Assembly (NCBI GenBank): GCA_018822105.1
Contig: JAHJLB010000011.1
Coordinates: 62,001 to 126,000 of the forward strand
Reading direction: 5' to 3'
Source: Pseudomonadota bacterium
GTDB lineage: Bacteria > Desulfobacterota > Desulfovibrionia > Desulfovibrionales > Desulfovibrionaceae
DNA: 64,000 bases
Shown here piece after piece: positions 1-64,000 of the stretch (position 1 is the stretch's first letter; each line of letters opens with the position of its first letter). The notes under the pieces were generated by a model, which did not search any database, was not told the DNA's origin, and saw nothing but the letters and a program-made list of their open reading frames with translations. The position numbers and the translations under genes are program-made.

Positions 1-10
1 CGCGGAGAAC

Positions 11-208
11 ATGGTGGTGGCCGCCTACAAGGCCTGGCTCATCAGCATGTTCGTGGCCCTGGGCCTGGCCGTGGATCAGATCGTGTTCCACTACGCCCGC
101 CCCGGGGCCTTCACGGCCCATGCGGACCGCACGGTCTGGCTGGCCTGCATGCAGCGCCGGGCCATCGTTATCGGGGCCATCGTCCTGGCCGGAGGGCTGG
201 CGCTGTGA
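11..208 (+). CDS. Small phage membrane protein, possible holin-like lysis partner (may be 5' partial)
   Basis: It encodes 65 residues with two hydrophobic stretches, about residues 5-25 and 50-65, separated by a short polar loop. The frame stays open to the window edge, so the true start could lie further left. The ATG at 11 has a GGAG just upstream and is a reasonable start. Its stop overlaps the start of the transglycosylase gene (TGATG), and the spanin genes follow directly, so it sits at the head of a lysis cassette. Size and topology would suit a holin or antiholin, but no family signature is recognised. The lysis role is inferred from position only. Confidence 0.55.
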   Translation: MVVAAYKAWLISMFVALGLAVDQIVFHYARPGAFTAHADRTVWLACMQRRAIVIGAIVLAGGLAL

Positions 209-885
209 TGCTTTCCGGTTGGTCTGACTGGTCCTGGCGTGAGCGTATCCAGGTTATCCTCGCGGTTATTGTGCTCGCATATGTGCTGGGTTTCTGTACC
301 TGTGCCCACGCCGCCAGCATCCCGCCCCAGGCCGAGCGCTACCGCCCCACCCTTGTGCGCAGCGCGCGCTTCGTGTTCGGCATGAGCGCGCCCGTGGCCG
401 TGCTGGCGGCCCAGGTCCACCAGGAAAGCGCCTGGAATCCACACGCCCACAGCGCCTACGCCTCGGGCCTGGCGCAGTTCACCCCCGCCACGGTGGACAC
501 CATGCGCTCCGCCTACGCACCGGAGCTGGGCGGCCTTTCCCGCGCCGCCGCCCCGCTGGACCCGCGCTGGGCGCTCCTGGCCCTGTGCCGCTACGACGCG
601 CGCCTGCTCTCCATGTTCACCGGCGCAACCCCGGCGGACCGCTGGGCCTTCGCTCTGGCCGCGTACAACGGCGGGCCGGGCTGGATCATCCGCGACCGCG
701 CCCTGGCCAGGGCCCAGGGCCTGGACCACCAGGCCTGGTTCGGCCAGGTGGAGGCCGTCAACGCGGGCCGCGCGCCCCAATTTTTCCGAGAAAACCGCGA
801 CTACCCGCGCAGGATCCTGCTGCGCCACCAGGCGCTCTACCGGCCCTGGGGCCCGGGCGTGCACGTGGCGGAGGTGGCCCCATGA
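208..885 (+). CDS. Phage lytic transglycosylase (SLT family), membrane-anchored endolysin
   Basis: The 225-residue protein has an N-terminal signal-anchor (about residues 14-36) and then an SLT-type lytic transglycosylase domain. Visible family motifs are HQESAWNP, with the catalytic Glu, then GLAQFTP and AYNGG. It should cleave peptidoglycan glycan strands to form anhydromuropeptides and act as the prophage endolysin. The signal-anchor suggests a SAR-type or Sec-exported enzyme. The ATG at 208 is preferred over the overlapping GTG at 205 because of the TGATG junction with the upstream gene. A GGAGG lies about 12 bases upstream. Its stop overlaps the Rz-like start by ATGA, so lysis genes are translationally coupled. 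Confidence 0.88.
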   Translation: MLSGWSDWSWRERIQVILAVIVLAYVLGFCTCAHAASIPPQAERYRPTLVRSARFVFGMSAPVAVLAAQVHQESAWNPHAHSAYASGLAQFTPATVDTMRSAYAPELGGLSRAAAPLDPRWALLALCRYDARLLSMFTGATPADRWAFALAAYNGGPGWIIRDRALARAQGLDHQAWFGQVEAVNAGRAPQFFRENRDYPRRILLRHQALYRPWGPGVHVAEVAP

Positions 886-1466
886 TCCCCTCTCTGCCCG
901 GCATCCCCGGCACCAGCAACCGCACGGCCCTGTACATCGTGGCCGCCGTGTGCGCCGTGCTCTTCGCCCTGCTGGCCGGTGGCTACTGGGGCTGGACGCG
1001 CGGCTACGCCAGCGCCGAGAACAAGCTCCAGGCCGAATACAGCGCCAACCTGGCCGAGGCCACGCGCGAGGCCGCCATCAAGCAGCAGGCCGAGACCGTG
1101 CGCGCCAACGGCCTGGCCGCCCAGCTCATCTCCACCAAGCGCACCATCGAGACCGAGCGCAGCTCTCTGCGCGGGAGGATCGTCCATGTCACCCATGAAG
1201 TCCCTGCTGATTGTGGCCTGCCTGCTGACGCTGTGCGGCTGTGGAACCAGGCCTGGGGCCTGCCCGCCGCCGATCTGCCCCAAGCCGCTGGCCCCGGCGG
1301 AGCTGCTGGACAGGCAGCCGCGCCCGGGCGCGCTGGCGCCGGGGTACAGCCAGTCGCAACCGTAGCCGACGCCCTGGCCTGGGTCATCGACGCCGGGGCT
1401 TACTGCCGCCAGGTGGAGGCCCAGCGCGACCAACTGCAGGAGCTGGTCAAGGGGTGGGCGCAATGA
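882..1466 (+). CDS. Rz-like inner-membrane spanin (i-spanin)
   Basis: The 194-residue protein has a single N-terminal transmembrane helix (about residues 14-35). A charged, Glu/Gln/Ala-rich helical region follows (about 42-95), as in Rz proteins that span the periplasm as coiled coils. It starts at an ATGA overlap with the transglycosylase and ends in an ATGA overlap with the next gene. A second reading frame inside it encodes a proline-rich lipoprotein (1186-1365), the classic embedded Rz/Rz1 layout. The C-terminal 60 residues continue past the embedded gene with a conserved-looking helical segment containing a Cys. Function: with Rz1, fusion of inner and outer membranes at the last lysis step. 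Identification rests on architecture. Confidence 0.8.
   Translation: MIPSLPGIPGTSNRTALYIVAAVCAVLFALLAGGYWGWTRGYASAENKLQAEYSANLAEATREAAIKQQAETVRANGLAAQLISTKRTIETERSSLRGRIVHVTHEVPADCGLPADAVRLWNQAWGLPAADLPQAAGPGGAAGQAAAPGRAGAGVQPVATVADALAWVIDAGAYCRQVEAQRDQLQELVKGWAQ
1186..1365 (+). CDS. Embedded Rz1-like outer-membrane lipoprotein spanin (o-spanin)
   Basis: This gene lies wholly inside the Rz-like gene in the +1 frame. The ATG at 1186 has a strong GGGAGGA six bases upstream. The 59-residue product has a short basic N-terminus, a hydrophobic core, a lipobox LCGC (lipidated Cys about residue 19), and then a short proline-rich mature part (CPPPICPKPLAP). These are the hallmarks of Rz1-type o-spanins. 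The ORF extends upstream to 979, but that part is Arg/Pro/Ser shadow sequence with no signal. The mature lipoprotein would pair with the periplasmic end of the Rz-like protein. Confidence 0.82.
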   Translation: MSPMKSLLIVACLLTLCGCGTRPGACPPPICPKPLAPAELLDRQPRPGALAPGYSQSQP

Positions 1467-2122
1467 GCACGGCCGCCGCCATGCCGACCATCCGGCCCCG
1501 GCTCGAGCTGTCGCTGTCCTATGACCAGGGCGCGATCCAGGCGGACCTTGCCGCCCTGTCCAGGGTGGCCGATGGCGAGCGCAAGGCGCTGTCCCGCGCC
1601 ATCAATAAGGCCCTGAACGGCACCCGCACCGACATCGTGGCCGACCTGCGCAGCCGCACCGTGCTCAAGGCCGGGACCATCCGCAAGGGCATCTTCGTGC
1701 GCACGGCCTGGTGGAAGTCGCACACGCAGTGCAACGGCATCGTGCGCGTGTCGACCAGCCGCCTGCCCCTCACGGAGTACAAGATCACGCCGCTGCGCCA
1801 GACGGCCCAAAAGCGCCGCCTGCCTGCGCAGTACAAGCACGTCAGCTACCGCCTTTCGCAAGGCGGAAAGAGCTTCGGCAATGAGGCCCAGGTGGACGGA
1901 CGCTCAAGGCTCTTCACCGTCCGGGGTGCCAAGTCCGGCAAGCTCGGCGTCTACTCGCGCCTGGGCGCTGGCCGCCTGCCCATCCTCGCCGAGACCGGCC
2001 CCAGCCTCCAGGCCTTCTACGCCCGCACCAGCAGGCAACAGCACATCATGAACGCGGCCGACGCCCGCTTCCGCAAGGAGCTGCGCCACCAGGTGGCCCA
2101 CCTGGCCGGAGGTGGCCGGTGA
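1463..2122 (+). CDS. Phage minor tail protein Z-like
   Basis: The 219-residue protein resembles the gpZ/minor tail protein Z family. It has an N-terminal helical stretch rich in AALSR..ADGERKALSRAINK, then a basic beta-rich part, and a C-terminal helix ending near a His/Lys/Arg-rich tail. In lambdoid phages gpZ helps complete the tail tip for DNA passage. The start overlaps the Rz stop as ATGA and the stop overlaps the next gene's GTG, so it lies in a tightly coupled operon between lysis and tail-completion genes. The family match was read by eye. Confidence 0.65.
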   Translation: MSTAAAMPTIRPRLELSLSYDQGAIQADLAALSRVADGERKALSRAINKALNGTRTDIVADLRSRTVLKAGTIRKGIFVRTAWWKSHTQCNGIVRVSTSRLPLTEYKITPLRQTAQKRRLPAQYKHVSYRLSQGGKSFGNEAQVDGRSRLFTVRGAKSGKLGVYSRLGAGRLPILAETGPSLQAFYARTSRQQHIMNAADARFRKELRHQVAHLAGGGR

Positions 2123-2478
2123 CCGACCTCCTCTCCGTCATGGCCACAGACCTCACCGCCCTGTTCGAGCTGGGCGGGCTCACCATTCCGGTGACCTACG
2201 TCCCGGCGGCGGAGCCGGACGCCGACCCGGACGCCGAGCCGCCCGCCCCGGTGGAGCTGGTCGGCATGTTCGACGAGGCCTACCAGGAAGTGGACCCGCA
2301 CTCGCGCATGCCCATCGGCAGCACCGGCCCGGCCGTGCACCTGCGCAGCGCGGACCTCCCGGCCTACCCGGCAGAGGCCGACCGCCTGGTCATCAAGGGC
2401 CGCACCTTCCGCATCGTGCTGCCCAAGCCCGACGGCGAGGGCATGACCACCTTCCTGCTGCAGGAGGTGACCGCGTGA
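2119..2478 (+). CDS. Phage head-tail joining-like protein
   Basis: The 119-residue protein starts at a GTG that overlaps the upstream stop. A helical N-terminus (about 1-20) is followed by beta-rich sequence with a long acidic/Pro-rich insertion (about 33-48) and a closing GRTFRIVLPKPDGEGMTTF stretch. Size, fold style and position fit small head-tail joining or attachment proteins of siphoviruses and myoviruses. No diagnostic catalytic motif is expected or seen. It is coupled on both sides by four-base overlaps. The specific role is inferred from order: connector genes precede sheath and tube genes. Confidence 0.5.
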   Translation: MTDLLSVMATDLTALFELGGLTIPVTYVPAAEPDADPDAEPPAPVELVGMFDEAYQEVDPHSRMPIGSTGPAVHLRSADLPAYPAEADRLVIKGRTFRIVLPKPDGEGMTTFLLQEVTA

Positions 2479-3032
2479 GCCCCGCGCCCGTGGCCAAGCA
2501 CCCGCGCCAGCTCATCCGCGAGGCCGTGGTGGAGCTGCTCACCGGCGCAACCGACGCTGGCGCCCGGGTCTGGGCCTCGCGCATGCGCCACGTCAGCTCG
2601 CGCGACCTCCCGGCCATCGGCGTCTACACCACGGAGGAGTCCTCTCCCCTGGCCGATGTCTCGCCCCGCAAGTACGAGCGCACCGTCACCGTGGCTGTGG
2701 ACTGCATGGTGGAGGCCGACGAGAGCGTGGACGACGCCCTGGACGCCCTGGCCATGCAGGTGGAGACCGCGCTCATGGCCGACCCCACCCTGGGCGGGGC
2801 CGCCCTGGACAGCGCCCTCATGCGCACCAGCATCGGGCTGGTGGGCGAGGGCCGCACCCAGGCTGGCTGCGCCACCCTGGAGTTCGAGGCCGACTACGAG
2901 ACCTCGCCCGGCCTGGTGGACCTGGACAGCCTGGACGATTTCGCCACCGCTGGCGTCGATTATGACCTGGCCCCGGCCGACGGCACGCCGGAGGTGCAGG
3001 ACGTGGTGACGATCTTCACGCCCGACCCCTAG
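2475..3032 (+). CDS. Phage tail-completion/terminator-like protein
   Basis: The 185-residue protein begins at a GTG overlapping the previous stop. It has a helical start (IREAVVELLTG), a central beta-alpha core with two long acidic segments (around EADESVDDALDALAMQVE), and an acidic Pro/Asp C-terminus. Length, acidity and location just before the gp38-like and sheath genes fit a tail terminator or minor tail U-type protein, which occupies this position in Mu-like phages. After the TAG stop the same frame continues with Pro-Glu-Pro-Asp codons to a second TAG, so the tail may once have been longer. Function is inferred from synteny. Confidence 0.5.
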   Translation: MSPAPVAKHPRQLIREAVVELLTGATDAGARVWASRMRHVSSRDLPAIGVYTTEESSPLADVSPRKYERTVTVAVDCMVEADESVDDALDALAMQVETALMADPTLGGAALDSALMRTSIGLVGEGRTQAGCATLEFEADYETSPGLVDLDSLDDFATAGVDYDLAPADGTPEVQDVVTIFTPDP

Positions 3033-3085
3033 CCGGAGCCTGACCCCGAGCCCTAGCGCAACCCACATTTCAGGAGGAACAGCCC

Positions 3086-3298
3086 ATGCCCGAGATCATC
3101 TTCGTCAAGCCCGCGCCCGGCCTTGTCGTGCGCGACCCCGTGACCAAGGAGCCCCTGCCGCCCCAGGGCGCGCGCAAGGAGAAGAGCACGCACTGGCTGC
3201 GCCGCAAGGCCGCTGGCGACGTGGAGTTCCTGCCGCTGGCCCCGGTGCCCGCCCCCGCCAAAACCAAGCCCGCCGCCCAGGCGGCCCCGAAGGAGTAG
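3086..3298 (+). CDS. Mu gp38-like protein (DUF2635 type)
   Basis: The 70-residue protein has the typical opening of this small family: a short beta stretch with VKPAPGLVVRDP, then LPPQG and a polar STHWLRRKAAGDV segment. The C-terminus is Ala/Pro/Lys-rich. In Mu and Mu-like prophages a protein of this size always sits directly upstream of the tail sheath, as here. Its molecular role is not established. A good ribosome-binding site, AGGAGGAAC, lies seven bases before the ATG, after a 53-base gap that may carry the entry point for tail-gene translation. Confidence 0.75.
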   Translation: MPEIIFVKPAPGLVVRDPVTKEPLPPQGARKEKSTHWLRRKAAGDVEFLPLAPVPAPAKTKPAAQAAPKE

Positions 3299-3301
3299 CC
3301 C

Positions 3302-4765
3302 ATGGCCATCAGCTTCAACGAGATCCCCGCCGCCCTGCGTGTGCCCTTCGTGTTCGCGGAGTTCGACAGCTCCAACGCCCTGGGCGCGGCCGCCCTCATG
3401 CCGTTCAAGGTGCTGGTCTGCGGGCAGAAGCTCGCCACCGGCACCCAGGCCGAGCTTACCCCCGTGCGCATCACCAGCGCCGAGCAGGCCGCCACGCTCT
3501 TCGGCGCCGGGTCCATGCTGGCCCAGGCCCTGGCCATGTACCTGGAGAACGACGCCATGACCGAGGTCTGGGGCATCGCCGTGGACGACCTCGCCGCCGG
3601 GGTCAAGGCCACGGGCGCCCTCACCGTCACCGGCGCGGCCACGGAGAGCGGCACCCTCGCCCTCTACGTCGGCGGCCGCAGGATCCGCGTGGCCGTCACC
3701 AGCGGCGACCAGCCCACTGCCATCGCCACGGCCATCGCCGCCGCCGTCAACGCCGCGACCGACAGCCCCTGCACCGCAACCTCGAACGCGGGCGTGGTCA
3801 CCCTCTCCGCCCAGCACAAGGGCGAGGCGGGCAACGGCATCGACCTGCGGCTCAACTACTACAGCGAGAGCACCCCGGCGGGCGTGGCCGTGGCCATTGT
3901 GGCCATGAGCGGCGGCACCGGCAACCCGGACGCGGACGAGGTCATCGCCGCCATGGCCGACACGCAGTACCACGTCATCTGCTGGCCCTGGACCGACACC
4001 GCCAGCCTGGTGGCCATCGAGGCCGAGCTGCTCGACCGCAGCGGCCCCCTGCGCATGATCGAGGGCCAGGCCATCGCCAGCGCCGTGGGCACCCACGGCA
4101 CCCTGGGCACCCTGGGCGACAGCCGCAACAGCCCGCACCTCACCATCATGCACGCCCACGGCGTGCCCACCCCCACCTGGGAGCTGGCCGCCGCCGTGAC
4201 CGCCGTGGCCGCTTTCTACGGCAACATCGATCCAGCGCGGCCCTTCCAGACCCTGCCGCTCTCCGGCGTGCTGCCCCCGGCCGAGGCCGACCGCTTCACC
4301 ATGAGCGAGAACAACCTGCTGCTCTTCGACGGCATCAGCACCTTTACCGTGGACGCGGGCGGCGTGGTGCGCGTGCAGCGGCTCATCACCACCTACAAGA
4401 CCAACGCCGCCGGGGCCGACGATGCGGCCTACCTGGACCTGAACACCCCGCTGACGCTCTCCTACCTGCGGCACAGCTTCCGGGGCTACATCCTGCGCAA
4501 GTACCCGCGCCACAAGCTGGCCGACGACGGCAACAACTTCGGCCCCGGCCAGGCCGTCATGACGCCCAAGCTGGGCAAGGCCGAGGCCATTGCCTGGGCG
4601 CGCGCCATGGAGAACCTGGGCCTCATGGAGAACATCGACGCCTTTGGCGCGGCCGTGCTCTGCGAGCGCAACGCCACCGACCGCAACCGCCTGGACTGGA
4701 TGCTGCCCACCGACCTGGTCAACCAGTTCGTGGTCGGCGCGGTCAAGATCAGCTTCATCCTCTAG
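3302..4765 (+). CDS. Contractile tail sheath protein (Mu L-like)
   Basis: The 487-residue protein is the contractile sheath subunit that surrounds the tail tube and shortens on infection. The N-terminus (ISFNEIPAALRVPFVFAEFDSS) and C-terminus (LPTDLVNQFVVGAVKISFIL) match the style of Mu-like sheath proteins. In those, the N- and C-terminal arms lace neighbouring subunits together. A Gly/Thr/Val-rich insertion domain occupies about residues 105-200. Its presence, followed by the tube gene, shows the prophage encodes a myovirus tail. The length is usual for the family. Confidence 0.92.
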   Translation: MAISFNEIPAALRVPFVFAEFDSSNALGAAALMPFKVLVCGQKLATGTQAELTPVRITSAEQAATLFGAGSMLAQALAMYLENDAMTEVWGIAVDDLAAGVKATGALTVTGAATESGTLALYVGGRRIRVAVTSGDQPTAIATAIAAAVNAATDSPCTATSNAGVVTLSAQHKGEAGNGIDLRLNYYSESTPAGVAVAIVAMSGGTGNPDADEVIAAMADTQYHVICWPWTDTASLVAIEAELLDRSGPLRMIEGQAIASAVGTHGTLGTLGDSRNSPHLTIMHAHGVPTPTWELAAAVTAVAAFYGNIDPARPFQTLPLSGVLPPAEADRFTMSENNLLLFDGISTFTVDAGGVVRVQRLITTYKTNAAGADDAAYLDLNTPLTLSYLRHSFRGYILRKYPRHKLADDGNNFGPGQAVMTPKLGKAEAIAWARAMENLGLMENIDAFGAAVLCERNATDRNRLDWMLPTDLVNQFVVGAVKISFIL

Positions 4766-4794
4766 CCCGCAAACAAGCGAACAAGGAGCACACC

Positions 4795-5157
4795 ATGGCT
4801 GGCAACAAAAGGGCCGGGACCCTCTACCTCAAGATCGACGGCGTCCAGCGCGAGGCCAAGGGCGAATTCACCTACGACATCGGCGGCGAGAAGCGGGAGG
4901 CCATCGTTGGCGCGGACACTGTCCACGGCTACAAGACCGCGCCCAGGGTGCCCTTCATCGAGGGCGCCATAACCGACAGCAAGGAGCTGAACCTCAAGAC
5001 CCTCCAGGGCCTGGACGGCGTCACCGTGACCCTGGAGCTGGCCAACGGCAAGACCATCGTCCTGTCCAACGCCTGGTTCGCGGGCGAGGGCACGGTCAAG
5101 ACCGGCGAGGCGGAGATCCCCGTGCGCTTCGAGGCCGCCAAGGGCGAGGAGAGCTAG
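4795..5157 (+). CDS. Tail tube protein (Mu-like)
   Basis: The 120-residue protein forms stacked hexameric rings of the inner tail tube. It is predicted to be all-beta, opening with AGTLYLKIDGVQREAKGEF and including the KTAPRVPFIEGAITDS turn typical of Mu-like tube proteins. It starts 29 bases after the sheath stop with a clear AAGGAG site. It is followed one base later by the tail assembly chaperone gene. The sheath-tube-chaperone-tape order is the conserved myovirus arrangement and strongly supports the call. Confidence 0.9.
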   Translation: MAGNKRAGTLYLKIDGVQREAKGEFTYDIGGEKREAIVGADTVHGYKTAPRVPFIEGAITDSKELNLKTLQGLDGVTVTLELANGKTIVLSNAWFAGEGTVKTGEAEIPVRFEAAKGEES

Positions 5158-5158
5158 G

Positions 5159-5440
5159 ATGGAGGCGAAAACCGTCACCCTCTCCACGCCGGTCAAGCAC
5201 GGCGAAGAGGAGATTACCAAGCTCGTATTCACCCGCGAGCCCAAGGCCAAGGACATGGACGGCATCCCCATCGGCGGGCAGCTCTATGGTGAGCACATGA
5301 CAAAGATGATCTCTCGTCTCACCGGCTATCCCCCTTCCGTCATCGGCGAGATCGGGCTGGGGGACTTCATGAGATGCGGCGAGGTGGTGGGCGATTTTTT
5401 GTCGCCTGGCCCGCAGACTGGAAGCGGGCCTGCGGACTGA
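5159..5440 (+). CDS. Tail assembly chaperone, short (zero-frame) product
   Basis: This is the 93-residue zero-frame product of the gene between tube and tape measure. In Mu (gp41) and P2 (E) this position holds the tail assembly chaperone that coats the tape measure during assembly. The first about 80 residues are the likely folded domain, with beta-rich VTLSTPVKHG and TKLVFTREPKAKDM and then helices. Residues after about 81 (SPGPQTGSGPAD) lie beyond the slippery site and look like non-structural read-out. The ATG at 5159 immediately follows the tube stop. The normal partner is the longer frameshifted product. Confidence 0.82.
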   Translation: MEAKTVTLSTPVKHGEEEITKLVFTREPKAKDMDGIPIGGQLYGEHMTKMISRLTGYPPSVIGEIGLGDFMRCGEVVGDFLSPGPQTGSGPAD

Positions 5441-5538
5441 TAGCCCGCGAGCTGCACTTCGGCGCGGCCGAGATCATGGACATGGGCGTTGACGAGCTGG
5501 CCTGGTGGCTGGAGCGCATCGCCGAGTTGAACGAATAA
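5159..5538 (+). CDS. Tail assembly chaperone, -1 frameshifted long product
   Basis: A -1 shift at the T TTT TTG heptamer (5395-5401) would join the first 81 codons to a 45-codon extension that ends at the TAA at 5536-5538, giving about 126 residues. The extension reads as real protein: VAWPADWKRACGLIARELHF, then GAAEIMDMGVDELAWWLERI and AELNE. It is helix-forming with a Trp-Trp pair, quite unlike the zero-frame tail. This matches the P2 E/E' and lambda G/GT paradigm, where both products are needed in a fixed ratio. The tape measure gene begins 14 bases after the extension stops. Confidence 0.85.
5395..5430 (+). promoter_or_regulatory. Programmed -1 ribosomal frameshift signal
   Basis: The slippery heptamer T TTT TTG lies in the correct zero-frame register (GAT TTT TTG) at 5395-5401. 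A six-base spacer follows, then a perfect seven-base-pair hairpin: GGCCCGC at 5408-5414 pairs with GCGGGCC at 5424-5430 around a nine-base loop. The heptamer is the one described for the P2 E/E' shift. Heptamer, spacing and stem are exactly those of canonical bacterial -1 frameshift sites. Confidence 0.87.
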
Positions 5539-5551
5539 TGAGGGGCGCACA

Positions 5552-7165
5552 ATGAGCATGGGCCAGCGCGGCATCAGCTTCGTCATCGGCGCGGTGGACA
5601 AGTTCTCCGCGCCCCTGGCCGCCTTCAACGCCAAGATGGCCGAGAGCACGGCCGGACTGCGCCTGTTGCGTGCCCGCATGGGCAACCTGGGGCGCGAATC
5701 CGGCCTCTCGCGCCTCATGGGCGGCAGCGCTGGCATCGGCCGTGGCTTTGGCAACGTCGCGGCGGAGGCCACTGCCCTGGGCAGCAAGCTGGCCCTCGTC
5801 GGCGGCGGCCTGGGCTACGGCTTCAAGAAGGGCTTTGTGGACGTGGCCAGCCAGTTCGAGAAGTTCGAGACCATCTTGACCACCTTGAACATGGGCGACA
5901 CGGCCAAGAGCAAGGAGGAGCTGGGCTGGATCTCCGACTTTGCGGCCAAGACGCCCTACGAACTAGCCGAGGTCACCGAGGCCTTCGTGCAGCTGCGCAG
6001 CTTCGGGCTCGAGCCCACCAATGGCCTGCTGCAGACCCTGGGCGACACCTCCTCGGCCATGGGCAAGCCGCTCAAGCAGGCCGTGGAAGCCATCGCCGAC
6101 GCCGTGACCGGCGAGAACGAGCGCCTCAAGGAGTTCGGCATCGTCGCCAAGAAGACCGGCGGCAACATCGTTTACGAGTACACCAACGCCGCCGGAGCCC
6201 AGGCCAAGATGATGGCCAAGGCCAACGACCGCGCCGCCATCCAGGCCACGCTCACCAAGGTCTGGGCCGAGAAGTACGGCGGCGGCATGGAGCGCCTGTC
6301 CAAGACCTTCGGAGGCATGTGGTCCAATGCCATGGACTCCTGGTCCCGCTTCGCCACCAAGCTCATGAACAACGGGGCCTTTGACTGGATGAAGGCCAAG
6401 CTCGGCGGGATCCTCGAGACCATCGACCGCATGAGCGCCGACGGCAGCCTGGACTCCTGGGCCAAGCAGTGGGGCGAACGGCTCACCATGTTTCTGGAGC
6501 GCGCCTGGGAGGCGGGCAAGGGCTTCGCCTCCGCCCTGGCCGTCATCGGCACCGGGCTGGCCTGGACGGCGGACCTGCTGGGCGGCTGGGAAAACCTGGG
6601 CATCGCCGTGGCCAGCCTCATGGGCCTCAAGCTCGTGGTGGCTGTGGGGCTGCTGGCCAAGTCCTTCATCGTCCTGGGCGCGGCCATAATGACCACGCCC
6701 ATCGGCTGGGTGCTGGCGGGCCTCACTGCCATCACCGTGGGCATCATGGCCATCTGGAAGAACTGGGACAAGATCATGGGCTGGATCAAGGAGAAGACGC
6801 CCAAGTGGATACTGCGCATGTTCGGCGCGGACGAGGGCGGCGCGGCCCCGGCCGGAGCGGGCGCTGCCACAGCGCAACAGCAGAACGGCCTGCGCAACCT
6901 GCAACTGCCCGAGCTGGCCGGTTGGGAGCGCGCGCGTTCCGGCGCCTTCGACGCCCCGCAGGGCTGGGAAGTGGGGGCGCGTAGCCTGGGCGCGGCCAAC
7001 GTGCAGCGCCAGATCAACGAGTCGCGCTCCTCCAGCATCTCCAGGTCCGAGAGCAAAGTCACCGTGGACTTCGCAGGCGTCCCGAAGGGCACTTCCATCC
7101 GCACGGAGGGCGCTCCTGTGGACACCGGCGTCACCTGGGCCATGGGTCCGGCAATGGCCTACTAG
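5552..7165 (+). CDS. Tail tape measure protein
   Basis: The 537-residue protein has the usual tape measure layout. The N-terminus (FVIGAVDKFSAPLAAFNAKM) is followed by a Gly/Ala-rich helical part, then the conserved FEKFETILTTL...ISDFAAKTPYEL region with EAFVQLRSFGLEP. Hydrophobic helices lie at about 345-425, and a polar C-terminus (SRSSSISRSES) contacts the baseplate. The protein sets tail length. Using the general rule of about 1.5 angstrom per residue, a tail of roughly 80 nm would be expected, which is short for a myovirus. It follows the chaperone gene, as is standard. Confidence 0.9.
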   Translation: MSMGQRGISFVIGAVDKFSAPLAAFNAKMAESTAGLRLLRARMGNLGRESGLSRLMGGSAGIGRGFGNVAAEATALGSKLALVGGGLGYGFKKGFVDVASQFEKFETILTTLNMGDTAKSKEELGWISDFAAKTPYELAEVTEAFVQLRSFGLEPTNGLLQTLGDTSSAMGKPLKQAVEAIADAVTGENERLKEFGIVAKKTGGNIVYEYTNAAGAQAKMMAKANDRAAIQATLTKVWAEKYGGGMERLSKTFGGMWSNAMDSWSRFATKLMNNGAFDWMKAKLGGILETIDRMSADGSLDSWAKQWGERLTMFLERAWEAGKGFASALAVIGTGLAWTADLLGGWENLGIAVASLMGLKLVVAVGLLAKSFIVLGAAIMTTPIGWVLAGLTAITVGIMAIWKNWDKIMGWIKEKTPKWILRMFGADEGGAAPAGAGAATAQQQNGLRNLQLPELAGWERARSGAFDAPQGWEVGARSLGAANVQRQINESRSSSISRSESKVTVDFAGVPKGTSIRTEGAPVDTGVTWAMGPAMAY

Positions 7166-7172
7166 GAGCAGC

Positions 7173-8477
7173 ATGGCACCCTTCGGCGTCACCATCCCCA
7201 CTATCCCCACCGGCCTGACCGGCTTGGCCCAGCCGCAGGCGAGCACGGCCAAGGCCGCGCCCAAGGTGGCCGCCTGGAAGGCCGCGCTCAAGCCCGCCAG
7301 CTTCCGGGGCGTGCCGTTCTTTGTGGATTCGGACGAGCGCGAGACCGGACGCCGCGCCGCCACCCACGAGTTCCCCGGCCGCGACATGCCCTACACCGAG
7401 GACCTGGGCCGCAAGGCCCGCACCATCACCGTGGAGGGCTACGTGCTGGGCGCGGACTACATGCAGAGGCGCGACGCCCTGCTGGCCGCCTGCGAGGCCG
7501 AAGGCCCTGCCCCGCTCATCGTGCCGTGGATGCCCGAGATCCGCGTGGTCTGCACCGCCTGCCGCAAGCACGAGACCGTGGCCGAGGGCGGCATGGCCCG
7601 CTTTTCCCTCACCTTTGCCGAGGCTGGCCAGGCCGTGGCCCCCACCGTGGCCCCGCTGCCGGGCGTGCAGGCCGGGCAAAAGGCGGACGACGCGCTCAAG
7701 GCCGCAGGCCGGGTGCTGGACAGCTCCATCACCATCGCCGGGGTGCCACTGCCCGTGTCCGAGGCGACCCTTTCCACCATCCGCTCCCTGGGCGGCGTGC
7801 TCTCCGGGGCGTCCAGCATCACGCGCCTGGCGGCCGATCTTCCCGGGGGCCTCAAGATGCTGGCCAACCTCACCGCGTCGGACTTCATGAGGCTCCTGCC
7901 TTCCGAGCTGTGCGGGCCGCTCTTTTCCCTGGCCGGGGCCTACACCAGCCTGCAGGCCGCCTATGGCCCGGCCCACGCGCAGCGCGCCGCCAGCCTGCTG
8001 GCCATTGCCCAGGCCACGCCCACAGTCCAGGCCCCTGCCGGGGCCGGGCTGGTGCGCAGCACCATCGCCGCCAACCAGGCCGCCGTGTACGAGTACCAGC
8101 GCACGGCGGCGGTGGCCGAGGCAGCCCGCTCCGCAACCCTCTCCGCCCCGGCCTCGCGCCAGGAGGCCGCCGCGCTGCGCGCGGAGGTGGTGGCTGGCAT
8201 CGACACAGTGCTGGACGCCAGCCGGGACGAGGGCGTGTACACCGCCTTCACCGAGCTGCGCACCCAGGTGGTGCAGACCCTGGCCGAGGCCGCTGGCAGC
8301 GCCCCGGAGCTGACGACGGTACGCACCGGCGCGCTGCTGCCCTCCCTTGCCCTGGCCCAGCAGTTGGCCCCAGGGGCCGACGCCACGGAGCAGGAGGCGC
8401 AACTGCTGGCGCGCAACCCTGTGCGCCACCCCGGCTTTGTGCCCCCTGGCGACCTGGAGGTGCTCCGTGCCCTCTGA
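7173..8477 (+). CDS. Mu gpN-like DNA circularisation / baseplate hub protein
   Basis: The 434-residue protein carries the N-terminal DNA_circ_N-type domain (about residues 30-150): WKAALKPASFRGVPFFVDS, then RRAATHEFPGRD, YTEDLGRKARTITVEGYVLG and a PLIVPW segment. This is the Mu gpN signature. The family name comes from an early DNA circularisation idea, but gpN is now regarded as a baseplate or distal-tail component. The C-terminal two thirds are helical and Ala-rich. The gene is preceded by GGAG and overlaps the next gene by 11 bases. Confidence 0.88.
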   Translation: MAPFGVTIPTIPTGLTGLAQPQASTAKAAPKVAAWKAALKPASFRGVPFFVDSDERETGRRAATHEFPGRDMPYTEDLGRKARTITVEGYVLGADYMQRRDALLAACEAEGPAPLIVPWMPEIRVVCTACRKHETVAEGGMARFSLTFAEAGQAVAPTVAPLPGVQAGQKADDALKAAGRVLDSSITIAGVPLPVSEATLSTIRSLGGVLSGASSITRLAADLPGGLKMLANLTASDFMRLLPSELCGPLFSLAGAYTSLQAAYGPAHAQRAASLLAIAQATPTVQAPAGAGLVRSTIAANQAAVYEYQRTAAVAEAARSATLSAPASRQEAAALRAEVVAGIDTVLDASRDEGVYTAFTELRTQVVQTLAEAAGSAPELTTVRTGALLPSLALAQQLAPGADATEQEAQLLARNPVRHPGFVPPGDLEVLRAL

Positions 8478-9621
8478 AATCGTTTCCCTCAAGATCGGCG
8501 GCCTGGCCTGGAAGGGCTGGGAGGATGTCACCATCACCCGCGCGGTGGACGCCGTGAGCGGGTCCTTTGAGGTGGCCCTGGCCGACCGCTGGAGCCACGA
8601 CGAGACGGTCCTGCCCATTGCCGCCACCATGCCCGTGAGCATCCTGACTCGGGCCAGCGACACGCCAGGCGCCCAGGCCGACCAGCTCATCCGGGGCTAC
8701 ATCGACCAGGCCAAGCCCGCCTTCGGAGCCACGGACCACAAGATCGCCATTTCCGGGCGCGACGCCAGCGCCGACCTGGTGGACTGCGCCGCCGTGCACA
8801 AGCCGGGCGAGTGGAAGAACCTCACCTGCTCGCGCCTGGCCGAGATCCTGGCCGCCCCCTTTGGCGTGGCCGTGCGCTGTGAGGCTAGCGAAGGCGCGGC
8901 CATACCCGTGCACAAGATCGAGCCCGGCGAGACCGCCTGGGAGTGCCTGGAGCGCGCCCTGCGCCAGCGCGAGCTGCTGGCCATGCCGGATTCCAGGGGC
9001 GGCATTCTCATCAACGCCATCGGCACCGGCCGGGCCACCACGGCCCTGGTGCAGGGGCAGAACATCCTCTCGGCCAGCGCGGACTACGACGCCAAGGGCC
9101 GCTATTCCGAGTACCGCGTGCTGGCCCAGAACAAGGGCACGGACGACGAGCACGGCGACGCCGTGGCCGCCGTGCTGGGCATTTCCCGCGACGAGACGAT
9201 GGGGCGCTACCGCCCCAAGGTCATCACCGGCGAGGCACCCAAGGACAAGGCCACGGCCCAGCGCCGGGCCGACTGGGAGAACAGCGTGTGCGCCGGGCGC
9301 TCCGCCAGCGTGGAGGTGACCGTGCAGGGCTGGCGCCAGGGCGACGGCACCCTGTGGCCGCTGAACGCCATGTGCCGCGCGGTCATCCCCTACCTGTTCC
9401 TCGACCAGGACCTCATGATCGGCAAGGTGGTGCACAAGCTGGGCAGCGGCGGCACCACCACCACGCTCACCCTGCGCAGCCCCCTGGCCTATGCCCAGGA
9501 GTTCGAGAAGCACCTCAAGGCCGACAAGGGCGGCAAGGGCGGCGGCAAGGGCGACCTGCTCACCGGCGCGGTGGAGCTGTCCAAGGACGAACAGGCCAGG
9601 ATCCTGGCGGGGCAGAAATGA
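8467..9621 (+). CDS. Mu gpP/gp44-like baseplate hub protein
   Basis: The GTG at 8467 is chosen because GGAGG sits six bases upstream and the in-frame sequence before it is shadow. The 384-residue product has a beta-rich N-terminal half (VSLKIGGLAWKGWEDVTITR) with the ISGRDASADLVDCAA motif. A LysM-like stretch follows (IPVHKIEPGETAWECLERAL), then a long beta domain. This is the Mu P/gp44 pattern, equivalent to T4 gp27 hub proteins. The C-terminus is Gly/Lys-rich (KGGKGGGKGDLL). It forms the ring that connects tail tube and spike. Confidence 0.88.
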   Translation: MPSEIVSLKIGGLAWKGWEDVTITRAVDAVSGSFEVALADRWSHDETVLPIAATMPVSILTRASDTPGAQADQLIRGYIDQAKPAFGATDHKIAISGRDASADLVDCAAVHKPGEWKNLTCSRLAEILAAPFGVAVRCEASEGAAIPVHKIEPGETAWECLERALRQRELLAMPDSRGGILINAIGTGRATTALVQGQNILSASADYDAKGRYSEYRVLAQNKGTDDEHGDAVAAVLGISRDETMGRYRPKVITGEAPKDKATAQRRADWENSVCAGRSASVEVTVQGWRQGDGTLWPLNAMCRAVIPYLFLDQDLMIGKVVHKLGSGGTTTTLTLRSPLAYAQEFEKHLKADKGGKGGGKGDLLTGAVELSKDEQARILAGQK

Positions 9622-10199
9622 ACGATCCGCTGTACCGCAAGCTTATGCGCCAGATCCACGGCCTGGCCGCGCGCTGCGTGCTGCGCCTGGTCAACGACGG
9701 CCTCAAGATGCAGGCCGTGCAGGTGGGCCTGCTCGACGGCGAGACCGGCGACAACATGGAGCGCTTCCAGAACTACGGCCACACCTCCGTGCCGCTGCCA
9801 GGGGCCGAGGGTGTGGCCCTGTTCCTGGGGGCCGACCGCGCGCACGGCGTCATCATCGCCATGGACGACCGCCGCTACCGCCTGGGGGGCCTGGCAGGCG
9901 GCGAGGTGGCGCTCTACTCCATCGACGACCAGGAGCCCGCGGGCCACCGCATCGTGCTCAAGCGCGGCGGCGTCATCGAGGTGCGCGGAGACATCATCGA
10001 CCTGCGCGCGGCCACCAGGCTGCACCTCTCCGCGCCCGAGGTGGAGATCCACGCCGACACGCGCCGAGAGATGGACGTGGCCGGGTATGGCGAGGCCCTG
10101 AACTTCGAGGACGGCGTGTGGCGCACGGACACGTACACCACGGGCGCGAACTTCGCCCCTGCAGTGGAGCACGGCATACAGCCCCCGGAGGTTGACTAA
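9618..10199 (+). CDS. Baseplate spike protein (Mu gp45-like)
   Basis: The 193-residue protein begins at an ATGA overlap with the hub gene. It has an OB-fold-like N-terminal half, including LKMQAVQVGLLDGETGDNMERF, NYGHTSVPLPGAEG and the VIIAMDDRRYRL strand. A beta-helical C-terminus follows (VIEVRGDIIDLRAATRL...EVEIHADTRREMD), as in gp45/gpV trimeric spikes that pierce the outer membrane. The apex ends in a His-containing segment. The overlap of its TAA with the next ATG (TAATG) keeps baseplate genes coupled. Confidence 0.88.
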   Translation: MNDPLYRKLMRQIHGLAARCVLRLVNDGLKMQAVQVGLLDGETGDNMERFQNYGHTSVPLPGAEGVALFLGADRAHGVIIAMDDRRYRLGGLAGGEVALYSIDDQEPAGHRIVLKRGGVIEVRGDIIDLRAATRLHLSAPEVEIHADTRREMDVAGYGEALNFEDGVWRTDTYTTGANFAPAVEHGIQPPEVD

Positions 10200-10672
10200 T
10201 GGCTGGCGATATCCTCCTGGCCTTTGGCGCGCTGGGCATGGACCTGCAACTGGCAGGCGGCGACCTCATGGCCGACGATAGCCTGCTCACGGCCGTGGTC
10301 ATCTCGCTGTTCACCAACCGCCTGGCCGAGCCCGGCGACGAGCTGCCCGCAGGCGAGACCGACCGCCAGGGCTGGTGGGCCGACGCCACCCTGCCTGGGC
10401 TGAAAGCGGGCAAGGACCGCATCGGCTCGCGCCTGTGGCTTTTGAAGCGCGAAAAGCAGCTGCCCTCCGTGCTGGCCCGCGCGCGCGAATACGCCGAGGA
10501 GGCCCTGGCCTGGCTGGTGACCGAGGGCCACGTGCTGGCCGTGAGCGTGGCCGCCAGCAACCCGGCGCGCGGGGTGCTGCTGCTCGAGGTGCGGCTCACC
10601 CTGCGCAAGGGCGAGCAGTCCTGGAAGCTCAAGTACGACGCCGAAAACGAAACCTATCAGCTCGCGGAGTAG
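10199..10672 (+). CDS. Baseplate protein (Mu gp46 / gpW-like)
   Basis: The 157-residue protein carries the GP46 family pattern: an N-terminal GDILLAFGALGMDL, then DDSLLTAVVISLFTNRLA and the PAGETDRQGWWAD motif near residue 55, followed by a helical and a beta C-terminus. It corresponds to T4 gp25-type baseplate wedge and sheath-initiator proteins. The ATG overlaps the stop of the spike gene, and the baseplate J gene begins four bases after its stop. Confidence 0.86.
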   Translation: MAGDILLAFGALGMDLQLAGGDLMADDSLLTAVVISLFTNRLAEPGDELPAGETDRQGWWADATLPGLKAGKDRIGSRLWLLKREKQLPSVLARAREYAEEALAWLVTEGHVLAVSVAASNPARGVLLLEVRLTLRKGEQSWKLKYDAENETYQLAE

Positions 10673-10675
10673 CCC

Positions 10676-11731
10676 ATGCCCATCGCCCGCCCGAATCTGC
10701 CGCAGCTTGTGGACCGCGCCCAGACCGACCTTGAGGGCCGCCTGCTGGACGGCGCAAAGGCCCTGCCCCGGTCCACCATCGCCGTGCTGGCGCGCGTTAC
10801 CGCCGGGCAGACCCACATGCTCTATGGCTACCACGAGTGGCTGGCCAGGCAGCCCTTCCCGGACACGGCCGAGGCCGAGTACCTGGAGCGCCACGCGCGC
10901 ATCTGGGGCATTGCCCGCAAGGCCGCCGTGGCGGCCACGGGCCAGGTGTCCATCCCCGGTACCAACGGGGCCGTGCTGCCAGCCGGGGCGCAGCTCCAGC
11001 GGGTGGACGGCGCGCTGTTCGCCGTGCTCGAGGAGGCCACCGTGGCGGGCGGCGCGGCCCTGGCCAGCGTCACCGCCGTGGAGCCCGGCCAGGCCGGAGA
11101 CACCCCCGCAGGCGTGAGCCTCACCCTCACCGCGCCGGTTACGGCCATGCAGAGCGTTGGCCTGGTGCAGGCCCCCGGCCTTTCCGGCGGGGTGAACCTG
11201 GAGGCCGACGAGGCCCTGCGCACGCGCCTGCTGGCGCGCATCCAGGCCCCGCCCCACGGCGGCGCGGGGCAGGACTACGAGGCCTGGGCGCTGGAGGTGC
11301 CGGGCGTCACCCGCGCCTGGGTTTATCCCCGGCACATGGGCGCTGGCACCGTGGGCGTGGCCATCGTGGCCGACGACGACCCGGACTCGCCCATCCCGGA
11401 CGCGGAGCTGGTGGAGGCCGCCCAGGCGCATATCGACGCCGCCCGGCCCGTCACGGCCGAGGTGTTCGTGTTCGCGCCCACGGCGCTTTCTGTTCCCGTC
11501 AGCGTCACCCTCTCGCCCAACACCACGGCCACGCGCGCGGCCGTGACTGCGGAGCTGCGCGACCTCTTCGCGCGCGAGGCGGCGCCTGGCCAGGTCATCT
11601 ACCTCTCGCACCTGCGCGAGGCCATCTCCATTTCCAGCGGCGAGACCAACCACGTGCTCACCGCGCCCACGGCGGACATCACCCCCGGCGCGCTGGAGTT
11701 CCCGGTGCTCGGCACCATCACCTTCAACTAG
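10676..11731 (+). CDS. Baseplate J-like wedge protein (Mu gp47)
   Basis: The 351-residue protein is a baseplate wedge component of the Baseplate_J family. Recognisable parts are PRSTIAVLARVTAGQTHMLY near the N-terminus, the FPDTAEAEYLERHARIWGI segment, and VSIPGTNGAVLPAGAQLQRV. The central GGVNLEADEALRTRLLARIQ and the GVTRAWVYPRHMGAGTVGVA stretch are also typical of gp47/J. A GGAGTAGCCC precedes the ATG. Its place between gp46-like and gp48-like genes is invariant in Mu-like phages. Confidence 0.92.
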   Translation: MPIARPNLPQLVDRAQTDLEGRLLDGAKALPRSTIAVLARVTAGQTHMLYGYHEWLARQPFPDTAEAEYLERHARIWGIARKAAVAATGQVSIPGTNGAVLPAGAQLQRVDGALFAVLEEATVAGGAALASVTAVEPGQAGDTPAGVSLTLTAPVTAMQSVGLVQAPGLSGGVNLEADEALRTRLLARIQAPPHGGAGQDYEAWALEVPGVTRAWVYPRHMGAGTVGVAIVADDDPDSPIPDAELVEAAQAHIDAARPVTAEVFVFAPTALSVPVSVTLSPNTTATRAAVTAELRDLFAREAAPGQVIYLSHLREAISISSGETNHVLTAPTADITPGALEFPVLGTITFN

Positions 11732-11740
11732 GAGGCCAGA

Positions 11741-12334
11741 GTGCAGCCCTACAGCGCACAGGACTACGCGGCCCAGCTGGCCGCCTTGCTGCCCCAGGGC
11801 GCGGCCTGGCCACGCGAGGCGGACACCGTGCTGGCGGCGCTGCTCCAGGGCCTGGCTGTGGAGCCAGCCCGCGTGGACGCGGCCCTGCACGATCTGCTGA
11901 CCGAGCTGGACCCGCCCCAGGCCCTGGAGCTGCTGGCGGACTGGGAGCGCGTGTGCGGCCTGCCGGATGGTTGTTCACAGCCGGGCGAGACCGTGCAGGA
12001 GAGGCGCGAGGCCGTTGCCCTGCGCCTTTCCGCCCAGGGCGGCCAGACCCCGGCCTACTTTGCCGAGGTGGCCACGCTGCTGGCCGGGGCGCCGTGCATC
12101 GTGCGCGAGTTCAGGCCTCTGCGGGTGGGCAGCCGCGCGGGCGACTTGCTGTCCAACGGGGACTGGCCGTTTGCCTTCAGCGTCCAGGCCCCTGAGGTGC
12201 CCATCCGCACCATGAAGGCCGGGCAAGGCTGCGCCGGGGAGCGGCTGCGCACCTGGGGCAACGAGCGCCTGGAATGCACCGTCCGCCGCCTGGCCCCGGC
12301 CCATACCATCGTCACGTTCACCTACGGCGCATAG
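11741..12334 (+). CDS. Mu gp48-like tail/baseplate protein (DUF2313 type)
   Basis: The 197-residue protein starts at a GTG with GGAGG six bases upstream. It has the gp48 signature: YAAQLAALLPQGAAWPREAD at the N-terminus, LLTELDPPQALELLADWERVCGLPD in the middle, and a C-terminal domain with a conserved Cys, LRTWGNERLECTVRRLAPAH, near the end. In Mu-like phages gp48 is the wedge/fibre-network link at the baseplate edge, matching P2 gpI. The tail fibre module follows. Confidence 0.87.
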   Translation: MQPYSAQDYAAQLAALLPQGAAWPREADTVLAALLQGLAVEPARVDAALHDLLTELDPPQALELLADWERVCGLPDGCSQPGETVQERREAVALRLSAQGGQTPAYFAEVATLLAGAPCIVREFRPLRVGSRAGDLLSNGDWPFAFSVQAPEVPIRTMKAGQGCAGERLRTWGNERLECTVRRLAPAHTIVTFTYGA

Positions 12335-12351
12335 CCGAAAAAGGAGGCACC

Positions 12352-12672
12352 ATGCACAGAATCGACGGCCCAGGCGCCACGGAGGACGATCTCTTCACCG
12401 CGGGCGATCCCGGCAGCGGAACCGAGGCGACGGAGCTGACCGCCGACTGGCTCAACGCCTGCCAGGAGGAACCGCTCTACGTCATCGAGCAGGCCGGATT
12501 GACCCCGGACAAAGGGGATAACACCCAGCTCCACCAGGCCATCCTGGCGCTTATCGCCTACGCCACGCGCCTGGCCGAGGGCGGCGGCATCATCAACACC
12601 GAGGACGGCCTGGCCGTGGACCCGAGCGTTATCGATGCCACGGCCCAGCTCCGCTACCACGGGCTCATCTAA
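12352..12672 (+). CDS. Tail fibre N-terminal/collar-like protein
   Basis: The 106-residue protein begins at an ATG with AGGAGGCACC upstream. Its middle, TADWLNACQEEPLYVIEQAG followed by LHQAILALIAYATRLAEGGG, is the baseplate-attachment module found at the N-terminus of many phage tail fibres. Here it is a stand-alone protein ending soon after. It would dock a fibre made of the next gene products on the baseplate. The call comes from motif style and position between gp48 and the adhesin. Confidence 0.6.
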   Translation: MHRIDGPGATEDDLFTAGDPGSGTEATELTADWLNACQEEPLYVIEQAGLTPDKGDNTQLHQAILALIAYATRLAEGGGIINTEDGLAVDPSVIDATAQLRYHGLI

Positions 12673-12684
12673 CCAGGAGGCACC

Positions 12685-13050
12685 ATGTCCGCATCCACTT
12701 ACGCCCACGCCAAGCTTTGCCAGCCGCAGTTCGCGCCCACAGCCCCCGGAGCCCTCGTGACCAACGCGGCCGGGCAGAAGACCAGCGTCCGACTCATCAT
12801 CCTGAGCAACCGCAGCGGCAGCGAGAGCGTGGTCTACACCCTGTACCACGTGCCCGGCTCCGGCGGCGTGCCCGGCGTGGCCGGGGAGGCCCACGGCCTG
12901 ACCACCGAGACCCTGCTGCCCCAACAGAGCCGCGAATTCGAGTACGCCGGGCAGGGCATCTATTTGGACGGCGCGGGCGACAGCATCCAGGTGAAGGCCT
13001 CCGTGGCCAGCGCCCTGGCCTGCCACGTGTTCGGCGGGCGGGAGGCGTAA
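12685..13050 (+). CDS. Phage structural protein of unknown role in fibre module
   Basis: The 121-residue protein is predicted to be all-beta, with strands such as SVRLIILSNRSGSESVVYTL and SREFEYAGQGIYLDGAGDSI and a C-terminal VKASVASALACHVFGG. The pattern is that of small jelly-roll or fibronectin-like decorations. The AGGAGGCACC ribosome site is almost identical to that of the preceding gene, and the adhesin ATG follows its TAA directly. No family is recognised. It probably bridges the fibre base and the receptor-binding adhesin. Confidence 0.55.
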   Translation: MSASTYAHAKLCQPQFAPTAPGALVTNAAGQKTSVRLIILSNRSGSESVVYTLYHVPGSGGVPGVAGEAHGLTTETLLPQQSREFEYAGQGIYLDGAGDSIQVKASVASALACHVFGGREA

Positions 13051-14154
13051 ATGGCCACCCGGCGCTATCCTCCGCCCGAAGAGGGCTACCCGCTGAAGCT
13101 GTTCGGCGGCCGGGTGCCCAAGGCGGCGCTGTTCGGCCAGGAGCTTACCCTGTGGGGCGACGGCACCTATTCCGGCAACGTGGTCCAAGGCGGCGTCACC
13201 CTCCAGCCCCAGGTCTACAACCTGGCTGGCGTGGGCCTGCTCGCCAACTGCATCGTGGTCACTGGCGAGGCCACGGTCGCGCCCAATGCGGAGACCGGGG
13301 CCAGCGTGGTCATGGGCCAGAACCTCGTGGTCATCGGGGCCTCGGCCAGCCTGAAGCCCAGCACCAATTCCAAGGGCCTCATCCTGCTGTTCAACAAGGG
13401 GGTTTACGCGCGCGACGGCGGCAAGATGAGCACGGACAAGCTGGGCAAGGGCGGAAACTACGGCAACCTAACGGCCCATGACTTGGCTCCGGCAGTGTTG
13501 CGGGCCAAGATTAAGAAGACCGCCCATGACGCCTACGTAGTACAGGGCGAGGGCGCGGCCGGAGCGGCAGCACAGCCCAGCGTGAACACCACCGGGTACA
13601 CCGGAGCCGCTGGCGCGGCGATGCAGTCGGGCGGCGGCGGAAGCGGTTGCCACGCGGGGCCTGGGACCGACCCCGGCGGCAAGGGCGGCCCATGCGCCGG
13701 TGGCGCTGGCTCCACAGGCACCCCGTATTCCGCCTCTGGCACCCGTATCGCGCCAGAGCCCTACGGCGGCAAAGGCGGGTGGTTCAACGGCACCTGCTCC
13801 GGGGCCTCTGGTGGTGGAGCGGGCGACCCCATCGGGCCGGGCACGGCAGGGGTTGTTACGCCCGCCAGCGGCGCGGGTGGTGGACTGCTCATGCTGTTTT
13901 CCCCAACCGTCAGCATTGCCTCCGGGTGTGTAATGTCCTCCGATGGTGGTCGCGGCGGCTCCGACGCAGCGTACGGATACCCCGGCGCGGGTGCCGGAGG
14001 CGGCATCGTGTGCATCGTCACCAAGGCCGGCGGCTATAGCAACAACGGCACTGTCCGGGCCAGCGGCGGTCTGGGCGGGCTAAACTACGGGAACAACCCC
14101 CCATGTACAGGCGGCTCTGGTGGGGCTGGCTCTGTGAACACCTTCACGGTCTAG
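13051..14154 (+). CDS. Glycine-rich tail fibre adhesin (gp38-like polyglycine type)
   Basis: The 367-residue protein has an N-terminal domain (about residues 1-170) with beta-helical character: GVTLQPQVYNLAGVGLL, NCIVVTGEATVAPNAETG and MGQNLVVIGASASLKPSTN. A long glycine-rich half follows, with blocks such as GGGGSGCHAGPG, GGKGGPCAGGAG, GGKGGWFNG and GGRGGSDAAYGYPGAGAGGG. These resemble the polyglycine-II sandwiches of T-even gp38-type receptor adhesins, in which Gly blocks build the core and variable loops bind the host. It is the likely receptor-binding protein. The two Cys pairs in the Gly region are unusual. Confidence 0.72.
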   Translation: MATRRYPPPEEGYPLKLFGGRVPKAALFGQELTLWGDGTYSGNVVQGGVTLQPQVYNLAGVGLLANCIVVTGEATVAPNAETGASVVMGQNLVVIGASASLKPSTNSKGLILLFNKGVYARDGGKMSTDKLGKGGNYGNLTAHDLAPAVLRAKIKKTAHDAYVVQGEGAAGAAAQPSVNTTGYTGAAGAAMQSGGGGSGCHAGPGTDPGGKGGPCAGGAGSTGTPYSASGTRIAPEPYGGKGGWFNGTCSGASGGGAGDPIGPGTAGVVTPASGAGGGLLMLFSPTVSIASGCVMSSDGGRGGSDAAYGYPGAGAGGGIVCIVTKAGGYSNNGTVRASGGLGGLNYGNNPPCTGGSGGAGSVNTFTV

Positions 14155-14163
14155 GAGGACTGC

Positions 14164-14493
14164 ATGATTCTGTTGCATCATCCCGAAGTTGAGCTGTCGC
14201 GCGAGCTGCTGGCCGCGCTGCCCGAGGGCGTAGACGTCATCGATTGCTCCCTGGCGATCCCCGACAACATGGTCCCCGAATACCCGGTTTCGGCCTTCCC
14301 GAGCGTCGTGGTGGACGTGCCCGCCTACACGGAGAACCGCCCGCTCTTTGCCGAGGACGGCAGCTTCCTGGGTATGGAGCGGGTGACGGTCCAGGCACGC
14401 CAGGAGCCCGTGCGCATGCCCGCCAGTTGGGCGGCGGTGGATGGCTATGTGGAGTACGTCGCCGCGCGCGCGGCGGCCAACCCGCCGGAGTAG
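14164..14493 (+). CDS. Small phage protein after fibre gene, possible fibre assembly helper
   Basis: The 109-residue protein opens with hydrophobic beta/alpha segments (MILLHHPEVELSRELLAALP, then VDVIDCSLAIPD). It contains a Pro-rich FPSVVVDVPAYTENRPLF stretch and ends in a helix. A GGAGG lies before the ATG. Fibre assembly chaperones often follow the adhesin gene, and size and position would fit, but no signature is recognised. Its function is unknown. Confidence 0.55.
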   Translation: MILLHHPEVELSRELLAALPEGVDVIDCSLAIPDNMVPEYPVSAFPSVVVDVPAYTENRPLFAEDGSFLGMERVTVQARQEPVRMPASWAAVDGYVEYVAARAAANPPE

Positions 14494-14496
14494 TTC

Positions 14497-14712
14497 ATGG
14501 CAGACACCGTCGACGCCGCCCAGGCCGCCGAGCGGTACGTGCTCCTGTCCGCACTGGCTGGGGTGCCGCGCCCGGAGCCTGGCCCAGGCCCGCTCTACAT
14601 CAGCGGCGTGGCCTGCTGCCGCACGTGTGAGGAGCCCATCATCTCGGCCAGGCTCAAGGCCGTGCCGGGCTGCTGCCGGTGCCGGGAGTGCGAGGAGGAG
14701 CTGGGGAGCTAG
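14497..14712 (+). CDS. TraR/DksA-type C4 zinc-finger protein
   Basis: The 71-residue protein has a C-terminal four-Cys zinc finger, CCRTCEEPIISARLK then GCCRCRECEEEL, that is CxxC-x(about 17)-CxxC, as in short TraR/DksA proteins. The N-terminal helix is short (about 1-22), followed by a Pro/Gly linker. Full-length TraR and DksA insert a coiled coil into the RNA polymerase secondary channel. This form is short, with no long coiled coil, so the exact action is uncertain. It is the last gene of the rightward tail operon. Confidence 0.7.
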   Translation: MADTVDAAQAAERYVLLSALAGVPRPEPGPGPLYISGVACCRTCEEPIISARLKAVPGCCRCRECEEELGS

Positions 14713-14726
14713 GCCTGGCCAGGTGG

Positions 14727-14767
14727 AAAAGAAGGGGCCCCGGTGGTGTGCCGGGGCCCCTTCTTTT
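14727..14767. terminator. Strong bidirectional intrinsic terminator between tail operon and lysogenic operon
   Basis: A perfect 17-base-pair inverted repeat (14727-14743 with 14751-14767) with a seven-base loop has a G+C-rich core flanked by AAAAGAA and TTCTTTT. It therefore supplies a U-run in both directions. It separates the rightward tail genes from the leftward cargo genes, which converge on it. Confidence 0.93.
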
Positions 14768-14775
14768 CGGTCTGT

Positions 14776-15252
14776 TTACAGGCCGAGGAATTCGCGCAAG
14801 TTAAGGTGGCGAATGCAGTAAATGAGCAGCAGCACATAAGGGACGGAGACGGCTGCCGGTATGAAACGCTCGACGGTGGTGTGTTTGACGTAGACCTTCC
14901 AGTTATTCCCGCGCTCGAGCTTGTCCCACTCGATATCCCATGGCGAGACGGGGAGCTTCTTCTCCAGTTCGTGGACCACCTTCCACTTTGCGGAGTTAAG
15001 CTGCTTCGCGGAGAAGATGTTGAACCACCAAATGGCGCAGACGATGAGGCCCAGGAGCGCGGCCAGTGTCAGTATGGCAAGGCGGTCTTGGCTGCAGAGG
15101 TTTTGACTTGCGGACAAACTCAACGCGGCAAACATGCCCGACAAAGCTGTCGAATAAAACTGATTTGACGTGATTCGGCGCTGGCTGACCCTGTCAGCCA
15201 TTTCGACATAAAGCTTGTATTGCTCAAAAAGAATTTCGTTTTCGTCTTTCAT
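14776..15252 (-). CDS. RipA-like small membrane protein, predicted effector of a TIR two-gene system
   Basis: The 158-residue protein has an N-terminal amphipathic helix with the pattern EQYKLYVEMADRVSQRR. Three hydrophobic segments follow, at about residues 33-50, 58-80 and 134-152, with a charged cytoplasmic stretch (KWKVVHELEKKLPVSPWDIE) between the second and third. This style recalls RipA-family octameric membrane proteins and SLATT-type effectors, some of which accompany nucleotide-signalling or TIR genes. Its ATG overlaps the stop of the TIR gene by ATGA, so the pair is translationally coupled and probably stoichiometric. Inference: it is the membrane-acting arm, triggered by the TIR product. 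The bidirectional terminator follows its stop. Confidence 0.72.
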   Translation of the reverse strand: MKDENEILFEQYKLYVEMADRVSQRRITSNQFYSTALSGMFAALSLSASQNLCSQDRLAILTLAALLGLIVCAIWWFNIFSAKQLNSAKWKVVHELEKKLPVSPWDIEWDKLERGNNWKVYVKHTTVERFIPAAVSVPYVLLLIYCIRHLNLREFLGL

Positions 15253-15656
15253 CGGCAAAGATTCCGTATTGCTGCGACAACAGATTCGGTGTTCCATTTG
15301 ACAATGAGGTCGGCGTTCTGTTTGACGATGGCCGACGTCCTTTCGCTCCCCCAAGGCTCAATGGCCAAAATCGGCTTTGGGAATGCTTTCGCAAGTCCTA
15401 TCTCAATATTGATCCATTTGCTGTGCGTTGCGTAAACCCCAGCGAGGATGATGATGCAACTAGCTGGTGCCATTTGCCGAGCAATTGCATCACGGAGGGC
15501 TTGCTGGTTGGGAGCGTTGTGGATTGGGTCATTCTTTGGAACTGAGTAGTTTCTGAACGGAAAGTACCCGCGCCCATTCAACATACTGACCATTCTGTCA
15601 TACATGTCGGTGTATGCCCAAGAATGGCTTATGAAGAGGTTATACGTTGTCGCCAT
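15249..15656 (-). CDS. TIR-like (ThsB/DUF1863-type) protein
   Basis: The 135-residue protein is a stand-alone TIR-like domain. It opens with NLFISHSWAYTDMYDRMVSM, has the NYSVPKNDPIHN loop, then an IARQMAPASCIIILAGVYAT strand and SKWINIEIGLAK. Glu85 there occupies the position expected for the NADase Glu of TIR enzymes. This is the ThsB/MTH538-like TIR family. In Thoeris, such TIRs sense phage and make an NAD-derived messenger for a separate effector. The gene has a textbook AAGGAGG five bases before the ATG and is coupled by ATGA to the membrane protein. It lies in the repressor-side operon, as expected for a gene expressed in the lysogen. Confidence 0.85.
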   Translation of the reverse strand: MATTYNLFISHSWAYTDMYDRMVSMLNGRGYFPFRNYSVPKNDPIHNAPNQQALRDAIARQMAPASCIIILAGVYATHSKWINIEIGLAKAFPKPILAIEPWGSERTSAIVKQNADLIVKWNTESVVAAIRNLCR

Positions 15657-15673
15657 GTTTCCTCCTTAACGGA

Positions 15674-15748
15674 TCATTTCACCGCCTCAAAATTCGTCCA
15701 CCACCCACTCATCTCGCCCTTGCGCCGGATCTTCACCGTTACGGACAT
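15674..15748 (-). CDS. Possible 24-residue peptide between zinc-ribbon and TIR genes
   Basis: An ATG at 15748, overlapping the last codons of the zinc-ribbon gene in another frame, opens a 24-codon frame ending 17 bases before the TIR start. The peptide (MSVTVKIRRKGEMSG, then WWTNFEAVK) looks protein-like: basic, with a Trp pair. An AAGGCGG lies too close to the ATG to be a good ribosome site. It could be a small gene, a shifted C-terminal extension of the upstream protein, or chance. Confidence 0.25.
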   Translation of the reverse strand: MSVTVKIRRKGEMSGWWTNFEAVK

Positions 15749-16242
15749 TCCGCCTTGCCCAGCTCCACCCAGCCGCTTGCATCGTTGTCGAGCACGTGGA
15801 CAAAGGCCCCATTTATGCCCTCGGCGGCCAGAGCCCCGCAAATGCCTCGCGCGAAGCTGTCAAACGCCCCAGGAACCTTCCCTGCACCATTCACACCGAC
15901 AAGCAGTGAGGGGAGCGACTTGTTGTTCCAGGCCACGCTCAAGACCTTGTCGCGCTTTTTGACTGCGGCCAGCGCGGCCTCAAGTTGCGCTTCTGTGTGA
16001 GTAGTGCGCTGCGGGGAGGCAACGGGTGGAGCGGGAGCCATGGTGGGCGTGGGCTTGCTTGGCAATGTGACGGCGAGGAGGAACAGCCCGGCGAGTACGA
16101 CGCCGCAGGTGATGAGCACACCCCGCAAGAGGAGAGGCAACGCCCGGAACTGGACTCCGATAAGGGACCGTTTGCATATGGGACACTCAAAAATGCCAAA
16201 GCCGACGTTTCTTTTGCAGTCTGGGCAAACACGTTGGGCCAT
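15739..16242 (-). CDS. Zinc-ribbon single-pass membrane protein of prophage cargo region
   Basis: The 167-residue protein begins at the ATG at 16242, chosen because GGGGAGG lies seven bases upstream. It has an N-terminal CxxC-x(9)-CxxC zinc ribbon (VCPDCKRN, then ECPICKRS), a transmembrane helix at about residues 33-55, a Pro/Ala-rich linker, and a C-terminal domain of about 95 residues (VLSVAWNNKSLPSLLVGV, ARGICGALAAEGINGAFVHVLD). Zinc ribbon plus membrane helix plus exported domain is a common sensor layout, but the family is not recognised. It lies between the repressor and the TIR gene on the same strand, 82 bases upstream of the latter, and may be co-transcribed. Confidence 0.72.
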   Translation of the reverse strand: MAQRVCPDCKRNVGFGIFECPICKRSLIGVQFRALPLLLRGVLITCGVVLAGLFLLAVTLPSKPTPTMAPAPPVASPQRTTHTEAQLEAALAAVKKRDKVLSVAWNNKSLPSLLVGVNGAGKVPGAFDSFARGICGALAAEGINGAFVHVLDNDASGWVELGKAECP

Positions 16243-16312
16243 CAGTCGCCTCCCCTCTCGTCCTGTAAGCATCCACTCACTTAAAATCGGACAGTCTTTA
16301 GCCTTGCGCGTG

Positions 16313-16355
16313 CGGTTCCGTCACCCCGGCCGCTGCCAGGGATTAGACGGAACCG
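16313..16355. repeat. Inverted repeat over the repressor stop
   Basis: CGGTTCCGTC at 16313-16322 and GACGGAACCG at 16346-16355 form an exact ten-base inverted repeat across the end of the repressor gene, with a G+C-rich loop. There is no T-run, so an ordinary intrinsic terminator is unlikely. It might act as an attenuator or mRNA stabiliser between the repressor and the cargo genes. Confidence 0.5.
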
Positions 16356-16822
16356 TCCCCGGCAGCTTTCTGCGGGTCGGGATAGGGTGCCGGGTCTTCG
16401 GCTGCCTGGGCAATGTCACCCGGCTTGGGCTCGGCCACGCCGTACCCTCCCCTGGCCCTGGTCAGCTTGGCCATCTCGCCTTCCAGCACGTCGCGCGCGG
16501 CGGCCAGGATCTTCAGCTCGTCCACCCCGGCCTCGCGCATGGTCCGGGCCACCTGGTCGACGCGCTGGGCAATGGGGTCGATCTGTACCTGGGTCTGGCA
16601 AGTATCGTGTCGGTACATTTCGCCGTCACCAGTCAGGAGCCAATGGGCGTTGATACCATAGCTATTTACCCACGATGCCAAGATTTTTTGACTCGGTAGC
16701 GAGTTATCTTTCAGGTAGCTGGTGATGGTCTGGGAAGTGATGCCAGCGACATCCGCGATCTTTTGGTGTGTCGCCCCTAGCTCTTTTATTAAGCTCCGTA
16801 GTCGTTCACTAAATTTTGACAT
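16343..16822 (-). CDS. Prophage repressor, CI-like with Cro/CI helix-turn-helix
   Basis: The 159-residue protein has an N-terminal HTH (about residues 5-60: SERLRSLIKELGATHQKIAD, then ITSQTITSYLKDNSLPSQK) and the SYGINAHWLLTGDGEMYR segment seen in CI-type repressors. A helical region of about 40 residues follows, then a flexible Pro/Ala/Asp tail. There is no S24/LexA-like peptidase domain, so induction would not be by RecA-stimulated self-cleavage; an antirepressor or other route is likely. It is transcribed leftward, away from the early genes, and its start abuts an operator-like region of repeats. Confidence 0.87.
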   Translation of the reverse strand: MSKFSERLRSLIKELGATHQKIADVAGITSQTITSYLKDNSLPSQKILASWVNSYGINAHWLLTGDGEMYRHDTCQTQVQIDPIAQRVDQVARTMREAGVDELKILAAARDVLEGEMAKLTRARGGYGVAEPKPGDIAQAAEDPAPYPDPQKAAGDGSV

Positions 16823-16825
16823 TTG

Positions 16826-16878
16826 ATGTTTTCTTTACCTATGTTCAAGAAATTAGTTGACGACGTTCAAGAAAACAT
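16826..16878. promoter_or_regulatory. Prophage immunity operator region with repeated half-sites
   Basis: In the gap between the divergent repressor and early gene there are two exact copies of GTTCAAGAAA, at 16843-16852 and 16865-16874, 22 bases apart (two helical turns). In addition, ATGTTTTCTT at 16826-16835 is the exact inverted copy of AAGAAAACAT at 16869-16878. The region is AT-rich compared with its surroundings. This is how operators for a dimeric HTH repressor look. Which promoter each site controls cannot be read directly. Confidence 0.68.
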
Positions 16879-16929
16879 GCGAATGGGAATCGACACCGAC
16901 ACCGAACCGAACACCGAGGGGGAAGGGCT

Positions 16930-17217
16930 ATGCGAATGCACCGGGTCATCAAACTCTTGGGATCGTCGCCTGTAAACGAAATCCCGTTTGAAATGCTCAT
17001 GACCCTTGACCCTATCGTGGTTGAGGTGCTCAAGGCCGCTGGGCTTTCGCTCATTCCCACTAAAACCTTGGAAGCCCTGTGCGAGTCCGGTCACGTGGAC
17101 AAGGCCCAGCTCCCCTGGGATGTCACGGGGCATCGCATCATCTTCCGCAAATCAAATGGAAGGCTGAACCCTCCGCGTTGCTGCTCAACATGCATTCGCC
17201 TGCTGCCGAGGTGCTAG
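16930..17217 (+). CDS. First rightward early phage gene, unknown function
   Basis: The 95-residue product starts at an ATG with GGGGGAAGGG upstream, directly across the operator region from the repressor. Its first about 75 residues look like a real small alpha/beta protein (IPFEMLMTLDPIVVEVLKAA, DVTGHRIIFRKSNGRLN). The Cys-rich tail looks less so, and a small sequence change may have altered its end. Position suggests a Cro-like or early regulatory role, but no HTH is evident. Unknown function. Confidence 0.5.
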   Translation: MRMHRVIKLLGSSPVNEIPFEMLMTLDPIVVEVLKAAGLSLIPTKTLEALCESGHVDKAQLPWDVTGHRIIFRKSNGRLNPPRCCSTCIRLLPRC

Positions 17218-17219
17218 CC

Positions 17220-17438
17220 ATGAACGCCAAGCCAAACAAGGGTCAAACCGACTGCCCCACCTGGGATGCTCTTCTGGCAGAGATGGTTCCCTGCCCACAA
17301 GCCCGCGAGAGGCTTCGCTCAATGGCGTTTGTCGCCACCCACAGAATGTGCCTCGAGACCAGCCACAATACTTTCGGCAAGAGCCATGGCGCTGGCGCCA
17401 GGCAACCGCAAGAAAAAGGGCATCCCGGCGATGTCTAG
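17220..17438 (+). CDS. Doubtful short early phage ORF
   Basis: An ORF of 72 codons from the ATG at 17220 (or 82 from 17190) follows the previous gene by two bases. The first about 45 residues (WDALLAEMVPCPQARERLRS) could be real. The second half overlaps the oppositely oriented gene ending at 17319 and reads like shadow sequence. No clear ribosome site is present. Listed for completeness; either it is short and overlaps convergently, or it is not a gene. Confidence 0.3.
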   Translation: MNAKPNKGQTDCPTWDALLAEMVPCPQARERLRSMAFVATHRMCLETSHNTFGKSHGAGARQPQEKGHPGDV

Positions 17439-17774
17439 CTTGAGGGTAAGCATGTCCTCGCCAACAGAAGACACCTCCCCCGTCGCAACCGTGACCGCGA
17501 GTTGCTCCATGACTATCCGCTGGTGCGGCAAGTCGGCGGCAAGAGCAGAGTCGCGGCCTTCGCCTTCGCACTGCGCCCACATCCCCAAGAGGCTTGCGGC
17601 GAGCTGGGGGACCTGTGTCGAGGGGAGCAGGATGGCAGATCGACCGTTGCTGTCCGTCGCCTCAATAAGCGCAACGTCGCCTTCCGGTGACGGGGCAAGC
17701 CCCAATTCTTCCGCGAGGGTTGCACGCTGTGCTGTGGCTAGCTCGCGCAAGCGCACGACAATATTTCGGTCCAT
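17319..17774 (-). CDS. Prophage protein of unknown function
   Basis: The 151-residue, Ala/Leu-rich protein begins at an ATG with CGGAGAG seven bases upstream. It has an N-terminal helix (VVRLRELATAQRATLAEELG), a beta stretch (GDVALIEATDSNGRSAILLP), a helical LAASLLGMWAQCEGEG part, and strands with AVTVATGEVSSVGEDMLTLK before a C-terminal helix. It looks soluble and is probably dimeric. It diverges from the Cro-like gene with only 23 bases between starts, so both genes may share control elements. No family is recognised. Confidence 0.68.
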   Translation of the reverse strand: MDRNIVVRLRELATAQRATLAEELGLAPSPEGDVALIEATDSNGRSAILLPSTQVPQLAASLLGMWAQCEGEGRDSALAADLPHQRIVMEQLAVTVATGEVSSVGEDMLTLKLDIAGMPFFLRLPGASAMALAESIVAGLEAHSVGGDKRH

Positions 17775-17797
17775 TATTCTCTCCGCGAGGTAATCCT

Positions 17798-18088
17798 ATG
17801 GAATTTCCTATTGCTCCTAACTTAACTCCCCTCTCCCGGCAAGAGGCCCTGCGTGTGTGGATGAGCCGCAATGGGCTCACCTTCACGGAGATGGCCCGGC
17901 GCATGGACGTGACGTCCAACAACGTGTCCAAGCTGTGCGACCAGGACACCATGCCTGTGCATCGCCACGCGCAGCTGCTGGGAATGGGCGTGCCGATGGA
18001 GCTGCTGCCCGAGGCGCTGGATCTCAAGCCCGGCCCCAAGCCCCGCACAATCCACGACGAGGCCATGGCCGCCTTTCGCGGCGTGTAG
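17798..18088 (+). CDS. Cro/XRE-like small DNA-binding protein
   Basis: The 96-residue protein contains a helix-turn-helix at about residues 14-60 (RQEALRVWMSRNGLTFTEMA, then RRMDVTSNNVSKLCDQDT). A C-terminal tail follows with LGMGVPMELLPEALDLKPGP. The ATG at 17798 is preferred over an upstream in-frame one because GAGG precedes it and the extra N-terminus is shadow of the opposite gene. It is the likely Cro-type or early regulator of the rightward operon that leads to the CII-like and excisionase-like genes. Confidence 0.72.
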   Translation: MEFPIAPNLTPLSRQEALRVWMSRNGLTFTEMARRMDVTSNNVSKLCDQDTMPVHRHAQLLGMGVPMELLPEALDLKPGPKPRTIHDEAMAAFRGV

Positions 18089-18157
18089 GAGCCATGATCA
18101 CCGCCCTAACGAATTTTCGTGCCCATAACCACGCAATTACAGATGAGGGAATTGCAT

Positions 18158-18622
18158 ATGAGCAAGACACCGAGCCTCACAGCAGTGGTCCACGCCGTGA
18201 TCCTCAACCCGCCATCCGGCATCGACGCCCGCACCATTGCGAGCCTCATGGAGGGCAAGAACTATCAGACCCTCATGAGCGAGCTTTCGCGTCAGCAGGG
18301 CCACAAGTTCGGCGCTGACCTGGTGCTCCCCATCATGGACCTGGCCGGGTCGGACGAGCCCCTGCACTTCCTGGCCAGGCAGCGTGGCGGCGTGTTCGTC
18401 AAGCTGCCCGAGGCCACGGGCGACGGCAGCCCGGTGCAGCTGGCCGCGCTCAACTCGGTCAAGGAGTTCGGGGAGCTTATGGCCCAGGTAGGGGCCGGGC
18501 TTGCCTCCGGCGACCTCTCCCGTGACGAATGCGACCAGATAACCAAGGAAGGCCAGGAGGCTGTCACGGCCATCATGGGCCTGCTCAAGCTGGTGGGAGA
18601 CATGGGGAGGGCGCAGTCATGA
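18158..18622 (+). CDS. CII-like phage regulatory protein (CP76 type)
   Basis: The 154-residue protein resembles the Phage_CP76/CII regulatory family: VVHAVILNPPSGIDARTIAS, GKNYQTLMSELSRQQGHKFG, DLVLPIMDLAGSDEPLHFLA and a C-terminal helical VKEFGELMAQVGAGLASGDL region. The first part is an HTH-like domain. Such proteins activate lysogeny promoters. The ATG at 18158 is chosen for the GAGGGA upstream. The gene overlaps the next by ATGA. Confidence 0.78.
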   Translation: MSKTPSLTAVVHAVILNPPSGIDARTIASLMEGKNYQTLMSELSRQQGHKFGADLVLPIMDLAGSDEPLHFLARQRGGVFVKLPEATGDGSPVQLAALNSVKEFGELMAQVGAGLASGDLSRDECDQITKEGQEAVTAIMGLLKLVGDMGRAQS

Positions 18623-18939
18623 GCCAGCCGTTCATCAAGGGCGAGACGCTCTACAAGGCCATCTGGTCGCGCGAGGCCATGAATCCGCGCATCATGGCGG
18701 GCAAGGTGGCCCTGGCCGACCAGGTCAATCTCTTCGTGAGCTACGGCGAGGGCGGCGGCGAGAGCCTGCTGCAAGCCAACCCGGACGGCTGGTGCCACAC
18801 CCAGGACGAGGCCCTGGGGATTCTCCTTTCGCGTCTCACCCGCTCGTCCGACTACATCAACCATGACCTCCTGCGGGTCAAGGCCAGGATCCTGCGCGTC
18901 AACAAGCTGCGCGACCAGCTGGCCGGGCTGGGGGCGTAG
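18619..18939 (+). CDS. Phage early protein of unknown function
   Basis: The 106-residue product starts in an ATGA overlap with the CII-like gene. It is largely helical: FIKGETLYKAIWSREAMNPR near the start, GEGGGESLLQANPDGWCHTQ in the middle, and a long C-terminal helix (HDLLRVKARILRVNKLRDQL). No motif identifies it. Coupling to the CII-like and excisionase-like genes suggests a part in lysogeny control or replication. Confidence 0.6.
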   Translation: MSQPFIKGETLYKAIWSREAMNPRIMAGKVALADQVNLFVSYGEGGGESLLQANPDGWCHTQDEALGILLSRLTRSSDYINHDLLRVKARILRVNKLRDQLAGLGA

Positions 18940-18942
18940 GCC

Positions 18943-19236
18943 ATGCAAGAGCCAACCCCCGCACCAAGTGCCGCCCAGATGGACGCGGCCCTGCGCGAGG
19001 TGCTGCGCGAGCTGCTGGAGCCAGCCGCACGGCTGGAGGCCCTGCGCCGCAAGGAGCTGATCACCGGGCAGGAGGTGGAGGATCTGTACGGCCTTGCCTA
19101 CGGCACTCTGCGCAACTGGCGCGCCAAGGGCCACGGCCCAAAAATGACGCGCATCGGCGCCCTTGTCTACTACAAGCACCAGGACCTGCTGGCTTTCATC
19201 GCGGCGCACCAGGTTAAGACGTATGACCAGCAGTAG
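18943..19236 (+). CDS. Excisionase-like HTH protein
   Basis: The 97-residue protein has a C-terminal HTH_17/excisionase-type domain. It reads LITGQEVEDLYGLAYGTLRN, then WRAKGHGPKMTRIGALVYYK and DLLAFIAAH. An N-terminal helix precedes it (MDAALREVLRELLEPAARLE). Excisionases of this class bend DNA at attachment sites and direct the integrase toward excision. Its 3' end overlaps the convergent integrase gene by 23 bases, a typical int-xis relationship. Confidence 0.78.
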   Translation: MQEPTPAPSAAQMDAALREVLRELLEPAARLEALRRKELITGQEVEDLYGLAYGTLRNWRAKGHGPKMTRIGALVYYKHQDLLAFIAAHQVKTYDQQ

Positions 19237-20356
19237 CCTCGTGCGACAGGAGCCGCTCGATATGCTCCGTGGCCTCTTTCCCCTGGGCGGGGCAGAGGCT
19301 CGCATAGCGCTTGGTCATGTCGATGGACCTGTGGCCCATGAGGTCCATGAGCTGGTACAGCGGCACGCCGCTCATGGCCAGCAGGCTCGCAAAGGTGTGG
19401 CGCAGGGTGTGGAACACCACCCGGCCGCGCCTGTCCGCAACGCCCTTGTTAAACTTCAACTCCTCCACCACGCGGGAGAAGGTGTCCGAGATTTCTTTGC
19501 GCACGCCGTTGCGGCCAGCGAAGACCAGGCCGTGGCGCTCCGTGCCCGTGGCCAACAGCATGGCCACCACGCTGGTGGTGAGGGAGACTGTGCGGCTGCG
19601 CCCGTTCTTGGGGTCCAGCACCTGGGCCACGCGGGCGCTCATGTTCACTGCCTCCCAGCGCAGGCCCAGCACTTCGCCCAAGCGCATCCCCGTATACAGG
19701 CTCATGAGGCTTATGCGCCAGGTATCCAGGGAGCGCGCCTTGAGCGTCTCCAGCAGCAGGTCCGCCTCCTCAACGGAGAGGAACCGAAAGCGTTTGTTGT
19801 CCACGTGGGGCATCACGCGCTTCTGGACGGGGTTCGTCCCGCTCCACAGCCGCATGGCGATGGCGTGGTTGACCACCCGGCGCAAGAGGGCCAGGCAGTG
19901 CTTCACGGTTTGCGGGCTCAAGCCCTTTGCGGCCAGGGACTCCTTGAGCCGCTCCAATTCGAGCGGAGAGAGGGAGGCGATGGTTTGGGCACCCATATGC
20001 GCCAGGTGCAGGTCCCATCGGCTCTTGTCCGTGCCGGGGCGCTTGGTCTTGGCCAGGTGCCCCTGGTAGGCCTCCCAGGCACCGCCTATGGTCAGCTCCG
20101 GGCGCCGCTTGTCCAGGATCGCAGAGGGCAGATCCCCATGCCGAACTGTGCGCACGCGCTCGGCGCGGATCTGACTGGCCATGGCCGCCGTGTAGCCCTC
20201 GCTCCTCCAGCCGACCTTTTCCCAGACCTTGCGTCCAGGCCCATTGTAGGCGATGTCGAAGCACACATCAGGCTTGCCGTCGTGCTTCCTGTCAGGACTC
20301 TGGCGCATGTAAACGCCCGGGTACTTCGTCAGCTCACGCTTGCCTGCACCGGCCAT
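19214..20356 (-). CDS. int: Prophage tyrosine integrase
   Basis: The 380-residue tyrosine recombinase has an arm-binding N-terminus, a SAM-like core-binding domain (about residues 90-175) and a catalytic domain with all expected residues. These are Arg225 (TGMRLGE), Lys250 (DPKNGRSR), His316 and Arg319 (HTLRHTFAS), His342 (GHRS) and the nucleophile Tyr351 (KRYASL). It integrates and excises the prophage at the tRNA-Arg site that begins about 160 bases upstream of its start. Three repeats of TGCTACC overlap its leader. Confidence 0.95.
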   Translation of the reverse strand: MAGAGKRELTKYPGVYMRQSPDRKHDGKPDVCFDIAYNGPGRKVWEKVGWRSEGYTAAMASQIRAERVRTVRHGDLPSAILDKRRPELTIGGAWEAYQGHLAKTKRPGTDKSRWDLHLAHMGAQTIASLSPLELERLKESLAAKGLSPQTVKHCLALLRRVVNHAIAMRLWSGTNPVQKRVMPHVDNKRFRFLSVEEADLLLETLKARSLDTWRISLMSLYTGMRLGEVLGLRWEAVNMSARVAQVLDPKNGRSRTVSLTTSVVAMLLATGTERHGLVFAGRNGVRKEISDTFSRVVEELKFNKGVADRRGRVVFHTLRHTFASLLAMSGVPLYQLMDLMGHRSIDMTKRYASLCPAQGKEATEHIERLLSHEATAGHTS

Positions 20357-20400
20357 ATCCTGCTACCTTCCTGCTACCTGTTCGGCGATTTTGCTACCCG
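20357..20400. repeat. Three phased TGCTACC repeats upstream of integrase
   Basis: TGCTACC occurs at 20361-20367, 20372-20378 and 20392-20398, spaced 11 and 20 bases, close to one and two helical turns. The repeats lie between the integrase start and the attachment core, where arm-type integrase or excisionase sites are normally found. The first two copies also contain the integrase ribosome-binding area on the minus strand, so binding could autoregulate int. Confidence 0.5.
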
Positions 20401-20513
20401 TACGCGCCGCCATCGCGTGACGCACAACGACACTCTGTGCTGCCCAATGCCGCGCAGGTCAAGGGAAAATGACAGGCATGCCCATTCTGTGACAAGTGGT
20501 GATATGGCTCGGG

Positions 20514-20563
20514 TCGGCCTCCGGAGCCGAAGGCCAGGTGTTCGAATCACCTATTGCCCACCA
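20514..20563 (+). other. attR: duplicated 3' half of tRNA-Arg(CCG)
   Basis: This stretch folds as the 3' part of a tRNA. It has an anticodon stem TCGGC/GCCGA around CTCCGGA (anticodon CCG, Arg), a five-base variable loop, and a T arm AGGTG-TTCGAAT-CACCT. The 3' acceptor strand ATTGCCC, discriminator A and encoded CCA follow. No matching 5' acceptor GGGCAAT or D arm lies upstream, so it is a fragment. Integrases of this type recombine into the 3' half of tRNA genes and leave such a copy at the far end; the intact tRNA should be at the left junction outside this window. Confidence 0.88.
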
Positions 20564-20570
20564 ATTTCAG

Positions 20571-20596
20571 GGTCGCCATACAGGCGGCCTTTTTTT
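20571..20596 (+). terminator. tRNA terminator retained at attR
   Basis: GGTCGCC (20571-20577) pairs with GGCGGCC (20583-20589), allowing one G-T pair, around a five-base loop and is followed by seven T. It is the original intrinsic terminator of the tRNA-Arg gene, left on the chromosomal side of the prophage. Confidence 0.8.
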
Positions 20597-20678
20597 ATTG
20601 CCCTGGGGTGAGCGACGACCACTTGCGCATTGCCGTCGCCCCGCGCTAGGCTCCAGCGACACGAACCCAGGAGGATCC

Positions 20679-21185
20679 ATGCGTCAGTGCCTGCTTCTCG
20701 CGCTTGCAGCAGTCTTGCTGTCCGCCTGCGCCGCCATGGCTCCCAGCGCCGAGGCCGTGCTCCAGCCCACCAAGGGCAACACCGCCTCCGGCACAGTGCA
20801 TTTCGACCAGGCGGGGGAAATGGTCCGCATCTCCGCCCTTGTGCAGGGCCTGACGCCCGGCGCTCACGCCTTCCACATCCACGAGAGGGGGGATTGCACG
20901 GCCCCAGACGCCGCCAGCGCCGGCGGGCACTTCAACCCCTTCGGCAAGCCCCACGGCGATCCGGCCAGGGCCGCGCACCACGCCGGGGACCTGCCCATGC
21001 TGGTGGCCGGGGCCGACGGCAAGGCCCGCTTCGAGGCACTCATGGACGGCATGACCCTGCGCAATGGCCCGGCCAGCCTCATGGGCCGGAGCGTCATCGT
21101 CCACGCCCGCCCGGACGACTTCACCACCCAGCCCTCGGGCAATTCCGGCGCCCGCGTGGCCTGCGGCGTCATCAAGGCCAGATAG
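20679..21185 (+). CDS. sodC: Cu/Zn superoxide dismutase, lipoprotein
   Basis: The 168-residue protein disproportionates superoxide in the periplasm or at the outer membrane. A signal peptide with lipobox LSAC marks it as a lipoprotein. Family motifs are HAFHIHERGDC (copper ligands and disulfide Cys), GGHFNPFGKPHG (copper/zinc ligands), AAHHAGDLPMLV, and a C-terminal GNSGARVACGVI with the second disulfide Cys. It is the first chromosomal gene after the prophage, starting about 115 bases from attR. AGGAGG precedes the ATG. Confidence 0.93.
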   Translation: MRQCLLLALAAVLLSACAAMAPSAEAVLQPTKGNTASGTVHFDQAGEMVRISALVQGLTPGAHAFHIHERGDCTAPDAASAGGHFNPFGKPHGDPARAAHHAGDLPMLVAGADGKARFEALMDGMTLRNGPASLMGRSVIVHARPDDFTTQPSGNSGARVACGVIKAR

Positions 21186-21240
21186 CCCCATCCGGCGCCT
21201 CCCTCCAGCAGGGCTCCGGCACGCCGGAACCTAATTATAT

Positions 21241-21275
21241 CTTGCAACCGCCATGGGGTTCTTGCAAAATGGCGG
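21241..21275. repeat. Interleaved direct and inverted repeats before the YdbH-like operon
   Basis: CTTGCAA occurs at 21241-21247 and again at 21261-21267. The exact inverted pair CCGCCAT (21248-21254) and ATGGCGG (21269-21275) is interleaved with it. A TAATTATAT patch lies just upstream. This looks like a regulatory site or hairpin controlling the operon that follows. No regulator can be named. Confidence 0.45.
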
Positions 21276-21344
21276 CTGATGCTGCTGGCCCTCGCCCTTT
21301 CGCGCGGGCGGCTGCGCAGCAGGTCCGAACCCAGCGGGGCATTG

Positions 21345-24300
21345 ATGGCTGAAGACAGGCCGGAGACAAGAACACCCCTCCTCCAGCGCAACTGGCTGCG
21401 CCGCACCCTGCTGGCCCTTGGCGCAGGCGCACTTGTGCTGGCCGCGATCATTATCGCCATCCCCCCCCTGGCGTCCTCCAACTGGGCGCGGGCCAAGGTG
21501 GAGCAGGCCCTGGCCTCGGCCACGGGAAAGCCCGCCGCCTTGCGCCTGCTTTCCCTTGGCTGGTCCGACGGCCTGCGCCTGGAAGGGTTGCGCATCGGCC
21601 AGGGCGTCCTGAATGACGAATCCTTCCTCTGCTCACTGGAGCGCCTGCACGTTGAGGTCGGCCTGCTGTCCATTCTGCGCAAGGACCTGCGCCTGCGGAT
21701 TGAAGGCGCGGGTCTGCGGCTGCGCCAGCGCCTGGAGCCAGGGAGCAAGGTGGCGGAGCCGCCGCTTCCGCCCTCCGCCAAACCCCTGTCCGCACGGATT
21801 CAAGAGGCCCTCTCCACCCTGCGCGAAGGCCTCAGGCCCACGCCCCGGCGGGGCGACATGCATGTGCGCGTGGACCTGTCGGACATGACCGTGCGCCTTG
21901 ACCTCGCGGCCAGCAACAGCACTCTGGACCTGCGCGACGCAAGTGTGCAGCTCATCGCCACCGGCCTGGGCCCGGAGCCCCTGCGCCTGGACGCCGGGTT
22001 CGTGGCTGTGTTGAACGGCAGGCAGCTCTCCCCGGTCCGGATCGAGGCCGAGGTGGAAGACCTGGTCGGCAAGGCCGGGCTGCTGGCTCCGGCCCAAGCG
22101 CGCCTGGAGGCCAAAGCCGTCGCCCCCGGGCTGAGCCTCGCGGCCAGGGGCAGCGTGGCCAAGGGCTTCCAGGCCGACCTGCGCCTGGACCTGGCCCAGG
22201 CCGGTGCGCTATTGAAGCCCTTTGCCGGCTCGGCCCTGCCCGAGGCCTCAGGAGCGTTGACCCTGGGCCTGACCCTGGCTCAGCCCGCCGCAGACCGCCT
22301 GGCCCTCGGGCTTTCGGTCGTGGCCGAGGCCCTGCGCGCCTCTGGCGGCACCCTGGGCACCAAGGACATGGGCCCGTTCTCCCTGATCCTGCGGCAGGAG
22401 TCAGACATCGATCTTTCAGCCGGAAGCGCGCTCCTGCCGGGCTCACTCAGCCTGCTGAAGCACAGCGCCATGCGCTGGCAGGGCGAGGCCGCCGGCCTGA
22501 ACGGAGGCAGGCCCAGGATCACCCTGGCGGTGCACCCCCTGCACCTTCAGCTCGACGAAATCCTCTCCCTGGCCCGCGCCTATCTGCCCCCGGGCCTGAG
22601 ACTGGGCGCGGCCACACTCGATGTCGAGGGCGTCGACCTCAAAGCCCTGCTGCCGGAGCAGGCCGGGCAAAGGCCGCACCTGGAAGCCAGCATCGCCGGA
22701 CTTGCCCTGGCGGCCAGCGCCATGACGCGTTCCGCAGGACCGGAGCGCCTGAGCCTGGCCAAGGCCCGGTGGCACGTGGACTCGGCCCAGGCGGTGCTGC
22801 CCGGCGACGGCCCAGGCCGCGTGGAGGTGAGCGCGACTGCGGACATTGAGGGGCTGCGCCTGACTGGACCGTCCCCCCTGGGCGTGAAGCACGCAGCAGC
22901 GACGCTCCTCAGCCTCAAGATGGACGATTTCGACCTGAACCCTGCGGCCCTGTTCGGGATTCTGGGGAACGCCAGCCTGCACATGGCCTGCGAGGCGCAG
23001 GGCATTGACCTGCCAGGCAAGGCCCTGGCGCCTGCGCTGAGCCACACCCTCGCCCTGCGGGCGGACTTTCCGGCCTCCAAAAACGCCACGGCCAGCCTGG
23101 ACGGCCTTGATCTGGACATCCCGCGGCTAAGGATGCTGCCGCCCGGCAAGAAACCGCTGGAGGCCCCGCTCAGCCTGCGCCTGAGCGCGCCGGACATCCG
23201 CCTTGGCGGGCCTGCGCCCCTCACCGCGAACGTGACGGACGCCCGGCTCGCCCTGGACCTGGGCCAGGCCCTGCGCTGCACGGCCACGGGAAGCCTCGGT
23301 GGCGCGGATCTGCGCAGCAGCGGCAAGCTGAACGTGGATGTGCAAAGACTTCTCGGTCTTGCCGCTCCCCTGCTCCCGCGCCAAGCCAAGGGCTCGGGCG
23401 GCCTGGACCTGGACTGGAGGATATCCGCGGCCCTGCCGCCGCAACAAGCCCCTGCGCCGAAAGCGGAAAAGCTCTCCCAGACCCTCAGGCGCCTGGGCTT
23501 TCTCAAAGAGTTTGAGGCCGTGCTCAACCTCACGGAACTGGCTCTGGATTGGCCCCTCGGGGCCAAGGGCCAGCCAGGCGAGACCCTGCGCCTGCGCGGC
23601 CTCACCACGCCCAGGCCCCTGCGCCTGGCCACCAGCGGAGGCCTGCGCAATTCCAGCCTCACCGGCTCCCTGGCCTTCGGCCCCCTGTCCGAGCTGCCCG
23701 GCGCCGGCCCCCTGTCCAAGCCCCTGCGCGGCCTGCTCACCTTCAACCTCGCCCAGCAGGACGCGCGCTCCATGCAGTTTTCCCAGATGCTGCACCTGGA
23801 CGGCCTGGACCTGGACCAGAACCTGCGCCTGACGCTGGACCGCCTGGACCAGGTGCTGGACCGCGACCAGGACCGCCTGGCGGCCATCCTGGAGCAGGTG
23901 GACGGGACCTTGGGCTTCGGCCTCAAGGCCGGATTCAAGTCGCTTCCGGCCAGCTCCGGCAAGGGCCTGGCCGGACAGGGCAACCTGGAAGCCGGTTTCG
24001 ACGCGCGGCTTTCCGCCGGACGCAGCCTAAGCCTGTCCGCACGGCTCCTCAGCCCCGGCATGGACCTGCGCCTGGGGCCGGAACTGGCCCTGAGCGGCCT
24101 GACCAGCACCCTGCGCCTGGACAAAGGATTCACTCTGACGCCTGGCCTGCGCTGCGCCGCGCCCGCACAGAGCGCCCTGCCGCCCCTGTCCGAGCAGGTC
24201 TTTGAACCGGTGCCAACCGCTGCCGGCAGCGGCGATGAATTCGCCCGGGCCATCCTGCATGAGTTCCAATCCGGCGGCGGCAGCCTGGGCTTCAGCCAGA

Positions 24301-25013
24301 TCAAGCTCAAATCCGGCGCCCTGCCCCTGAACCTGCGCGACGTGCATCTGCGCCTGGACACCAGCGGACCGCTGCCGGCCCTGCGCTCCTTCCGCGCAGG
24401 CCTCCTGGGCGGCAACCTTCTCGGCAGCGCCATGATCACGGGTTCACGCGGCAACTACGCCCTGCAGGCCGACTGCGCCTTCACCGGCATCGACCCCGCG
24501 CGCCTGTTCCCGGACAAGGCGCTCAAGGACGCCGGCGACCAGTCCGAGACGGCCGGACGCGTGAGCCTGTCCGCGCCGCTCACCATGGACCCTGAGGCCC
24601 TGCTGCGGCGCCTCAGCCTGAATGCGGACATCACCAGGATCGGGCCGCGCACCCTGGAGCGCATGCTCTACGCCCTGGACCCGGACGAACAGAATGAAGC
24701 CATCGTGCAGCAGCGCCGCCTCATGGGCATCGGCTACCCGCGCTTTGTGCATCTGGGCATGGCCTACGGCAACCTGAGCCTGTCCGGCGAGGTGGAGGTC
24801 AAGGGCTTCCGCCTTGAGCTTCCTCGCATCGACCGCCTGCCCGCGGCCAACCTGCCCATACGCAAACAGCTGGCCAAGGCGCTGGTCCCTGTGCCCGCCC
24901 TCGTCAACATCCTGGACGCCATCTCGGCTGGAGGCATCTGCCGCGATCCGGCAGGCCCGCCCGGCGCGCTCAAGGTTGTCCAGAACACCGTTCAAGAAGG
25001 AGTCGCCCCATGA
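21345..25013 (+). CDS. YdbH-like AsmA-superfamily envelope protein (large)
   Basis: The 1222-residue protein has a single N-terminal membrane anchor (about residues 20-45) and a long, repetitive, Leu/Gly-rich beta periplasmic part. Segments such as LRIEGAGLRLRQRLEP, FSLILRQESDIDLS and LRLDTSGPLPAL recall AsmA/YdbH-type repeating-beta-groove proteins that bridge the envelope for lipid transport. The C-terminus (IGPRTLERMLYALDPDEQNE, then LPIRKQLAKALVPVPALVNI) also fits YdbH. The next gene is YdbL-like, which supports the call. The ATG at 21345 is preferred, since the anchor follows it closely; an ATG at 21279 is possible. It ends in an ATGA overlap. Confidence 0.75.
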   Translation: MAEDRPETRTPLLQRNWLRRTLLALGAGALVLAAIIIAIPPLASSNWARAKVEQALASATGKPAALRLLSLGWSDGLRLEGLRIGQGVLNDESFLCSLERLHVEVGLLSILRKDLRLRIEGAGLRLRQRLEPGSKVAEPPLPPSAKPLSARIQEALSTLREGLRPTPRRGDMHVRVDLSDMTVRLDLAASNSTLDLRDASVQLIATGLGPEPLRLDAGFVAVLNGRQLSPVRIEAEVEDLVGKAGLLAPAQARLEAKAVAPGLSLAARGSVAKGFQADLRLDLAQAGALLKPFAGSALPEASGALTLGLTLAQPAADRLALGLSVVAEALRASGGTLGTKDMGPFSLILRQESDIDLSAGSALLPGSLSLLKHSAMRWQGEAAGLNGGRPRITLAVHPLHLQLDEILSLARAYLPPGLRLGAATLDVEGVDLKALLPEQAGQRPHLEASIAGLALAASAMTRSAGPERLSLAKARWHVDSAQAVLPGDGPGRVEVSATADIEGLRLTGPSPLGVKHAAATLLSLKMDDFDLNPAALFGILGNASLHMACEAQGIDLPGKALAPALSHTLALRADFPASKNATASLDGLDLDIPRLRMLPPGKKPLEAPLSLRLSAPDIRLGGPAPLTANVTDARLALDLGQALRCTATGSLGGADLRSSGKLNVDVQRLLGLAAPLLPRQAKGSGGLDLDWRISAALPPQQAPAPKAEKLSQTLRRLGFLKEFEAVLNLTELALDWPLGAKGQPGETLRLRGLTTPRPLRLATSGGLRNSSLTGSLAFGPLSELPGAGPLSKPLRGLLTFNLAQQDARSMQFSQMLHLDGLDLDQNLRLTLDRLDQVLDRDQDRLAAILEQVDGTLGFGLKAGFKSLPASSGKGLAGQGNLEAGFDARLSAGRSLSLSARLLSPGMDLRLGPELALSGLTSTLRLDKGFTLTPGLRCAAPAQSALPPLSEQVFEPVPTAAGSGDEFARAILHEFQSGGGSLGFSQIKLKSGALPLNLRDVHLRLDTSGPLPALRSFRAGLLGGNLLGSAMITGSRGNYALQADCAFTGIDPARLFPDKALKDAGDQSETAGRVSLSAPLTMDPEALLRRLSLNADITRIGPRTLERMLYALDPDEQNEAIVQQRRLMGIGYPRFVHLGMAYGNLSLSGEVEVKGFRLELPRIDRLPAANLPIRKQLAKALVPVPALVNILDAISAGGICRDPAGPPGALKVVQNTVQEGVAP

Positions 25014-25603
25014 AACGCCTGATCCTGGCTGCCGCCCTCGCCGCCCACGCCGCCCTCGCCGGGTGCACCCTGGCCGAGGTCAAAGTCAATGTGGCCAGCG
25101 AGCGCACCTCGCTGGAGAACCAGATCCTCGGCTCCTACAATTCCCTGTCCGAAGAGACGCTGCTTGTGGCCTCCGTGCGCGGCGTGGACCCCCTCGGCCA
25201 CATCCAGACCCCGCCGCGCAGGAGCCGCGAGCAGCAGGACGCCATCACCGCCATGCAGGTCATGAGCTTCCATGCCGATGACGTGGAGGCCTTCAAACGC
25301 CTGGGCTGGGCGGGCGAGGACAACCAGGGGCTGCTCAAGGGCTTCCCCATCACGCGCGAGCATGCCCCGGACGAGTTCAGGGACTTTGCCGCGCGCTACC
25401 GTCAGCAGGAGTTCGACGCCGTGCTGGCCGAGGTCAACCGCGCCCGGGAAAGCGTCATGCGCCGTGCGGTGGAGACCAACACCGCCCTGACCCAGGCCGA
25501 CCTGCCCAAGGTCCGCGCCGTGTTCGCCAAGCTGGCCGCGGATACGGCCAAGCCCGGGGAAAGGCTGCAATCCTCCGATGGAACCTGGACGGTGAAGAAA
25601 TGA
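25010..25603 (+). CDS. YdbL-like DUF1318 lipoprotein
   Basis: The 197-residue lipoprotein has lipobox LAGC near residue 19, followed by a beta stretch (EVKVNVASERTSLENQIL). Its C-terminal half matches DUF1318/YdbL: LAEVNRARESVMRRAVETNT, then a closing DTAKPGERLQSSDGTWTVKK. In E. coli, YdbL assists the YdbH-YnbE envelope bridge, and YnbE is a separate small lipoprotein. Here no ynbE gene exists, and the lipid anchor plus short beta part may supply the YnbE function in the same chain. Overlaps by ATGA on both sides bind it to the YdbH-like and CHAT genes. Confidence 0.78.
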   Translation: MKRLILAAALAAHAALAGCTLAEVKVNVASERTSLENQILGSYNSLSEETLLVASVRGVDPLGHIQTPPRRSREQQDAITAMQVMSFHADDVEAFKRLGWAGEDNQGLLKGFPITREHAPDEFRDFAARYRQQEFDAVLAEVNRARESVMRRAVETNTALTQADLPKVRAVFAKLAADTAKPGERLQSSDGTWTVKK

Positions 25604-28600
25604 ACGCGCGCCCCTTCCGACAACTCCTGGCAGGGGCGGCGCTGGCGCTGGTCCTGCTGCCCTGGCCCGTCCCGGCGTCGGCGGCGGAATCATCCGCCCA
25701 GCCCATTCTTTCCGCCAAGGCCATGGCCGAGGACGCCCTGCGGCCGCAGCTTCCCCGCACGGCGCCGCGCCGCCTGGACGTGAACGTCCCCGTGCAGGTC
25801 AGCTTCGAGACGGGCGACGTGCTGCACATGGACATCACCCCGGACGGGAAATGGATGGCCTACACGCGCCAGAGCGGCGGCTACCACGAGCTCTGGCTGC
25901 GCAGCCTGGACGCATCCCTCTCCGTGTTGCCCAGGCGCCTGGCCCCGGCCCTGGCCGACCGCCAGTCCCCGGCCCTTTCCCCGGATGGCCGCCGCCTGGC
26001 CTTTGTGGGCGCGGAGGACGACGTCAAGGGCGACATCTACCTCCTCGACCTGTCCAGGCCGGAGGCCCAACCGCTGAAGCTGACCGGGCGCGACACCGAA
26101 GATGCTGCCCCCTGCTTCAGCCCGGACGGAAAGGCGCTGTACTTCCAGCAACGCGCCCAGGGCGACACGCTCCGGCGAATCGCCGTCCTGGACCTTGCCA
26201 AGGCCAAGGCAGTCCCTCAGTTTCTGGACACCAGGGGCGACGCCGCCAGCCCCGCCCTTTCCCCGGATGGCCGCCGCCTGGCCTTCGTCTCCCAGCGCAC
26301 CGGCGTGGCCTCGGTGTACGTCATGGACCTGCCATCCAACCAGGCCCCGGCGGAACCCAGAAAATTGACCCCAGGCTCCCTGCCCGAGGCCTTTCCGCGC
26401 TTCACGCCGGACGGCGCTGCCGTGCTCTTCGCCACAGCCCCGGCCTTTGGCCTGACGGCAGGCGGCAGGCCCGGCGGCCCGGCCATCCAGACCGTCATCG
26501 CCAGCGCCCCTGCGCAGGGCGGCCGGCCCGTGGCCCTGACCTCGGCGCAATACTCCGACCTGTCGCCTGTGCCGGCCTCTGGCAGGCTGTACCACATCAG
26601 CGCACGCTCTGGCCCGGCCAATGTCTGGAGCCTGCCGCCCGAGGGCGAGATACCGCCCAGGAGCGCAGGCGACCTGTTGGCCCTGGCCGAGACCTTGGCC
26701 AGCCAGATCCCCCTGGATCGGCATCTGACCATCCTGGCCCTGAACGCGGCAGCCCGCGCCGCCGGAGACAGCGGCCCCCTGGCCGCCAAGGCCAGGTTCA
26801 ATGAAGGCCGCCAATACGAAGGCCTCGGACAGGAAGCGGCGGCGCAGAAAGCCTATGAAGCAGCCACGGCCCTGAACGCGCAGCCGGACTCCGGCTTGGC
26901 GCGGATCCGCGCCCAGTTGCTGGCCACGGCCGCCGAACGCAGGCAGGCGCTGAACGACAAGGGGCGGCTGGCCGCGCTCCAGGCTGGCCTGAAGAGCCTT
27001 GGCGCAATGGCCGCACAGCCCGGCGACGCGCGGGTCCAGACCCAGGCCCACCTGGAGCAGGCCCGGCTGCTGCTGGAGGCCAGCGGCGACTCCAAGGCCT
27101 TGGGCGAGGCCATCCGCATCCTGGATGCGCAACTGACCATACCCGGCACGGCGCCGGAGCAGGCGGCCGAGGCCCTGTTCCTCAAGGCCGAAACCTTTGG
27201 GCGCATCGGGCAGGTGCAGGCCGTGCTGCCCCTCTATGCCCGGGTCATCGGCGAGTATCCGGAAAATGGCCCCTGGGCCGACCTGGCCGTGTCGCGCGTG
27301 CTGGAGCGCACCGTGGACGCCGCCGGGCCAAAGCCAGAGGACCGCGCCCAGGCGCTGCTTCTGCTCTCCGGCCAGAACCGCGGCTCCCTTCCCAAGCTCT
27401 CCCTTGGGGCCCTGAACCGTCTGGGCGACGTCTACTACGCCGCCGACGAGTGGTCCAAGGCCAAGGACGCCTACCGCCAGGCCCTGGGCGGGGCCAAGGA
27501 TGCCCCGCAGGTGGCCACGCAACTGGCGGCGGCGCGTCTGGCCCTGGCCGAGATTTTGTACCGCGAGGAGCGCTTCCATCAGGCCCTGGACCTCTACGAG
27601 ACCGAAATGGCCTCGCGGCCTTACGAGGACCGGCTGTATCGCCTGGCCAAGGCCGCGCACCTGCGCAAGTCCACCGCCGCCGGCGACTATCTGCTGCGCA
27701 TCGGCGAGGTGCCCTCGGCCCGGTCCATCTTCGCCGGGCTCCTGCGCGACGACCCGGACTTCGTGCCCGCGCACCGGGGCATGATCCGCGCCAGCGCGGC
27801 CCTCAAAACCATTCCGGCCACCCTGGCCGAATACCGCGCCCAGCTCGCCGCAAAACCAGGCGACGCCACCCTGCTCTACGCCACTGGCCTCACCCTGACC
27901 TACCTGAACGGCAAGGCTCCGCTCCTGGAGGGCCGCGAGCTCATCAGCCGTGCCATCCTGAAGAACGGCCAGGTGGAATACTTCCATCAGACCCTGGGCT
28001 ACATCGATGAGGTGCTGGAGACCGTGCACGGCGAACGCGGCCGGCTGGAGGCAGCCCTGGAGTCCTACCAGCGCGCCCGGTTCCTCAACGCCCGGGAGCA
28101 GAACCCGGAGAACGCCGCCAACCTCGATCTGAACATCGGCAACATCCACTTTCTCCTGGGCCAGTATGCCCAGGCCTTCGAGGAATACCGCAAGCGCCAG
28201 GAGTCCCAGGTCGCCTTCGACAACGAGGAGACCGAGATACTGTTCTACCAGCGCTTCGGCACCTCGGCCTTCCAGGCCAAGGAGCGGGACGAGCCCACCC
28301 TGGCCTTCGCCAAGTCCCTGGAGCTCGTCGAGCGGCGCATCCAGCCCAAATACGCCTCGGAGATCTTTGGCCGCATCAACAAGTTCGTCTTTGACCGCGT
28401 GCTGACGCCAGCCCTGGGACGCGGGGAGGCGCAGCAGGAGGCCAAGGAGCTGGCCACGCGCCAGTCGGAATTGAACAACCGGCTGTTTGAGGCCAGCATC
28501 AAGCCCGCCGGGCCGCCGCCGGACCCGGCCTGGGAAGGGTACGTCAAGGCCGTGCAGTCCCTGCTCTTGGAGCAGGAGGGCATCATCGCCGAGCTGCCGC

Positions 28601-31600
28601 CGCTCATCCTCAACGACCGCGAAGCCAACATGCAGACCCTGGCCGTCATGGCCGGAAAGGTGCGCGAGGCCCTCGGCTTCCCGCCGCGCTTCGTGCAGCT
28701 GCGCGCCGAGCTTCATGACCGCCTGGGCCTGGCCTATCAGGAGGCCGGGCGCTGGCGCGAGGCCCGGGAATCCTTTGAGAAGGCCCTGGCCATGAACGCC
28801 GCCCTTGGGCTGAACCAGAACCTCACGGCCAACCAGCGCTCCGTGGCCTACAACGCCTTCATGGAGGCCGGGCTGACCACGGGCCAGGACCGGGACCGGC
28901 TCCTGGAAAGCGCGGAAAAGGGATTTGCGCGCATTGCCGAGCTGGTGAAAAAGTACGGCGTGGCCGACAAAAAAGGCGGCGGCCGCAAAAAGGGCCTGAT
29001 CAACATCGACCTGGACGTGAGCCTGGACAAGTCCAGCGCATCCCAGGCCGCCTATGGCTTCACCGCCGAGCAGGAGCTCCGCCTGGCCGAGTCATTCCTG
29101 GCGCGCATCGCCACCGAGCGCGGCCGCCCCAGGGAGGCCCTGGGACTGGTGGAGCGCCAGTCCAGCGCCTTTGCCACAGGCGACATCGCCCCGCAGGACG
29201 CCTTCGGCGCGGCGCTGCTGCTGCACCGGGCCGGCCTGCTTGAATCGTCCCTGGGCCGGGAGGCCGTAGCCTTCGAACGCTTCAGGCGTTCCGCGGAGCT
29301 GGCCCTGGAGCTCAAGAATCCCGTGAGCACCTCGCTCAACGTGGCCGACATGGCCGCGACCCTGCTGCGCCTGCCCGTGGAGGCCAAGGACTTCGCCCCG
29401 CGCCTGAGCGAACTGCGCCGCCTGGAATCCCTGGCCGCCGGATCCCTGCGCCGCACGCTTTCCGGCGGCGGCTCCCTGGCCGTTCCGGCCTTCCAGAACA
29501 TCATGGCCGCGCAGAACCTGGCCCTGGCCGAACGCCTTCCGGTTGCGGACGCAGGCGCAGCCGCCCTGCGCATGGACAGCCTGAGCCGCGCCGGCCAGCG
29601 CCTGGCCGAAGGCCTGGCCTGGTTCAAGGATAATCCGCCGGCGGGCAGCCGGCGGGCCCTGGCCCTGAACGCAGCCCTGCGCCTGAATCTGGCCGAGCTG
29701 GCCCTGCGCCTGGGCGAGGACGACGCCCGCGCCGAACACCTGCAGGCCGCCCTGGCCCTGGCCGACCAGGGCCTGCTGCCGGGTATGCGCTGGCGCGCCC
29801 TGGCCGGGCTGGGACGTCTCACGGAGGGCCTGGCTGTGGTCCAGGGCCTGCCCCTGGACGAGGCCTCCTGCGGCGCGGGGGAAATCACCGGGGCCTTTGC
29901 GCCGCTGGTTGCCGCCCTCATCGACGCAGGCAAGGCCGAAAACGCTTACAATCTCATGGAACGCCTGTCCGAGCTGGAGCGCGTGGGCCGCATGGGCCGG
30001 CTCGGCGTGGCCCGGCCCACAGACGCCGAGGCCGGTCTGCTGCGCCGCACGGCCTTGCGCCTGCTGGCCGTCCGCGGCCTCAAGGCGCAAATCACATCGG
30101 CCAAGGGTCCGGAGGCCGGCCAAACCCGCGCGGACCTTGCGCGCCGCCTGGAGCAGGAGGAGGAGATCCTCCGCCGCGACCTGGGCCAGGACCGGGAGTC
30201 CCTGCCCGGCGTGGCCCGCATCGGGGCCAGCCCGACCGAACAGGACTGGCTGGCCATCCTCCACGGCCTGACCCTGGAGACCGCCGCAGCAGCGGAGGCC
30301 GCCGTGAGCACCGGCGCGAGTGCCCAGCGCGCCCGCTACACCGAGCTTCTGGCCCGGCTCGGCGCGCTCAAGGTTGAGGCCGGAAAATCCATCGGCAGGC
30401 TGGACGCTCCCGGCGTTCTCGGCCTTTTCCTGGCCGCCCCTGCCGAGGCCATCGACCTCATGGAGAACCTGCCCAGGGGGGTCAGCGCCCTGCGCATCGT
30501 GGCCCTGCCCTCGCCGCGCCGCGATTCCCTGCGCTGGGCCGGCCTGCGCCTGGACGCCGACACGGTGCGCGCCGTGGAATTGGGCACGGGGCAGCGCCCG
30601 GCCATTCCGGCACTGGCGGCCAATGAACGCCGCATCCTGGCCTATGAGGAGCCTTCGGCCCTGCCGGCCCAGGAGCTGCGCACATCCCAGGCGGCCGGCT
30701 TGAGCGGCACGCACCTGGTGCGTTCCCTCAAGTCCCGCAAGCCCTTCCGCAAGAACCTCATGTTCCTTTCCGGCACGGCGCCCGCCGCCCTGCCAGGGCT
30801 GAAGGCCTATGAGGTTCAGGCCGTGCAGCCCGGCTCGCCGAACCTGCTGCAGGCCGTGGCCTCGGCCCACACGCTGGTGTCGAATCTTCCCGCGCGTCAG
30901 ACCCACTCCGCACCCAGCCGCCAGGACGAGCTACCGGTGCGTTTCCTGGCCCTGTCGCCGGACAAGGGCGAACCCCTGGCTCTGGCCGGCCTGGCCGCCG
31001 CCATGCAGGACGTGTCCCTGGCCGTGCTGCCCCAGGCCTTTGCCGAGGATCTGCCGCTGGTGGCGCACCTGCTGTCGCTCTATGGCGTGCCCTCCGTGCT
31101 GGGGGCCCAGGACCCGAGCGCCAAGGCCTTCACCGAACCCTTCCTGGCCGCCTATGCCGAGGCCTCGGCTTCGGGCTCCCGGATGAGGGCTCAGGACGCG
31201 GCCAAGGACGCCGCGCCCTGGCTCCTGCTGGGCGATCCCGGCCTGAGCGCCCAGGAGGCCGGCGCCTTCGCCGCCACCCAGTTCGCCCGCTACGTGCGCT
31301 CCGGCATGGAGGCCTTCAAGGCCGGGCGGCATCCGCAGGCCCTGGCCTTGTTCGAAAACGCCCTGCGCGTGGCCCGGTCCTCGGACCAGTTCAAGAAGCA
31401 CCTGCCCGACCTGCTGTCCTATGGACGGGAAAGCGCCTACGCCTCGGAGCAGTTCGACAAGTCCCTGGCCTTCGCCCGGGAGCTGGCCCTGCTGGTGGCC
31501 AAGACCAGTCCGGATACCCCAGCCCACGCCGAGGCCCTTATGCGCCTGGGCCTGGTCCATGCGCGCCTGGAGCAGTATGCCCAGGCCATCCCGGCCCTGG

Positions 31601-34122
31601 AACAGGCCGCGGAGATGTTGGCCAACCTGGAGCTGGCGCCCAAGGAGATCGAGGCCCTGTCGAGCCTGGGGGCCGTGCTGGAGAATGCCATACAGTTCGA
31701 CCGCGCCCTGGCGCGCTTCGAGGGCGCGGCGAAGCTGTCACGGAAGGCCGGAACCAGGGAGCTGGTGGCCAAGCAGTACATGAGCATCGGACGCATCCTG
31801 GACATGCGGCTGTCGCAGTACGCCCAGGCCAGGGCGGCCTACGGCGAGGCCTTGGGCATCTACACGGCCCTGGGCCGCAAGGCGGACATGGCCCAGGCCC
31901 TGCTGGACATCGGCCGCTGCGCCAGGCTCATCGGAAACTTTTCCGAGGCCGAGGCCAGGTATGCTGAGGCCCTGAGGCTGGCCGCCACGGACAAGAACCA
32001 GGAGCGCCTGCGCGCGCGCATCCTTATCGAACAGGCCAACAACGCCTGGTACCAGGCGCGCTTCCAGCAGGCCTTCGATCTGCAGCGCCAGGTGCTCAAA
32101 ACCGCCGAGCAGAACGGCTGGGTGCTGGAGCAGGTCATCGCCCGCAACACCGCCGGGCTCCTGTGGTGGAGCCTGGGCGACCACGGACGCGCCGTTCGCG
32201 AACTGGACGCGGCCCTGCCACTGGCCCGCTCCCTGCGCATCCGCAAGGACGAGGTGGCCACCACCCTGAACAACCGCGGCCTGGTGGAGCGCGACATGGG
32301 CCGTTATCCGCAGGCCCTGAGGACCCTGGGCGAAGCCCTGGCCATCGACCGCGAGATCCGCTCCCGCTGGGCCATCGCCTACGATCTGCGCAACACCGCC
32401 CAGACCTTCATCCGCATGGGCGACCCCAAGAAGGCCCTGCCCCTCCTGGACGAGGCCCTGGCCATCGTGGCCTCCACAGGCAACCGCATCAACCAGGCCA
32501 AGATCCTGCTGGCCCAGGGCGAGGCGCACCTGGCCCTGGACAATGCCGACAAGGCCCGCGCGGCGTTTCAGCAGGCCGATGAGCTGGCCCGGGACATGGG
32601 CCTGCGCGACAGCCAGTGGCGGGCCCTGCACGGCCTGGCCCGCCTGGACCTGGCGGCGGGCAGGCGCGCCGAGGCCAAGGCCCTGCTGGACAAGGCCTTG
32701 GACGTCATCGAGGGCATGCGCGCCGAACTCAAGGTGGACCAGCTCAAGGACGGGTTCATCGCCGACAAGGCCGTGGTCTACGAGGATTTGGTGACGCTTC
32801 TGGCCGACATGGGCGAGGTCTCCGAGGCCTTCCGCACGGCCGAGCGCTCCCGCGCCCGCAACCTCATTGACCTCCTGGGCAACAAGCGCCGCACCCCGCA
32901 GCGCAGGGAGGACCAGGCGCTCTACGAGCGCATCACCGCGGTGCGCTTGCAGCTGCACGAACAGGAATCCCTGCTGGCCCACGCCCAGGGCCAGAACGAG
33001 CGCGAGGTCTATGCCAAGGGCGTGAAGCGGCTGCAGGACGAATACCGCGACGTGCTCCTGGAGCTGCAGGCTAACCGACCGGACATCGCCAGCCTGGTCA
33101 GCGTGAATCCCCTCACCCTGCCCGAGGTCCAGAAGCTCTTGGAGCCGGGCGTGGCCCTTCTGACCTACTACGTCACGGCAAGCGAGATCCTCTGCTGGAG
33201 CGTGGACCAGGGCCGCGCCGAGCTGACGCGCACCCGCCTGGGACGTGATGCCCTGGGACAGATGGTGCTGACCTACCGGCGCATGCTCCAGAACCTGGAG
33301 CCTGTGGAGGCGCATTCCAAGGAGCTCTACAAGCTGCTGCTGGCCCCGGTGCTGCACAAGCTCTCTGGAGTGAAGGTGCTGGGCATCATCCCCCACGACG
33401 CCCTGCACACCCTGGCCTTCGCCACCCTGGCCGACGGCGAGGCGAGCCTGCTGGACCGCTGGCCGCTGTTCCAGCTGCCCAGCGCCAGCGTGTTCCGCTT
33501 CACCCTGGAGCGGCGCAAGGGCGCCCGCAACACGCGCGTGCTGGCCGTGGGCAACCCGGACCTGCACGACCAGTCCCTGGATCTGCCCTTTGCCGAGCGC
33601 GAGGTGGGGTCCCTGGCCTGGAACTACCCGGACATGACCGCCCTGACCCGCGAGAAGGCCACCAAGAGCTGGATATCCGAGCACATCGCCGAATTCGGCA
33701 TCATCCACCTGGCCACCCACGGCGAGTTCGACCCGGTGAACCCCCTGTTCTCGGCGCTCAAGCTGGTCAGCGACAAGAAGGACAAGGATGGCGACCTGGA
33801 GGCTGCGGAGATCTTCGACCTCAAGATCACGGCCGACCTCATCGTGCTCTCGGCCTGCCAGACGGGCCTGGGCAAGGTCACCAGCGGCGACGAGGTCCAG
33901 GGCATGAACCAGGCATTCCTTTACGCAGGCACCCACGCCCTGGTCTCCAGCCTCTGGCGCGTGAGCGACATCTCCACGGCCATGCTCATGAAGCAGTTCT
34001 ACCGCGAGTACCAGACCCGCCCCAAGGCCGAGAGCCTGCGCCGGGCCATGCTGCACGTGAAGAACCGCTTCCCGCACCCCGGCTACTGGGGCGCGTTCAC
34101 CCTCACGGGCGACTACAAGTAG
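25600..34122 (+). CDS. Giant exported CHAT-domain protein with TolB-like propeller, TPRs and two CHAT domains
   Basis: The 2840-residue protein has a clear signal peptide (residues 1-29). In order it shows a TolB-like propeller (about 70-350, with repeated SPDGRRLAFV blades), TPR/helical repeats (about 385-1550), a degenerate CHAT-like domain (about 1580-1885), more TPRs (about 1890-2400) and an intact C-terminal CHAT domain (about 2500-2840). The catalytic dyad is His2707 in IHLATHGEF and Cys2753 in VLSACQTG. CHAT domains are caspase-like proteases; others serve as effectors in bacterial immunity and envelope systems. Export to the periplasm is the odd feature. It overlaps the YdbL-like gene by ATGA and an M48 protease gene follows 25 bases later. 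Substrate and trigger are unknown. Confidence 0.9.
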   Translation: MNARPFRQLLAGAALALVLLPWPVPASAAESSAQPILSAKAMAEDALRPQLPRTAPRRLDVNVPVQVSFETGDVLHMDITPDGKWMAYTRQSGGYHELWLRSLDASLSVLPRRLAPALADRQSPALSPDGRRLAFVGAEDDVKGDIYLLDLSRPEAQPLKLTGRDTEDAAPCFSPDGKALYFQQRAQGDTLRRIAVLDLAKAKAVPQFLDTRGDAASPALSPDGRRLAFVSQRTGVASVYVMDLPSNQAPAEPRKLTPGSLPEAFPRFTPDGAAVLFATAPAFGLTAGGRPGGPAIQTVIASAPAQGGRPVALTSAQYSDLSPVPASGRLYHISARSGPANVWSLPPEGEIPPRSAGDLLALAETLASQIPLDRHLTILALNAAARAAGDSGPLAAKARFNEGRQYEGLGQEAAAQKAYEAATALNAQPDSGLARIRAQLLATAAERRQALNDKGRLAALQAGLKSLGAMAAQPGDARVQTQAHLEQARLLLEASGDSKALGEAIRILDAQLTIPGTAPEQAAEALFLKAETFGRIGQVQAVLPLYARVIGEYPENGPWADLAVSRVLERTVDAAGPKPEDRAQALLLLSGQNRGSLPKLSLGALNRLGDVYYAADEWSKAKDAYRQALGGAKDAPQVATQLAAARLALAEILYREERFHQALDLYETEMASRPYEDRLYRLAKAAHLRKSTAAGDYLLRIGEVPSARSIFAGLLRDDPDFVPAHRGMIRASAALKTIPATLAEYRAQLAAKPGDATLLYATGLTLTYLNGKAPLLEGRELISRAILKNGQVEYFHQTLGYIDEVLETVHGERGRLEAALESYQRARFLNAREQNPENAANLDLNIGNIHFLLGQYAQAFEEYRKRQESQVAFDNEETEILFYQRFGTSAFQAKERDEPTLAFAKSLELVERRIQPKYASEIFGRINKFVFDRVLTPALGRGEAQQEAKELATRQSELNNRLFEASIKPAGPPPDPAWEGYVKAVQSLLLEQEGIIAELPPLILNDREANMQTLAVMAGKVREALGFPPRFVQLRAELHDRLGLAYQEAGRWREARESFEKALAMNAALGLNQNLTANQRSVAYNAFMEAGLTTGQDRDRLLESAEKGFARIAELVKKYGVADKKGGGRKKGLINIDLDVSLDKSSASQAAYGFTAEQELRLAESFLARIATERGRPREALGLVERQSSAFATGDIAPQDAFGAALLLHRAGLLESSLGREAVAFERFRRSAELALELKNPVSTSLNVADMAATLLRLPVEAKDFAPRLSELRRLESLAAGSLRRTLSGGGSLAVPAFQNIMAAQNLALAERLPVADAGAAALRMDSLSRAGQRLAEGLAWFKDNPPAGSRRALALNAALRLNLAELALRLGEDDARAEHLQAALALADQGLLPGMRWRALAGLGRLTEGLAVVQGLPLDEASCGAGEITGAFAPLVAALIDAGKAENAYNLMERLSELERVGRMGRLGVARPTDAEAGLLRRTALRLLAVRGLKAQITSAKGPEAGQTRADLARRLEQEEEILRRDLGQDRESLPGVARIGASPTEQDWLAILHGLTLETAAAAEAAVSTGASAQRARYTELLARLGALKVEAGKSIGRLDAPGVLGLFLAAPAEAIDLMENLPRGVSALRIVALPSPRRDSLRWAGLRLDADTVRAVELGTGQRPAIPALAANERRILAYEEPSALPAQELRTSQAAGLSGTHLVRSLKSRKPFRKNLMFLSGTAPAALPGLKAYEVQAVQPGSPNLLQAVASAHTLVSNLPARQTHSAPSRQDELPVRFLALSPDKGEPLALAGLAAAMQDVSLAVLPQAFAEDLPLVAHLLSLYGVPSVLGAQDPSAKAFTEPFLAAYAEASASGSRMRAQDAAKDAAPWLLLGDPGLSAQEAGAFAATQFARYVRSGMEAFKAGRHPQALALFENALRVARSSDQFKKHLPDLLSYGRESAYASEQFDKSLAFARELALLVAKTSPDTPAHAEALMRLGLVHARLEQYAQAIPALEQAAEMLANLELAPKEIEALSSLGAVLENAIQFDRALARFEGAAKLSRKAGTRELVAKQYMSIGRILDMRLSQYAQARAAYGEALGIYTALGRKADMAQALLDIGRCARLIGNFSEAEARYAEALRLAATDKNQERLRARILIEQANNAWYQARFQQAFDLQRQVLKTAEQNGWVLEQVIARNTAGLLWWSLGDHGRAVRELDAALPLARSLRIRKDEVATTLNNRGLVERDMGRYPQALRTLGEALAIDREIRSRWAIAYDLRNTAQTFIRMGDPKKALPLLDEALAIVASTGNRINQAKILLAQGEAHLALDNADKARAAFQQADELARDMGLRDSQWRALHGLARLDLAAGRRAEAKALLDKALDVIEGMRAELKVDQLKDGFIADKAVVYEDLVTLLADMGEVSEAFRTAERSRARNLIDLLGNKRRTPQRREDQALYERITAVRLQLHEQESLLAHAQGQNEREVYAKGVKRLQDEYRDVLLELQANRPDIASLVSVNPLTLPEVQKLLEPGVALLTYYVTASEILCWSVDQGRAELTRTRLGRDALGQMVLTYRRMLQNLEPVEAHSKELYKLLLAPVLHKLSGVKVLGIIPHDALHTLAFATLADGEASLLDRWPLFQLPSASVFRFTLERRKGARNTRVLAVGNPDLHDQSLDLPFAEREVGSLAWNYPDMTALTREKATKSWISEHIAEFGIIHLATHGEFDPVNPLFSALKLVSDKKDKDGDLEAAEIFDLKITADLIVLSACQTGLGKVTSGDEVQGMNQAFLYAGTHALVSSLWRVSDISTAMLMKQFYREYQTRPKAESLRRAMLHVKNRFPHPGYWGAFTLTGDYK

Positions 34123-34147
34123 GTCGGCGCCACAAAAGGAACCTGGC

Positions 34148-35380
34148 ATGCCCCACGCCCTGCGCATCCTGGCCCTCACGGCCCTCTGCCTGCTGGCGCT
34201 GCCGGCGGGGCGGGTCTTTGCGCAGCAGGCCTTCTGGGCGGGCATGGACAAAACCCCCCTGCGGGCCGAACGCTCGGCCGAAGCCGCCGTGCTGCTGGAG
34301 CTGCCGCGCGGCATGCCCGTGCGGGTCATCCGCAGCGAAGGGGCCTGGAGCTTTGTGCAGGAGCCAGGCGGGGTGGAGGCCTGGGCCTATCAGGGGCATC
34401 TCTCGCCCACCCAGCCGCCAGCGGCGGATGTGGACCTCTTCGCCCCACTGCCTGGAAGCCTTGTGCTGGCTGAGGCAGCGGACACCAGCCGCAGCACGCG
34501 CTCGGTCAGGCCGGCGCGCAGCCAGGGCATCAGGCCCCTGCTGGACGTGCTGGAAATGCCCCTCAGCAGGCAGAATCTGGAGGAGTTCCTGCGCGAAGGC
34601 GGCATCGGCGAATACGCGCGGGTGCAGCCCCAGAGCGCCGGCGGCCCGCTCCGGCTGGCCGCGCCCCGGCCCGCCGCCCAGGCCGGAGGCGAAGCCGAAC
34701 GCCTGCTGGGCCTGAACCTCGCCGTGGTCGCAGTGGCCCGGGTGGCCAAGCCGGCCTTTGATACGCACCTGCAGCGCTATGTGAACCTAGTGGGCCTCAG
34801 CGTGGCGCGCTTTGCGCCAGGCAACGCCCTGGCCTACCGCTTTGTGGTGCTGGAAAGCCCGGCGGCCCTGTCCTTCAGCCTGCCCGGAGGCTTCGTCATG
34901 CTCAGCAGGGGGCTTGTCCAGGCCTTGGACAATGAGGCGCAGCTGGCCCTGGTGCTGGCGCACGAAACGGCCCACGCCACCCTGGGACACGTCTGGGCAA
35001 AAGCGCTCGCGTCGCCGTTCTTCCGGTCCGGCGGAGCCATGACGGACCGGGACGTGCAGTCGCCGCTTTTTGCGCCCATGCTTGAGGCCGTGCTGGATAT
35101 GGTGCTGCGGCAGGGCCTGCCCACGAGGCAGGAGTTCGAGGCCGACGCGGCCGCCCTCCAGATGGCCTACCGCGCGGGCTACGACCCGCTCCAGCTGGCG
35201 GCCGCCCTCCGGGCCGTGGAGCGCGCCTGCGGCCCGGAGGCCGGAGGGTCGGCGACCGCCTGGAATGCCCTGCACCCGCCAATGTCCCGGCGCCTGGAGC
35301 ACATCCAGACGCTTTTGGCCCAGCTGCCCATGCAGGATGGCCTGGCCCTCGGCACGGAGCGCTTCCGCGCCAGGCGCTGA
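34148..35380 (+). CDS. Exported M48-family metalloprotease with SH3-like domain
   Basis: The 410-residue protein has a signal peptide (about 1-26) and an SH3-like domain (about 30-95: TPLRAERSAEAAVLLELP, then AWSFVQEPGGVEAWAYQGHL). After a linker comes an M48 zinc-protease domain. The zinc motif is HETAH at 272-276, with the third ligand Glu331 in FEADAAAL. It resembles BepA/LoiP-like periplasmic quality-control proteases. It is probably the last gene of the YdbH-YdbL-CHAT operon. It and the small secreted protein gene converge with only 11 bases between stops. Confidence 0.85.
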   Translation: MPHALRILALTALCLLALPAGRVFAQQAFWAGMDKTPLRAERSAEAAVLLELPRGMPVRVIRSEGAWSFVQEPGGVEAWAYQGHLSPTQPPAADVDLFAPLPGSLVLAEAADTSRSTRSVRPARSQGIRPLLDVLEMPLSRQNLEEFLREGGIGEYARVQPQSAGGPLRLAAPRPAAQAGGEAERLLGLNLAVVAVARVAKPAFDTHLQRYVNLVGLSVARFAPGNALAYRFVVLESPAALSFSLPGGFVMLSRGLVQALDNEAQLALVLAHETAHATLGHVWAKALASPFFRSGGAMTDRDVQSPLFAPMLEAVLDMVLRQGLPTRQEFEADAAALQMAYRAGYDPLQLAAALRAVERACGPEAGGSATAWNALHPPMSRRLEHIQTLLAQLPMQDGLALGTERFRARR

Positions 35381-35391
35381 GCCGCCCCCGG

Positions 35392-35979
35392 CTAGGTCCC
35401 CAGCTTCCTGGCGTCCTCGATGGCCTTCATGGCATCCGGCGGAATGTCCTTCTCCGTGGCCGGGCCGGTGTCCGGGTATTCCTTGTTGCCGATGCGCACC
35501 GTGCCGCCCTTGTTGATGACCGTGCCGGTGCTCGTCTTGATCTTGCCCTTTTCCAGCCCCTCGGCGGCGGACTTCTTGATGGCCTCCTTGGTGGCCTGGG
35601 CCTCGGCCTTGGCAGAAGCCTTCAGGGCCTCCTTCTCGGCCTTGGCAGAGGCCTTCAGGGCCTGCTTCTCGCGCTCGCGGGACTCCTTGGCGCTGGCCTT
35701 GGCCGCGGCCTTCTCGGCATCCCGGGCCGGGTCGTGCGGGACCAGGAACACCTTGCCGTCGCGGACGGTCACGTCCGTGCCGGGCTTGTATTTCTCCTTC
35801 TGGAGCACGCCATCCAGATAGATGTCCTCGTCCTGGATGACCACGCTGTTCACGCTGGCCTTGCCGGACTTCCAGTCCCCCACCACCACGTTGGTCACAT
35901 CGTCCGCGGCGATGGCGCGTCCTTGGGGAGCGCAGATCAGGGCCGCCACAACCAAAACCAGGAGCAGTTTGCAGGACAT
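35392..35979 (-). CDS. Small secreted protein with KASAK helical repeats
   Basis: The 195-residue protein has a signal peptide (about 1-25) and a beta-rich first part (VTNVVVGDWKSGKASVNSVV, then LDGVLQKEKYKPGTDVTVRD). A central charged helix with repeated KASAKAE blocks (about 95-145) follows, and the C-terminal tail contains GTVINKGGTVRIGNKEYPD. It is periplasmic or secreted and the coiled region may span peptidoglycan. The family is unknown. AAAGGAGG precedes the ATG. It lies 38 bases downstream of rel on the same strand and may be in its operon. Confidence 0.75.
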   Translation of the reverse strand: MSCKLLLVLVVAALICAPQGRAIAADDVTNVVVGDWKSGKASVNSVVIQDEDIYLDGVLQKEKYKPGTDVTVRDGKVFLVPHDPARDAEKAAAKASAKESREREKQALKASAKAEKEALKASAKAEAQATKEAIKKSAAEGLEKGKIKTSTGTVINKGGTVRIGNKEYPDTGPATEKDIPPDAMKAIEDARKLGT

Positions 35980-36017
35980 GGGAACCTCCTTTGCGCGCCG
36001 AAGCGCGACGCGGGTGA

Positions 36018-38182
<2,165 letters not shown>

Positions 38183-38186
<4 letters not shown>

Positions 38187-39850
38187 TCTCGTGTCAGCTC
38201 CGGGCCCTCTTTGGCCCCTTGTATCCACCAGCGGATGAAATTGTGGGTGATGCCCGCCGGGGCGGGCTCGATGCCCTGCACCCGGACATGGACCATGGGC
38301 AGGGCCTTGGGCACGTAGAGGAAGCAGTAGGGCTGGTCCTCGTGGAAGATCTCCTGGATGCGGTCATAGATGGGCTTGCGCTTCTTCTGGTCGAGCATGC
38401 GCCTGCCGCGCTCCAGCAGATCGTCCAGCTCGGGGTTCCTGTAGCCCACGAAATTCAGCCCGCCGGGCACGGCCTTGGACGAATGCCAGACATCAAAGAG
38501 GTCCGGGTCCTGCACGATGTTCCAGCCCAGGATAAGGGCGTCGAAGCGGCCCTTGTCCACGAATTCCTTGATGAAGGCGGCCCACTCCACGGTGCGTATC
38601 TCCACCTTGATGCCCAGGGCCTTGAGCCTGCTCTGGACAATGATGGCCGCCTTGATGCGCTGGCTGTTGCCCTGGTTGGTCAGGATGGTGAAGGCGAACT
38701 CGCGGCCGTCCTTGTCCATCAACGGGCCGTCCGGAATGCGCCGCATCCAGCCGGCCTCGGCCAGCAGGCGCCTGGCCCTGGCCGGGTCGTGCTCGTTGGC
38801 CGGGATGGCCGCGTTGAAGGCCCAGGTGCCGGGCTTGTAGGGCCCGTTGGCGGCCTGCCCCAGTCCGGCCAGCACGCCGCGCACGATCTCGTCCTTGTCC
38901 AGGGCGTGGTTGATGGCCCGGCGCACCCGCACGTCGGCAAAGAGCCTGCTCTTCAGGTTGAACCCCAGGTAGGTGTAGGCTGAGGCGACATACTGGAACT
39001 TGCGGAAACTGGCCGTCCAGTCCTGGCCCTCGGTCTGGTACAGGTACTGCTGGGGAGAGAGGTTGATGGTGTCCAGGTTGCCGCTTTTGAGCTCCATGAA
39101 CTGGGTGGACTGGTCCGGGATGATGCGCAGGACCACCTCGTCGATGTAGGCGCGGCCCTCGAAATAGTCCGGATTGGCCACCAGCAACAGGCGGTCGCCC
39201 GCGGTCCACTCCTTGAGCATGTAAGGCCCGGCTCCGACGGGCTTGCGCGCCAACGGAGTCTTGAGCAGGTCCTGGCCCTCCAGCAGGTGCCGGGGCAGGA
39301 TGGCATGAGCCCAGGTGACCAGGGCCCGGGCAAAGGGCTTGTCGTAGCGCACCTCGAAGGAATACTCGCCGGTGAGCTTGAACTCCTTCACGGCCAGGAA
39401 GTCCTCGGCGTAGGCCGTGGGCGTCTTGGGGTCGATCATGAGCCTGTAGGTGAACTCCACGTCGCGCGCGGTGAGCGGCGTGCCGTCGGTCCAGCGGATG
39501 CCCTCGCGCAAGCGGAAGCGCAACAGCCGCCCGTCCTCAAGGATCTCATAGGACTCCGCGGCGGAAGGCACGAGATTGATGTTTTTATCGTATTTAAGCA
39601 GGGCCACGTAGATGAGGTCCGCCACTTCGTGCGAGGCCGAGTCGGAGGCCAGGGGCGGGATCAGGTTGCTCGGCTCGCCGATGCTGGCCTCCACCAGCCG
39701 CCCGCCAAGCTGCGGAAGCCGGGGCGCGGGGGCCGGGACAGCGGATGCCGCCGCGGCCGCGGAGGGCGCAGGCCGGCCCTCGCCCTGTCCGCAGCCGGCC
39801 AGGAGCAGCAGCCCCCAGAGGAGCACAAGGGGGAACATCTGCAACATCAT
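38183..39850 (-). CDS. ABC transporter oligopeptide-binding lipoprotein (SBP_bac_5)
   Basis: The 555-residue protein is an extracytoplasmic solute-binding protein for peptides or nickel-like substrates. It has a signal peptide with lipobox LLAGC, a Pro/Ala linker, and the family pattern GRLVEASIGEPSNLIPPLAS, IRWTDGTPLTARDVEFTYRL, VGAGPYMLKEW and RRAINHALDKDEIV. No permease or ATPase gene is adjacent, so partners must be elsewhere. The start is one of two adjacent ATGs (39850 or 39847) preceded by AAGAGGATTG; a GTG at 39868 also exists. Its stop overlaps the rel start. Confidence 0.93.
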
Positions 39851-39949
39851 CAATCCTCTTGCCAACACCCGGTTCCTTGCGCATAGAGAAGCAAAAGCGC
39901 CGTCGTCAGATACACTATGGCCTAGACCACGTAAAAAGCCAAGCGGCCC

Positions 39950-39977
39950 TTGCTTTTGCGACAGCGATTGCTATACT
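39950..39977 (+). promoter_or_regulatory. Candidate sigma-70 promoter for the SNF2 helicase gene
   Basis: TTGCTT (39950-39955), a 16-base spacer and TATACT (39972-39977) form a promoter-like pair about 78 bases before the helicase ATG. It lies in the only intergenic gap between this gene and the divergent transporter gene. Confidence 0.55.
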
Positions 39978-40054
39978 CGCTTATTCGCGGCTGTCATGTC
40001 GGCCCACAGGCTGGCTCGACCGCACACGCAAGAGCGCAAGGAGACATTCCTTTC

Positions 40055-43000
40055 ATGCCCATCGCCGATGAGAACAGGGTCCGGGAAATCCTCACCCGCT
40101 TCGTCCGGGAGACCATTCCTGATTATATTGTCGAAAATTCTGCCGCCATTGTCGAGTCCGACGGTGTCCAGAAGCTCGACATCCAGCAGCGCGACCAATT
40201 CCTGGACGTGGATGGGCAGGTTCAGGGCGAGGATTTCCAGGTCTACACCTCGGAGCTCGGCCTGAACCTAAGCGACGGGACCATCAACTCATACTGCAAC
40301 TGCCCGGAATCGTTCTCAGGCGTCTGCCGCCATGTGGGGGCCACGGCCCTCAAGATGCTCAAGTCGCTCTCCAGCACCAAGAAGACGGACATCCCCAAGC
40401 CCCGCACGGATTGGCGCCAGACCTTCCGCACGTTCTTCTCCACCGAGCTTGAGCCGGAGCCCGGCAAGCACTACCTGGTGTTCCGCCTCTACCCGGAGCC
40501 GGGCCGGCTGCAGGTTGCCTTTGCCCGCGCCCGCCAGAACAAGTCCGGCATCTCCACCGTGCAGCAGGACATCACCCTGGAGCAGATCATCAAGAACCCG
40601 GACTGGTGCGAGGTCTCCCCCGAGCTGGCCCTGGTCGCGGGCATGATCGCCCACTACCTGGACTACCAGGGCCACCGCGTGGACCTGCCCGCCGGGCTGC
40701 ACTCCTGGTTCTTCCGGGCCATCAAGAACGAATACTACATCTACCTGCGCGACACGGACCAGCCGGTGCGCATCGCCAGCAAGACCCTGCAGCTCAAGCT
40801 CTCGCCCCAACTTTCCGAAGACGGCCTGGGCTTTGACATCCTCCTGGCGCGCGAGGACCGCCCGCCCTTCTCCATCCGCAAGGAGGACGAGATCTTCTTC
40901 TACGGGCGGCTGCCGCTGTGGGTCTACTGGAAGGGCAGCTTCCACCCCGTGCAGACCGGCCTGGACCCCGAACTCATCCGCGAGATGGTCGAGCAGGGGC
41001 CCATCATCCCCCATGCCGACATCTCCGAGTACCTGGACCGCGTGTGGACCAAGATCCCCGTCAGCGACCTCTACGGCCAGGAGGACTTCCTGGAGCGCAT
41101 GGGGCCCATCTTCCAGCCCGCGGAGTTCAACCCCAAGCTCTTCCTGGACGAGGAAGGCAGCCTGCTCGTGCTCAAGATCCACTGCATCTACGAGACAGAG
41201 CATGGCGAGGTGACCCTGCCCGGCCCCAATCCGGACCTGCAGACCGGCAGCTACCGCTACGCCGACAAGTCCTACCTGATCCGCCGCGCCCAGGACGAGG
41301 AGGCCGTGCTCTTCGCCGAACTCCAGCACATGGGCTTCCAGCCCAGGAGCAACCACACCTGGTTCATGGAGCAGGAGGCGGCCATCAATTTCCTGCTGGA
41401 CTTCTACCCCATGCTGGTCGAGGGCTACCGCGTCTATGGCGAACAGAACCTGACGCGCTACAAGGTGCGCTTGAGCAAGCCGGAGATCGTGGCCGAGGTC
41501 ACCAGCGACGAGAAGAACAAGTGGTTCACCCTTGAGCTGACCGTGCAGTACGACGACCAGAAGGTGCCCATCGACGAGATCTGGAAGGCCTGGGTCCAGA
41601 AGAAGCGCTACGTGCAGCTGAAGGACGGCTCCTACACCAGCCTGCCGGAGTCCTGGCTCAGGCGCCTGGGGCACAAGCTCAAGGCCCTGGGCTACGACCC
41701 GGAGAAGCCGCCCCAGAAGAAGTTCCAGCAGTTCGAGGCCCCGGTGCTGGACAATCTGCTGGACGACATGCCCGGAGCGCGCACCGACGCCTACTTCGTG
41801 AAGCTGCGCGAGAAGATCAGCAACTTCCAACAGATACGCCAACTGCCCCCGCCCAAGGGCCTCAACGCCACCCTGCGCCCGTACCAGCTCCTCGGCATGT
41901 CCTACCTGAACTTCCTGCGCGAGTACGGTTTCGGAGGCATCCTGGCCGACGAAATGGGCCTGGGCAAAACCGTGCAGACCCTGGCCTTCCTGCAATCGCT
42001 CATTGAGCGCGGGTCCAAGGGGCCGAGCCTCATCGTGGTGCCGACCTCGGTGCTGCCCAACTGGGAGCGCGAGGCCGCCAAATTCGTGCCCAGCATGCGC
42101 CGCCTGACCATCTACGGCGCCAAGCGCGAGGACCTGTTCGCGCGCATCATGGACTCGGACCTCATCATCACCACCTACGCCCTCCTGCGCCGCGACCTGG
42201 AGGAGCTGACCAAGTACAAGTACATGGTGGTGATTCTGGACGAGGCCCAGAACATCAAGAACCCCAACACCATAACGGCCCGCTCCGTGCGCAGGCTGGA
42301 CGCCGAGATGCGCCTGTGCCTGTCCGGCACGCCCATTGAAAACAACCTCTTCGAGCTCTGGAGCCTGTTTGAGTTCCTCATGCCCGGCTTCCTGGGCTCG
42401 CAGCACTCCTTCCAGCGCGGCATCGTCAAGCCCATCAAGGACGCCGACGAGGAGACCCTCAATTTCCTGCGCTCCCGCGTGAACCCGTTCATCCTGCGGC
42501 GCACCAAGAGCGAGGTGGCCAAGGACCTGCCGCCCAAGATCGAGACCACCCACTACTGCGAGCTGGCCGACGAGCAGCGCGACCTCTACGGCGCGCTGGC
42601 CGCCCGGCTCAAGGAGCAGGTGCTCCGAAACGTGGACGAGAAGGGCCTGGCCAAGAGCCAGATGTCCATCCTGGACGCGCTCTTGAAGCTGCGCCAGATC
42701 TGCTGCCACCCGCGCCTGCTCAAGCTGGACATTCCGGGCATCAACACCAACCTGCCCTCGGGCAAGTTCGACGCCTTCAAGGACCTGCTCACCGACATCG
42801 TGGAGGGCGGGCACAAGGTGCTGGTCTTCTCGCAGTTCGTGCAGATGCTGCACATCATCCGCTCCTGGCTGCAGATACGCGACCTGCCCTTCGCCTACCT
42901 CGACGGCTCCAGCAAGGACCGCTTCGAGCAGGTGGACCGCTTCAACGACAACCCGGACATCCCGGTGTTCCTCATCTCGCTCAAGGCAGGAGGCACGGGC

Positions 43001-43264
43001 CTCAACCTGACCTCGGCGGACTACGTCATCCACTATGACCCGTGGTGGAACCCGGCCGTGGAGAATCAGGCCACGGACCGCACCCACCGCATCGGCCAGA
43101 AGCGCCAGGTCTTCGCCTACAAGATGATCTGCCAGAACACGGTGGAGGAAAAGATCCTCAAGCTGCAGGAGATGAAGAAGGATGTGGCCGAGTCCATCAT
43201 CCCCGGCCAGTCCGCGTTCAAGTCCCTCACGCGCGACGACCTGGAGATGCTCTTTGAAGTCTAG
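40055..43264 (+). CDS. SNF2/HepA-type DNA-dependent ATPase with SWIM zinc finger
   Basis: The 1069-residue protein has an N-terminal SWIM zinc finger (C81-x-C83-x7-C91-x-H93), a long beta-rich middle, and a C-terminal SNF2 helicase. Visible helicase motifs are DEMGLGKTVQ (Walker A, about residue 635), LDEAQNIKN, SGTPIENNLFELWSL, VFSQFVQMLHII and the final ATDRTHRIGQKR motif. Bacterial SNF2 proteins with SWIM domains remodel protein-DNA complexes or RNA polymerase. The ATG at 40055 follows AAGGAG. Two genes on the same strand follow closely. Confidence 0.93.
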   Translation: MPIADENRVREILTRFVRETIPDYIVENSAAIVESDGVQKLDIQQRDQFLDVDGQVQGEDFQVYTSELGLNLSDGTINSYCNCPESFSGVCRHVGATALKMLKSLSSTKKTDIPKPRTDWRQTFRTFFSTELEPEPGKHYLVFRLYPEPGRLQVAFARARQNKSGISTVQQDITLEQIIKNPDWCEVSPELALVAGMIAHYLDYQGHRVDLPAGLHSWFFRAIKNEYYIYLRDTDQPVRIASKTLQLKLSPQLSEDGLGFDILLAREDRPPFSIRKEDEIFFYGRLPLWVYWKGSFHPVQTGLDPELIREMVEQGPIIPHADISEYLDRVWTKIPVSDLYGQEDFLERMGPIFQPAEFNPKLFLDEEGSLLVLKIHCIYETEHGEVTLPGPNPDLQTGSYRYADKSYLIRRAQDEEAVLFAELQHMGFQPRSNHTWFMEQEAAINFLLDFYPMLVEGYRVYGEQNLTRYKVRLSKPEIVAEVTSDEKNKWFTLELTVQYDDQKVPIDEIWKAWVQKKRYVQLKDGSYTSLPESWLRRLGHKLKALGYDPEKPPQKKFQQFEAPVLDNLLDDMPGARTDAYFVKLREKISNFQQIRQLPPPKGLNATLRPYQLLGMSYLNFLREYGFGGILADEMGLGKTVQTLAFLQSLIERGSKGPSLIVVPTSVLPNWEREAAKFVPSMRRLTIYGAKREDLFARIMDSDLIITTYALLRRDLEELTKYKYMVVILDEAQNIKNPNTITARSVRRLDAEMRLCLSGTPIENNLFELWSLFEFLMPGFLGSQHSFQRGIVKPIKDADEETLNFLRSRVNPFILRRTKSEVAKDLPPKIETTHYCELADEQRDLYGALAARLKEQVLRNVDEKGLAKSQMSILDALLKLRQICCHPRLLKLDIPGINTNLPSGKFDAFKDLLTDIVEGGHKVLVFSQFVQMLHIIRSWLQIRDLPFAYLDGSSKDRFEQVDRFNDNPDIPVFLISLKAGGTGLNLTSADYVIHYDPWWNPAVENQATDRTHRIGQKRQVFAYKMICQNTVEEKILKLQEMKKDVAESIIPGQSAFKSLTRDDLEMLFEV

Positions 43265-43285
43265 CCCCAAAACAGGCCGGCGCGC

Positions 43286-44173
43286 ATGAACGCCTTCACC
43301 CGCCCCATCATCCTAGTGTTCGACGCACTCCAGGCCTATGCCGAATCCGAACGCACCCGCAGCCGCGTGGGCAAGGCGCTCATCTGCTTTTTCCTGGCGG
43401 CCCTGGCCCTCATCGAGCTGAACAGCCTGGGCCTGCTGCCCGAATTCCTGGCCCGGGGCATCTCTCTCAACCGCTTCGACGCCGTGACCCAGACCTTCAC
43501 CCTGGTGCTGGTGCTTGAAGTGGTGGACCTGGTCTTCTCCCTGCCCAAGTCCACGTCCAAGTCCGTGGGCAAACAGTTCGAGATCCTGGCCCTGATCCTG
43601 CTGCGCAACGCCTTCAAAGAGCTGACCTACCTGCCTGTGCCCATCGACATCATGCACCACACGGATGTGCTCATCCGCCTGGCCACGGACGGGGTGGGCG
43701 CCCTGGCCGTGTTCGTGCTCCTGGGTTTGTACAAGCACGCCCAGCGCTGCGCGCCCAAGCACTGGGCCCCGGACATCCTGGCCAAGTTCATCGCGGCCAA
43801 GAAGCTGGTGGCCCTGATCGTTCTGTTCTCCTTCCTGTGCATGGGCCTGTACAACGCGCAGCTCATCCTGCGCGGCCTGCCGCACATCGACGTCTTCCAC
43901 GACTTCTACACGGTGCTCATCTTCACGGACATCCTCATCGTGCTCATCGCCCAGCGCTACATGCCGGAATTCCACGCCATCTTCCGCAACTCCGGCTTCG
44001 CCCTGTCCACCCTGTTCATCCGCATGGCCCTCACGGCAGACACCACGCTCTCGGTCATCATCGGCGTTGGGGGCATGGTCTTCGCCGTGTGCCTGACCTA
44101 TGCCTCCAACCGCTTCTACAGCATCACCGCCCGATCAGGCCTGCCATGCCCGCTCCCGGATTCTCCAAAGTAA
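43286..44173 (+). CDS. Multi-pass membrane protein of unknown function
   Basis: The 295-residue protein has about six hydrophobic segments, around residues 28-48, 70-90, 125-150, 170-195, 208-225 and 250-272. Loops between them are basic or polar. It starts 21 bases after the SNF2 stop without a strong ribosome site, and overlaps the DUF3783 gene by 28 bases. No transporter or enzyme motif is seen. Confidence 0.75.
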   Translation: MNAFTRPIILVFDALQAYAESERTRSRVGKALICFFLAALALIELNSLGLLPEFLARGISLNRFDAVTQTFTLVLVLEVVDLVFSLPKSTSKSVGKQFEILALILLRNAFKELTYLPVPIDIMHHTDVLIRLATDGVGALAVFVLLGLYKHAQRCAPKHWAPDILAKFIAAKKLVALIVLFSFLCMGLYNAQLILRGLPHIDVFHDFYTVLIFTDILIVLIAQRYMPEFHAIFRNSGFALSTLFIRMALTADTTLSVIIGVGGMVFAVCLTYASNRFYSITARSGLPCPLPDSPK

Positions 44174-44562
44174 ACAACAGCAGAAAGCTGCTTTACGGCC
44201 TGCGCAGATGCCTGGTCTGCGGCTACGCCGCGGCCGAGCAGGAGACCCTGCTGGCCATGATGCTGCGCTGGGGTTTTGCGGACATGCCTACGCTCTTCGC
44301 CGGCGCTGCGGACATGGACCGCCCTGTGGGTGAGCTTCTGAGGGAACCGGCGGGCTACGGCCAAGGCGTGGACAGCCCGCTGCCGCGCGCTGTGGTCCTC
44401 TCGGGGCTGACGGAGAAGGAGCTCTCCACCTTCATGGCCGCCTGGAAGCACCTGGGCCTGCCCCGCCAGAACTGGGCCGTGCTCACGCCCACAAGCGAGG
44501 GCTGGCCGCTCATGGAACTGCTGGCGGAGCTGGATCTGGAGCGGTTGGCGCTGGGCAAGTGA
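44146..44562 (+). CDS. DUF3783-domain protein
   Basis: The 138-residue protein ends with the DUF3783 pattern: AVVLSGLTEKELSTFMAAWK, then HLGLPRQNWAVLTPTSEGWP and LMELLAELDLE. The family function is not known. The N-terminal half contains CLVCG, which may bind metal. The ATG at 44146 overlaps the upstream membrane protein gene in another frame, so translation is likely coupled. Confidence 0.8.
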   Translation: MPAPGFSKVNNSRKLLYGLRRCLVCGYAAAEQETLLAMMLRWGFADMPTLFAGAADMDRPVGELLREPAGYGQGVDSPLPRAVVLSGLTEKELSTFMAAWKHLGLPRQNWAVLTPTSEGWPLMELLAELDLERLALGK

Positions 44563-44604
44563 AGGAGGAGGAGGCCAAGAAGGCCTAAGGCCCTGGTCGC
44601 CCTG

Positions 44605-44635
44605 ATGCCGTCTGCGGCATGGTCCGCAGCGGACC
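44605..44635. repeat. Two adjacent perfect palindromic elements
   Basis: ATGCCG-TCTG-CGGCAT (44605-44620) is followed directly by GGTCCGC-A-GCGGACC (44621-44635). They lie in the 173-base gap between the convergent DUF3783 and methyltransferase genes. There is no T-run. They could be a REP-like end structure or protein-binding sites; nothing else is seen in the gap. Confidence 0.45.
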
Positions 44636-44735
44636 GCTCATCCGGCGGTAGCTGGGGGATCGGGGCAACGCACTTGGCGCAAGACCGGACGTATGTCCAA
44701 CCGCGCCCGCTACGCCCGAAGCGGCAGGACGCCGC

Positions 44736-45350
44736 CTATTTCATGAGCTTGACGGAGAAACTCATCTTGGGTTCGCTCAGTCCAGCCGGAAGGTTGGCGT
44801 CGGTTTCGGCCACGGGCTCCACAGCCTTGAACCCGGCCTGCAATGCCAACTCCTGTATGTTCTCCACACAATACGCATACCTGTGCTGGCTGTCGCAAAA
44901 GAGATGATTGATGGCCTGCGCATAGGGCGAATGAAACGCCCGAGGGTACTGCTGCTCTTCGCGCCCGGCGATGATGTCGAATACCGACTTGAAGTCCGGC
45001 AGGGTGAGGTAGACATACCCGCCAGGGACCAGCACCCTGCGCCATTCGGCGAGGATGGACACGGCGGCGTTGATGTCTACATGCTCAAGCATATGGGAGG
45101 AGTAGATGAGGCGGATGTGATTGTCGGGGAAGGGCATCCCGACCCTCAGGTCCAAAAGGTAATCCACCTTCCGCTGTATATTCCCGTCAATGTTGATGAA
45201 CCCGTCGAGATAATGCGCGCCGCACCCGGCATGTACAAGCCGCACGTGGCTTTTTTTCAGCCGATAGTGCAGACGGTACAGCGGGAGAAGGACGTAGGAA
45301 AGCAGAAAAAGAATGTTGAAGTATATATCCTTGATGTGCTGGGCAAGCAT
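44736..45350 (-). CDS. SAM-dependent methyltransferase (class I)
   Basis: The 204-residue protein has a hydrophobic N-terminus (FNILFLLSYVLLPLY), then motif I HAGCGAHYLDGFINID. A DYLLDLRVGMPFPDNH stretch follows, and LIYSSHMLEHVDIN with EWRRVLVPGGYVYLTLPDF, typical of Methyltransf_11-type enzymes. The target is unknown; many such enzymes act on surface polysaccharide or lipid intermediates, and the membrane-associating N-terminus would suit this. GGATGGAAGC precedes the ATG. Confidence 0.85.
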   Translation of the reverse strand: MLAQHIKDIYFNILFLLSYVLLPLYRLHYRLKKSHVRLVHAGCGAHYLDGFINIDGNIQRKVDYLLDLRVGMPFPDNHIRLIYSSHMLEHVDINAAVSILAEWRRVLVPGGYVYLTLPDFKSVFDIIAGREEQQYPRAFHSPYAQAINHLFCDSQHRYAYCVENIQELALQAGFKAVEPVAETDANLPAGLSEPKMSFSVKLMK

Positions 45351-45493
45351 GCTTCCATCCCGTTGCTGTTAGGGCGCGACAGGCCGCTGTCCATACGCTC
45401 GACATTGACTGCGCAGAGAAGCACCGAGCAAGTTCATGGCACCTGCCTGGCCGGGTGCCTGCGGTTGCTGCGGAGCGGATGGCCTGCAGCACT

Positions 45494-46039
45494 CTAGAAG
45501 GGCACGTCGTCCATGCCGCTGGCCTCGGACGGGAAGGCCGGTCCGAGTTCCTCGTCGTCATGGAACGGCGGCTTCTGGCCGCCGCCCTGGCCCTGCTGGC
45601 CGCCCTGCTGACGCGGAGCGCCGCCGTAGCCGCCCTCGCTGCCGCCCTGCTGGCGCTGGCCGCCGGCATAGCCGCCCTGTCCGGCGCCTTCGCCGCTGCC
45701 CTGGCTGCGGCCTCCCAGGGCCTGCACCCTCTGGGCCACCACCTCGGTGGAGTACCGGTCCTGGCCCTCCTTGTCCTGCCATTTGCGGGTCTGCAGGCGG
45801 CCTTCGACCATGATCAGCGCGCCCTTGGCCAGATATTTGCCGCAGAAGTCGGCCTGCTTGTCGAAGACCACCACATTGTGCCAGTCCGTGCGCTCGGTGA
45901 ACTGGCCGTCCTTGTCGCGGATGCGCTCGCTGGTGGCCATGCGCATATTGGCGATGGGCAGGCCGGACTGCGCGTAGGAAATCTTCGGGTCCTGGCCCAG
46001 GTGCCCAACCAGAATCACTTTATTCATGCTGCCGGCCAT
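45494..46039 (-). CDS. ssb: Single-stranded DNA-binding protein
   Basis: The 181-residue protein has an N-terminal OB fold (NKVILVGHLGQDPKISYAQS, WHNVVVFDKQADFCGKYL, GALIMVEGRLQTRKWQD), a Gly/Gln-rich linker from about 115 to 165, and the acidic tip ending DDVPF that recruits SSB partners. AAGGAG lies six bases before the ATG. It protects and organises single-stranded DNA during replication and repair. Confidence 0.96.
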   Translation of the reverse strand: MAGSMNKVILVGHLGQDPKISYAQSGLPIANMRMATSERIRDKDGQFTERTDWHNVVVFDKQADFCGKYLAKGALIMVEGRLQTRKWQDKEGQDRYSTEVVAQRVQALGGRSQGSGEGAGQGGYAGGQRQQGGSEGGYGGAPRQQGGQQGQGGGQKPPFHDDEELGPAFPSEASGMDDVPF

Positions 46040-46092
46040 ATGTTTCTCCTTGCGGGATGTGGCGTTCTTCGCGTTGTCGATAGCAGAAACGG

Positions 46093-46458
46093 TTAATCGC
46101 GTCCAGGCTGATCCTTGAGCCGCTTGGCCAGGCTCTCCAGCTCATCCAGGGCGTCCTCGATCTCGTCCGTGGCCGCGTTGGCAGATCGGGCGTTCCACTC
46201 GCCCAAAAAGGCCTCCAGTCTGGCCCGGGCCGCAGCGGCCTTCCGGATGCCGTCCGCCAGTTCGCGCGCAGCCTCCTCGGGCAGCATGCCGATGGCCAGA
46301 CGGTCGGCCAGGTGCTCCACCAGGGGCACCACGCCCTTCTCCTGCTCGAACAGGGTGGGCGGGCTGAAGGCCAAGGCCATGAGCCTGGGCCAGCGGCGCT
46401 CAACCTCGGCCGGATCGAAGGTCCAGGCCGAGACGCGGACTTGCAGTAGGCGGCCCAC
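46093..46458 (-). CDS. Small helical protein of unknown function between ssb and carboxylase genes
   Basis: A start at GTG 46458 (121 residues) is used, because the longer frame upstream is shadow of the next gene. The product contains WTFDPAEVERRWPRLMALAF, then PPTLFEQEKGVVPLVEHLAD and a charged C-terminal helix (ATDEIEDALDELESLAKRLK). It looks like a soluble helical protein and no family is recognised. It lies 12 bases after the BCCP-like gene and may be its co-operonic partner. Confidence 0.6.
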   Translation of the reverse strand: MGRLLQVRVSAWTFDPAEVERRWPRLMALAFSPPTLFEQEKGVVPLVEHLADRLAIGMLPEEAARELADGIRKAAAARARLEAFLGEWNARSANAATDEIEDALDELESLAKRLKDQPGRD

Positions 46459-46469
46459 TTGGTGCGCCC

Positions 46470-47120
46470 CTAGTCCCGCTCTTCCCACTCGCCCTGGACG
46501 CGGTTCACCACATCCTGGATGAGGGAGAGCTGGGACTCCGGACATACGCCGATGAGCGGCTGGCCGCCGTCCACATTGTCGCCCTGCTGGAAATACACGG
46601 CGTAGATGATGCCCTCCGGCCCGGAGTAGCTGAGCGGGGTTTCACGCTTCATGCGCGAGACGATGAACATGTCCAGCCCCTCGCGCACCTTCACGGACTG
46701 CTCGCCGCTGGCCTTGATCTTGGCGTCGATCTCGGGGACGAAATAGTACTTGGCGCGCTCCGGGGCCACGAAGAGGTGCAGGGCCTTCTTCAGGATGCGG
46801 CTGATGACCTCCTCCCTGGACAGGAAGTGGCGGATGGTGAGCAGGCGCTCCCCGGCCTCCACAAAGGTGCACTCCAGCTCCGTGCGGATATCCATGACCT
46901 GGCCCTTTTGCGTGGCGCAGATGGGCTTCTTGTTCTTCTCCCGGGTCAGGTGGGCCAACAGCGTGCCCGGCCGCTCAAGCCATTTCCCGGAAGGCCCGGT
47001 GACGCGGTCGCCGAGCCCCAAGCCCACGAACTCCACGACCCCGGTATGCGGGGTCTTGATCTCGATCTCCTCGTAGGGCGAGGCGTTGATCTCTTCGAGC
47101 ATTTCCTTGACGTTCAGCAA
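46470..47120 (-). CDS. BCCP-like biotin/lipoyl-attachment-type protein with atypical motif
   Basis: The 216-residue protein is placed as the carrier subunit of a biotin-dependent carboxylase by its neighbours. It shows two barrel-sandwich-like halves. The first is TPHTGVVEFVGLGLGDRV...PGTLLAHLTREKNKKPICAT, whose hairpin carries EKN where biotinyl domains have MKM. The second is TPLSYSGPEGIIYAVYFQQG, then DNVDGGQPLIGVCPES, with no Lys at the usual hairpin position. A helical ISRILKKALHLFVAPERAKY stretch lies between. Either an unusual Lys is biotinylated or the protein is a scaffold. It follows the carboxyltransferase gene by 54 bases. Confidence 0.68.
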   Translation of the reverse strand: MLNVKEMLEEINASPYEEIEIKTPHTGVVEFVGLGLGDRVTGPSGKWLERPGTLLAHLTREKNKKPICATQKGQVMDIRTELECTFVEAGERLLTIRHFLSREEVISRILKKALHLFVAPERAKYYFVPEIDAKIKASGEQSVKVREGLDMFIVSRMKRETPLSYSGPEGIIYAVYFQQGDNVDGGQPLIGVCPESQLSLIQDVVNRVQGEWEERD

Positions 47121-47174
47121 AGCGTGTCCCCCGGATGGTTTACGTGTTCGGCGGATGGTTTCGTGTCCGGCGCT

Positions 47175-49433
47175 TCAGCGGTAGTACAAATTCCTGCCGC
47201 CCATGGTCAGCAGCGCCTGGTGCAGATTTTTGCGAATGTCGCGCCTGTCCCAGATACCCTGAATGTGTCCGCGCGACAAGGCCGAGAATGCGCGGTGATA
47301 CTTTGGGGGCACGTCCGTGCCCGTGGTTTCGCGAATCACCCCCGGGCCGGCGAAGCCGATGTTGGATGAGCGCACCGCGAACTGGTAGGGCGAGCAGCCC
47401 AGGAAGCTGGCCACCGGACCGGCGTAGGAATTGGTGTCGTAAAGCACCAGGTACAGCCCCCCGGCCTCGATGTAGCGGCGCACGGCCATGGTCACGCGCG
47501 GCATCTGGATGCCCCCGCAGGTGCCCTCCTGGATGCGGATCCCGGCGGTTCCATGGGAATACAGGATGAAAGGGGTGCGCTTGAGCCTGGCCCGCTCGGC
47601 CGCGCGGATGATTTTCTCGCCCTCGGCCGCGCCCACGGTGCCGCCCCGGAAGGGGCTGACCAGCACCGCCATCATGATGGCAACGCCCTCGATATGGGTC
47701 TCGAAGGTGATGCAGGAGCTGCCCAGGCCGGTGCGGCGCTTGGCCTCCTCCAGCTTCAGGTCAAAGCCCTCATAGTGCAATGGATTGCCGGACTCAAGCT
47801 CCCTGTTGAACTCGTAAGCCTGGCCAAAACCGAAGACATTGTAGAGGTACCACTGGAATTCCAGGGGGAAGTGGTGCCCGCAGTGGGAACAGACCCCGGC
47901 GAACTCCCCGAACAGGTCCGGCGCCCAGAGGTCGAGACAGCCGTGGGTCGCTGCGTTGGGGCAGGTCACGACGTGGTCCTCGCGGCTCTTGGGGCTCACG
48001 TAGACCCAGGTGTCCTCCAGACGGCAGGGACAGTCCTCAGCGCAGGAGAGGTTCGTCAGGAGCTCCAGGGCCTCGGGCGCGACCTCCATGCGGCGCTGCT
48101 GGCCGGCCCCGATGCCCAGCAGGCGGCCGATGGGGCCGCCCACCCCCTGGCGCAAGGCGCGCACCTCCGCCTCCAGGGCCTCCAGCAGGCCCAGCAGGCG
48201 GCGCTTGTGCCGGGCCAGGAAGTCATGGCGCAGGGCGCTGTGCGCGGCCCAGAGCAGGCCCTCCAGGCCCGAGTACAGCCGCGCCCCAAGGGTGCGGTTG
48301 TCGCGGCATGCGGCGCGGCTCATGGCCCGGTACTTGTCGAAGCGCATGCGCACCAGCTTGGCCCGGGCCTTCTGCCCCAGGGACCAGCGCACGAAGATGT
48401 CGTGCGGGTCGCCCGTGCTGGCCTGGCGGCGTATGGCCATGCCGCGCAGGGGGCCAAGCCCCTCCACGGAATGGACCACCTCGTCCGTGGCGCGGACGAC
48501 CTCGCGCCGGAGCTGGCGGAAGAAGTCGAAATGCTCGGGCCGCGCGCCCAGGGCCGGCTCCTGGATGATCCGGTCCACAAAGCCCAGCTCCAGGTTGTCC
48601 CGGGCCGTGATGCGCAGGCGCGTGGCGCAGCCTGCGATGAGCTCAGGGCTTGCGCGCTCCTTGAGCCCGCCCTCGATGGCCGCGGCGCCCTCGGGCGAGA
48701 TGACCGAATAATAGCCGTGGGAGAGCATGAGGCGGCGGTCGGCCAGGGCGATGGCCTCGGCCCCGCCGCTGCCGCCCTCGGATATCACGCTGACGATGGG
48801 CACCGTAAGCCCGGCCATGGCATAGAGATTCCTGGCAATCTGCTGGGCAGCGCCGGGATAGTCCTCCACCGGGAAGGCGCCGGGCGTGAACACGTAGGAA
48901 TGGATGGGGATGTTCTCGGTTTCGGCCACGCGCATGTAGTAGAGCGCGTTGGCGTTGCCCCAGGGCTTGATGGAGCCGGCGTTGCGGTACTCCTGGCCGT
49001 GGCCCTTTTCCTGGCCCACCACCATCACCGACTGGTGCACGGTCTTCTTGCCCATGCGCCGGGCGATGGTGGCCCGGGCGATGAGCATGCCCGGGTCAAT
49101 GCTCCACTCGTCCTGGCCGCCGATCTCGGTGTAATTGTCGTAGACGTTCTCAAGGATGTCCTTGAGGCAAAAGCGTTGCGGGTGACGCACGATGCGCACG
49201 CGGTCCATGGGCGTCAGCTCGTTTTCAAGCTTGCCCTCCAAAAGGGCGAAGAGCTCCTCTAGCAGGCCCACCTGCCGGGAAAGCTCGCGCATGCCGAGGC
49301 TTGTGGCCTGGGCCAGAAACTCCTCCAGGCGGATCCGCAGCATGGCCACGGAGGCGTTCTCGCGCGGGCCGAAGATGTCCCGGATATATGTGAGCCGCGC
49401 GGCCAACTCTCTCGTGCGCTTGTCTATGTCCAT
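47175..49433 (-). CDS. Fused acetyl-CoA carboxylase carboxyltransferase (AccA-AccD order)
   Basis: The 752-residue protein joins the alpha-type half (about residues 1-330: RMGKKTVHQSVMVVGQEKGH, then ISEGGSGGAEAIALADRRLM and ISPEGAAAIEGGLKERA) to a beta-type half (about 470-752). The latter has a zinc-ribbon-like set of Cys (CPNAATHGC and CSHCGHH), GSSCITFETHIEGVAIMMAV and HGTAGIRIQEGTCGGIQMPR. A helical linker lies between. The reaction is transfer of the carboxyl group from biotin to acetyl-CoA to give malonyl-CoA. In E. coli these are separate subunits. Biotin carboxylase is encoded upstream and the BCCP-like gene downstream. Confidence 0.88.
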   Translation of the reverse strand: MDIDKRTRELAARLTYIRDIFGPRENASVAMLRIRLEEFLAQATSLGMRELSRQVGLLEELFALLEGKLENELTPMDRVRIVRHPQRFCLKDILENVYDNYTEIGGQDEWSIDPGMLIARATIARRMGKKTVHQSVMVVGQEKGHGQEYRNAGSIKPWGNANALYYMRVAETENIPIHSYVFTPGAFPVEDYPGAAQQIARNLYAMAGLTVPIVSVISEGGSGGAEAIALADRRLMLSHGYYSVISPEGAAAIEGGLKERASPELIAGCATRLRITARDNLELGFVDRIIQEPALGARPEHFDFFRQLRREVVRATDEVVHSVEGLGPLRGMAIRRQASTGDPHDIFVRWSLGQKARAKLVRMRFDKYRAMSRAACRDNRTLGARLYSGLEGLLWAAHSALRHDFLARHKRRLLGLLEALEAEVRALRQGVGGPIGRLLGIGAGQQRRMEVAPEALELLTNLSCAEDCPCRLEDTWVYVSPKSREDHVVTCPNAATHGCLDLWAPDLFGEFAGVCSHCGHHFPLEFQWYLYNVFGFGQAYEFNRELESGNPLHYEGFDLKLEEAKRRTGLGSSCITFETHIEGVAIMMAVLVSPFRGGTVGAAEGEKIIRAAERARLKRTPFILYSHGTAGIRIQEGTCGGIQMPRVTMAVRRYIEAGGLYLVLYDTNSYAGPVASFLGCSPYQFAVRSSNIGFAGPGVIRETTGTDVPPKYHRAFSALSRGHIQGIWDRRDIRKNLHQALLTMGGRNLYYR

Positions 49434-49456
49434 GCGGCTTCGTCCCTGCGCTGCGC

Positions 49457-50893
49457 CTAGAAATGCAGGATGGTCTGGGTGCGGTTCATGAGGAAGGGCA
49501 CGTTGGTCCGCAGGGCCTCGCCGCGCGTGTCCGTGCCTTCAAGCACCAGCCCGCGAAGGAATTCCACGCCGCGCTCCCTGGCCTGAGCCAGATCCTGGCC
49601 CCAGACGATGCCCAGGGCCAGGTTGGGGTCGAAGTCCATGGGGATCTCATAGGGCTCCTCCCCACGCGACAGCGTGGGCACCTGGGTGAAGACCTGCAGC
49701 CAGGGCTCCGGCCGCCAGCCGAAGGCCTCGATGCGGCCCGGGCAGGGCGTGAAGCGGTCCGCCGGATCCTCGGCCAGAATGCGGTATTCGATGCCCACGC
49801 CGGAAAAATAGACGTCGTCCTGGGTATAGCCGAGGGGCTCCCCAAGGCCCAGGCGTATCTGCTCGGCTATGACGTCCACGCCCTGTGCGCAGTCCGCGCG
49901 GCCACGGATGCGCGAGGTGACGCCCGAGACGCCGTTCTCCACCTGGATGCGCGTGTTCACCTCCATGAGGAAGGGCTCGCCCCTGGGGGTCACGATCCAT
50001 TCCCAGGTGCCCACGTTGTCGTAGCCCACCTGCAAGGCCATGTGCACGCTGTGCCGGGTGATGGCGGCAAGCACCCCGGCGGCGTCAAAGGCATAGGGCA
50101 GGCTCCCGGGGTCGAAGCCGGGGGCCACCTCGATGCGCTTCTGCCGCCCCAGGCTCTGCACGGAGCAGTTGCGCGTGCCCAGGTGGATGGCGGACCTGCC
50201 CCCGCCCTCGGCCAGCACCTGCACCTCCAGGTGGTTGAAGTCGAAGATGCGCTGCTCGATGAGCACTCCCTCGTCGCTCAGGTTGCGCTTGGCGTAGTTG
50301 CGGATGCGCCGGTACACCGAGCGGAAGGAGTCCAGGTCATAGACCTCCTCGATGCCCATGCCGCCGCCGCCGGCCGAGGCCTTGACCAGGACGCAGCCCT
50401 CCCCGATGCCCTGGTCCTCCTGGAAGGCGAAGATGGTCTGGGCCAGCTCCAGAGCCTGCATCTCGTCATAGATGGGCCGGTCCGAGCCGGGGATGGTGGG
50501 CACGCCGTGGGCGCGGGCCATGCGCTTGGTGTTGATCTTGTCGCCCAGGTCGCGCACCTGGGGCCAGGAGGGGCCGATGAACAGCAGGGGGCGCCGGCGC
50601 TGCACCACGCGCCGGGCAAAGCGGTAGTCCTCGGCGAAGAAGCCGTAGCCCGGATGCACCGCCGTGGCCTGGGTGGCGTCGGCCACGGCCAGAATTTCGC
50701 TGGGATCCTGGTAGGAACTGACGCGGTACAGGCTCTTGGGCCCGCCACTGGCCAGGGCCAAGCGCACATGCCCGGACTGTTGGTCGGCCCGGGTGTAAAC
50801 GCAGACGAAATCGTGCCCGAGCTTCTCGCAGGCGCGCAGGATGCGCATGGCGATCTCGCCGCGGTTGGCGATGAGGATTCTGTGTCTGGCCAT
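49457..50893 (-). CDS. Biotin carboxylase (AccC-like, divergent)
   Basis: The 478-residue protein has the ATP-grasp carboxylase layout: HRILIANRGEIAMRILRACE at the N-terminus, VHPGYGFFAEDYRFARRV, VKASAGGGGMGIEEVYDL, a metal-binding FLMEVNTRIQVEN, and GIEYRILAEDP with the conserved Arg. It departs from textbook AccC: GGGGMG replaces GGGGRG, and CSVQSLGRQK replaces the QRRHQK segment, so a catalytic His is Arg-like and the loop is one residue longer. It should make carboxybiotin on the carrier. The ATG at 50893 is chosen because the upstream open frame overlaps the PilZ gene as shadow. Confidence 0.87.
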   Translation of the reverse strand: MARHRILIANRGEIAMRILRACEKLGHDFVCVYTRADQQSGHVRLALASGGPKSLYRVSSYQDPSEILAVADATQATAVHPGYGFFAEDYRFARRVVQRRRPLLFIGPSWPQVRDLGDKINTKRMARAHGVPTIPGSDRPIYDEMQALELAQTIFAFQEDQGIGEGCVLVKASAGGGGMGIEEVYDLDSFRSVYRRIRNYAKRNLSDEGVLIEQRIFDFNHLEVQVLAEGGGRSAIHLGTRNCSVQSLGRQKRIEVAPGFDPGSLPYAFDAAGVLAAITRHSVHMALQVGYDNVGTWEWIVTPRGEPFLMEVNTRIQVENGVSGVTSRIRGRADCAQGVDVIAEQIRLGLGEPLGYTQDDVYFSGVGIEYRILAEDPADRFTPCPGRIEAFGWRPEPWLQVFTQVPTLSRGEEPYEIPMDFDPNLALGIVWGQDLAQARERGVEFLRGLVLEGTDTRGEALRTNVPFLMNRTQTILHF

Positions 50894-50916
50894 GCCAGGA
50901 CCTGGCTGCGCGGCGG

Positions 50917-51300
50917 CTACTCCGCCTCGCGCTTGGCCTTGCGCAGTTCGATGAGGCGCTTCTGGACCTCCAGCACGAGCTTGTCCAGGCGGATCTCCTG
51001 GCGCCGCTCCATGGGCAGGAAGTTGCACCCAATGATGCCGTTGTCCAGCACGCGCATGACTTTGGCCTTGATCTCGCCCAAGAAAAGCTTCTTGCCCAGC
51101 AGCAGGTCCAGGGTGAACTCCAGGCCGGCGCTGTAGCCGCGCGGATTGTCGGCAAAGGCGAAGCCCGTGGCGCTGATGTCGCGCACCTGGAAATCCAGAG
51201 GCCCCTTGGACGTGTTGATACGGATGTCCAGCCCGGGCACACGCGTGCGGAACGCCTGGCGGAGCTTGTCTTCCTCGTCGATCTTGATTTCGAAGTCCAT
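50917..51300 (-). CDS. PilZ-domain protein
   Basis: The 127-residue protein has the PilZ c-di-GMP signature: RQAFRTR (residues 14-20) and DISATG (41-46) on either side of a beta strand, with NGIIGCNFLPMERRQEIRLD following. A C-terminal helix (KLVLEVQKRLIELRKAKREA) is added. It probably adjusts motility in response to c-di-GMP, given that motAB lies 76 bases upstream on the same strand. The carboxylase gene follows 23 bases after its stop. Confidence 0.88.
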   Translation of the reverse strand: MDFEIKIDEEDKLRQAFRTRVPGLDIRINTSKGPLDFQVRDISATGFAFADNPRGYSAGLEFTLDLLLGKKLFLGEIKAKVMRVLDNGIIGCNFLPMERRQEIRLDKLVLEVQKRLIELRKAKREAE

Positions 51301-51376
51301 GCTGCACCTCGCGTGATTCTTGGCTTAAGGCCATTGCAAAGGTCTGCGCGCGCTGCTGCGGCGCGGCAGCGTCATC

Positions 51377-52120
51377 CTACTTGCTGGAGACCCGTTTTTC
51401 CAGCACAAATTCGACCCTGCGGTTCTGGGCCCGGTATTCCTCGCTGGTGTTCGGAAACAGCGGGTTCATGTCCGCCAGGCCAGTGGACGTGAGCCGCTTG
51501 GCCTCGATGCCTATGGACATCAGCACGCGCAGCACGTTCACCGCGCGCATGGAGGAAACCTCCCAGTTGTCCTTGAAGCGCGAGCCCGCAGGCGGGGGCT
51601 GATCGTCCGTGTAGCCCCGGATGTTGATGGTCTGGTCCGCATGCTGGATGAAAAAGTCCTTCATCTCGGCGATGATCTCGCGCCCCTTCTCGGTCAGGGC
51701 CACATCGCCCCGGGCGAAGAGCACATCGCCGGGCGCGCGCAGCGTGATGACGCCGTCCTCGAAGTTCGCGCCCACCAGTCCCTCCAGGCCCTTCTTGGTC
51801 TGCAGGAGCTTCACGTCGGAGAAGACCTTCTGCTGGGCCAGCTGGATCTGCCGGTTGAGCAGCACCTGGTCCAGGATGACCCCGGCCTCCTCCTTGCTGA
51901 TGGTGCTGGTGGCCAGCTTGCTCTCCTTGCCGCCCAGGGCCGCGGTGACGGCCTGCAGGGCCGAGTTGATCTTTTTCTCGTCGGGCGTGGACATGGCGAA
52001 GAGCATGATGAAGAAGACCAGCAAAAGCATGGTCAGGTCGGCAAAGGTCGTAACCCATTCGTTGGAGTCGGACTCCGACTCCTCCTCTGACGTCCGGATC
52101 AGGTCAGTGTCGTCGGCCAT
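51377..52120 (-). CDS. motB: Flagellar motor stator protein MotB
   Basis: The 247-residue protein has a single N-terminal helix with the proton-binding Asp28 (WVTTFADLTMLLLVFF), a linker, and an OmpA-like peptidoglycan-binding domain (ITLRAPGDVLFARGDVALTE, INIRGYTDDQPPPAGSRFKD, DNWEVSSMRAVNVLRVL). It anchors the stator to the cell wall. A GGAAAGGAAATAGGCC precedes the ATG and motA ends three bases upstream. Confidence 0.95.
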   Translation of the reverse strand: MADDTDLIRTSEEESESDSNEWVTTFADLTMLLLVFFIMLFAMSTPDEKKINSALQAVTAALGGKESKLATSTISKEEAGVILDQVLLNRQIQLAQQKVFSDVKLLQTKKGLEGLVGANFEDGVITLRAPGDVLFARGDVALTEKGREIIAEMKDFFIQHADQTINIRGYTDDQPPPAGSRFKDNWEVSSMRAVNVLRVLMSIGIEAKRLTSTGLADMNPLFPNTSEEYRAQNRRVEFVLEKRVSSK

Positions 52121-52123
52121 GGC

Positions 52124-52870
52124 CTATTTCCTTTCCCCGGGGGCCAGGAAGGACGAGAGCTTTTCCGAGACCAGAAGCGGATTGTTGTTCTCCAGAATGG
52201 ACTTGGCGCCCTCGAAAATGACAGCCAGATGCACTTCCTCCTGCAGGGTGCGGGCGCGCAGCTTGGTGGCGATGGGCAGGAAGATGACCGTGGCCAGGAT
52301 GGTGCCGTAGAAGGTGGTGATGATGGCCACGGCCATGGCCGGGCCGATGCTCTTGGGATCGGCCAGGTTGGCCAGCATCTGCACCAGGCCGATGAGGGTG
52401 CCTATCATGCCGAAGGACGGGGCCAGGCTGCCCAGACGCTTGAAGACCTCCTCGCCGACCTTGTGGCGGCGCTTCATGGAGCTTATCTCAATGGACAAGG
52501 TGCTGTGGATAAGGCCGGGGTCGGCATTGTCGGCGATGAGCTGGCAGGCCTTCTTGAGGACCATGTTCTCGGTCTTGACGTTCTCCAGGGCGATGAGGCC
52601 CTCGCGGCGGCTGATGTCGGCGATCTTGACCATTGTCGCCACGACCTCGCGCACCTGGACCTTCCTTGAGGCAAAGGCCTTGAACACGGCCTTGAGGGCC
52701 TGGCTGACCTCCTCAAAGGGGAACGCCACAAAGATGGTGCCAAAGGTGCCGCCAAAGACGATCATGAAACTCGGCAGGTCCACGAAGATGCTCATGTCGC
52801 CGCCCATGAAAATGGCGGTCACCACCAGCGCGAGACCTGTGATCAATCCCAAGAGGGTTGCGAAATCCAT
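52124..52870 (-). CDS. motA: Flagellar motor stator protein MotA
   Basis: The 248-residue protein has four transmembrane helices, at about residues 5-25, 32-52, 150-172 and 182-205. The conserved segment SFGMIGTLIGLVQMLANLAD (third helix) and cytoplasmic loop charges typical of MotA are present. With MotB it forms the ion channel that drives the flagellar rotor. The genes are three bases apart. Confidence 0.95.
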   Translation of the reverse strand: MDFATLLGLITGLALVVTAIFMGGDMSIFVDLPSFMIVFGGTFGTIFVAFPFEEVSQALKAVFKAFASRKVQVREVVATMVKIADISRREGLIALENVKTENMVLKKACQLIADNADPGLIHSTLSIEISSMKRRHKVGEEVFKRLGSLAPSFGMIGTLIGLVQMLANLADPKSIGPAMAVAIITTFYGTILATVIFLPIATKLRARTLQEEVHLAVIFEGAKSILENNNPLLVSEKLSSFLAPGERK

Positions 52871-52889
52871 ACGCTGTGCCTACCCTGGC

Positions 52890-52919
52890 TTGTACTTTCC
52901 GGCGTTCCTGAGCTATACG
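52890..52919 (+). promoter_or_regulatory. Candidate sigma-70 promoter for the nucleoside phosphorylase gene
   Basis: TTGTAC (52890-52895), 18 bases, TATACG (52914-52919) lies in the short gap between the divergent motA and phosphorylase genes, 24 bases before the ATG. The spacing is at the long end of normal. Confidence 0.42.
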
Positions 52920-52943
52920 GCACGCGGGAGCGCACGGAACACC

Positions 52944-53804
52944 ATGACGAAAGAATACCTGAACCACCTTGAAACTGCTCGGCACTCTGCCCTGTTCATA
53001 CGCGAAAAACTAGGCAATGTTCAAGCAGGAACCTTGGGCCTCGTGCTTGGCTCCGGCCTGGGCGCCGTGCGCCAATGCATCACCGACCCGCTGGACCTGC
53101 CTTTCTCCGAAATCCCCGGCCTGCCGCAATCCACGGTGCAGGGCCACGGGGGCTTTTTGCGCGCCGGGCGCATCAAGGGCCGTCCGGTTCTGGCCCTGTG
53201 CGGCCGCGTGCACCTCTATGAGGGGCACAGCGCCGCCGAGGCCTGCCTGCCCATCCGCGTCCTGGGCTGCCTGGGCGTGCGCACGCTGATCCTGACCAAC
53301 GCGGCAGGGGCCCTCAATCCGCTCTTCTCCGCCGGCACGCTCATGTGCATCACCGACCACATCAACCTGACGGGCCAGAACCCGCTCACCGGGCCCAACG
53401 ACGAGTCCTGGGGGCCGCGCTTTCCGGACATGAGCCGGGCCTGGTGCCCGGAGCTTGCGGCCCTGGCCCAGGCCCAGGCCAGAGCCCAGGGGCTCGTCCT
53501 GGAGCGCGGCGTGTACATCCAGGTCTCCGGCCCTTGCCTGGAGACTCCAGCCGAGACAAGAGCTTATCGGCAGATGGGAGCGGACGCCATAGGGATGTCC
53601 ACGGCCATTGAGGCCATTGCGGCAAGACACATGGGCATGCGCGTGCTGGGCGTCAGTTGCCTGACCAACAAGAACCTGCCGGACTGCATGGCCGAAACCT
53701 CGCACCAATCCGTGCTGGACATGGCGGACCAGGCCGCGGAGAATCTGGCCCGGCTCCTGGCCTCCGTGGTCGGGGAACTGCCCGGCGAGGCCGGCGCGGG
53801 CTGA
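52944..53804 (+). CDS. Purine nucleoside phosphorylase
   Basis: The 286-residue enzyme splits purine nucleosides with phosphate for salvage. Family motifs in order are VLGSGLGAV, VQGHGGFLRAGRIKG, HLYEGHSAAEACLP, LTNAAGALN, YIQVSGPCLETPAETRAYRQ, GADAIGMSTAIEAIAARHMG and SCLTNKN. This is the trimeric PNP/XapA type, not DeoD. The real start is the ATG at 52944; the longer open frame upstream is shadow of motA. Confidence 0.93.
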   Translation: MTKEYLNHLETARHSALFIREKLGNVQAGTLGLVLGSGLGAVRQCITDPLDLPFSEIPGLPQSTVQGHGGFLRAGRIKGRPVLALCGRVHLYEGHSAAEACLPIRVLGCLGVRTLILTNAAGALNPLFSAGTLMCITDHINLTGQNPLTGPNDESWGPRFPDMSRAWCPELAALAQAQARAQGLVLERGVYIQVSGPCLETPAETRAYRQMGADAIGMSTAIEAIAARHMGMRVLGVSCLTNKNLPDCMAETSHQSVLDMADQAAENLARLLASVVGELPGEAGAG

Positions 53805-53811
53805 CCAAAAG

Positions 53812-53838
53812 TAAAGTTTTTCGCCAAACGAACGATAT
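53812..53838 (+). promoter_or_regulatory. Sigma-28 (FliA)-type flagellar promoter
   Basis: TAAAGTTT (53812-53819), an 11-base spacer and AACGATAT (53831-53838) match the sigma-28 consensus TAAAGTTT-N11-GCCGATAA, perfectly in the -35 and in five core -10 bases. It lies 53 bases before a FlgO-like gene. Confidence 0.82.
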
Positions 53839-53891
53839 GCCCTTATGAGACGGGAAAGCGTCACCCTCAACCACGCTTTGGACGGACCAGC

Positions 53892-54668
53892 ATGAATACC
53901 GCAAACCGACACCGCACAGCCTGCCTCATGGCCCTGACGCTTCTGCTCAGCGCTGGGCTGGCCGGTTGCGGCAGCGCCACCACCTCGTACTACAACCGCA
54001 TCAAGCGCACCGTGGTGGACGCCAAGGACGATGTCCTGGGCACCCGGCCCACCACTGGCGAGCTGTTCCCGGAGGACAACACCCCGCTCATCGACATCAG
54101 CTACGATGCTGCGGACGACATGATGGGCCTGTTCAACCCCGCCCTGAACAAGAGGTCGCCCATCTATCATGAGCGTTTCACCAACCGCGTGGACCCCGCC
54201 GACCCGGCCCCCTTCGGGTTGCTGGTGTCCGACCAGGTGGCCGCGCGCCTGGCCCTGCGCAGCTTCCTGGTGACGGACGGCCCCGCCAAGATGCCTGAGG
54301 GCGCGGCGCCCAAGCCTGCTGAGCGCGACGCCCTGGCCGTGACGCCGGAGGCGCGCAAGGCCGAGGCCCAGCGCATGCAGGAGGAGATCAGCCCGCCCCG
54401 CCCCTGCCTGCTATCCGGCAGCTACATCATCGCCGACAAGGTGGTCTACGTGTCGGCGCAGCTCACGGCCCTGGACAACGGCCAAGTCATGGCCGCACAC
54501 CACTGGACCGTGCCGGTGAACAGCAACACGCGCTCCCTGTTGCCGAAGCTCCGTCCGGGCGGCGGCATGAAGCCCTCGGTGCGCACCAGCCTGAGCGCCA
54601 GCCCCCACGCCGCGGCCAATCCCTCCGGCCAGCCCCAGAGCTACGTGGAGCGCGACCTGGTCCGCTAG
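53892..54668 (+). CDS. FlgO-like outer-membrane lipoprotein
   Basis: The 258-residue protein has a lipobox LAGC and then a FlgO-like core: FGLLVSDQVAARLALRSFLV near residue 115, and a C-terminal CLLSGSYIIADKVVYVSAQL with LDNGQVMAAHHWTVPV. This pattern of a small outer-membrane protein that supports flagellar function or motility fits FlgO. The sigma-28-type promoter upstream supports the link. Its start overlaps, by ATGA, the stop of a short 16-codon frame that begins near the predicted transcription start. A weak GGACGGA precedes the ATG. Confidence 0.75.
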   Translation: MNTANRHRTACLMALTLLLSAGLAGCGSATTSYYNRIKRTVVDAKDDVLGTRPTTGELFPEDNTPLIDISYDAADDMMGLFNPALNKRSPIYHERFTNRVDPADPAPFGLLVSDQVAARLALRSFLVTDGPAKMPEGAAPKPAERDALAVTPEARKAEAQRMQEEISPPRPCLLSGSYIIADKVVYVSAQLTALDNGQVMAAHHWTVPVNSNTRSLLPKLRPGGGMKPSVRTSLSASPHAAANPSGQPQSYVERDLVR

Positions 54669-54698
54669 CTCCGGGCCAGCGCCCCCTTAGGCCCGCTC

Positions 54699-54727
54699 TT
54701 GACGCCGCGCCGATCCTCCCCTACGAC
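54699..54727 (+). promoter_or_regulatory. Candidate sigma-70 promoter for the nad operon
   Basis: TTGACG (54699-54704), 17 bases and TACGAC (54722-54727) lie 30 bases before the nadC ATG. A six-base inverted repeat CGACTC/GAGTCG (54724-54729 and 54746-54751) covers the -10 and part of the AGGGAG ribosome site and could affect expression. Confidence 0.5.
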
Positions 54728-54756
54728 TCACGACCAAACCCCAGGGAGTCGCGCGC

Positions 54757-55629
54757 ATGTCCGCATCGTTGTTCGATACTTTTTTCCAGGCCGAGGCCAA
54801 GCTGTTTCTGCTGGCCGGGATCCGCATCGCCCTGTCCGAGGACGGCAAGGACCTGACCTCGCAGGGTATTTTTGATGACGCCGACCTGGCCGTGGCCCAT
54901 GTCATCGCCAAGGAGAAATTCCTTGTGGCCGGGCTGCCGCTCATCCCGCTCATCCTGGAATTCGCCGGCTGCGAGTTCCAGCACATGCTCAACGTGGACG
55001 AAGGCGATGTCGTGTCTCCCGGCACCATGCTCGCGGCCATCCAAGCCCCGGCCACGCACATCCTGCGCGTGGAGCGCGTCATCCTGAACTATCTGGGCCA
55101 CCTCTCCGGCATCGCCAGCCTCACCGCGCGCTATGTGAACGCCTTGAAGGGCTCGCGCACCACGCTCCTCGACACGCGCAAAACCCTGCCCGGGCTTCGC
55201 TATCCGGAAAAATACGCCGTTCTGGTGGGCGGAGCCAAAAACCACCGCCTGAACCTGTCCCAGCTGCTCATGATCAAGGACAACCATATCGACCGCGCCG
55301 GAGGCATCGCCCCGGCGGTTGCGAAGCTGCGCCAGGCCTACCCGGAAAACTGCCCGCCCATAGAAGTGGAATGCCGCACGCTGGCCGAAGTGGACGAGGC
55401 CGCAGCCGCGCAGGTGTCGCGCATCATGCTCGACAACATGGACCTCCCCCTCATGCGCGAGGCCCTGGCCCGCATCCCGCAGGGCATCGAGACCGAGGTC
55501 AGCGGCGGCGTGACGCTGGAGAACATCGCCGACATCGGGGCCATCGGCCCGGATTTCGTCTCTGTGGGCCGCATCACCCACTCCGCCCCGGCCTCGGACG
55601 TGAGCATGCGCATCAGCCCCCTTGAATAA
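54757..55629 (+). CDS. nadC: Nicotinate-nucleotide pyrophosphorylase (quinolinate phosphoribosyltransferase)
   Basis: The 290-residue enzyme makes nicotinate mononucleotide from quinolinate and PRPP, the third de novo NAD step. Visible motifs are ERVILNYLGHLSGIASLTAR, LLDTRKTLPGLRYPEKYAVL with the conserved Thr-Arg-Lys-Thr, KNHRLNLSQLLMIKDNHI and the final VEVSGGVTLENI-like EVSGGVTLENIADIGAIG. The gene heads a nadC-nadA-nadB run. Confidence 0.95.
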   Translation: MSASLFDTFFQAEAKLFLLAGIRIALSEDGKDLTSQGIFDDADLAVAHVIAKEKFLVAGLPLIPLILEFAGCEFQHMLNVDEGDVVSPGTMLAAIQAPATHILRVERVILNYLGHLSGIASLTARYVNALKGSRTTLLDTRKTLPGLRYPEKYAVLVGGAKNHRLNLSQLLMIKDNHIDRAGGIAPAVAKLRQAYPENCPPIEVECRTLAEVDEAAAAQVSRIMLDNMDLPLMREALARIPQGIETEVSGGVTLENIADIGAIGPDFVSVGRITHSAPASDVSMRISPLE

Positions 55630-55670
55630 CAGGAACAAGACGGGTATGCAGGCCAAATGAGGACCGAAGC

Positions 55671-56702
55671 ATGAGCGCTTTCAACGAACGCATCGAGGCC
55701 CTGCGCGCCAAGTACGGAAACCGCCTGGCCATCCTGGGCCATCATTACCAGGCCGACGACGTCCTCAGACATGTGGATTTCCAGGGCGACTCCCTGGAAC
55801 TGGCCCGCAAGATCGAAGGCCTCTCCGCCGAGCACGTCGTCTTCTGCGGGGTGTTCTTCATGGCCGAGTCCGCCGCGGCCCTGGCCCGGCCCGGACAGAA
55901 GATCCACATCCCCCACCAGGGCGCCACCTGCCCCATGGCCGACATGGCCCCGGCCCAGCGCCTGGAGGATGTGCTGAACGCCCTGCGCGAGGACGGCCGT
56001 CTGGTCATCCCCCTGGCCTACGTCAACTCTTCCGCCGAGGTGAAGGCCATCTGCGGGCTTTACGGCGGCAGCGTGTGCACCTCGGCCAACGCCAAGACCA
56101 TGCTCGAATGGGCCTTGCAGCAGGGCGACGCCGTGCTTTTCTTGCCGGACAAGAACCTGGGGCACAACACCGCCAATCAGTTGAACTTGGACGCCACCGA
56201 ACGCCTGGAGCTGGACATCCGCCAGGACGGCAGCCGCATCGACCACAAGAAGGTCCGCTACGCCCGCCTGCTGCTTTGGCCAGGGGTGTGCGCCATCCAC
56301 CACAAGTTCAAGAAGATCCACATTCAGGAACTGCGCAGGGCCAATCCCGGCGTGCGCGTGGTGGTGCATCCGGAATGCTCCCCTGGCGTGGTGCGCGCCT
56401 CCGACGGCGCAGGGTCCACCTCCTACCTCATCAAATACTGCGCCGATGCGCCGAGCGGAGCCAGGATAGCCATCGGCACCGAATGCAACCTGGTGCAGCG
56501 GCTGGCCGCCCGCCACAGGCCCCAGGGCAAGGACATCATACCCCTCAAGGCCTTGAGCTGCTCCAACATGGCCAAGGTGAACGAGGAACGCCTGGCGGGG
56601 CTGCTGGTGGACCTTGAGGCCGCGCAGCCGCTCAGCCTGAGTCCTGATGTCATCGAACATTCCCGGGTGGCCCTGGAGCGCATGCTGCGCATCTGCGCCT
56701 GA
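55671..56702 (+). CDS. nadA: Quinolinate synthase
   Basis: The 343-residue [4Fe-4S] enzyme condenses iminoaspartate with dihydroxyacetone phosphate to quinolinate. LGHHYQADDVL, LAYVNSSAEVKAICG, GGSVCTSANAKTMLEWAL, FLPDKNLGHNTANQL, VVVHPECSPGV and IGTECNLVQRL supply the family signature, with cluster Cys in the first, HPEC and GTEC regions. It lies 41 bases after nadC. Confidence 0.96.
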   Translation: MSAFNERIEALRAKYGNRLAILGHHYQADDVLRHVDFQGDSLELARKIEGLSAEHVVFCGVFFMAESAAALARPGQKIHIPHQGATCPMADMAPAQRLEDVLNALREDGRLVIPLAYVNSSAEVKAICGLYGGSVCTSANAKTMLEWALQQGDAVLFLPDKNLGHNTANQLNLDATERLELDIRQDGSRIDHKKVRYARLLLWPGVCAIHHKFKKIHIQELRRANPGVRVVVHPECSPGVVRASDGAGSTSYLIKYCADAPSGARIAIGTECNLVQRLAARHRPQGKDIIPLKALSCSNMAKVNEERLAGLLVDLEAAQPLSLSPDVIEHSRVALERMLRICA

Positions 56703-56725
56703 GCCGGCCCGGCTGAGGAGCAAGG

Positions 56726-58318
56726 ATGATCGACTACCGCCTCAAGACCGACGTCCTGGTCATCGGATCCGGCATCGCCGGCTCCGTGGCCGCGCTCACC
56801 CTGGCCGAATCCGGGGCGGATGTTACCCTGCTCACCGCCGGGGAGGACCTCTTCGCGGGCAACACCCGCCTGGCCCAGGGCGGCATCGTCTTCCACTCCG
56901 GGGAGGACGACCCCGGCATCCTCGAACGGGACATCCTGACCGCCGGATGGCGGCAGAACTATCTGCGCGCCGTGCGCTACCTCTGCCACAAGGGCCCGAA
57001 GGTCCTGCAGAAGACCCTCATCGACACCTATCATGTGCCCTTCGCGCACCGGGACTCCGACGCCTGGAACTTCACCCGCGAGGGCGGGCACAGCGTGGCC
57101 CGCATCCTCTACGCTGCGGACCACACGGGCCTGACCATCATGCAGCGCCTGACCCAGGCCGTGCAGGATTCGCCCAACATCCGCGTCCTCACCAGGCGCA
57201 CCGCCATCGACCTCTTGACCACGCACCACCACGCCACGCACCTGGACTTCAAGTACAACCTGGCCAACCAGTGCGTCGGGGCCTACGTGTTCAACGAGCA
57301 GCTTTCCCAGGTGGAGATCGTGCTGGCCGACTTCACGGTGCTGGCCACGGGCGGGGCCGGGCACATCTACCTGCACACCACCAATTCGCGCGGATCCATC
57401 GGCTCCGGGCTGTCCATGGCCAACCGCGCGGGCGTGAGGATGCACAACCTGGAATACGTGCAGTTCCACCCCACGGCCTTCTACCAGGGCACCAAGCGCT
57501 TCGAGCGGCGCTTTCTCATCTCCGAGGCCGTGCGCGGCGAGGGCGCGCGCTTGGTCAACGGCGCGGGCGAGGCCTTCATGAACCGTTATGACCAGCGGGC
57601 CGATCTGGCCCCGCGCGACATCGTCACCCGCGCCATCATGGCCGAGATGCTGACCAATGAAGAGGACTGCGTGTTTCTCGACACCACGCGCGGCATGCAC
57701 AACGAAGTGGCCGAGCGCTTCCCCACCATCTTCAGCAAATGCCAGGAGCAGGGCCTGGACATGCGCACCACGCCCATTCCCGTGGTTCCCGCTGCGCATT
57801 ACTTCTGCGGCGGCATCCTGGTGGACACCCACGGCCGCACCACCCTGGAGCGCCTCTACGCCGCAGGGGAATGCTCCTGCACCGGCGTGCACGGAGCCAA
57901 CCGTCTGGCCAGCACCTCGCTGCTCGAAGGTCTGCTCTGGGGCCACAGCGCCGGGCAGGACATCGCCAAGCGCCTGGGCAGCAAGTGGCGCGTGACCCGC
58001 AAGCTCGCCGACGCCATCCCAGACTGGCAGAACCCCGGCGACATCCTCAACGAGGACCCGGCCCTCATCGCCCAGGATTGGGCCACAATCCGCAACACCA
58101 TGTGGAACTACGTGGGCGTCATCCGCTCCACGGCCCGCCTGCGCCGCGCCTTCGAGGACCTGCGCAACCTGTCCAAGAACATGCACGACTTCTACAAGAA
58201 GACCCCCATCAGCAAGCCAATCATCGACCTCTTCCACGGCTGCCAGACCGCCTACGTGGTCACCCTGGCGGCCATGCGCAACACCAAGAGCCAGGGCTGC
58301 CACTATAGGGTGGACTAG
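56726..58318 (+). CDS. nadB: L-aspartate oxidase
   Basis: The 530-residue flavoprotein oxidises L-aspartate to iminoaspartate for NadA. An FAD-binding start (DVLVIGSGIAGSVAALTLAE), a TREGGHSVARILYAADHTGL region, ATGGAGHIYLHTTNS, and PAAHYFCGGILVDTHGRTT with GECSCTGVHGANRLASTSLL are the markers. It completes the nadC-nadA-nadB run, 24 bases after nadA. A fumarate reductase-like relative is unlikely because of the context. Confidence 0.95.
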   Translation: MIDYRLKTDVLVIGSGIAGSVAALTLAESGADVTLLTAGEDLFAGNTRLAQGGIVFHSGEDDPGILERDILTAGWRQNYLRAVRYLCHKGPKVLQKTLIDTYHVPFAHRDSDAWNFTREGGHSVARILYAADHTGLTIMQRLTQAVQDSPNIRVLTRRTAIDLLTTHHHATHLDFKYNLANQCVGAYVFNEQLSQVEIVLADFTVLATGGAGHIYLHTTNSRGSIGSGLSMANRAGVRMHNLEYVQFHPTAFYQGTKRFERRFLISEAVRGEGARLVNGAGEAFMNRYDQRADLAPRDIVTRAIMAEMLTNEEDCVFLDTTRGMHNEVAERFPTIFSKCQEQGLDMRTTPIPVVPAAHYFCGGILVDTHGRTTLERLYAAGECSCTGVHGANRLASTSLLEGLLWGHSAGQDIAKRLGSKWRVTRKLADAIPDWQNPGDILNEDPALIAQDWATIRNTMWNYVGVIRSTARLRRAFEDLRNLSKNMHDFYKKTPISKPIIDLFHGCQTAYVVTLAAMRNTKSQGCHYRVD

Positions 58319-58370
58319 AGTCGCGAATTTGCATACAGCTTGACGAATACCATTCGTTGGGGGGTTCGTC

Positions 58371-59492
58371 ATGTCCATGCTGCGCCGCACCCTTGCATTG
58401 GCTGCGCTGCTCATTCTCTTCGGCTGCGGCGCGGTGACCAAGCGCCCGGACATCGACGAGGGCGAGGTGGCTGCCGAGGCCTATCGCATGCAGGAAATGG
58501 TCGTGGGCCTTGACCAGAAGATGGAAAAACGGCTCGCCGATCTGTCCACCCCGCTGCTTATTGGCAACGCCGACCTCTGCGACAAGACCAGGTATGTCTC
58601 CAGCCTTGCCGTGCACAACATGGAGGACTACCGGGGCCGCCGGCGCGAGATCATGCAGAGCGCATACGAGCTCGACGAGCGCATCCGCGTGACCCTGGTG
58701 GGCCGCGATGGCCCGGCGCACATCGCGGGCATCCGCGAGGGCGACGTCATCCTGGCCGTCAACGACATCGAGACGCCCAGGGGCATGGCCGCCACCGCCT
58801 TCTTCAAGGTGCACGTGCGGCCCCTCGTCGAGGCGGGCAAGCCCATCAAGTTCAGCCTGCTGCGCAAGGCCGAAAAAATCACCGCGCTGCTGCAGCCGGT
58901 CCTGGCCTGCGACTATCCTGTGCGGCTGGAGTCCAAAGGCGAAGTCAACGCCTATGCCACGGGCACGTCCATCACCATCTACACCGGCCTGCTGAACGCC
59001 TTTCCTGGCGACGAGGTCGGCGTCGTCATCGCGCACGAGCTGGCGCACAACCTCATGGGCCACAGGGAAAAGAAGAAGTTGGAGCTGTGGAAGGACATCT
59101 ACATCATGAAGCTCATGAACAAGGCCACCAACTCCAACGCGGGCAGCATTTACGCCAATTTTTCCTACCTCGAGAGCAGAGTGGACTACGAATTCGAGGC
59201 CGACTACGTGTCCCTGTACCTGGCCGCCCGGGCCGGGCTGACCTACGAAGGCTCCTCGGAGTTTCTTCGCAAGCTGGCGCTGGACAACCCGCTGGGAATC
59301 ACCCGCAGTTCAACGCACCCAAAGCTTGCGGAGCGCTATGTGGCGATGGAGGCGGCCATCGCCGAGATCCGCAAGAAGACCGCGCTTGGCCAGCCGCTCA
59401 TTCCGGAGATGAAAATCGAGAGTGCCGAGAAGAAGCCGACCATGAAGGACGGCTGGGCGCCGGTGGCGGTCGGGCTGGGGCTGGGGAACTAG
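58371..59492 (+). CDS. M48 metalloprotease lipoprotein with PDZ domain
   Basis: The 373-residue protein has a lipobox LFGC near residue 19 and a central PDZ-like domain (about 105-180: VTLVGRDGPAHIAGIREGDV, then ILAVNDIETPRGM). It is followed by an M48 protease domain with HELAH at about 222-226 and YEFEADYVSLYL supplying the third zinc ligand. PDZ plus M48 suggests substrate recognition of exposed C-termini in envelope quality control. It lies 53 bases after nadB; a TTGACG lies upstream but no clear -10. Its function in the cell is inferred. Confidence 0.85.
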   Translation: MSMLRRTLALAALLILFGCGAVTKRPDIDEGEVAAEAYRMQEMVVGLDQKMEKRLADLSTPLLIGNADLCDKTRYVSSLAVHNMEDYRGRRREIMQSAYELDERIRVTLVGRDGPAHIAGIREGDVILAVNDIETPRGMAATAFFKVHVRPLVEAGKPIKFSLLRKAEKITALLQPVLACDYPVRLESKGEVNAYATGTSITIYTGLLNAFPGDEVGVVIAHELAHNLMGHREKKKLELWKDIYIMKLMNKATNSNAGSIYANFSYLESRVDYEFEADYVSLYLAARAGLTYEGSSEFLRKLALDNPLGITRSSTHPKLAERYVAMEAAIAEIRKKTALGQPLIPEMKIESAEKKPTMKDGWAPVAVGLGLGN

Positions 59493-59544
59493 ACATCCGG
59501 CGTGCGTCAAAGGCTACATATAACAAACGGAAAAACACGAATAA

Positions 59545-59573
59545 TTGACGTTGGCTAAAACACCAAAAATTAT
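59545..59573 (+). promoter_or_regulatory. Candidate sigma-70 promoter for AT-rich orphan gene
   Basis: TTGACG (59545-59550), 17 bases and AATTAT (59568-59573) lie 27 bases before the gene's GTG, in AT-rich sequence that starts right after the M48 stop. Confidence 0.5.
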
Positions 59574-59599
59574 TTCCATATACAAAAAGGGAGGATGGT

Positions 59600-61222
59600 G
59601 TGGGTACAATAAGCAGGAAATATTTTTTACGAGCCGACACAAGACCAGAGACAGAAACACTTAACACCACACATACAAAGAGCACATGCTCCAACGCATT
59701 TGTCAATTTTCTGCCAAAGTGGTTTATAGGAATTACTGGAATTCTATACACGACAGGATTCTTGGTTGTGTCTTGGCATTTAGGTAGAATGGGCATTAAA
59801 GAAGCTGGAAGCGACATATTCAAACTTAAATTCATTGAAATTGGAATACTCTACATGTTGCCGTATACGCTCATTGTATTTCCTACAGTTTTACTATTCA
59901 AGTTGTGGAGGATAAGACGCCAATTGCTTTCCAATTCAAATTTTAGCGAAAGAATATTAAAACGAAAATGGAGAGATTTGAATATTAGGACGGCTTGCGC
60001 GCTGGTGTCATTTATCTTATACTTTTTATACTTTATTATTTTTTTGTATTTTTCGCCACATGACTACATAAAGAAGCATGTTACTGAGGTTATTGAGATA
60101 TGCATACTGCCGATATCATATATTGCCATAGCGCGAGGTTTACCAAAGATCTATGACAAATGGCTGCTACACAAAGCCAAGATAAATAATGGCGACTTAA
60201 GCACTTTCAATCGTGAACAGTTTTTCATTGAAAAGCATACAACGAAACAGTACTTTTACATAAGCGTTACGTCAAGAATCATACCGACACTCGCTGTAAT
60301 TATTACTTCAGTGCTAATTATTGTGAGCAACAATCAGCTTCGTTCTGCAATATACAATTCACTTACAAACAATGGATCGTTTCTATACATAACGTTTACA
60401 ACATTCAGCATGCTCATCGCGATTTACGTCATTAAACGATTCGAATCAAACTCAGTTGTAGACGGCATTAAGGTAATATATCTTGGTTTTTCGTCAATCG
60501 TTATTGGCACTTTCTTTTATTATAATATTATTGCATTTTCATCAAATATTTACCCTTTAATTCCAGCCTACAAAGGTGGGGGGGACTACTCGCAAATGGC
60601 TGATACAATAATATATTTTAGAGAGAATTATTCTATTGGCGCACACCCACCAGTTATTCCGAAACAAATTCTTGCAGCAAAATCAAAAACTGTTTCCAAA
60701 AGACTAAAAATTGTTTACGATACTCAATTTGCGATTTATGCAACTGAGATAAACTACCTTGCTAGACAAGAAGGAGAGTTGCCACAGCCTTCAACAATAT
60801 ATTGCCTTAGGCGTGAAAATATTGCTTCAATGGAATTTAGCTGGGGTTCACCAAATTTCAGATTATCCGACTTTGACAAGACTAGTTTCATAAAATTTTG
60901 CGACCGACTAAACGCGAGAACAACTGGCACCTCTGTTCACAATATTTTACAGTTAAATACCTTACTTGAGGATTGCTCTCTATACAATCGGTTCAAAAGA
61001 ATTAACAGCCAAGCTATAGGCGGAAAAGAATTCAAGGTCTTGTTTACTGCATTTCAACCATACATGTTTCGAAAATTTAAAACACTTCGTACCGACGAAC
61101 AGCGAATAGTTTTATGTTTCAATAGGGCTTTGATAGAATCTCTTTTTGTGGGGTGTCCAAAATCTGACTTTTTGAACGAAGTTCTCAATGAAAGTCCATA
61201 CTCACCTCAGTTGAAATGTTAA
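59600..61222 (+). CDS. AT-rich, horizontally acquired multi-pass membrane protein of unknown function
   Basis: The 540-residue product has about eight hydrophobic segments in its first 320 residues (for example IGITGILYTTGFLVV, YMLPYTLIVFPTVLLF, ACALVSFILYFLYFIIFLYF, FTTFSMLIAIYVI). A soluble C-terminal region of about 220 residues follows, with RLKIVYDTQFAIYATEINYL. GGGAGGA lies before the GTG. G+C is about one third by eye, against two thirds in neighbours, and codon use is AT-rich, so it was imported. No mobility gene is adjacent. No family is recognised. Being foreign, membrane-bound and flanked by core genes, it could be a defence or exclusion gene, but this is speculation. Confidence 0.78.
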   Translation: MGTISRKYFLRADTRPETETLNTTHTKSTCSNAFVNFLPKWFIGITGILYTTGFLVVSWHLGRMGIKEAGSDIFKLKFIEIGILYMLPYTLIVFPTVLLFKLWRIRRQLLSNSNFSERILKRKWRDLNIRTACALVSFILYFLYFIIFLYFSPHDYIKKHVTEVIEICILPISYIAIARGLPKIYDKWLLHKAKINNGDLSTFNREQFFIEKHTTKQYFYISVTSRIIPTLAVIITSVLIIVSNNQLRSAIYNSLTNNGSFLYITFTTFSMLIAIYVIKRFESNSVVDGIKVIYLGFSSIVIGTFFYYNIIAFSSNIYPLIPAYKGGGDYSQMADTIIYFRENYSIGAHPPVIPKQILAAKSKTVSKRLKIVYDTQFAIYATEINYLARQEGELPQPSTIYCLRRENIASMEFSWGSPNFRLSDFDKTSFIKFCDRLNARTTGTSVHNILQLNTLLEDCSLYNRFKRINSQAIGGKEFKVLFTAFQPYMFRKFKTLRTDEQRIVLCFNRALIESLFVGCPKSDFLNEVLNESPYSPQLKC

Positions 61223-61238
61223 CAAATACCCAACGCAA

Positions 61239-61270
61239 AAAGCCCGCCACGGAAATCCGCAGCGGGCTTT
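61239..61270. terminator. Bidirectional terminator between orphan gene and rpsT
   Basis: AAAGCCCGC (61239-61247) pairs with GCGGGCTTT (61262-61270), with a short inner CGG/CCG extension. A run of A on the left gives a U-run for leftward rpsT transcripts; rightward transcripts from the orphan gene end in UUU. The genes converge on it. Confidence 0.85.
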
Positions 61271-61294
61271 ATCGTCAGATAAGGGCAAACAGGT

Positions 61295-61567
61295 CTAGAC
61301 GGAAGCGGCCATCTTGTTGATGGCGGTCTGCAGGCGGCCAATGCAGCGGCCGGCTTTCTTCCAGTGGATGACCTTGTTGGAGGCGGCGCGGTCGAGCACG
61401 GCGCTGGCGATCTTGAGCGCAGCGTTGGCGTTCTCGGTGCTCTTCTCGGCCAGGGCCTGGCGCACGGCCTTCACAACGTTCTTGATGCGGGTCTTGACGG
61501 CCTTGTTGCGGGCCTGGCGCTTGAGGCTCTGACGGTGCCTTTTCGCGGCGGAAGGATGATTGGCCAA
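61295..61567 (-). CDS. rpsT: 30S ribosomal protein S20
   Basis: The 90-residue basic protein starts [20 protein letters not shown] and has [14 protein letters not shown] and the C-terminal [10 protein letters not shown], as in S20. It helps assemble the 16S rRNA 5' domain. The ATG has AGGAGA upstream. It ends 25 bases before the shared terminator. Confidence 0.96.
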
Positions 61568-61624
61568 CGCTCTTTCTCCTGATTCTTTATGTTGTTTGAA
61601 CCCGACATTGAGTCGAGAGAGGAT

Positions 61625-61653
61625 GCTTAATCACAGCGCCGCGCGCGTGTCAA
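61625..61653 (-). promoter_or_regulatory. Candidate rpsT promoter
   Basis: On the minus strand a perfect TTGACA (61653-61648) is followed after 17 bases by TTAAGC (61630-61625), in the 94-base gap upstream of rpsT. The -35 is consensus and the -10 is weak. Confidence 0.55.
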
Positions 61654-61661
61654 GCTGTTTC

Positions 61662-63767
61662 CTACACCTGCAAGGCCCCGAAATCCGCCAGCCTGCCCAG
61701 GCGCTCCACCAGCGAGTAAAGGATATTCAGGCGGTTCTGGCGCAAATCCGCGTCCTCGGCCATGACCATGACGTTGTCGAAGAAGGCGTCCACAGCCGGG
61801 CGCAGCTCGCCCAGCATGGCCAAGAGGCCGGCAAAGTCGTCCGCGGCCCAGAGCTCCTCAAAGCGCCCGGCGCTGTCGCGCAGGCTTTTCGCCAGCACGC
61901 GCTCCTGCTCCATCTCCAGGCGCGCCTCGTCCACGCTGGCGGAAAGCGCGGCCCCGGCCTCGTCCCCCTGCTTGCGGATGATGTTGGCTGCGCGCTTGAA
62001 GGTCAAGACGGCCTGCTCGAAGTCCGGCTGGCGGCTGAATGTGGTCAGGGCGTCGAAGCGCATCTTGAGGGTGCGGATGTCCGCAAAGCCCGCGCCCAAG
62101 GCGGCATCGGCCACGCGGCTGTCCGCGTCCTGGCCGCTGGCGAACAGGGCCCGCAGGCGCTGGCCGAAGAAGTCCAGCATCTTCGCCTGCGCCTCCTCCG
62201 GGGCCAGCTTCCACTTCACGCCCGCGTAGCCTTCCGTCTTGTCGAAGCCCTCCTGGGCCCAGGCAAGCACCTCGTCGAGCCTCAGGCGCAGGCCGTGCTC
62301 CATGACGATGCGGCTGATGCCCAGGGCCGCGCGGCGCAGAGCGTAGGGGTCGGCCGCCCCGGTGGGGATCATGCCCAGACCGAAGCATCCGGCCATGGTG
62401 TCGGCCTTGTCGGCGATGGCCAGGAGGGCGCCGGGAAGGGTCGCGGGCACCGGGGAATCCGGCCCGGCGGGCAGGTACTGCTCGGCGATGGCCTGGGCGG
62501 TCAACTCGCTCTCGCCCTTTTTGCGGGCGTAGATGCCGCCGATGACGCCCTGCAGGCTGTCGAACTCGTACACCAGCTCGCTCATGAGGTCGGCCTTGGC
62601 CAGCCGGCCGGCGCGCTTCAGGTCGGCCACAGGCAGGCCGCAGGCTTGGGCCAGCCGGCCGCACAGGATTTCCAGGCGGCGGGACTTGTCGCCCATGCTG
62701 CCGAGGGGGCCGAGAAAAACAACGCTGTCGAGCTTGGCCAGCCACTCGTCCAGGCTCGTGTCCAGGTCGGCCTCCCAGAAGAAGCGGGCGTCCTCCAGCC
62801 GGGCCTTCAGCACACGCTCCCAGCCTTTTTTGACCAGGGCCATGTCCAGGGGCTCGATGTTCAGGGTGGTCAGGAAATACGGCAGCAGGTTGCCGTCCGC
62901 CCCGGTGATGCCGAAACTCTTCTGGTGGCTCTGCATGCTGGTCAGGAGCACCTGCGCGGGCAGCTCCAGGTACAGCCGGGCGAATTCGCCCAGGATGGGC
63001 CGGGGGAACTCCACCAGGTTGGCCACCTCAAGGAGCAGGCTCTCGTCCCAGACAACTGCGCCGCCCAGGGTGGCGGCCAGGCGGTCGCCCTCGGCGCGAA
63101 CGAGCTCCAGGCGCTCGCGGGCGTCCAGCACCACGTTGCCCTTGTCGCGGATGATGTCGAAATAGTCCACGGCGCTGTCCACGGCAAAGGGGCCGGGGCC
63201 CAGCACCCGGTGGCCGAAGGTGACGCGGCCGCTGGTCAGGCCCGCAATGTCGATGGGCACCACGTTTTCGTCCAGCAGGGCCAGCACCCAGCGCAAGGGG
63301 CGGCCGAAGAGAAAGTCCATGCTGCCCCACTTCATGCGCTTGGGGAAGGACAGGGATTTGCAGGCCGCGAGGCAGAGCCCGGGCAGGATGTCCTGGGTCA
63401 GGCCGCCGCCCACGGTCTTGCGCGCGGCCAGATACTCGCCCTTGGGGGTCTGCTGCACGAAGAGGTCGGCCTCGGACACGCCCTGGGTCTTGGCGAAGCC
63501 AAGGCCGGCCTTGGTCAGCTGTCCGTCGGCGTAGGCGATGCGCACGGGCGGGCCGGAGACGATCTCCTCCTCCAGGCGCTGGCTGGGAGCCAGTCCGGAG
63601 ACGTGGGCCACAAGGCGTCGCGGGGTGGCGTAGGTCTTGACCCCGGCATGGTCGATGCGCGCCTCGGCCAGCAGACGCTCGAACAGCTCCACCAGATCCT
63701 CGCCCAGGCGCGGCACGAAGCGCGCGGGCATTTCCTCGGTGCCTATTTCCAGTATGAATTCAGACAT
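61662..63767 (-). CDS. glyS: Glycyl-tRNA synthetase beta subunit
   Basis: The 701-residue protein opens with FILEIGTEEMPARFVPRLGE and contains LVAHVSGLAP, the long helical core with MKWGSMDFLFGRPLRWVLAL, EFPRPILGEFARLYLELPAQ, GIYARKKGESELTAQAIAEQ and ADPYALRRAALGI, and a C-terminal DALRED-like domain. These are the GlyS signatures. It forms the alpha2-beta2 glycyl-tRNA synthetase with GlyQ, encoded 15 bases upstream on the same strand. Confidence 0.97.
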   Translation of the reverse strand: MSEFILEIGTEEMPARFVPRLGEDLVELFERLLAEARIDHAGVKTYATPRRLVAHVSGLAPSQRLEEEIVSGPPVRIAYADGQLTKAGLGFAKTQGVSEADLFVQQTPKGEYLAARKTVGGGLTQDILPGLCLAACKSLSFPKRMKWGSMDFLFGRPLRWVLALLDENVVPIDIAGLTSGRVTFGHRVLGPGPFAVDSAVDYFDIIRDKGNVVLDARERLELVRAEGDRLAATLGGAVVWDESLLLEVANLVEFPRPILGEFARLYLELPAQVLLTSMQSHQKSFGITGADGNLLPYFLTTLNIEPLDMALVKKGWERVLKARLEDARFFWEADLDTSLDEWLAKLDSVVFLGPLGSMGDKSRRLEILCGRLAQACGLPVADLKRAGRLAKADLMSELVYEFDSLQGVIGGIYARKKGESELTAQAIAEQYLPAGPDSPVPATLPGALLAIADKADTMAGCFGLGMIPTGAADPYALRRAALGISRIVMEHGLRLRLDEVLAWAQEGFDKTEGYAGVKWKLAPEEAQAKMLDFFGQRLRALFASGQDADSRVADAALGAGFADIRTLKMRFDALTTFSRQPDFEQAVLTFKRAANIIRKQGDEAGAALSASVDEARLEMEQERVLAKSLRDSAGRFEELWAADDFAGLLAMLGELRPAVDAFFDNVMVMAEDADLRQNRLNILYSLVERLGRLADFGALQV

Positions 63768-63782
63768 ATGGTGTTGCTCCGA

Positions 63783-64000
63783 CTATTTTTCGGCGAGCAT
63801 GGGGTAGCCCATGGCCTCGCGCTGGGCGGCGTACAGGGCGGCGATGGCCGAGGCCAGGTTGCGCACCCGGCCGATGTACCCCGTGCGTTCGGTGATGGAG
63901 ATGGCCCCGCGCGCGTCCAGAAGATTGAAGGTGTGCGAACACTTGAGGCAGTAGTCGTAGGCGGGCCAGGGCACCCCGGCCTCCACCAGGCGCTTGCACT
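63783..64000 (-). CDS. glyQ: Glycyl-tRNA synthetase alpha subunit, C-terminal part
   Basis: Only the last 71 or so codons are in the window; the gene continues past the right edge. The visible [19 protein letters not shown], then [20 protein letters not shown] and [20 protein letters not shown], are the standard end of GlyQ. It precedes glyS with 15 bases between them. Confidence 0.94.

Follow-up and report, generated by a model that had tools for sequence, protein, structure and literature searches.

A prophage-borne TIR–8xMP gene pair as a candidate Thoeris-like defence module, with caspase-like proteins as alternative partners of the same TIR clade

Introduction

What is the function of a two-gene unit that encodes a TIR-domain protein and a small membrane protein and lies behind the repressor of a prophage? 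We addressed this question for a gene pair found in the window, i.e., the whole stretch of 64,000 nucleotides that was analysed. Our preferred reading, to which we assign a probability of about 0.72, is that the prophage carries the two genes as cargo and that they form a Thoeris-like abortive-infection module, in which a signal made by the TIR protein would trigger a membrane breach by its partner, a protein of the 8xMP family. Defence activity, the signal and its identity, the oligomer state and the pore are what we infer in this reading. An initial annotation of the locus had already interpreted the pair as a candidate anti-phage system. Its account of the pairing, the fold and the prophage setting stood, but it had missed that the same TIR clade also has caspase-like partners.

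Layout and composition of the gene pair

The TIR-domain gene (ThsB_TIR family, 135 aa; 15249–15656, minus strand) encodes the proposed sensor and signal-making enzyme. It is followed on the same strand by the gene of the proposed membrane effector, an 8xMP protein of 158 aa with three long helices (14776–15252), and both open reading frames are intact in the window. The stop codon of the TIR gene and the start codon of the 8xMP gene overlap in the four bases ATGA (15249–15252, minus strand), as had been described before. The single strong ribosome-binding site formerly ascribed to the pair could be read directly from the sequence as AAGGAGG at 15667–15661 (minus strand), 5′ of the ATG of the TIR gene. 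Reading of the region upstream of the 8xMP gene revealed no ribosome site comparable to this one, and translational coupling of the 8xMP gene to the TIR gene is therefore likely. An alternative upstream TTG start would result in a 192-aa version of the 8xMP protein; since the 8xMP profile begins at residue 9 of the 158-aa form, the ATG start is favoured.

Just 3′ of the 8xMP gene, between it and the convergent late (tail) genes, lies a long terminator-like hairpin of 20 pairs with a T tail (14726–14768, no strand assigned), which stands out by its length alone, as a terminator scan found three sites compared to a mean of 3.2 in shuffled sequences. The G+C content of the pair (49.5% and 52.8%) is lower than that of the tail-gene region (71.2%), in agreement with the initial annotation, and the window as a whole has 66.2%.

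The TIR protein

The TIR protein was assigned by its matches to Pfam ThsB_TIR (PF08937; E = 1.1e-16, 61.5 bits at a cut-off of 21.2), to the ThsB profile of PADLOC (1.1e-12) and to PHROG 6988, a family of unknown function (1.8e-37). Its predicted structure (pLDDT 86.5, pTM 0.82) was aligned best by VIA with the B. cereus TIR 8fz9 (Z 14.7, rmsd 3.0, 126 residues). Tied with this hit within 1 Z unit were the 2′-deoxyribosyltransferase 7o62 (Z 14.3), ThsB 6lhy (Z 14.0, rmsd 2.1, 113 residues) and EcThsB 8wcf (Z 13.7, rmsd 2.5, 127 residues). In Foldseek, the top hits were DNPH1 nucleoside hydrolases (E 2.2e-6), with EcThsB in 13th place. Because DNPH1 ranks above ThsB in Foldseek and a deoxyribosyltransferase ties in VIA, the fold alone is no proof of NADase chemistry. 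The predicted fold is that of the TIR/deoxyribosyltransferase class, and the label TIR rests on the family profiles.

Glu85, which we take to be the catalytic glutamate position, is invariant in all 47 aligned TIR relatives and is kept in 53 of 53 8xMP-linked as well as 35 of 35 caspase-linked TIR rows. In a weak profile match (E 0.033), its column is aligned with a glutamate of 8fz9. Thus, the two features on which the earlier assignment depended, a TIR fold matching solved ThsB proteins and the glutamate, are present.

The 8xMP protein

Profile scans at E ≤ 1 gave no match to a SIR2-SLOG or macro domain in either protein. This bears out the earlier statement that such an effector is missing and that the partner is a 158-residue membrane protein, whose sole Pfam match at E ≤ 1 is 8xMP (PF24838, “octameric membrane protein family”; 126.6 bits at a cut-off of 30, E = 7.8e-37). 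All 41 members of the 8xMP alignment A2 match PF24838 at E ≤ 1. A single-sequence search found no 8xMP protein in viral contigs, and alignment A2 reached seven; in phage records, no relative was detected at E ≤ 1e-3.

The predicted structure of the 8xMP protein (pLDDT 93.7, pTM 0.82) consists of two long helices of 46 and 44 residues (4–49 and 54–97), one short helix (104–111) and a third long helix (124–149). We read the helices as three membrane segments, the first two long helices as a hairpin, and the inner halves of these together with the loop 98–123 as facing the cytosol. Seven residues (R26, N30, W75, K89, E97, E108 and E128) are invariant in the 41 aligned 8xMP sequences and also in a larger alignment of 56 rows, which holds 55 8xMP sequences including the near-copies L037, L038 and L040. 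All of them except W75 have polar or charged side chains, and by the reading of the model given above these would lie at or near the cytosolic side.

Several known folds and families were considered for the 8xMP protein. Comparison with PDB gave chance-level sequence matches only (E 0.13 and above) and no profile match up to E 1. A known solved fold was dismissed, the best Foldseek hit having an E-value of 0.75. BAG domain, ZnT7 and ClyA were rejected as likenesses, with VIA Z values of 10.3 and below, i.e., under the noise level of the tool for helical bundles. Membership in SLATT was discarded at the level of sequence profiles, as neither Pfam nor NCBIfam gave a SLATT match for the window protein at E ≤ 1; for other 8xMP members this exclusion applies among the 25 of 58 families listed. 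A nucleotide-binding domain common to 8xMP and caspase effectors was sought with hhalign and none was found.

Conservation of the TIR–8xMP pairing

In order to place the pair in a wider context, relatives of the TIR protein were gathered with alignment A1 from a collection in which each of 84,980 species is represented by a single genome. The search confirmed 317 TIR relatives, and the neighbours of the best 80 of these 317 loci were classed with purpose-built HMMs. An 8xMP gene lies within 4 kb of the TIR gene in 46 of these 80 loci, in 44 of them on the same strand. Most same-strand 8xMP genes (38/44) are no more than 150 bp away from the TIR gene, 24 after and 14 before it, and four of the other six loci have a second TIR gene in between. 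The two 8xMP genes on the opposite strand belong to L068 and L099. A caspase-like gene on the same strand was found in 28 of the 80 TIR loci, 23 of these within 150 bp. The ratio of 46:28 is no census, A1 having been seeded with nine TIRs, six 8xMP-linked and three caspase-linked. In one locus of the 80 (L107 3992–4963, Alicyclobacillus fastidiosus), a TIR of the main clade is followed by a SLATT_1/DUF4231 protein. No partner was seen in five of the 80 loci, namely L042 and L101, whose TIRs are near contig ends, and L071, L091 and L103.

Two loci combine the components differently. In Anaerobium acetethylicum, a caspase-like gene, a second TIR gene, an 8xMP gene and a main-clade TIR gene form one cluster (L083 1668–4405), which holds both effectors and is counted among the 44 same-strand 8xMP loci. 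In L104, an ORF of 314 aa (4955–5899) joins a weak TIR-like N-terminal part (TIR_2, E = 0.0033, below the cut-off) to 8xMP.

The 46 8xMP loci are distributed over 18 phylum labels and the 28 caspase loci over eight. Thus, the two genes are conserved together in other genomes, which the initial annotation had made a touchstone of its proposal. The pair also occurs in the viral contigs L114 and L115, and a TIR gene directly precedes an 8xMP gene on plasmids of Polaromonas, Novosphingobium and the archaeon Haladaptatus. In Polaromonas and Novosphingobium, the plasmid TIR is a remoter member of ThsB_TIR (E 5.1e-7 and 3.1e-6). ThsB-like TIRs of this more distant kind have an 8xMP partner in L018, L020 and L166–L169 (plasmids and viral contigs), and the viral-contig TIRs of L167, L168 and L169, when scanned, match ThsB_TIR.

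The 8xMP protein might instead be a general housekeeping or stress membrane protein that happens to lie beside a TIR gene and has no direct part in signalling. This possibility can be weighed with 395 genomes sampled evenly from the phylum. In this sample, 19 8xMP rows including the window's own were over the cut-off; 17 others were examined, and 14 of these 17 loci have no such TIR gene within 1.5 kb (the reverse pairing was found in only 3), as would be expected of a general protein. The 8xMP family is indeed broader than the TIR–8xMP system. Nevertheless, the three best-scoring 8xMP matches in the phylum sample are all TIR-linked, and the pairing recurs in both gene orders and under 18 phylum labels, which makes a mere bystander very improbable. 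The same sample contained seven genomes with a TIR match. An 8xMP gene adjoins the TIR gene in the window and in three others of these seven, and a caspase gene does so in one. The remaining two TIRs are weaker matches with neither partner detected by HMM within 1.5 kb. As a control, we searched 24 loci (95.7 kb) that had been retrieved for unrelated purposes; no 8xMP, caspase or TIR gene was found outside L117, the window's own locus, which is part of that set.

Among 8xMP loci without TIR (L003, L004, L006, L007, L014, L017, L140 and, in part, L141–L152), no common alternative partner was recognised by eye. In L004 and L014 (G044), the 8xMP gene directly follows a gene that by eye resembles WD40 repeats, and no TIR was seen. 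8xMP may serve sensors other than TIR.

Exchange of partners within one TIR clade

A tree was calculated from 95 TIRs and 137 columns, in which many forks are unresolved. L018 and L020, as more distant TIRs, and L027, which is the window again, were not part of it. When the partner labels 8xMP and caspase are mapped on this tree, parsimony requires 15 changes, at least four of which are forced by starred branches. Two starred pairs of sister TIRs have different partners, L079/L087 and L096/L099, the 8xMP gene of L099 being on the opposite strand. A model in which the 51 8xMP-linked rows form one clade as opposed to the 35 caspase-linked rows was rejected (p-AU 0.0128). For this AU test, which was performed with knowledge of the first tree, 86 rows were used; rows without a partner, with both effectors or with SLATT were set aside, as were two rows on long branches. 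As 8xMP and caspase partners interleave on the tree, we conclude that one TIR clade exchanges effectors. Nevertheless, this exchange is not free, since the partner labels group on the tree more tightly than after shuffling (0/500 shuffles as low).

Identity between TIRs of the two partner classes reaches 78%, as between those of L066 (caspase) and L081 (8xMP), and 26 near-invariant positions, including Glu85, are common to both classes. Positions 52 and 2 of the TIR separate the partner classes beyond 200 label shuffles, which ignore kinship, and position 2 is part of a ragged N-terminus. Based on such class-separating positions, the products of 8xMP- and caspase-linked TIRs may differ. Concerning the other partner class, the two caspase-like proteins that were scanned match Peptidase_C14, and H90 and C140 (numbering of L022), presumably the catalytic pair, are kept in 36 of 36 caspase-like proteins collected.

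The exchange also bears on the question which of the two proteins is the killer. The TIR itself could be an NADase that kills by depleting NAD+, with 8xMP serving at the membrane as its sensor, anchor or brake. Such direct action is open to bacterial TIRs according to the available text of PMC12847820, and a conserved neighbourhood is compatible with any obligate partnership. However, in other loci of this TIR clade the place of 8xMP is taken by a caspase-like protein in which H90 and C140 are retained throughout, and a protease or a SLATT protein in that position fits an effector better than a brake. We therefore consider a TIR acting as the killer to be improbable and prefer 8xMP as the effector. 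The substitution is the argument for this role: next to the same TIR clade stands a protease, which is an effector (PMC12847820), or once SLATT, a predicted effector (PMC9503650), as far as the available parts of both papers describe them.

The prophage setting

On the minus strand, the pair is preceded by the prophage repressor gene heading the leftward run (16343–16822; HTH_19 2e-10, Phage_CI_repr 1.3e-5, PHROG transcriptional repressor 7.2e-13) and by a gene for a protein with a Zn-ribbon and one TM segment (15739–16272), so that the order is repressor, Zn-ribbon/one-TM, TIR and 8xMP. Beyond the repressor follow a CII-like activator, an excisionase-like gene and the integrase (19214–20356, minus strand; PF00589, 8.9e-28); on the other side of the pair are a DksA-like zinc-finger gene and a baseplate gene. 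Of the leftward operon formerly proposed to start with the repressor, gene order and strand were found as described, and these suggest, rather than establish, a single operon. An attachment tRNA was not detected in the window by ARAGORN.

A DNA search of 59 relatives revealed related prophage pieces in the same genus. Genes similar to the Zn-ribbon/one-TM gene are present in sister prophages without the pair; we conclude that this gene is a resident of the prophage family and not part of the pair, its label and the likeness of the sister genes being judged by eye and by a common strip. This conserved strip (15673–15736, minus strand) marks the edge of the cargo slot and corresponds to the 3′ end of the Zn-ribbon gene in the sister prophages. 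In the window, a stop codon cuts the Zn-ribbon gene short of its conserved C-terminus, the coding sequence for which is still present at 15673–15740, just ahead of the TIR gene, but in a different frame; this suggests either a frameshift or a seam left by recombination.

The strip is 94% identical over 64 bp in G005:C69 and 80–82% identical over 65 bp in two contigs of G009; an exact 21-mer of it also occurs in the viral contig L177. The slot behind it varies. In G005:C69, a 62-aa ORF comes after the strip in place of the TIR–8xMP pair, and L177 encodes this protein as well (98% identity), again behind the strip. G009:C27 has an ORF of 207 aa at the slot (L175, reverse complement 1963–2586) and G009:C52 an ORF of 199 aa about 400 bases past the strip (L174, reverse complement 5776–6375). 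Both are without a PADLOC match and are possible further cargo genes. In addition, G009:C52 carries a SIR2 gene (L174 3524–4552) and a HerA gene (1826–3520) on the minus strand between repressor and strip, beside the slot and not exactly inside it (PADLOC SIR2 2.7e-39 and HerA 3.5e-152; Pfam SIR2_2 and DUF87). SIR2 with HerA is listed as an anti-phage combination in the available part of PMC9122126. Thus, the repressor-headed stretch varies and holds a SIR2–HerA defence pair in one relative, which supports the view, already taken in the initial annotation, of defence genes carried by the prophage.

A position behind the repressor is also what one would expect if the pair served the upkeep of the prophage, be it by superinfection exclusion at the membrane or by a toxin-antitoxin-like addiction with the TIR signal as a switch, and the sister prophages carry other small proteins in the slot that by eye are membrane-anchored. 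However, copies of the pair are also found on plasmids, some of them archaeal; a restriction gene adjoins one plasmid copy, and another TIR gene together with a HEPN gene adjoins a second. Prophage upkeep is accordingly an explanation we would give little credence, and defence carried by the prophage remains our preferred reading.

Elsewhere in the same genome, the locus G000:C28 (L176) is 74% identical to window positions 13270–14440, from the end of a glycine-rich gene onward, and is probably another prophage.

Proposed mechanism

In the mechanism we propose, the pair would be expressed in the lysogen, probably so given its position, and the TIR protein would sense an infecting phage. It would then convert NAD+ into an ADP-ribose signal, most plausibly N7-cADPR. 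This signal would bind the cytosolic part of an 8xMP assembly, which in turn would open or disrupt the inner membrane, and phage growth would stop. N7-cADPR appears most plausible since the same TIR clade also serves TIR–caspase systems. This argument is weaker than that for the effector, because a few residues may change the product of a TIR and because distant TIRs also use 8xMP. As more distant ThsB-like TIRs are paired with 8xMP as well, the signal may differ from N7-cADPR in some systems. Against this mechanism stands that 8xMP has no recognised ligand-binding domain and that hhalign found no domain in common with the caspase effectors.

CBASS swaps effectors on common nucleotide signals. 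A comparable arrangement, in which one TIR clade and one messenger, probably N7-cADPR, act as a hub for interchangeable effectors (caspase-like protease, 8xMP and SLATT), is a tentative proposal that we hold at somewhat less than even odds. If this hub exists, the 8xMP family would include a new ligand-gated bacterial death channel, with the invariant residues R26, N30, K89, E97, E108 and E128 as its sensing and gating site, and TIR–caspase immunity would be one branch of a wider effector-swapping system. Among the closest TIRs, the membrane branch (46/80) would be no rarer than the protease branch (28/80), although these numbers are no census. Furthermore, the 8xMP family would gain a function, and a defined ligand and testable residues would be at hand for a small death channel. 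Phage proteins sequestering the type IV signal would be predicted to block 8xMP systems, too.

Comparison with known systems

The open-licence literature was searched for precedents. Neither a description of the TIR–8xMP pair or its exchange with caspases nor an assay of any TIR–8xMP pair was found there, and the term “8xMP” led to unrelated papers only. The idea of a prophage TIR combined with a membrane effector is not new, judging from the available parts of PMC9503650 and PMC9122126. Type III Thoeris is named once, without description, in the accessible text of PMC12390725; a description of its make-up was not found in the open-licence literature, and the TIR–8xMP pair could be this type.

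Two reports of 2022 come close to the pair. In Firmicutes phages, TIR genes are paired with SLATT proteins, predicted permeability effectors, sometimes together with an HTH gene (PMC9503650, available part). Common to both cases is a phage-borne TIR beside a small predicted membrane-permeability effector, whereas the partner in the window matches 8xMP, and SLATT replaces 8xMP in L107. The P2-like phage AC1 carries a TIR with transmembrane proteins, and the cloned genes protected E. coli (PMC9122126, available part). This system resembles ours in that a TIR with transmembrane partners occupies a prophage hotspot, but it comprises three genes as far as that text describes it. In the phage collection there was no 8xMP match and the only record matching the window TIR is a Salmonella one, and the AC1 proteins therefore look different from the pair in the window.

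Type I Thoeris (ThsB and the SIR2-SLOG protein ThsA) shares with the pair the ThsB-type TIR, the model of which matches 6lhy; in contrast, the 8xMP partner has no SIR2 or SLOG domain. Type II Thoeris consists of ThsB and a ThsA with TM and macro domains, uses His-ADPR and has an effector proposed to perturb the membrane, according to the available parts of PMC11204291 and PMC12847820. A TIR combined with a proposed membrane-acting effector is thus a common feature, but 8xMP is smaller, with three long helices, and has no macro or known ligand domain.

Type IV Thoeris combines a TIR, a caspase-like protease and the signal N7-cADPR (PMC12847820, available part). The TIR–caspase loci found here were identified as type IV by this published description, as far as it is available, and not by its sequences. 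Type IV shares the two-gene layout with the pair, and the TIRs of TIR–caspase loci interleave with those of TIR–8xMP loci. In contrast to type IV, no caspase-like gene is located beside the window TIR (locus L027), and its proposed effector is no protease but the 8xMP membrane protein.
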